Source of the DNA: a virus
Virus record (IMG/VR): IMGVR_UViG_3300031857_001386
Location: 1 to 23,876 of that record
DNA length: 23,876 bases
Direction: 5' to 3' (one strand)
The position numbers were made by a program, and so were the translations under genes. This document shows, one piece after another, positions 1-23,876 of the stretch. A model generated the notes under the pieces. It had not been told where the DNA came from, made no database searches, and saw only the letters and a list, made by a program, of their open reading frames with translations. The number at the start of each line of letters is the position of its first letter. The first letter of the stretch is position 1.

Positions 1-3000
1 TTTCCTGAACCTCACCATCTATCATTGAGAATTCTTCCGGAAGCAAACCAATCTTTTGATCAGCAAATTTTGCCTCATCATAGATCTGATTAACAAGAGC
101 AGCAGCTTCATCAAGTTTTCCTTGCTCACGTAATTTTACAGCTTCCTGTCTTATAAGTTCAACATCTTCGTTGGCACTTGAGAAGTTAACCCATGAATTC
201 TGGCCTCTGGTTTCAGTTGTCATAGCTCTACGCGCCAAAGGAGAGTACATTCTTGCATGCACATTCCATGCATTCTCTTCTCCCTTAGGTCCAAATGAGT
301 TACCTAGCTCAGCATGACCAAAGAAGTCGTGAACAGCTCTAAATAAATCATTAACCAACATAGGTTGGTTATTGACATCAGTAAATTCAGTTGTTGCTAA
401 TAGTGGATTTGCAGCACGTTGTTCCGGAGTAATTGGTGTATCTCCAAAACCAGCTTCAGTAGAGAATATTCTAATGCGCTTATTGTTGCGCAGATCTTCG
501 ATCATTTCTTCAGAGTTAGCATAAGGCTCCTCATTGTTGATCTCTACAACATATCCGGCATCTAAGAAAGCTTTATATTGCTCAATAGTTTCTTTTGCCA
601 TGGCTTCATAAGCCCTTCTGACCTCTGGGTCATTAGGGTTATCCTCCATAGCTTCATAAGCAGCGGCTATCCTTTTTGCTCTTTCGACATCGAATTCTGT
701 CGTACCTTCATACGTCGGTCTTTGAGATCCGAAAACTCTTTGAAAGTATCGATTAGCAATTTCTGCAACTGCCTTGAGCGGCTCGTTGAAGAGTCTATTT
801 CCAGCTTTTGGTTTTCCTTTTTCATCTTGTGCTAAATTAGTTTGTTTTTGCGTATCCTGCAAATTTTCTTTAATATATTGCTTCTCTACTTCTTGGTATA
901 CAGTCTCAAACTCAGCTTGCTCAACAACACCAAGTTTGTTCTCGCGATCACGGATAGCAAAGTCAAGAGCTTGTTCACCGGTAAGTTTAACCGTGTTACC
1001 AAGTCTATCAGTTACTACAACAGCTTGAAGTGCGCCATTATCGTCGAACTCAAAGCCATCCTCGTTGATCTCCATGGTCGGGGTGTCTATCACAATCACC
1101 TCTCCGTTTGGCATAGCTGCCTCTACGCGACCATTGTTGTCTGATAAAGTTACTTGTTGTCCATTGACTTCGGCTTCGACGCCATTGAAGTATTTTTCGG
1201 CTCTGATTTTTTGGACCGCTTCAGAAGTTCTTCTAGTAGGGCTAGCTGCCCCTGCTTTGGTAGTTGCGACAGTTTCAGTCTTTGTTCTAAATTCATAGTT
1301 ATCTAATTTATCTGCAATGTTTAATAATTTCTCAGACATGGCAGCCTTTGTCTCAGGGCTGTATTGATCCGACTTTTCTAGTTGCTCTACCTCATTAAAG
1401 ATGGCTTCAATAGCAGTGTCAATGTCATTATCGTTGATGAACTCAGCGTTAGACATCTTATCCATGATTGGGTTTATAGTGGCCCCAAGACGAGCCTCTG
1501 CACCCATATCTGCAATGTATTGTGCTACTTCTTCTTTACCTTTTTTGGTAGCTTCTTTAAGTCCTGTTTCGGATTCTCCTTCCGCCATTTCTCCGCTAAC
1601 TGCGGTTCCTGACTGTACAGGTACTTCACCTGTTGTTTGCTTTTGAACGGCATCTTTACTTATTTTATCTAGTTGGTTATTAATTTCAGCGACACGCTCC
1701 TTTTGAGCAGTAACTAATGCAGGGTCGCTTTTATCTATTTCCTTCTGTAATCTATCTCTCTCAACAATAAGATTGAACGCATTCATTCTATCTCTGTCTG
1801 AAAGTTGTTCTGGCATGCTAGATATTATTCCGTCAATTTTGTTGATGGCCTCTAATTGTGCATTAGCTTCTGACTTAGTGATATTACCTTTAATCATTTG
1901 AGTCTTTAGGTTTGCAACCATCAACTTTTTGAACTCTGTATCTGTAGCTACATTTTCTAAAAACTTTAAATCGTCTTCGCTGTATAGTGAAATATTGCCT
2001 CTAATTAATCTTTCGCCAATAACACCAACAGCCCCCATGGTCTTACCACCAACCATCTCAGCAAGACCATCTTCAAAAACCTTAAATGCTGTCTCCTTAA
2101 ATCCATCTGGAGTTTCAAAGAATTCACCTTTAGTTAGATTTTTCTTCTGCTCTTCAGTTAGATCTTTAGACATCCACCAGTTAGCTACATCTTTCCATCC
2201 TTTATCAAGAACTAATGACTGAGTTGCTCCAGTTTCAAATTCAGCTAATCCTGCCTGAGTTATTTTGATAAGTCCCTTAGCTAACATGCTTTGGACTTCT
2301 TTTTCAGCTATTTTTTCAAGCGCATCTACAGTTGCATTTGCGCCTAATTTTTTAGCCGCTTTTAAAGCAACACCCATTAATACTTTACCAGCAAATGAAT
2401 CACCCTTTACTAAGTTGTTTAAACCAACATTTTCAAGGACACCCATTGCTGCTGCATATGGCACAGCAATTAATGCTCTATCTAATGATGAGCTGTATTG
2501 GAAGTCAGGATCGCTAAGCATCTCTTCCTCAATACCACTATATGCTTGTGCGGCTAGACCTACAAAAGAAGTAGCCTTGCCTCCAACACCAGAAGCCATA
2601 GCTGGGAGAGATTCTAATACACCACCAATAGCTTGAGTAAACCAACCTCTGTCTCCAGATTTCATGTACTCAAGTGTAGTACCCTCGCTACCTACTGCTT
2701 TAATAATTGATGCTTTGGCATCTTCTTTTGCTTGAAGGATAGCTTGGTTATCTAGTAAATTTTCAATCTGTTGCTTGGTTAGATTCTTGCCATTATATTT
2801 TAAGCTTTTATAGTATGCCTTTTCCTCTGGAGATAACTCGTCATATTTATCTTTACCAAGTGCTGCTTGATATGCAAATGGCTCAGCAACTACCATGGAT
2901 ACACCGGACAGCACCTTGTTAAGTAAATACCCAGCAGTCCCACCTTCTTTCTCTTTTGCAGCGATATATTTACCAGCTACATAGTTTAGTTTACTCTGAG

Positions 3001-4543
3001 ATGCAATGGTCTGATCTCTTTGAATTTTAAATTTTTGGCGTCTAGTTTCAATATCTTCAGCCTTATTGTCTATGAGTAATTTTTGCTCGTTGTATTGCTC
3101 CTGAGTAAGTAAGCCTGATTTTGCCAACTGATTAAATTTAGCAACCTCAATATCGTATGCTTTCATATCTGACTGTATATTCTCAGCTGTTTTTTGCAAA
3201 TCATTGAGCTGCATATCATAATTCTTGACATTGTCTTGAATTACTTCATCAGTAAGATAAGAGTTGATTCTGTTTTTAGCTTCTTTAATCTTGTTGGGAT
3301 CCTTAGTTTCCTTAGCATAATTATATTGATCATAAAGATCATTTAGCTTTTGCTCATATGTTTTATTAGCCTCAGATTTTTTCTTTTTGTAATCTTGATA
3401 TGCAGGTGTTTTATAGAACTCTTGTACATATTTAGTAGGTAAATCTACCCCTACAATGTGGTTTTGAATAAGTTCTTTTTGCTCCTCAAAAGACAATTTC
3501 TTAAACTGATTTTGAAAATCCTGATCTATTATTTTCTTACCTACATTGACTGATGCTTTTGCCGGATCTTTTGCATCCCAACTTGTTCTTTGCCCAGTTT
3601 TTGGATCTGCATATTCAAGCTTTCTTAAAGTTCCTACAGCATCATAATATGTTTTACTATAAGCTTTAGTTGCATTTTCTTCTAAGAATGCTTTTAATTT
3701 AGCAGCTTGCTCTGGATTCTTTTCATCAAATTCAAATACCTCTTCTTTACTACCATCTTGAGTCTTGACTCTAATTCTGTCAATAGCAAATGCACCTTCT
3801 TCTTCGAATGTGAATCCGTATTTGGCGTAGTTTTTAGTTAAATAATCAATAGCCTTCTCTTCAGTTTGTCCAACAAAACTAGACGTAATCTCTTTAAAAT
3901 TCTTAGGTGGTAATGTAGTAGTGGGTACAATTTTAGTACCTACTGATTGACCATATCGCTTGTTTAATGCATTTATTGATCCTTCATTCTTGATGGGTAC
4001 AAATTCACTACCAGGAGTTTTTCGTTCCCATTGGTTGTTATTTATACGATATAAATTGTCTTTTTTCTCTTCGTCGTAATTAGAGAAAACTTGCTCCTCT
4101 TGAGAAACAGACGCGTCTTTTTTGAATTGATAGTTTAGATTTTTTATCCTATTAGGATCTGTAATCTGAGAGTACTTTGTCTTAATAGTGGTATTTGGTG
4201 CATCTTTACCTGAAGATACAACTGCTTCTTCATACCATGCATTATTCTTAAACTTATATCTCTTAGCTTCTTTACCAGGATATCCTGTAAAAATCTCACC
4301 GTCTGATGACGCCGATGAACCAGTCCCCGAGGTGGAGTCCGTAGTGCCTGGGCTTTTTTTTTTAAAATAACTAGAGTAAAACGAATTAGCATCTAGGTCA
4401 GTCATTCCTTGATCTTTTAAGTAAGACCAAACTTCCTGAGCTTTCCCCTGATCTGAATATTTACTGAAAAATGTGTTAGCATCTAAATCTGTTAACCCAT
4501 TCTCTTTTAAATAATTATAAAGCTGTTGCTGCTTGTCGTTCAT
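1..4543 (-). CDS. giant internal virion (ejection-type) protein, partial at left edge
   Basis: This frame is open from an ATG at 4543 to the window edge, so at least 1514 residues are visible and the C-terminus is missing. Residues 8-60 hold two copies of a 30-residue motif (YLKENGLTDLDAN, then YLKDQGMTDLDAN). A Ser/Thr/Gly linker (about 64-81) follows, then two related Y(K/R)xxNNxW..DPNR/ALNK-type units (about 88-140 and 158-198). Long charged helical stretches come next, then Gly/Ala-rich, weakly hydrophobic segments in the middle that could insert in a membrane. Near residue 1405 lies HDFFGH, followed by GEENAW and TETRGQNSW. It follows a 229-aa and a 482-aa protein, as the giant gp16 follows gp14 and gp15 in T7, so a role in genome ejection is inferred. 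A virion RNA polymerase, as in crAss-like phages, is possible, but I saw no polymerase motif. The role is tentative; the reading frame is certain. Confidence 0.75.
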   Translation of the reverse strand, partial: MNDKQQQLYNYLKENGLTDLDANTFFSKYSDQGKAQEVWSYLKDQGMTDLDANSFYSSYFKKKSPGTTDSTSGTGSSASSDGEIFTGYPGKEAKRYKFKNNAWYEEAVVSSGKDAPNTTIKTKYSQITDPNRIKNLNYQFKKDASVSQEEQVFSNYDEEKKDNLYRINNNQWERKTPGSEFVPIKNEGSINALNKRYGQSVGTKIVPTTTLPPKNFKEITSSFVGQTEEKAIDYLTKNYAKYGFTFEEEGAFAIDRIRVKTQDGSKEEVFEFDEKNPEQAAKLKAFLEENATKAYSKTYYDAVGTLRKLEYADPKTGQRTSWDAKDPAKASVNVGKKIIDQDFQNQFKKLSFEEQKELIQNHIVGVDLPTKYVQEFYKTPAYQDYKKKKSEANKTYEQKLNDLYDQYNYAKETKDPNKIKEAKNRINSYLTDEVIQDNVKNYDMQLNDLQKTAENIQSDMKAYDIEVAKFNQLAKSGLLTQEQYNEQKLLIDNKAEDIETRRQKFKIQRDQTIASQSKLNYVAGKYIAAKEKEGGTAGYLLNKVLSGVSMVVAEPFAYQAALGKDKYDELSPEEKAYYKSLKYNGKNLTKQQIENLLDNQAILQAKEDAKASIIKAVGSEGTTLEYMKSGDRGWFTQAIGGVLESLPAMASGVGGKATSFVGLAAQAYSGIEEEMLSDPDFQYSSSLDRALIAVPYAAAMGVLENVGLNNLVKGDSFAGKVLMGVALKAAKKLGANATVDALEKIAEKEVQSMLAKGLIKITQAGLAEFETGATQSLVLDKGWKDVANWWMSKDLTEEQKKNLTKGEFFETPDGFKETAFKVFEDGLAEMVGGKTMGAVGVIGERLIRGNISLYSEDDLKFLENVATDTEFKKLMVANLKTQMIKGNITKSEANAQLEAINKIDGIISSMPEQLSDRDRMNAFNLIVERDRLQKEIDKSDPALVTAQKERVAEINNQLDKISKDAVQKQTTGEVPVQSGTAVSGEMAEGESETGLKEATKKGKEEVAQYIADMGAEARLGATINPIMDKMSNAEFINDNDIDTAIEAIFNEVEQLEKSDQYSPETKAAMSEKLLNIADKLDNYEFRTKTETVATTKAGAASPTRRTSEAVQKIRAEKYFNGVEAEVNGQQVTLSDNNGRVEAAMPNGEVIVIDTPTMEINEDGFEFDDNGALQAVVVTDRLGNTVKLTGEQALDFAIRDRENKLGVVEQAEFETVYQEVEKQYIKENLQDTQKQTNLAQDEKGKPKAGNRLFNEPLKAVAEIANRYFQRVFGSQRPTYEGTTEFDVERAKRIAAAYEAMEDNPNDPEVRRAYEAMAKETIEQYKAFLDAGYVVEINNEEPYANSEEMIEDLRNNKRIRIFSTEAGFGDTPITPEQRAANPLLATTEFTDVNNQPMLVNDLFRAVHDFFGHAELGNSFGPKGEENAWNVHARMYSPLARRAMTTETRGQNSWVNFSSANEDVELIRQEAVKLREQGKLDEAAALVNQIYDEAKFADQKIGLLPEEFSMIDGEVQE
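4364..4522 (-). repeat. tandem 30-residue N-terminal repeat in giant protein
   Basis: Two successive copies, residues 8-37 and 38-60 of the giant protein, share the core YLK(E/D)(N/Q)G(L/M)TDLDAN(T/S)F(F/Y)S(K/S)Y with exactly 30 residues (90 bases) between equivalent tyrosines. The DNA is also similar but diverged, so this is an old duplication. It looks like a small docking or sorting motif placed at the extreme N-terminus. Confidence 0.8.
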
Positions 4544-4545
4544 AT

Positions 4546-5994
4546 CTATCCGTTAAATTTTGTAGTTGTTGAAACCAATCTTTTTGTAGTGGTATTTGTT
4601 GTTCTATTTACAGTACCTCTAGCCACATCAAGTGATTTTTTAAAGTTATCTGCTTGTGCTGTGGTAATACCTAAATATTGACCCAATGTCTCAGGTGTAG
4701 GATTTGGTATTGTTTGAACAAGAGCAGCATCAAATCCACCTCTTCCATCAGAAACTTGCTTATAAACTTCTAGCTTTCCACCTGCTACCCATTTAAAGTC
4801 ATATTCTTTTGATTGGGAGCTAAGCCATTCGCTGTTATTCCAATTTTTTATAACCCCATTGGCAAGCGTCTCGTATTTTAATTTTTCACTCTCTGGGCTA
4901 TTATTTGACCCACCTCCTACTACCTTTGGTTCGTCTTGTAATGACTTATATCCAAGCTGAAGCGCAACAGCTGACTCAATAGTTTTTTTAGCTCTTTCCT
5001 TTTGTTTTTCTGATATCATTGGTTGGTATACACCTGACGCATCTTTTTGCATTGGAATGAGTTTACCTTCAGCTTCTTTAATAAATGCATTTAGATCTTC
5101 TCCACTCAACTTCGACTTGTCCTGGTATGCTCTTTTTTGGTTTTCTCTCTCAACCATTTCAATTAACTTTGAATCCCTATCGGCCGCCGTATAGTAAGTG
5201 GTATAACCCTCGTCTGTGTTGTCCATTAAAATACTTAATGTCATTCGGTTATTACTGGTTAGTGCACCCGTTAGGTCAGCCATTTTACTGGCAAATTCAT
5301 CTCTTTGTCTAAGGTCGCTAGTAGTCGTAATGTTATTTTCAACCATGTAGTCTTTCCAAAACTTAGTTGTTTCAGCTACAGCCTTATCAACATTTGTTTT
5401 ATTAAAGATTAAATTGCTTAAGTCACCTGTGGTTTTGGCGCTTTCGATAGTATCAGGAATAACCTGACCTGTTGCGGCATCTAATCTACCTGTGCTAACT
5501 AATCCAGTAGATGGATCAATAAATACCTGCAAATTCTTAAGATCGCCCATTCTAGCAAAATACTCACCAGCTTCTACAGAGGCCTTTGATATTTCACCAC
5601 TCTGTAGTTGCTTTTGTATCTCGGCGTTCTTGGTGTCAAAGCTCTTTACGTTATTAGCAAGCGTACCCCAATTTTCCATTAGGCTATTCATTCTTTGCTT
5701 ATATTCTTTAGGATCAAGCTCACCTCTTTTAAGCGCATCATTCCAGGCTTTAATTGTAGATACCCCATTTTGAGATGCGCCAAGCATCATTTGTTGGAAT
5801 GTCTGACTAGTAAAATTATCAGCTTGCTGAATGGTCTTAATGTTGTCAGTTTTAAGTTGATCAAGCTCTAACTTAAGCTCTTCTCGACCTTCCTCAATAC
5901 CCTTAACAGTAGTATATAAACCACCAATAGCCTTAGACCAATCTACCGACTCGGTAGGAATGTAGCCAAATATGTTTTGATTGCTAGTTGCCAT
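4546..5994 (-). CDS. internal virion protein, gp15-like position
   Basis: The product is 482 aa, charged and mostly helical, with no signal peptide or clear membrane segment. The N-terminal 130 residues look coiled-coil prone (GIEEGREELKLELDQL), a region around 150-190 is more globular, and the C-terminus is Asn/Thr-rich and probably flexible. I do not recognise a catalytic motif. Its start overlaps the stop of the upstream 229-aa gene as TAATG, and its TAG stop lies 2 bases before the ATG of the giant gene, so the three are almost certainly co-translated. By order and size it corresponds to the medium component of a T7-type ejectosome or to a crAss-like cargo protein. That role is inferred from position; the gene itself is secure. 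Confidence 0.7.
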   Translation of the reverse strand: MATSNQNIFGYIPTESVDWSKAIGGLYTTVKGIEEGREELKLELDQLKTDNIKTIQQADNFTSQTFQQMMLGASQNGVSTIKAWNDALKRGELDPKEYKQRMNSLMENWGTLANNVKSFDTKNAEIQKQLQSGEISKASVEAGEYFARMGDLKNLQVFIDPSTGLVSTGRLDAATGQVIPDTIESAKTTGDLSNLIFNKTNVDKAVAETTKFWKDYMVENNITTTSDLRQRDEFASKMADLTGALTSNNRMTLSILMDNTDEGYTTYYTAADRDSKLIEMVERENQKRAYQDKSKLSGEDLNAFIKEAEGKLIPMQKDASGVYQPMISEKQKERAKKTIESAVALQLGYKSLQDEPKVVGGGSNNSPESEKLKYETLANGVIKNWNNSEWLSSQSKEYDFKWVAGGKLEVYKQVSDGRGGFDAALVQTIPNPTPETLGQYLGITTAQADNFKKSLDVARGTVNRTTNTTTKRLVSTTTKFNG

Positions 5995-6683
5995 TATGGT
6001 TGGTAGTTTGTTCCTTGTAATATACTAAGACCATAAGCAGCTTGCTGTTCTTTAGTAAGTGGACCACCTGGAGCAGTATATGCTGTATTAGCAGTTAATG
6101 CATTCCAGCTTTGTTGTGCTTTGTTACCTTGTTTTTTATAAAGACCAATTAAGTCATCCAAACTTGATGCCGCTGATCCTGCAAATCCAAGTGCTCCCTC
6201 AATAGCAGCATTACGATTTGCAATAGCTTCAGCTCGTCTCATGTTTTGTTCTTGAACCTCACCTATTCCAGCCATCCAATCTCTTTCAGCTTTACGAGCT
6301 CCTATTCCAAGTTCAGCCTCAGCTTGAGCCATATCTCTACCATACTGAAGTTGATTTGCTTGAGCAGCAAGAGCCATGTCTTGCTCGTTGCCTGCTGCTG
6401 CTAACTGACCTATACCACCTAAAACACCTTCAGCACCTGTGCCTTGTAATGCACCAACCATCTGAGCCTCACGTTGAGACTGTTGCTGTTGGGCCATCTC
6501 AAGACCAAGTGTAGGTACCTGTAAGGCCTTGAATGGATTGGTTTCTTTAATTTGTTTTAGTTGCTGTTTTGCCAATGCACTAGCTTGTTCAGCTTGTTTC
6601 ATTTGGCTTTGTGATTTGATAGCCTGAGCGGCACTAACGCCAATTCCCCCTAAGGCTACTAATGTTGATGTTACTGCTGCCAT
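5994..6683 (-). CDS. small Ala/Gln-rich internal virion protein, gp14-like
   Basis: The product is 229 aa. A short apolar N-terminus (TLVALGGIGVSAAQAI) is followed by a long Ala/Gln-rich helical body with EMAQQQQSQREAQ, a Gly-rich break near 80-95 (GTGAEGVLGGIGQLAAAG), further helices, and a Gly/Pro/Tyr tail. This composition, with an apolar start and no enzyme motif, fits the small internal core proteins (T7 gp14-like) that enter the outer membrane at ejection. The ATG lies inside the last 13 bases of the upstream GNAT gene, which argues for translational coupling. It leads the set of three putative ejection proteins. Function is inferred from composition and position. Confidence 0.7.
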   Translation of the reverse strand: MAAVTSTLVALGGIGVSAAQAIKSQSQMKQAEQASALAKQQLKQIKETNPFKALQVPTLGLEMAQQQQSQREAQMVGALQGTGAEGVLGGIGQLAAAGNEQDMALAAQANQLQYGRDMAQAEAELGIGARKAERDWMAGIGEVQEQNMRRAEAIANRNAAIEGALGFAGSAASSLDDLIGLYKKQGNKAQQSWNALTANTAYTAPGGPLTKEQQAAYGLSILQGTNYQP

Positions 6684-7078
6684 ATCTTTATCATTTCAGT
6701 GCAGTTGTTTGATCCTTTTTCAAATCCACATGCTGCATATCGGTTAATCAAATTTTCGTTCTTCAAAGAAGTGTAGAAGTATTTAGTTCCATTTGTTTCA
6801 GCAGCTACCTCAACAAGTGATTTTATTAATAGTTCTATCGCTTCTTTGCGATCGTTTTGTCTATATTGAAAGTTTGATACGATGTACTCAATCCAAGCCG
6901 TCTTTGAGTTTGTAAAGTAAATAAATCCAGCGCAAATATCTTCACCATCTTTACTTACCATTAATCCACCCCTTCCGTCTTGCGGTAGCATATCTTTTGG
7001 TGGTGCTGACCATCTCCAGTCCTTCCACCATTGGGATAATACATCGTAGTCTCGGTCATCTAAAAACCTAACTTCCAT
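6671..7078 (-). CDS. GNAT-family N-acetyltransferase-like protein
   Basis: The product is 135 aa, the usual size for a single GNAT domain. It shows the expected order: an N-terminal strand with a substrate-side helix, the central strands DICAGFIYF and TAWIEYIVSN, a basic turn (YRQNDRKEA) at the position of the acetyl-CoA pyrophosphate loop, and the C-terminal pattern NENLINRYAACGFEKG typical of the family's last helix-strand. The loop is not a textbook Q/RxxGxG/A, so activity is unproven. Small GNATs of this type are common among phage structural genes, but their targets are unknown. It follows the 256-aa tail gene by 9 bases and overlaps the next gene by 13. Its ATG is 4 bases from a TAnnTTTG box. 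Confidence 0.75.
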   Translation of the reverse strand: MEVRFLDDRDYDVLSQWWKDWRWSAPPKDMLPQDGRGGLMVSKDGEDICAGFIYFTNSKTAWIEYIVSNFQYRQNDRKEAIELLIKSLVEVAAETNGTKYFYTSLKNENLINRYAACGFEKGSNNCTEMIKIWQQ

Positions 7079-7082
7079 GTAA

Positions 7083-7090
7083 CAAATTTA
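7083..7090 (-). promoter_or_regulatory. TAnnTTTG box before GNAT gene
   Basis: On the minus strand this reads TAAATTTG, matching the Bacteroidota -7 consensus TAnnTTTG. Its TAA is also the stop codon of the upstream 256-aa gene, and only four bases (TTAC) separate it from the ATG. If used, the message would be leaderless or nearly so. No convincing -33 TTG is seen, so it is a candidate only. Confidence 0.4.
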
Positions 7091-7858
7091 AGGAAAACTT
7101 TTGAATACTGCGGTGCTAACAGCAAATAGCTCTATTTCCGGAGTAGCGTCAGATCCACTTCTTGATAGTGTAAGGTTAAGGAAGTATCCTCTTGTTCCGT
7201 ATGATTCAGCAGATGATGATTTAAAAGATACCAAAAAATCACCAGGTTGTAATGGTGTAGCAAATGCAGCATCTAATTTAATCTCATTATTGGACTGATC
7301 TACGTAGTCTATTGTTCCAACATAATTAACGCCTGAAATCATAGTACCAGCAAATGATGCTTTATAAATCTCATCCCCTTTGCTAATATTTGTGAACTTG
7401 CTTTGAGTAGTTATAATATCAGGTGCTGTTGTAGACAATACATTTCCAACACCTTGAGCAGATATTAGGTCAAAATTGATTTGATTTACTGGCCTTCTCA
7501 TATATGAATACCATTCTCCTTCTTTATTTACAAATTGAGACATACTCATTTGGGCATCATCAAGATCTGTATAACCAACAAAATTTAATGGATGTGTACA
7601 GTCAAGCGCTAACGTCTTGAACATTTTTATCTCTGTTGGCGATTGGTTTATTACAGTTGATATACTAAATCCATATAGAGAATTAATAGGTTCATTGTAA
7701 AACTGAGTCCTATTTATATTAGTATCATGTTTATACAAATTACCATTCTTAAATGAATAGAATGAACTATTCAATCCCATCATCCACTCAGGGCGATAAG
7801 TCCATCTAGAAGTCCATCCCTCAGCTTTATCTGAAAAAGTAAGCGTATCTATAACCAT
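7088..7858 (-). CDS. tail protein with GWTS muzzle C-terminal domain
   Basis: The product is 256 aa. The N-terminus holds DTLTFSDKAEGWTSRW (residues 4-19), PEWMMGLN (23-30) and FYSFKNGNLYKHD (33-45). I recognise this series from the C-terminal part of large tail stabilization/muzzle proteins of crAss-like and other Bacteroidota podoviruses. There it follows directly after a Y-D-P-x-x-x-x-Y strand in the same polypeptide. Here it is a separate gene, 3.6 kb downstream of the 1317-aa muzzle gene. The rest is beta-rich and ends in a strand-rich 40 residues. No signal peptide or enzyme motif is seen. It probably assembles in the tail with the 1317-aa protein. A TAACTTTG box lies 4 bases before its ATG. 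Confidence 0.65.
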   Translation of the reverse strand: MVIDTLTFSDKAEGWTSRWTYRPEWMMGLNSSFYSFKNGNLYKHDTNINRTQFYNEPINSLYGFSISTVINQSPTEIKMFKTLALDCTHPLNFVGYTDLDDAQMSMSQFVNKEGEWYSYMRRPVNQINFDLISAQGVGNVLSTTAPDIITTQSKFTNISKGDEIYKASFAGTMISGVNYVGTIDYVDQSNNEIKLDAAFATPLQPGDFLVSFKSSSAESYGTRGYFLNLTLSRSGSDATPEIELFAVSTAVFKSFP

Positions 7859-7862
7859 ATAA

Positions 7863-7870
7863 CAAAGTTA
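7863..7870 (-). promoter_or_regulatory. TAnnTTTG box before the GWTS tail gene
   Basis: On the minus strand this reads TAACTTTG, in the 18-base gap after the glycosyltransferase-like gene and four bases (TTAT) before the next ATG. It fits the Bacteroidota -7 element and has the same layout as the box before the GNAT gene. No clear -33 element is visible. Confidence 0.45.
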
Positions 7871-7876
7871 CGAATT

Positions 7877-8794
7877 TTAGACTAAGCAGCTTTTCATGCT
7901 TTTGATCATTTGATAATAGTAATATGAGCACCTATTTGTATCTACCGTCAGATTTGTACCAAAGGGTAAAATATGCATATATGACGCTTTGTGAAACATG
8001 CCTTGATTATTATTCATTACACCGGCATTATGGAAAAAATAAAGCTCATCCCATAAACTAGATGGACACGTAGCCCAAGCAAAATCAAAGTCTTTAGGTA
8101 CCTCAACATGATGTCCAAAAAACCAAGCATTCCATAATTCGGCCCACATGCTTGCTGTCCAAGCCTGTATGCCGTTTGGATCTCCTTCTTTTTTAATGTG
8201 CTGCATTTCAGTTAATAGATTGTATAGCGATTTACTATCTTCTTCAACTTTCTTCCAGTAGTGAGATGTTAAGTTCTTCATAAGTTTTTGAGCTCCTCCA
8301 CTTCTATTCTTATTAAACTCAATTAACTTTTTTGATATACCCACTTGATTACACATTGCGTCTAAGATCTCTTCTCCCTTGCTCATGATGTAGTCATAAC
8401 CTATGTATGAGATAGTGTCTGAGAAGTACCATATGTCATCCTGAAGATATGGAGTAAAGTCCATATACTTGGTGAAAACAAAGTCAGCATCATGAAAAAA
8501 AATTGCATCGTTTATTAGATCAGGATGCTTCTTAAAGTGCTTTTCCAAAAGATGTGCTTGTATAGCTGGTGGGTAATTACAGTCACCCATTGTATCCTTA
8601 TAAAAAAAGAATCGAGCAATATCACTATAAGTCTGATATAACTTATTCCAAGATTCAGGTATCTCATCTTGATAACCAGCAACTATGTCAATGTTTTTGT
8701 AACCTAATGAAGCGAAGTTATGTATACATACCTCAATCTGCCATGCATAGTAGTCAAGCGCTGGTTGCGCTGACAACATCCTAAGTGTTTTCAT
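7877..8794 (-). CDS. glycosyltransferase-like protein
   Basis: The product is 305 aa, soluble, with no signal peptide. Features that suggest a GT-A-type glycosyltransferase are FFHDADFVF (99-107), where D102-A-D104 would be the metal and nucleotide-sugar DxD; SGGAQKLM (165-172); a Trp-rich stretch AWTASMWAELWNAW (211-224); and FFHNAG (253-258), similar to a C-terminal His found in such enzymes. The N-terminal strand and helix (LRMLSAQP...WQIEV) resemble a nucleotide-sugar binding start. Related phage proteins are familiar to me, but I cannot name a substrate. Its ATG overlaps the stop of the fiber gene (TAATG at 8792-8796), so the two are coupled. This makes the Thr-rich fiber the obvious candidate acceptor. 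That link is inference; a sugar decoration of the host surface is an alternative. Confidence 0.6.
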   Translation of the reverse strand: MKTLRMLSAQPALDYYAWQIEVCIHNFASLGYKNIDIVAGYQDEIPESWNKLYQTYSDIARFFFYKDTMGDCNYPPAIQAHLLEKHFKKHPDLINDAIFFHDADFVFTKYMDFTPYLQDDIWYFSDTISYIGYDYIMSKGEEILDAMCNQVGISKKLIEFNKNRSGGAQKLMKNLTSHYWKKVEEDSKSLYNLLTEMQHIKKEGDPNGIQAWTASMWAELWNAWFFGHHVEVPKDFDFAWATCPSSLWDELYFFHNAGVMNNNQGMFHKASYMHILPFGTNLTVDTNRCSYYYYQMIKSMKSCLV

Positions 8795-11448
8795 TAACAG
8801 GTTTTACTTGCGCCGGTCCAGTTTGATCCGTTCCACTCATACGCAACATTTGTAATTAAATTTAAATACCAACCAGCGGGCGCAGGATCTGTGCCAGCTA
8901 AGTTTGTAAAGATATAATTTCCTGGAACACCAATAGCTCCATTGACGTAATAATTATCAATATCAAGAACTGAGCAAACAGATGATTGTGAAGAAGAGTA
9001 TGACAGCGTAATCGGAGTCAATGGCGCAGCTGTCGTAGTCGTTGTCGTCGTTGTCGTAGTTGTCGTCGTTGTCGTAGTTGTCGTCGTTGTCGTAGTTGTC
9101 GTTGCTGCACACTCTGAGCAGCTACCATACGTATAAAATATAGTTCCATTGACAACACCTGGGCCTACAGACGCTGTTATTGTGCAGCAATCTCCATTAC
9201 TATCTTTTACATAATTAGGAAGCGTCAACGCGCTAAAACCTGTGTATTGCAATAATACAGCTGCACCGCCAACACATTTTGTGCCTGAGTAGTATCTAAC
9301 AGGAATAGTTGTTGTAGTTGTAGTTGTGGTTACCCCAGAGCATGCAGATATATTAAGTATTTGACCTGTATTTGCAATAAGACATGCGTAAGTAATTCCT
9401 GATTTTCTAACTAGATACCACAGGAAACCTCCATTAAATAATGTTGTAGCGCCTGCATTAGTGTAAACAAAACTGTTTACTGCAAATGTACCTGTGTGAT
9501 AGTAGGTTATATATGTAGGCGTTTCTAGGCATGCCGATCTAGCTGTTGTAAATCCACTTGTATCAATATCAAAACCAGTTACAGGAGTTGCTGTTGTGGT
9601 TGTCGTAGTACTTGTAGTTGTTGTAGTTCCTGTGCATGCTGTACAATCTGCATATATAACGACAGGCGTTAGCATATTGTAATATGGTGATGATGCTGTA
9701 GCTACTGAAGATATCCTCCAGCAGTTTCCATCAGTTGTTTTAACTATATTTCCGGTCACAATAACAGCCGCGGTAGTATCTCTTAATACGACAGATACTG
9801 ATGGATCTGAACATGAATCTGCATTATAATAATTACCAGCAGGAAGTGTCGTTGTAGTTGTAGTTGTAGTTGTCGTTGTGGTTCCAGCACATGTGCTTTC
9901 ACCTATAACTGTACCATCCTCATCTATTTGTATTGTATAGTCTGAGTCATTTATATAATACCACTTACCGCCACCCATGAATGGTTTTAGTGCTTCAGGA
10001 TCGTAGAAAATTGTATCTGTAGTATTTGGGATATATCCATTACCATTAAAATACATTAATGTGAATGTAGGTATAACCAAACAAGCGTCACTTCCAGATT
10101 CTTTAAATTGCTCCACATCAATTAAGAATGGTTTAAGGTCTCCAGGATTAGTAACGTTAACAGGTATTACAGCAGCAGATGATATTCCAAAGCAGTTTGT
10201 TGCTCTTAGTGTAATTGAGTAGTTCCCAGCCGGACAGTTATTAAAGTATATAATACCGTCTGAAAAAACAGCCTCATTTGGTAATGTACTTGCTAGAATA
10301 CTCCAAGATGTTGGGTTGTTTACAACTTCTATTATTACATTTTCTACTGTATTTGTATCAACATTTATAGGGTCTGCAATAATAAAAGGAACGGCAAATT
10401 CAGAACATCTGCAACTTTGTTTTGAAGTAACATCACCTGTAGATCCTACGGTTATGTAACTTAAGTTTGATATAGGAGGAGTAACACATAGAATTGTGTT
10501 TATAAGGTGAAGATAATCATCTCCAACATATACACTTGATCCGTCTGAAGAAGTAAATAGTTGGTCGCCAACACTTGGTAATACATCTGTTCCATTATGG
10601 TATAGAGAAAAATCAGGACACTGACTACAAACATCTGATGGTATTCCAGCTGCTCTATCAAAGTAAAATTGTGTTAAGTATGGACTAATTTTATTTACAA
10701 TCCATGTTGATCCACTGAATGGCGATGATACAATTAAATTAGCTTCTCCGGTTGGCAAATTTTTATAAAACTCAATAACACCTGTTCCATTATCAATAAG
10801 CCCTGTATATGGAGCTATTAATCCAATTTCATCTTCAGGAACACCTGCTGCTATTAATGCGCTATAATTAGATGATGAATTAATCCCAACATACTTTGTA
10901 TCAGCTACAATCTCACCATTCCATTCAACTTGGTATCTTGTAGGTTGATCAGGGTCAATGGTATTAAAACTAATACCAGCTCTCCCGATATTAGCTCCAT
11001 AATTCATTTCAATTGATCGACTTTCAGTTACACCTTTATAAGAGGCAACTGTATTCATTTTATCCTCATAATCCCATAATAAGTACACATACTCATAGTT
11101 GTTTGGATTAGAGAATACAAACTGACCTGTGAATACACCGCCTGATAAAACAACAGGTATTTCAGTAGCAAGGCTAAGTATTGTTGACTTGTCATCGGCA
11201 GTATAGGCAACATTAGATACTAAATAGTAAAGCTTATTATTTAGTGTCGGGGCAAGTTGTCTGTAATCAGCTAATGCATCACCAGCAACAACAGTTACGG
11301 TAGATCCATTATAAGGAACATATCCAACACCACCAATACCTGTAGATGAATCAAACAAAGCAATTGCACTTCCACTTAATACCACATTATCAATGGTATA
11401 TGTTGAGCTACCTGTGTAGCTAAAAGATTGTTTAGTTTTTGAACTCAT
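8794..11448 (-). CDS. modular tail fiber / receptor-binding protein with poly-Thr linkers
   Basis: The product is 884 aa. The N-terminal 430 residues are beta-rich (Gly, Ser, Asn, Tyr) and include an Ig-like stretch near 380-430. From about 448 to the C-terminus, modules of roughly 70-90 residues are joined by threonine runs: 12 Thr (523-534), 5 Thr-Ser-6 Thr (608-619), 8 Thr (707-714) and 24 Thr (783-806). Two module kinds alternate. Type A (535-607, 715-782) has YY....C, VK...G(N/D)C and C..C. Type B (about 448-522, 620-706, 807-884) has an early Cys, a GG..WY or GWY core and a final C. No enzyme motif or signal peptide is seen. This is the layout of a mucin-like stalk with binding heads. 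It overlaps the muzzle gene by 17 bases and is coupled to a glycosyltransferase-like gene. Confidence 0.75.
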   Translation of the reverse strand: MSSKTKQSFSYTGSSTYTIDNVVLSGSAIALFDSSTGIGGVGYVPYNGSTVTVVAGDALADYRQLAPTLNNKLYYLVSNVAYTADDKSTILSLATEIPVVLSGGVFTGQFVFSNPNNYEYVYLLWDYEDKMNTVASYKGVTESRSIEMNYGANIGRAGISFNTIDPDQPTRYQVEWNGEIVADTKYVGINSSSNYSALIAAGVPEDEIGLIAPYTGLIDNGTGVIEFYKNLPTGEANLIVSSPFSGSTWIVNKISPYLTQFYFDRAAGIPSDVCSQCPDFSLYHNGTDVLPSVGDQLFTSSDGSSVYVGDDYLHLINTILCVTPPISNLSYITVGSTGDVTSKQSCRCSEFAVPFIIADPINVDTNTVENVIIEVVNNPTSWSILASTLPNEAVFSDGIIYFNNCPAGNYSITLRATNCFGISSAAVIPVNVTNPGDLKPFLIDVEQFKESGSDACLVIPTFTLMYFNGNGYIPNTTDTIFYDPEALKPFMGGGKWYYINDSDYTIQIDEDGTVIGESTCAGTTTTTTTTTTTTLPAGNYYNADSCSDPSVSVVLRDTTAAVIVTGNIVKTTDGNCWRISSVATASSPYYNMLTPVVIYADCTACTGTTTTTSTTTTTTATPVTGFDIDTSGFTTARSACLETPTYITYYHTGTFAVNSFVYTNAGATTLFNGGFLWYLVRKSGITYACLIANTGQILNISACSGVTTTTTTTTIPVRYYSGTKCVGGAAVLLQYTGFSALTLPNYVKDSNGDCCTITASVGPGVVNGTIFYTYGSCSECAATTTTTTTTTTTTTTTTTTTTTTTTAAPLTPITLSYSSSQSSVCSVLDIDNYYVNGAIGVPGNYIFTNLAGTDPAPAGWYLNLITNVAYEWNGSNWTGASKTC
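9031..9102 (-). repeat. poly-threonine tract with 18-base tandem repeat
   Basis: Twenty-four consecutive Thr codons (ACA, ACG, ACT mixed). Within them 9043-9096 is three perfect copies of an 18-base unit, read on the plus strand as tgt cgt cgt tgt cgt agt, followed by a partial copy. Because the unit is six codons, gain or loss of a copy leaves the fiber in frame and only changes linker length. Confidence 0.9.
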
Positions 11449-14400
11449 CTTTACCTAACGTTATAATATTGAAATCTGTTCTAGGTCCACGCCCTTGTAT
11501 TAGAGTGTAATCTATTGATGTATTACAATAAGTGACTCTAAATATTACACTCCTTTGCGTACCCGTAGTATTGTTTTGAATTCTAGCATATATGTCTTGA
11601 GAACCTACACCTGATTGACAATACGGAGGTAATTCAACCCAATTAGTTCCAAATCCATTATTAATTACAGCAATAGACCAACTTGTAGTTCCAGATAAAG
11701 CAAATAAATATTCAAGTTCCCCAGCTGTATTATATGGAAAACTACCTGCCGTTGGATTAATTGTTATATCACAAGGCGTATTTCTTCTAGATGTGGAGGC
11801 AAATACATAGTTTTGATTATATGGATCATAAGCTCCAAGTTTTGCCATATTAGGCGTGCTAATCATTAGATCTCTAAAGTAATCAGACATACCCATTCTA
11901 GATATCTCCATTACTTGATCACCATACATTTCAAGTACTGCCCCTCTTCTTGCATCAGAGAAATACATTTTATTCCCCCAAGTAGCAAAGCTTTCTGGAT
12001 TTGATGATATACCAAATTCATAAGGTAATGCAATCTGTGTTCCAAGTACTTCAGGCACTGATGCAACTGATCCACCGCCAACAGCATCAACTAATAAATT
12101 CTTACCATATAAAACTGATGTAATCTTATCTTGATGCAATACAATTAAGTCAGTAGTTCTAGCATATAGTTTCTGAACTGAACCAAAGTTCTTATCTAGG
12201 TTTTTAAAATTTGCTGTAGATAAATTAAACTCATTGAGTCTATTTATTGATGAATCCCATCTATATAGACCACTATAAGTAAGTGATGCTTCTTTTACTT
12301 GTTGTTCATAATCCTCAATAACACCACTAGCTCTTAAACTATACTTTAACCATGGTTGATTAAATCCATCAAGAATCCTGTTAGACTCTACACCATTACC
12401 ATAGCAATAAGCATTATAGTCTGAGTTTTTATTATTGGTGTTATTTAAGACAATGACTGCACCATTTAGTGAACTAGTTTGGTTTTTGTCAAAGCTATTG
12501 TCTGAAACTCCTCCAGGTATATTTGCAGTTGCAGCTGCATAATCAATTTCTATAGAATATCTATTAGGAACACTGACAACATTATAAAAACCAGCAGGTA
12601 TGTTTGTAGCTGTCACATAAACTGATTGACCGTCTTGAAAATAATGTGGCAGTCTTTGTGGATCCTGCACTAAATAAACATTGCTTCCATTTGCAACACA
12701 TTGATCATAACTCCATAACGCTATGTGGTTGCCATTAACAATCGGATATGTTCTACTCATTTCATAGTAGATGTCCACATCGTCATTTGCAGGCACAGTT
12801 TCAGCAGTAAGTTTAGATCCTGGAGGCGTTTGAGTTATTTTCAATTGAACAGATATTTCATTTCTGCTAGATCCTTGATTTAATCCAAATCCTCTTACCA
12901 ACATCCATTTTTCAGAACTAGCAGGATCGACTTCAATAACATTACTAGTAAATCCAAATGTGCTATATGATTGAGTTACATCAATAGCATTTCTAAATGT
13001 AACGGCAGCAGCATGTATATCTGTTCCATTTTGATTGTATTGTATAAATGACTGATATGCTCCAGATTGCCAAAACCATTCCTCAATATCTGCATAATCT
13101 TTATCTGATACCCAAGACATAGAAGTAGCATTTTGGCCAGGTGCATTTATAGCTGCACCGTCATTTAATATATCGATTGAAATATTTGCACCTGCATATA
13201 TTGCTCCTGGTCCTTTTATAGCAGCATGGCCACCATATACTTGAGGATCATAAGATGCTAAATAAGGAGTATTTGGTTTAGGTAAGCCATATCCTCCATT
13301 AGGTTGTAATGGTGTTCCTTGGAATTGAGTTCCACTTCTAACATTTATAACCCATTTATCTCCATTTGTATATCCACTTGAAGAGTCAAAATTAAAAACC
13401 AATGTGGTATCGCCGGATGTTAATGTTATAGGTGATGTGCTAATTGGTAAGTTAGCTATCCACCAAGATTGAGCTACATCTGTGGTCCATCTAAATGTAG
13501 TTGAGTTAAGTATTTCTATAGAAATCCTAACATCGTCTAATGAACTAGAAGACGATTGGCTTACAGATATTCCTGGGCCCGTATTCGGTGTTCCATTAAT
13601 AGAATAATATATAGGAGCGGAAATATAGAAAATATTGTTTTGTGCAACAGCAGGTGTTTGAGTTCCTGATGAATTGTTATCAGGACCTCTTCCACTTCCT
13701 AAATATGAATAAGTGTTTTGAGTAGGTATGTCTAAAAAAGTATCTATATAATCAGCTTTAATCTTAAAATATAACCCTTCTAAGGCTCCAGGTATATTAT
13801 TAAAACCGGATTGCTTATACTCAAGCTCAAGTACTTTGAATTTTTTATTTGAGTTTGTTGGGGATCCGTTTGCTGACTTAAATATTATATATCCATTAAC
13901 CTTTATCTTATCTCTATCAGCTTCGTTAATTAAAAAATATCTATATAAATTATCCTTTAAAAAAGTAACAGGAAACAAATTATAATACTCTCCTTTAGAC
14001 TGCTTAACAAATAATCTGTACCCAGTAGCCCATACAGGAGCCTCATTCTTTATATTAACAACCAAAGAATTTGCAGTACTTGAGTTATCTGGAGATATAT
14101 ATACTGAGTTAGACTGATTATTGCCTGGAGTTGAACTAGTAGATGCCCCATCAACAGATGTTAATATAGTAGTCATTCGACCATAATCATCTAAATAGGC
14201 GATACCAATCTCATAATCTCGATCGCTTCTCCATGTTTGTTTTGGTAGTGATGTGATGGGCTCTGAAATATAATCTACAGTATAATTAACATCTATAAAA
14301 TCATTTGTACTGTATCCTATTAAATCTCTGAATTGAGTGTAATTACCCATAACTAATCTACTCCCAATGATATCTTGAGCTAAAGCTTTAAGAGGCACGT

Positions 14401-15385
14401 TGTCAAATAATCTAGTTACTTGATCTGAAGGAAGAGCTGCGTATGTTTTATTATTCATAAAGAAGAAACTATACGTAGAATTATCTTGTATACCTATTTC
14501 TTCCTTATTTAACGTCTCAACAATTTTTACATTAAGAGTTCTAGACTCCCAAACTAATAATTGAATTTCCTTAACAAACTCATTTCCAGTTTCAAATGTA
14601 ACTTCAACCTGATTAAATTCATTAAGCATGCCTTTATTTTCACCTGTCTCTATATCAATATTCAAGAATTTTGGATTGAATGCTGTAGATGAAAATGGAG
14701 ACATTGATGAGTACTCATTATCTAAGTACTTATATCGATAGCTGAAATAAACAAACTTGTCCTCAATATTATTTGGGTCTAATGTTGTAGACTGAAGTGT
14801 GCTTAATGATATAAAAGGCGAGTTAAGTGGTGGAGCGACAATTAGATTAATATCGTCGTCAATTCTAGTATCATTAACGCTATATGTCTTGCATCTATTA
14901 ATATTAATCTTTCTAGGTGGGTTTAAGTTGTCATTCCAAATAAGAAAACCACCACCCATACCGTCAGTAATGTAGTTAACACCAGTAATTAGATAATTAG
15001 CGTCAAAATTCAATCTAACATTATTTGAGTTTGGTATTTGACATCCAAGTACTAACAATGATGCATTAGTAATCTCATTGTATTCAAATATACCCTCAAA
15101 GTTATCAGCCTTTACAAACCAATATAATAAGTTTGATGGCTCATATGCTAATGCTCCTATAGTAACCGCATTTACTGCCGCAGGGATCTGGTAACTAGCA
15201 AGTATGTTATTTATGTTTGTTGTTAATGTGTTACCAAGGGAATTCTGAACAGCACCAATATTTGATCCTTCTGATGTGTCAATAGTTATATTTACCGCAT
15301 CACGGTATTCTCCATCAGGAACTAACCTCTCATCGAGGTCTTTGTTCATTCTCCCGGCAAGAAATGTTCTTTGTAGGTCAGCCAT
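11432..15385 (-). CDS. tail muzzle / stabilization protein with C-terminal BACON-like domain
   Basis: The product is 1317 aa. The N-terminus carries MNKDLDERL..GEYRDAVNI (13-33) and SEGSNIGAVQN (39-49), the hallmark of the large tail stabilization (muzzle) proteins of crAss-like and similar podoviruses. Below the portal this protein forms the outer tail tube. The body is beta-rich with many Asn, Ser and Tyr residues. At 1184-1196 a strand GAYDPYNQNYVFA is followed not by the expected GWTS domain but by about 95 residues (1205-1298) resembling a BACON domain: SFPYNTAG, TTSWSI, TNWVELPP, an NNTTGTQR turn, and a final strand ending in Q. The missing GWTS domain is in the gene at 7088-7858. The ATG lies 2 bases after the upstream stop, and the stop overlaps the fiber gene by 17 bases. 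The family call is strong; the domain split is inferred. Confidence 0.85.
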   Translation of the reverse strand: MADLQRTFLAGRMNKDLDERLVPDGEYRDAVNITIDTSEGSNIGAVQNSLGNTLTTNINNILASYQIPAAVNAVTIGALAYEPSNLLYWFVKADNFEGIFEYNEITNASLLVLGCQIPNSNNVRLNFDANYLITGVNYITDGMGGGFLIWNDNLNPPRKININRCKTYSVNDTRIDDDINLIVAPPLNSPFISLSTLQSTTLDPNNIEDKFVYFSYRYKYLDNEYSSMSPFSSTAFNPKFLNIDIETGENKGMLNEFNQVEVTFETGNEFVKEIQLLVWESRTLNVKIVETLNKEEIGIQDNSTYSFFFMNNKTYAALPSDQVTRLFDNVPLKALAQDIIGSRLVMGNYTQFRDLIGYSTNDFIDVNYTVDYISEPITSLPKQTWRSDRDYEIGIAYLDDYGRMTTILTSVDGASTSSTPGNNQSNSVYISPDNSSTANSLVVNIKNEAPVWATGYRLFVKQSKGEYYNLFPVTFLKDNLYRYFLINEADRDKIKVNGYIIFKSANGSPTNSNKKFKVLELEYKQSGFNNIPGALEGLYFKIKADYIDTFLDIPTQNTYSYLGSGRGPDNNSSGTQTPAVAQNNIFYISAPIYYSINGTPNTGPGISVSQSSSSSLDDVRISIEILNSTTFRWTTDVAQSWWIANLPISTSPITLTSGDTTLVFNFDSSSGYTNGDKWVINVRSGTQFQGTPLQPNGGYGLPKPNTPYLASYDPQVYGGHAAIKGPGAIYAGANISIDILNDGAAINAPGQNATSMSWVSDKDYADIEEWFWQSGAYQSFIQYNQNGTDIHAAAVTFRNAIDVTQSYSTFGFTSNVIEVDPASSEKWMLVRGFGLNQGSSRNEISVQLKITQTPPGSKLTAETVPANDDVDIYYEMSRTYPIVNGNHIALWSYDQCVANGSNVYLVQDPQRLPHYFQDGQSVYVTATNIPAGFYNVVSVPNRYSIEIDYAAATANIPGGVSDNSFDKNQTSSLNGAVIVLNNTNNKNSDYNAYCYGNGVESNRILDGFNQPWLKYSLRASGVIEDYEQQVKEASLTYSGLYRWDSSINRLNEFNLSTANFKNLDKNFGSVQKLYARTTDLIVLHQDKITSVLYGKNLLVDAVGGGSVASVPEVLGTQIALPYEFGISSNPESFATWGNKMYFSDARRGAVLEMYGDQVMEISRMGMSDYFRDLMISTPNMAKLGAYDPYNQNYVFASTSRRNTPCDITINPTAGSFPYNTAGELEYLFALSGTTSWSIAVINNGFGTNWVELPPYCQSGVGSQDIYARIQNNTTGTQRSVIFRVTYCNTSIDYTLIQGRGPRTDFNIITLGKDEFKN

Positions 15386-15387
15386 AA

Positions 15388-16296
15388 TTACTTAATCCAT
15401 TTATCCTTGCCTCTCATTGCCATCAACAATCGGCCTGGGTGCATGTTGCTCAATCTGATTTTGGTATTTCTAAGGGCAGCTGTTTTATCCTTCTTAACCC
15501 TATTAATAATGTATTCTTGAACACCGAACTTATTGTTAAGTAAGGCATATTTTAAATAAGCATAAATATATTCTTCTGCTAATTTATTGATAGAGATAGC
15601 GCTTGTGTCGCCGTTCTCCATTCCATCAGATATATATTCAAGTACAATGTAAGAGTTCTCTACACCTGATGTGAAATCAATCACACCGGCTGCTTTATTG
15701 ATATAGTACTTAGGATTAATATTTGCATCTGCTGTATTTAAACCAAAGTTTTGTGCAATTGGATACCCAAAATACCATTCCCCGTCATACTCCCAACCCC
15801 ATTGGTTATAGTATGGACCAGGGCCAACATAAAGTTTATTCTCCTGTCGTAAGATATCTAATCTTGACTCGCCAATAACTACCTCTCCATTCGAGTCAAA
15901 TATAATCTGACCGTTGTTGTCTTGTAAGTATGCAGTTGCTGTTATGCTCTGTCTTGCCTCAGTAAGTGGATATAAAACACCATTTCTAAGCATTGATATT
16001 CTCACATAATTTACATAGTCAGGTGGTAATATCAACTTAAGTTGGTCCCCTAATTCAAATTCAAGTACTTTAATATTTCTAAGTGCATCATAATTAAGCT
16101 CTTGTATAGCTCTTTTCGCATGAAATAAAATAGTATATCTGTCGACATTATTAATCAACTTATCATTGCCAACATAGTTTAATATAAAGTTATTGACCAT
16201 ATAGTCAAGACTAACATATTGGTATGATCCCCAATTTTCATCTTCAGGGACATTACCATTGTTGGTATAGTACTGATAGTTAGTTATATATGCCAT
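15388..16296 (-). CDS. head-tail connector (ring) protein
   Basis: The product is 302 aa. The N-terminal 60 residues are Tyr/Asn-rich with NWGSYQYVSLDYMVNNFI, then a helix with HAKRAIQELNYDALR (about 64-78), then LKLILPPDYVNYVRI. This pattern is one I know from connector proteins between portal and tail in Bacteroidota podoviruses (ring proteins of crAss-like phages). A small loop near 125-145 (NNGQIIFDSNGEVVIGES) looks inserted. The C-terminus is helical and basic (NRVKKDKTAALR, HPGRLLMAMRGK), suited to packing at the tail entry. Its ATG overlaps the upstream stop (TAATG at 16294-16298), and its stop is 2 bases from the muzzle start, so it belongs to one coupled connector-tail operon. The exact ring position cannot be told by eye. 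Confidence 0.7.
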   Translation of the reverse strand: MAYITNYQYYTNNGNVPEDENWGSYQYVSLDYMVNNFILNYVGNDKLINNVDRYTILFHAKRAIQELNYDALRNIKVLEFELGDQLKLILPPDYVNYVRISMLRNGVLYPLTEARQSITATAYLQDNNGQIIFDSNGEVVIGESRLDILRQENKLYVGPGPYYNQWGWEYDGEWYFGYPIAQNFGLNTADANINPKYYINKAAGVIDFTSGVENSYIVLEYISDGMENGDTSAISINKLAEEYIYAYLKYALLNNKFGVQEYIINRVKKDKTAALRNTKIRLSNMHPGRLLMAMRGKDKWIK

Positions 16297-17015
16297 TATT
16301 GTTTCTGTTGAATGTCTTGTACTTCTTCAGCTTTAGCTGCTGACACAACTTCTTGTTCTCTAATTGATATACCAGCGTACTCTAGTATCTTAATAACTAG
16401 ATTGGCAAAATCATCTAACGGAAGTTCAAAGTCTTGATAGTTAGGATCTGATGGATTAAAGAATGGATCGCCTGATAACGTTTCTTGATATGTCCACACA
16501 GGATCTTTTGGATACCTTATATATTGTATAGTTACATTAGATGTAATGGTTGTAGGATAAACCAATAAACCGTTTTGATCCATTGTATATACAGGGTATT
16601 TAGTAGTTGGTGCTGTAAGATTTGAGTTAACCAAATTCAATATCTTTCTGTGGCTAACTTTCTCAATTTCAGTAGAATTATTGTAAACAAGTTTCTCCAA
16701 GAAGAAATAGTTTTCAATACCAGTTGATGGATCTACCGGGAAATTAAACTTACTGGTAGCAATATTATATGTTGCCGATGTAAATACAGAAAAAGTATCA
16801 ATTACTTCACCTATGTTTTTTGGTATATCAGTGTATCCCTCTCCATGCATTCTAGCATTTTGCTTATTGATTGCATTGCTGTAATTGTATACATACTGCC
16901 CGAAAATCTCAAGCTGTGCTTGCTTTGCAAACAAGTTAAACTCGAATGGCGTAATAAAGCCACGGTTGTCTTTGCTAATTATTGATAGGACGGTATTTCG
17001 AACGTCATTGATCAT
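16296..17015 (-). CDS. head-tail connector (ring/adaptor) protein
   Basis: The start chosen is the ATG at 17015, giving 239 aa beginning MINDVRNTVLSIISK, the form such proteins usually have. A TTG at 17033 would add six residues, but it lies inside a TAnnTTTG promoter-like box and is less likely. The N-terminal part is helical (FNLFAKQAQLEIFGQYV) and the middle is beta-rich with VYTMDQNGLLVYP and IQYIRYPKDP. The C-terminus is an acidic helix ending in Gln/Lys residues. The order after the capsid genes and before a second connector and the muzzle fits a portal-proximal adaptor or ring protein. The stop overlaps the next ATG as TAATG. It is the first gene after the terminator at 17042-17073 and so opens a new transcription unit. 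Confidence 0.7.
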   Translation of the reverse strand: MINDVRNTVLSIISKDNRGFITPFEFNLFAKQAQLEIFGQYVYNYSNAINKQNARMHGEGYTDIPKNIGEVIDTFSVFTSATYNIATSKFNFPVDPSTGIENYFFLEKLVYNNSTEIEKVSHRKILNLVNSNLTAPTTKYPVYTMDQNGLLVYPTTITSNVTIQYIRYPKDPVWTYQETLSGDPFFNPSDPNYQDFELPLDDFANLVIKILEYAGISIREQEVVSAAKAEEVQDIQQKQ

Positions 17016-17030
17016 CTGACTGCTTTTGTA

Positions 17031-17038
17031 CAAAGATA
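17031..17038 (-). promoter_or_regulatory. TAnnTTTG box opening the connector-tail operon
   Basis: On the minus strand this reads TATCTTTG, placed just after the U-tract of the terminator at 17042-17073 and 15 bases before the ATG at 17015. A promoter immediately behind a terminator makes sense, since the following ten genes have to be transcribed. The expected -33 region falls in the terminator stem and shows no TTG. Confidence 0.5.
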
Positions 17039-17041
17039 AAT

Positions 17042-17073
17042 AAAAAAAGGCACTCCATTAGAAGTGCCCTTTT
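17042..17073 (-). terminator. intrinsic terminator after the 106-aa gene
   Basis: On the minus strand a stem GGCACT/AGTGCC with an 8-base loop is extended by a G-U wobble and four A-U pairs, and is followed by seven T. On the plus strand the wobble would be an A-C mismatch, so the structure favours termination of minus-strand transcripts. It sits 20 bases past the stop at 17093. Confidence 0.85.
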
Positions 17074-17092
17074 AGTAGTAGTTTACTAGTGA

Positions 17093-17413
17093 TTAAGCAA
17101 TAGCTACAGATGTAATCAATTGTTGTGTAGCGCCAACCAAAGGAAGTGCAGGAATAATAATTGCATCTGGATTAGAGAGAGCTTGGTTAGCAAAAGCCAA
17201 TGCATTTACTACAGCTGCATGAGATGCGTAAGTAGCATCAGCAGTTGTAAATGTAATTGTAATAACATCAGCAGTAGCAACCCCACCTACAGCGGTAAGA
17301 GTCAATACAGTAGTGCTTGTGTATTCAATAAACCACTCTGTGTTTGCTGGAATTAATTTCTTCACTAGTGCATCTGCTGCTCCAATCGTAAATTGTAAAA
17401 ATTTCTTGTTCAT
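17093..17413 (-). CDS. small beta-rich virion protein, possible capsid decoration
   Basis: The product is 106 aa, low in charge, rich in Ala, Thr, Val and Ile, with alternating strand patterns (TVLTLTAVGG, DVITITFTTAD) and a helical stretch YASHAAVVNALAFANQAL in the middle. There is no signal peptide, no Cys and no enzyme motif. I do not recognise a named family. It lies among head genes and, unlike the rest, has its own TAnnTTTG box (17444-17451), a structured leader with two palindromes, and its own terminator (17042-17073). A short, separately transcribed gene next to the capsid genes suggests a product needed in many copies, such as a decoration or head-fiber subunit. That is inference; the ORF and its boundaries are well supported. 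Confidence 0.65.
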   Translation of the reverse strand: MNKKFLQFTIGAADALVKKLIPANTEWFIEYTSTTVLTLTAVGGVATADVITITFTTADATYASHAAVVNALAFANQALSNPDAIIIPALPLVGATQQLITSVAIA

Positions 17414-17414
17414 C

Positions 17415-17441
17415 TTAAAACGTTTTAATAGTTAATAACTA
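17415..17441 (-). promoter_or_regulatory. two adjacent palindromes in the leader of the 106-aa gene
   Basis: Positions 17415-17428 form a perfect 14-base palindrome (TTAAAACGTTTTAA). It directly abuts 17429-17441, an inverted repeat with 6-base arms and a one-base centre (TAGTTA/TAACTA). Together they fill the leader between the promoter box and the ATG. They could be a protein-binding operator or a message-stabilizing leader structure. Confidence 0.5.
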
Positions 17442-17443
17442 TG

Positions 17444-17451
17444 CAAATATA
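17444..17451 (-). promoter_or_regulatory. TAnnTTTG box for the 106-aa gene
   Basis: On the minus strand this reads TATATTTG, directly after the TAG stop of the 253-aa gene and 30 bases before the next ATG. It matches the Bacteroidota -7 element. A T-rich stretch (ATTTTCTG) lies about where a -33 element is expected, but it is not a clean TTG. Confidence 0.55.
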
Positions 17452-18213
17452 CTAATTCTCAGAAAATTTATCTTCTAGGTATTTGTATAGCTCTAACCCT
17501 TCGTCAGACTGCAAATAAGAAGCCAATGCATGGATGTGGTCATGACCAAACGGAACGGTCATTAGACGCTTCTTATTGTCCTTGAAGTTATAGTGGATGT
17601 CTTTGTTTCCTCTGAAGGTTAAGTATCCTGATGTAAATGCGCGTGCTGCGAAGTTGTTGATTTTAAGCATTGGATCAGAAGCTGCCTCCATGAAGTCTTG
17701 CGGATAACGCTTAGCAAATAACATCATGTCTCTTTTTATTTCGGCAGAACTCATCTTATCTACATTACCTTTTAAAACCAATCTAGCGACTGCTTCCAAT
17801 GTATTGATATCTTTATCTGCTAAATCACGAGCCAATAATAATGCATCAATTTCTGAGAATAATTCTTGAACATCTTCTTGGGCATCTTTCTCTGAATCAA
17901 ATTCATAAAATTCACTTCCATTGCCAGGGTGGTAATGTAAGAATTCTTGAAGTACAGGATTATTTTTTGGAACATTTAGAATTCCATCTTCAAATACAAT
18001 AGGCTCAACGATAACGTTGGCATCTTGTTCATCTTGAAATGGTGAGTTAGAATTTCGCGCGTAGCGAAGTGGATGGTTTGTGTTTGTCTCTTCGTTATAA
18101 TAAAGTAGACGTTTGCGCGGAGTATCTTTATGCGCAATAAAATAGCTCAATGGAGCATTTTCAATTTTTAATAGGTAGGTGCGATCTTTCGCCTCTAGTT
18201 TTACTCTTTTCAT
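17452..18213 (-). CDS. conserved head-region protein of unknown function
   Basis: The product is 253 aa, soluble, acidic in the middle (SEKDAQEDVQELFSEIDAL). I recognise the pattern LRYARN..SPFQDEQDAN (about 49-66), IVFEDGILNVPKNNPVLQEF (about 72-91) and the C-terminal KRLMTVPFGHD with ALASYLQSDEG from a protein that regularly follows the major capsid gene in Bacteroidota phages. I know of no established function. The middle helical part (EAVARLVLKGNVDKMSSAEIKRD) looks like a small helical domain, and the C-terminus is conserved-looking. The gene stands after the capsid terminator (18234-18263) with no perfect promoter box in front, so it may depend on read-through. A capsid vertex or assembly role is a guess. 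Confidence 0.7.
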   Translation of the reverse strand: MKRVKLEAKDRTYLLKIENAPLSYFIAHKDTPRKRLLYYNEETNTNHPLRYARNSNSPFQDEQDANVIVEPIVFEDGILNVPKNNPVLQEFLHYHPGNGSEFYEFDSEKDAQEDVQELFSEIDALLLARDLADKDINTLEAVARLVLKGNVDKMSSAEIKRDMMLFAKRYPQDFMEAASDPMLKINNFAARAFTSGYLTFRGNKDIHYNFKDNKKRLMTVPFGHDHIHALASYLQSDEGLELYKYLEDKFSEN

Positions 18214-18233
18214 TTGATATAATTTAACTTATT

Positions 18234-18263
18234 AAAAAATAGAGAGGGGCCGAAACCCCTCTC
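18234..18263 (-). terminator. intrinsic terminator after the major capsid gene
   Basis: On the minus strand an 8-bp perfect stem GAGAGGGG/CCCCTCTC with a TTTCGG loop is followed by TATTTTTT. It begins 15 bases after the capsid stop. This is the strongest hairpin in the window and would cap a scaffold-capsid message. Confidence 0.9.
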
Positions 18264-18278
18264 GTATTATTGGTTTTC

Positions 18279-19703
18279 TTATCCTTTGAAGATAAAGAAG
18301 TTGTTAGCACCCATTGTACAAAGCGCACGCTCTGACAAGAAGTTGACTTCCATAGCATCAAGGTCGCTAGTTTGAGCACCACCAGCTGAACCAGTCATCC
18401 AAGTTTTGTAACGACGGTTTTCAGCTTCAGAAGCACGGTAACGAACGTGAAGGAATGGACGTTTTGCATTCTTACCAAGTACTTGATCGTAAACGCTCAT
18501 TGTACCAGCAGGAACTAAAACACCATTGATAGCACCACCAACGATGCCGCCACGAAGAGTTGCGTCGTTAAGGTATTTCCAATCAGTCTTGTAGAACTCA
18601 TAACCACGACGGAAACCTGTGAATCCAAGATTCAAAGCCATTTCTTGGTTATTGTCAAACAAACCGTAAGAAGTACCACCAGCACCGTAAGAGTTTTGAG
18701 CAGCCAACATATCATCGATGTCAAAAGAGAACTGACGGTTCAAGAACAATACGTTCTCAGCGATAGCACCTTGCTTGTCCAAACGTTGTACAATTGTATC
18801 AAAGTCGCCCAAAGAAGATGGATTACCACCTGCCCAAACGTTACCACGAGATTCAATAGCAGCAAACATACCTTGAGTACCTGCATTGTAAGGCAATGTA
18901 GATCCAGCAGGGTAAGCAGCACTTCCTAATGCAGCAGCTGCACCTGAGTTAACTTCAGCAGGAACGCCTTCAACCATTGACATCTCAAGATAGTCTTCGT
19001 AACGTAGACGAGTCTCATGCTCAGACTTCATATACCAGTAGTATCCTGTAGCACCGTTTTCAGTAGTTACTTCAACCCAACCAATTTGAGCCATGTCAGA
19101 ACCAGCAACAGTGTACTTGTCTTTGATGATGATTGGTTTGTTATCGAAGAACAAATCTTGTGCTTCCAAAGATCCTTGCATACCGCTAGTACCTTTTTGG
19201 AATTCAGAACCGTAAACAAATGCAGTGAATGTAGCACCAGTGTCACCAGCAGCAATACCAGAAGCATTGTAGAAAGCAACAGTGAAACGATCAGATGCAG
19301 GAAGCGCAGTGATTACACCTTTGTAAGAAGATGTAGAAGATGCGTTGTTTGAAAGGAATACAGTTTGACCAATGCGGAAAACACAAGTTCCTGTACCGAT
19401 ATCAAAGACAACTGTATCGTCACCAGCAGTAGCACCAACAGCAGTAACCGCAGTGTATTTAGTGTGAAGACGACCTTGCTCTGCCCATTTGATCAAGTCA
19501 GAGTTAGTAGGAAGCTCGGCACCAACCATACGCAAGAAAGATGCGATTGAACGGTTACCATAGCGCTCGAATTCTTGCTCATAAGTATCAGGAAGATACT
19601 GATTCAAGAAGTCAAAGTTAGTAATGTAGTTTGTAGGCAATGTTGCCTTAACGGAACTCGGAGTTAAATTTACACCCGGAGATACCTGTAATGTACCAGC
19701 CAT
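18279..19703 (-). CDS. major capsid protein (HK97-fold, crAss-like type)
   Basis: The product is 474 aa, close to the usual length for this capsid type. The N-terminal part holds YEQEFERYGNRSIASFLRMV (about 41-60) followed by GAELPTNSDLIKWAEQGRLH. This NRSI..FLRMVGAE...SD...W.EQ.RLH pattern is what I associate with crAss-like major capsid proteins. The rest alternates strands and helices as in HK97-fold proteins, with the C-terminal part containing FLHVRYRASEAENRRYKTW. The start is ATG with an A-rich stretch five bases after the upstream TAG. Codon choice is visibly richer in C-ending codons than in the tail genes, as expected for an abundant product. It sits directly behind the scaffold gene and in front of a strong terminator. 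Confidence 0.88.
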   Translation of the reverse strand: MAGTLQVSPGVNLTPSSVKATLPTNYITNFDFLNQYLPDTYEQEFERYGNRSIASFLRMVGAELPTNSDLIKWAEQGRLHTKYTAVTAVGATAGDDTVVFDIGTGTCVFRIGQTVFLSNNASSTSSYKGVITALPASDRFTVAFYNASGIAAGDTGATFTAFVYGSEFQKGTSGMQGSLEAQDLFFDNKPIIIKDKYTVAGSDMAQIGWVEVTTENGATGYYWYMKSEHETRLRYEDYLEMSMVEGVPAEVNSGAAAALGSAAYPAGSTLPYNAGTQGMFAAIESRGNVWAGGNPSSLGDFDTIVQRLDKQGAIAENVLFLNRQFSFDIDDMLAAQNSYGAGGTSYGLFDNNQEMALNLGFTGFRRGYEFYKTDWKYLNDATLRGGIVGGAINGVLVPAGTMSVYDQVLGKNAKRPFLHVRYRASEAENRRYKTWMTGSAGGAQTSDLDAMEVNFLSERALCTMGANNFFIFKG

Positions 19704-19708
19704 TTTTT

Positions 19709-20830
19709 CTAGTTTTTAGGTTTTTGTTTAATAACTAATCTGTTACCGAAACCAGACTCTACGGCTCTTACTTGGAATGTTCCGTCAGTTTTGTTAGTTA
19801 CCTGAGTGGCTTGACGAGTCATGTCAATATTTTTAGACTCTTTAGAAACTGTCTCAACAGCCTCTGTCATGCCTTTCTCATAGAAGAACTTTGCAAACTT
19901 TTCGGGATTCGAAGCAATCGCTATTGCTCGATGGAACGTCTCAGCATCCTTTAGGTAGCCATCTTCGTTTAAGAACTTATTTACAAAGTTACTTAATGAA
20001 GACTGCTCATTAAGGAGTGTCTTTGCATCTGCTGGCTTGAACGTTACTGCTTTATTCTCGTCAATATTAAATTTGAAACCTTCAAACTTATCAGAGAATA
20101 ATTCATTCGTCTTCTCAGCGAAATACTTAGACCGCTTTTGTTGCTCCTCTTGCTCGCTAGTCGCGGTTTGTTTATATTGCTTATAAGATTCGTAAGCTTC
20201 TTTTTCTTCTTGCGGAACAAAGGATTCCCTTGACTCAAGCGGAACCTTGTACTGTTCTTTAAGTTTATTAAAGTACTCACGAGCCTTAGTCAGCTCTTTT
20301 TTTCTCTCTAACTTTACCTTTTTAATATGCTTCTCATCATCAAAGTCTTCATCGTATGAAAACTTGGACTCTAATTCGAACCTAACCTCATCAGCATCAA
20401 GCTCTGGGTTTTGATCTTTAGCGTATTGATAAAGTAGAGAATCTTCGTCCATGGCACTGTAGTCGACATTCAACTTCATGAAGTCTTCAATACCACGTCC
20501 TGTTTCTCTTTTGTATTTTAGGAACGCAGACACATCTTCAGGTAGTTCTTCAGCTTGTTCGCGCTCTTGAACTAATTCATCCAAAGATGTAATTTCTTTG
20601 TTCCATCTTTTACCAAGATATGAAAGAACTTTATTATCATCTAGATCTGGTTCTACCGGATCTGGTTCTAATTGTTGGTCTTCTGCTGGTTGTTGATCTT
20701 GCGATAAGTCAATCTTAACTGTATCTTGATCACCGCTATGATCTTCTAAACCATCAAGAAGCTCTGCTTCTTTTTCGGCTACAGACTTCTCTTCGAAATC
20801 TACAGCTCTCACTTTAAATTCACCTTCCAT
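19709..20830 (-). CDS. capsid scaffold-like protein
   Basis: The product is 373 aa, very rich in Glu, Asp, Lys and Gln, with an acidic disordered N-terminal third (SGDQDTVKIDLSQDQQPAE), long coiled-coil-prone helices in the middle (KHIKKVKLERKKELTKAREY) and a basic C-terminus (LVIKQKPKN). Size, composition and position between portal and major capsid gene fit a head scaffold. The motif G(E/T)F(K/Q)VRAV occurs at both ends (residues 3-10 and 350-357). Its gene opens a unit of its own: a TAACTTTG box stands 16 bases before the ATG, and only 5 bases separate its TAG stop from the capsid ATG. No protease domain is seen. Function is inferred from context and composition. Confidence 0.72.
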   Translation of the reverse strand: MEGEFKVRAVDFEEKSVAEKEAELLDGLEDHSGDQDTVKIDLSQDQQPAEDQQLEPDPVEPDLDDNKVLSYLGKRWNKEITSLDELVQEREQAEELPEDVSAFLKYKRETGRGIEDFMKLNVDYSAMDEDSLLYQYAKDQNPELDADEVRFELESKFSYDEDFDDEKHIKKVKLERKKELTKAREYFNKLKEQYKVPLESRESFVPQEEKEAYESYKQYKQTATSEQEEQQKRSKYFAEKTNELFSDKFEGFKFNIDENKAVTFKPADAKTLLNEQSSLSNFVNKFLNEDGYLKDAETFHRAIAIASNPEKFAKFFYEKGMTEAVETVSKESKNIDMTRQATQVTNKTDGTFQVRAVESGFGNRLVIKQKPKN

Positions 20831-20846
20831 TTAATTAAATTTTCAA

Positions 20847-20854
20847 CAAAGTTA
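20847..20854 (-). promoter_or_regulatory. TAnnTTTG box for the scaffold-capsid unit
   Basis: On the minus strand this reads TAACTTTG, in the 32-base gap after the portal stop and 16 bases before the scaffold ATG. It matches the Bacteroidota -7 element and is well placed for a scaffold-capsid message ending at the terminator at 18234-18263. No clear -33 TTG is seen. Confidence 0.55.
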
Positions 20855-20862
20855 ATAATTAT

Positions 20863-23286
20863 TTATTTAGGCCCGAATGACTCTAAATCGAAGCCATCTA
20901 GGGAATCCTCTGTACTCTCAAAGTTTTGCGGAGGCAGGTTGTTTTGTCGTTGGTTAATAAGTTCAGACTGACGTGTAGCCTGTAGGTCTACTCGCTTATC
21001 TTTTGCCTTTTCTTTTTCAGCCTCACGATCTTTTAATGTTTGCATCTGCATGCCATTAAGTTGCATGTTGTATTGGAACTCAATAGCCATTAATTCTTTC
21101 TTGAGTTCAGACTCAGCTTGCATTTTTTGGATTTCACCTTGAACTTCCATCTGCTTGATCTGCGCTTTGGTTTGACCTTCCAATTGAATGATCTGCGCCT
21201 TGGCTTCAGAAGCTGCTTGAGAAGATTGAATGTTTGTCTGCATCTGCATTTGGAACTCCATCTCCTTCTCTTTCTGCTTTTGCTCCATTCGCTTACGACG
21301 CTTCATCTTAAGCATCTCATTGGCAAGCTTAACATTGTTGATCATACGGATATCAATTGCATCCTCAAGATCAATCGTTTGCTGCTGTAGTGCCATTTGA
21401 ATGTTTTGCTCAAGCTGAGCTTTTTGCTCTTCATCTGGAGCTACCTCAATAAAGATACCAAAGTCATGTAGGTATAACTCATTAACGTCCTGTAAGATCG
21501 ATAGGTTATACTTACCAATCTGCATAGCGAACTCTTCAGCAAAGTCAGAATACTCTAAGATGTCTGCAATACGTATAGAAATACACTCAGCTACACGTCT
21601 AGTTGTGATGATACCAGCATCTAAGATGTGGCGAGTAGCTGTGTTTGAGTTTAGTGCCGCAAGTTTTTGAACACCAACCAATGCATCTGGATGTGGTGTA
21701 GATGCATCACGCACCTCATTTACACCCGTCACATCGCGGATCATATTTAAGTAGTGGTTGTAGTTACCGATAAGGGCAGCCATTTTAGCCTGACCACTAT
21801 TTGTATTTAGCTCTTGGATAGGAATGCGAGCATTATTGAACTCACCCTCTGTAGTATAAGATCGACCAATCACACTACCCGTTTGGAAGTATAGATTGAG
21901 CGCGTCCTCAGGATTGTATGCTGCACCTGTACCTAGGTCAACTTCATTAATACCATCGGCATCGATAAATACACCATCAGGAACAATGCGAGCCATAACC
22001 TGCTGTAGCTTCAAGTGTGTCAACTGAATCTGATCAGCAAATGGAATCATGCGTCGAACTAACGACTCAATGTTTCCTTTATAGTAACGTGGAGCGTAAG
22101 CAATATAGTTTGGAAGTGCGCGCTGTGATGCAGACTTAGGACGAACCATGTTCTTCATCATCTCCCACTTGATCATTATGTTTGATCCACCAACAAGAAC
22201 ACCTTCATACCAAACGTCGCGAACTGCTTCAATTACCTCAAAGTATTCACCGTTTGGAGCCATGAACGTATCTTCTTTACGAATAACTCGCTCACCTCCG
22301 TTCTCAAGAATCTTCTTCTTCCAAACAAACTTCTTGTGTGTCTTGTAATTAAAATACAATAACGTTACAACCTCATTCAAGAATGCATCATCTTGGTAGT
22401 TTCTAACTACAGGGAAGTAGTCATACCATGCTGATCCAGCATTCTTAATTTCAGTAAGCTCCTCATCTGTTAGATTTGGATTCATTTTTAGAAGCTCAGT
22501 GTAATGCACCTGCTTAACCTCACCAAAATAAAAACAATCTGAGAAGTCATTCTTTTCTGTATAGCTGTGAATCCAGTTTGCTGGATCTACATACTCAACT
22601 TTTACGCCGTCGTTAATTAAGAACTCATGCTTAACAACGCCAAGACCGAGAGTAGTAACGTCATAATAGTAGAGACGAAGTGTATCTTCGTACTCATTCA
22701 TTTTCATGACAGTGTCAATAGCAATCTCTTCGGCAATTTCGACAGATGGTTTGTAGTTCATCTGCATGTACAATGACAACTCCTGATCATTTGCAGGTAA
22801 CTCATCAGGATTAACATTGAAAGCATCAATGCCAAACTGCTCCTGCGTAAGTGTAAGGAAGTCCTTAGCAACCATATCAGCCTCGATCATATCCTGGAAG
22901 ATATTCTTCTTCTCTGCAGACATTACATCTTGAGCTTCAGCTTTTACAGTATATGGTCGGTCTATCATTCCGTTTACGACAACGTCAACAAACTTAGGGA
23001 TGATAGGAACAGGAGTCCAGTCTAGGTTGAGCATAGATATGTCACCATTGACGGCAAGCTCATCTTTATACTTTTGTACTGGTTGCTCTCCACGAGCGTA
23101 TAGTCTCAAACGGTGGAATTCACCCCACTGTTGATAAAATCTACTTGAGTTTGATTTCCTCTTAAACCACTCTCCTTCGATGGCTTTACCTACCTTTAGA
23201 CCATATTCATATGTAGCCTTAACCTCGTCTGGAGCCATCTGGTCCGGGAAAGGTAGTGCAGAGATAACAACTGATGGTTTATCCAT
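20863..23286 (-). CDS. portal protein
   Basis: The product is 807 aa, long for a phage portal but normal for the crAss-like type. The N-terminal half is mixed alpha/beta with WGEFHRLRLYARGEQPVQKY (about 50-69), the middle contains the crown- and stem-type helices (around 400-520, with QIQLTHLKLQQVMARIVPDG), and residues about 660-780 are a continuous Gln/Glu/Lys/Met-rich coiled coil, a feature of this portal type. It forms the twelve-subunit ring through which TerL pumps DNA. Its ATG overlaps the TerL stop (TAATG at 23284-23288), the classic terminase-portal order. The identification rests on order, length and overall pattern rather than one catalytic motif. Confidence 0.85.
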   Translation of the reverse strand: MDKPSVVISALPFPDQMAPDEVKATYEYGLKVGKAIEGEWFKRKSNSSRFYQQWGEFHRLRLYARGEQPVQKYKDELAVNGDISMLNLDWTPVPIIPKFVDVVVNGMIDRPYTVKAEAQDVMSAEKKNIFQDMIEADMVAKDFLTLTQEQFGIDAFNVNPDELPANDQELSLYMQMNYKPSVEIAEEIAIDTVMKMNEYEDTLRLYYYDVTTLGLGVVKHEFLINDGVKVEYVDPANWIHSYTEKNDFSDCFYFGEVKQVHYTELLKMNPNLTDEELTEIKNAGSAWYDYFPVVRNYQDDAFLNEVVTLLYFNYKTHKKFVWKKKILENGGERVIRKEDTFMAPNGEYFEVIEAVRDVWYEGVLVGGSNIMIKWEMMKNMVRPKSASQRALPNYIAYAPRYYKGNIESLVRRMIPFADQIQLTHLKLQQVMARIVPDGVFIDADGINEVDLGTGAAYNPEDALNLYFQTGSVIGRSYTTEGEFNNARIPIQELNTNSGQAKMAALIGNYNHYLNMIRDVTGVNEVRDASTPHPDALVGVQKLAALNSNTATRHILDAGIITTRRVAECISIRIADILEYSDFAEEFAMQIGKYNLSILQDVNELYLHDFGIFIEVAPDEEQKAQLEQNIQMALQQQTIDLEDAIDIRMINNVKLANEMLKMKRRKRMEQKQKEKEMEFQMQMQTNIQSSQAASEAKAQIIQLEGQTKAQIKQMEVQGEIQKMQAESELKKELMAIEFQYNMQLNGMQMQTLKDREAEKEKAKDKRVDLQATRQSELINQRQNNLPPQNFESTEDSLDGFDLESFGPK

Positions 23287-23876
23287 TATTCGATGATTTC
23301 GCTTCTAATGCCTGTATTCTTATATCTTACAAATTTAACACTTATTTTAGATTCCTCTTTCTTAGGTATAAACAAGTGTTTTCTGGACGCCATAATCGCG
23401 AGTCCTGAGCTAATCGAAGCATCGTGTTTTGTCCTGTTATTAATATCAAATCGAGCCCAGTCATTCAATGTTCTATTAAAATACATATCTCCCATAGTGT
23501 CTGAGTCTCTATATGTTCCCTCTTGATCAAGGCCAACATACTCTTCAATATATGTGTTGATAGAGTTAGCGTGCGCATGCTTAACGTCTTCTGATGAGTT
23601 AGGTATGCCGCCAAGCTCTAGTTCTGTTTTTGATAGCTTAGATATATGTTTGTCTGGCCTGTTTAAAGAGAATGCTCGGTATCCCCTGTTTTTGAAATGG
23701 TAGAGTAGTCGCTGCTTGTTGTTCTCAATAAGTATAGGCATTCCGTAGAAATGACAAGCCATTAAAACATCCTCAAAAAATATCTCAGCAGTCTGAGGAC
23801 GGGCAATATACTCTAAAAAGAAATGATTAGTTGGAGCGTTCTCCATATGAAACGAAGTTAATCCATGAAGTGCTCC
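23286..23876 (-). CDS. terL: terminase large subunit, C-terminal nuclease part (partial)
   Basis: The frame is open to the right edge, so the ATPase half lies outside the window and only the last 196 residues are seen. An ATG at 23846 is internal, because the frame continues upstream of it without a stop. Visible blocks are DVLMACHFYGMPILIENNKQ, then LLYHFKNRGYRAFSLNRP, and near the end NRTKHDASISSGLAIMA. In the RNase H-like nuclease of large terminases the last block carries the third metal-binding acid, here the D of KHDAS, and the ENN of the first block lies near the second. The protein cuts and packages phage DNA with the portal, whose gene overlaps its stop as TAATG. Missing the N-terminus is a window effect, not a truncation. 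Confidence 0.85.
   Translation of the reverse strand, partial: GALHGLTSFHMENAPTNHFFLEYIARPQTAEIFFEDVLMACHFYGMPILIENNKQRLLYHFKNRGYRAFSLNRPDKHISKLSKTELELGGIPNSSEDVKHAHANSINTYIEEYVGLDQEGTYRDSDTMGDMYFNRTLNDWARFDINNRTKHDASISSGLAIMASRKHLFIPKKEESKISVKFVRYKNTGIRSEIIE

Follow-up and report, generated by a model that had tools for sequence, protein, structure and literature searches.

Organization of the locus

The window, meaning the whole 23,876 nt stretch of viral DNA analysed here, contains a minus-strand ORF of 884 aa (8794-11448) that appears to encode a fiber. Directly upstream of it is a gene (11432..15385, minus strand) for a large, muzzle-like tail protein of 1317 aa (phrog_14478), which has no PDB match and whose relatives are fused to a fiber-like C-terminus in loci L105, L106, L110, L112, L116, L117 and L121. 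Downstream, sharing one base with the fiber stop codon, lies the gene of a predicted GT-A glycosyltransferase (305 aa, phrog_4417; 7877..8794, minus strand), followed by that of a 256-aa protein that matches the crassvirus muzzle C-terminal domain PF25729 just above threshold (29 bits, with the cut-off at 27; 7088..7858, minus strand). Neither a tRNA nor an Rfam RNA was found in the window. The nearest isolates are Flavobacterium phage elemo, Maribacter phage Panino and the Cellulophaga phi38:1-type phages; phi13:2 has been treated as an outgroup (PMC10172136). We place the window phage among podoviruses related to Flavobacteriaceae phages and, more distantly, to crassviruses.

The N-terminal part of the fiber (residues 1-252, 10693..11448, minus strand) shares homology with the C-terminal portion of gp114 from Cellulophaga phage phi18:3 and goes with the muzzle-like protein. 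Gp114 is a virion protein, seen by MS/MS, that starts with a muzzle-like part. Placement at the tail tip draws on the detection in phi18:3 virions of the part homologous to the fiber, and on the relatives fused to the muzzle-like protein. Taken jointly with the proposed glycosylation of its threonine stalks discussed below, we consider it quite probable that this ORF is the modular tail-tip fiber of a podovirus, from an uncultured Bacteroidota phage.

The C-terminal half consists of five small β-domains alternating with threonine runs, all on the minus strand: module B1 (residues 439-521, 9886..10134), run 1 (T12; 523-534, 9847..9882), module A1 (535-606, 9631..9846), run 2 (T5-S-T6; 608-619, 9592..9627), module B2 (620-705, 9334..9591), run 3 (T8; 707-714, 9307..9330), module A2 (715-781, 9106..9306), run 4 (T24; 783-806, 9031..9102) and module B3, the C-terminal head (807-884, 8797..9030). 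A first-pass annotation made from the letters alone had proposed this B-T-A-T-B-T-A-T-B order, with runs 8 to 24 long; the order is borne out by the ORF, the runs themselves, HMM and profile matches and AF2 models, the lengths hold provided that run 2 may contain one Ser, and no part of the description proved wrong. It had missed a possible sixth, weak B-type copy, B0, which lies upstream and off the Thr stalk (residues 253-346, 10411..10692, minus strand; B1 HMM, E 4e-4) and is also matched by the B1 model in most relatives.

Two repeat families

Shuffle tests on the window's own copies relate B1 to B2 (z 8.9), A1 to A2 (z 5.5) and B2 to B3 (z 4.5, too high a value, since the B3 segment taken started inside the Thr run), while B1-B3 and all A-B pairs were not significant. 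Profile-profile comparison built on 31 homologs, with Thr runs taken out, gave E values of 1e-20 for B1-B2, 9e-14 for A1-A2, 4e-5 for B2-B3 and 0.007 for B1-B3, and above 0.2 for every A-B pair. Strong links within each type and none between them indicate, at the level of sequence, that A and B form distinct repeat families and that B3 is a diverged B; the two module types described at first pass thus withstand both kinds of self-comparison. HMM matches and AF2 domains agree with these assignments for B1, B2 and A2.

B modules resemble phrog_21885 in sequence (the match includes B1), B2 has distant matches to small proteins of Cellulophaga phages, and in Cellulophaga phage phi18:1 the final tail gene encodes a lone B-like protein. 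One modelled module matches by fold a protein of Cellulophaga phage phi17:1, S0A289 (2.1 Å over 88 columns), which differs in being a small 145-aa protein without a Thr string. Module A1 had no match among isolate phages. The fiber gave nothing above cut-off in Pfam or NCBIfam and nothing convincing when its sequence and profile were searched against PDB; Foldseek of the C-terminal half against PDB returned no match at E <0.001, a search in which the multi-domain query may miss single-module similarity.

Predicted structure and module variation

AlphaFold predicts all five modules as confidently folded (B3 with pLDDT about 90) and all Thr runs as disordered, with pLDDT below 50 across most of their length. 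The modules may thus be described as predicted disulfide-capable beta-domains of two families. The pTM of the fiber model, 0.30, means that no fixed arrangement of the modules is predicted, and the five domains on disordered runs agree with the beads-on-a-string layout suggested earlier.

The same first-pass annotation had suggested that the modules are swappable heads, and had recommended looking for them in other phages in different numbers or orders. Some lineages do lack B3 or A2, but the set of five and its order are preserved in most relatives. Module distances are correlated among relatives (r 0.76-0.90), and together with the fixed order this means that free shuffling is not seen. The A1 of the window phage shares just 58-62% identity with the A1 of any other locus, and in the comparison with locus L016 A1 stands at 58-61% against 84-97% for the other modules (Fisher 5e-9), so that A1 looks exchanged in this phage, judging from the alignments. 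At distant phage loci, unrelated Cys-containing modules stand on similar Thr/Ser strings. These observations bear on a reading in which A and B are interchangeable receptor-binding heads, as originally proposed for this fiber, and the repetitive Thr codons are recombination points for exchanging them. The divergent A1, the loss of B3 or A2, the unrelated modules on like strings and the lone B-like gene of phi18:1 speak for such a modular adhesin; module order, number and tract lengths almost fixed in the window clade, apparent co-evolution of the modules, and the lack of a recognised binding fold in the A and B heads (PDB sequence and Foldseek searches) speak against it, and it leaves the neighbouring enzyme and the C-terminal tags described below unexplained. 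We rate it at slightly under an even chance, and it is compatible with the glycosylation reading that we prefer.

The runs themselves are mostly 75-100% identical among relatives (45-75% in one outlier), whereas the heads drop to 23-62% in distant relatives. Homologous runs use mixed Thr codons, with Ser as the main replacement, and run lengths are kept across sequences less than 50% identical: run 3 is 7 or 8 long in 31/31 aligned sequences and run 4 is 23-27 long in aligned relatives. A perfect 18-bp repeat in the DNA of run 4 makes it probable that this run grew by slippage. That all runs are neutral products of DNA slippage is nonetheless very improbable, given the mixed codons, the conserved lengths, the preference for Ser as replacement and the dependence of run presence on the enzyme described below; as sole cause, slippage was rejected on the codon and length evidence.

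A predicted glycosyltransferase beside the fiber

The downstream enzyme matches phrog_4417 over its full length (residues 5-301, E 3e-65). This family is listed as one of unknown function; we propose that its members are glycosyltransferases. In Pfam and NCBIfam nothing scored above cut-off, and a profile search against PDB sequences gave nothing convincing; a weak Geminin match that spans one helix was discarded. For the AF2 model (pLDDT 95.8), the top Foldseek matches in PDB are all GT-A glycosyltransferases (probability 1.00, best E 3e-7), among them UGGT, COLGALT1, LARGE1, ABO transferases, XXYLT1, glycogenin and GlyE, with TM-scores of only about 0.45, which make the fold class safe but not the exact family, sugar or acceptor. 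The putative DXD motif (D102-A-D104) has both aspartates invariant in 16 diverse members and also in 47 members; G167-A168-Q169 is likewise invariant in the 16, and HNAG (255-258) is present in nearly all. The enzyme is thus predicted to have a GT-A glycosyltransferase fold with a conserved DXD. 'Mucin-like', a figure of speech when first applied to this fiber, is turned by the adjoining glycosyltransferase gene into a serious hypothesis.

Association of the enzyme with poly-threonine

Scanning genome contigs with the single enzyme sequence gave no match, and with an enzyme alignment 40 loci. Using the enzyme alone as query we gathered 130 distinct homologs from Bacillota and Bacteroidota phages and prophages; for 125 of these the flank contains a same-strand Thr tract, which in 116 is in the directly adjacent gene. 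The five without a nearby tract are L129 and four extended proteins (560-640 aa) on Bacteroidota genome contigs. In Bacillota phages the tracts are carried by capsid, tail-tube and small structural proteins, and for 90/93 the C-terminus is no more than 15 residues away, usually 1-5; a single phage may have as many as four tagged proteins, often with near-identical endings.

Two controls started from the tagged proteins rather than the enzyme. Among major tail proteins of Bacillota phages, collected with a query stripped of the tag, 17/17 with the enzyme and 0/54 without it are tagged (Fisher p 1e-16); among relatives of the window's ring protein the counts are 9/9 and 0/17, respectively (p 3e-7), p values that are inflated by relatedness of the sequences. 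On the tree of the tail proteins each trait changes 9 times, with 9 independent pairs in agreement, or 3 if only well-supported branches are counted. L178 has a T10 tag and no enzyme found on its contig.

The reverse association is loose: only 6/27 poly-Thr loci with adequate flank carry the enzyme. L420 has a GT2 gene beside the poly-Thr and L415 a weak GT match below cut-off, and the others of the 20 neighbours scanned showed no glycosyltransferase. Thr runs therefore also exist independently of the enzyme. They are common in viral contigs (ORFs with a run of at least 10 Thr account for 95 of 119 fetched pattern matches), so calling this layout unusual among phage fibers is only partly correct. 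Our search of the open literature for phage polythreonine or poly-threonine with glycosyltransferase found no report.

A proposed glycosylation tag

That the Thr runs serve, unmodified, as flexible spacers for the receptor-binding heads, with the enzyme acting on something else (the cell wall, lipopolysaccharide, DNA or a different virion protein), would fit the common occurrence of disordered low-complexity linkers between domains and the many poly-Thr proteins that lack such an enzyme nearby. We regard it as unlikely, since the enzyme tracks the Thr tract and not the host, phage type or tagged protein, and since in Bacillota phages the tract forms a C-terminal tag, where there is no further domain for it to hold apart; a pure spacer role makes no sense there.

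We instead think it quite probable that this is a phage enzyme-plus-tag system that glycosylates virion proteins, including the Thr stalks of the fiber. The GT-A enzyme would place an O-linked sugar on the stalks inside the infected cell, the poly-Thr run itself being the most likely acceptor, and the sugar would stiffen, solubilise and protect the stalks and keep the heads apart, as eukaryotic mucin-type glycosylation does. In Bacillota phages the same type of enzyme would decorate C-terminal tags on capsid, tail-tube and small virion proteins, and in Bacteroidota phages the stalks between fiber heads, giving virions a sugar coat or sugar-stiffened stalks. The occurrence of one enzyme family beside the Bacillota tags as well suggests a general, portable tag. 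That poly-Thr is a portable, enzyme-specific glycosylation tag of tailed phages, and phrog_4417 a GT-A family, unrecognised so far, that modifies Thr tags and stalks, we likewise hold to be fairly likely.

If true, a short run of Thr would allow glycosylated virion proteins, annotated hypothetical until now, to be recognised from sequence in phages of Enterococcus, Lactococcus, Lactobacillus, Staphylococcus, Bacillus-type bacteria and Bacteroidota. It would also mean a function for a large unnamed protein family, an explanation of beads-on-a-string fibers, and more than one origin of virion glycosylation. The tag is simple enough for a direct test in laboratory phages already in culture, and an enzyme that modifies plain poly-Thr would serve as a protein glycosylation tool.

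Comparison with known systems

Eukaryotic mucin-type stalks are Ser/Thr-rich, disordered and O-glycosylated, and lie between folded domains. The fiber resembles them in its Ser/Thr-rich disordered stretches between folded domains, and differs in that its runs are almost pure Thr, short (8-24), with little Pro inside, and accompanied by one phage-encoded candidate enzyme.

As in the PhiCrAss001 tail (muzzle gp44; PMC10172136), the window has a probable muzzle C-terminal domain, here on the 256-aa protein beside the large muzzle-like protein. In PhiCrAss001 the fibers attach to tail hubs at the collar (PMC10172136), whereas in the window the fiber gene comes after that of the muzzle-like protein, and relatives have the two fused; the closest isolates of the window phage are Flavobacterium and Cellulophaga podoviruses.

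In mycobacteriophages, glycosyltransferases encoded by the phage attach glycans to the C-terminal ends of capsid and tail-tube subunits (Freeman et al. 2023, as cited in PMC12619734 and PMC12363180). As described there for Che8, Corndog and Myrna (PMC12619734), this glycosylation resembles the Bacillota tags in its phage-encoded enzyme, in its virion targets, which include capsid and tail-tube proteins in both cases, and in C-terminal position. Unlike those tags, the ends of the Che8 capsid and tail-tube proteins read KTGS and SDGS, without poly-Thr; Che8 gp108-110 do not match the window enzyme profile (E >0.1, below zero bits), and the Che8 enzyme genes lie far from the structural genes, whereas phrog_4417 usually lies beside the poly-Thr gene. 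The proposed enzyme-plus-tag system thus appears, from these sequence comparisons, analogous and not homologous to mycobacteriophage virion glycosylation.

Fiber architecture and conservation

The fiber (8794-11448, minus strand, 884 aa) carries in its C-terminal half the Thr runs and the B-T-A-T-B-T-A-T-B layout described in the first-pass annotation, which also held the copies of each module type to be mutually alike. This is borne out for type A, where A1 and A2 align above shuffles as single sequences and match as profiles with E 9e-14. For type B, single-sequence shuffles upheld only B1-B2, leaving B2-B3 marginal (its score inflated because the B3 segment used started within a Thr run) and B1-B3 not significant; comparison of profiles from 31 homologs, with the Thr runs taken out, supports all B pairs (B1-B2, E 1e-20; B2-B3, E 4e-5; B1-B3, E 0.007). 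Matching pairs of both types are alignable as profiles across almost the full module length, and no A-B pair matches in the same comparison. Type B is present in PHROG as phrog_21885, and residues 253-346 of the fiber, like those of most relatives, match the B-type HMM (E 4e-4), a possible sixth B copy without a Thr stalk.

An AlphaFold model built from the 31-sequence alignment contains five confident beta-rich domains, with pLDDT below 50 at model positions 89-100, 174-185, 275-280 and 351-372; these correspond to residues 523-534, 608-619, 709-714 and 785-806, the four Thr runs, whole or mostly. The predicted beads are separate, as had been proposed, and a single continuous fold with buried Thr is not seen in the model, whose pTM of 0.30 means that no fixed module orientation is predicted. 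Foldseek returned no PDB match for this model at E below 0.001; a viral structure library contains similar uncharacterised proteins, one of them from Cellulophaga phage phi17:1 (2.1 A rmsd, 88 columns).

The same layout is kept in 19 loci at 48-100% identity, and in others found later. Across the 31-sequence alignment run 1 spans 10-16 residues, run 2 12, run 3 7-8 and run 4 23-27. In distant relatives the heads fall to 23-62% identity while the runs mostly remain at 75-100% (45-75% in one outlier, L040), and Thr codons within the runs are freely mixed, which together argues that the Thr residues are held by selection. Module number is not absolutely constant, since B3 has no HMM match in L071, L073, L074, L076, L082 and L084, nor A2 in L105, L106, L110, L112, L116, L117 and L121; unrelated Cys-containing modules occupy the same Thr/Ser strings in the more remote loci L108, L111, L113, L127, L130, L133 and L136. 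The A1 head of the window phage appears to have been exchanged or rapidly changed: it shares 58-62% identity with any other A1, although the remaining modules of this phage match their L016 counterparts at 85-97%.

In the loci without an A2 match, fiber and large muzzle-like protein form one chain of ~2000-2200 residues. The fiber N-terminus is homologous to the C-terminal part of Cellulophaga phage phi18:3 gp114, a muzzle-like virion protein detected by MS/MS, with no Thr run there. This fusion and homology together place the fiber, probably, with the muzzle at the distal tail end. In the window the putative muzzle C-terminal domain is its own gene (7088-7858, minus), separated by the fiber and predicted glycosyltransferase genes from the large muzzle-like gene (11432-15385, minus); the corresponding two genes of phi18:3 adjoin each other. 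The 1317-aa product of the latter window gene is BACON-like by eye at its C-terminus, with no Pfam match. Elsewhere, residues 73-139 of the putative major capsid protein (18279-19703, minus) resemble Photorhabdus PHL/PLL lectins (phmmer E 6e-4), possibly as a surface-exposed insertion domain, and a large edge ORF (2-4543, minus) has two N-terminal stretches similar by eye, ...ENGLTDLDANTFFSKYSDQ... and ...DQGMTDLDANSFYSSYFKK....

A predicted glycosyltransferase gene adjoining the fiber

The ORF at 7877-8794 (minus) shares a single base with the stop codon of the fiber gene. Its product matches phrog_4417 (function unassigned in PHROG) but reaches the cut-off of no model in Pfam or NCBIfam. Searched with its AF2 model (pLDDT 95.8), Foldseek matches listed from the PDB are GT-A glycosyltransferases throughout (best E 3e-7, probability 1.00, TM ~0.45), including UGGT, COLGALT1, LARGE1, ABO transferases, XXYLT1, glycogenin and GlyE. 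Across 16 family members from the two phyla, Bacillota and Bacteroidota, neither the acidic residues of D102-x-D104 nor G167-A168-Q169 vary, and HNAG at 255-258 is almost invariant.

Two genes downstream lies a GNAT-like acetyltransferase gene (6671-7078, minus; weak Pfam match), with ORFs of like size and position in L040-L043, L045, L032 and L036; its product may act on the presumed glycan or on a virion protein. A Bacillus prophage encodes a longer glycosyltransferase with a DNA-binding, Arc-like repressor domain at its C-terminus (L141:8001-9083; phrog_3673, E 3e-18), and several other Bacillota prophage copies are similarly long.

Coupling of enzyme and poly-Thr tract

Enzyme homologs (30-38% identity) occur in phages of Enterococcus, Lactobacillus, Lactococcus, Staphylococcus and Chryseobacterium, and all 9 isolate loci fetched have Thr-rich tracts in structural proteins. 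Enzyme-alignment scans yielded 80 loci from viruses and 40 from bacterial genomes; with duplicates removed, 125 of 130 enzymes have a same-strand Thr tract in their flank, 116 in the adjacent gene. As a background control, Bacillota major tail proteins truncated ahead of the tag served as queries, and loci with enough flank were counted: 17/17 with the enzyme are tagged, versus 0/54 without. On the tail-protein tree each trait requires nine changes, with nine independent concordant pairs (three on well-supported branches). For relatives of the window's ring protein, a Thr run is likewise present in 9/9 cases with the enzyme versus 0/17 without.

Of the 93 tracts in Bacillota phages, 90 stand at most 15 residues, and usually 1-5, from the C-terminus. 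The proteins that carry them are major capsid, major tail and small structural proteins; a single phage has up to four, which often end near-identically. From position, multiplicity and shared endings, we read these tracts as a modification tag, not a linker.

The converse direction is weak: among 27 poly-Thr loci (at least 10 Thr in the run, adequate flank), only 6 have the enzyme. Among 20 neighbouring proteins scanned in enzyme-less loci were one GT2 domain and one weak, below-cut-off GT match (L415). The gene for the former (L420:4240-5067, minus; PF00535) lies immediately downstream of that for a different poly-Thr protein, and the two may form a separate, independent pair of enzyme and tag. 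One tail-protein relative (L178), with no enzyme on its contig, has a C-terminal T10 on another protein, a 105-aa ORF (6489-6806), which may be a relic or be served by another enzyme. Four homologs on Bacteroidota genome contigs (L156:7992-9692, L142, L152, L165) are extended, 560-640 aa, with no tract nearby; the remainder of the L156 protein matches phrog_15655.

Proposed mechanism and relation to known systems

Beyond the observed architecture, fold class, motif conservation and genetic coupling, we infer activity, acceptor, sugar and benefit: most likely the enzyme would link sugar to the side chains of the run's Thr residues, in the cytoplasm, during virion assembly. The fiber would then present five heads on stalks made stiff, soluble and protease-resistant, and Bacillota capsids and tail tubes would bear sugar tufts. 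The proposal is simple to test. Open-access journal literature yielded no account of poly-Thr tags or of a role for the enzyme family; virion glycosylation by phage enzymes is already known. In mycobacteriophages, capsid and tail-tube subunits are reported to carry glycans at their C-terminal ends (PMC12619734; PMC12363180). Because the enzymes of mycobacteriophage Che8 are not homologous to the phrog_4417 enzyme, and Che8 proteins, unlike those of the Bacillota phages here, have no Thr tag, the enzyme-tag pair would resemble mycobacteriophage virion glycosylation in its working rather than belong to it.
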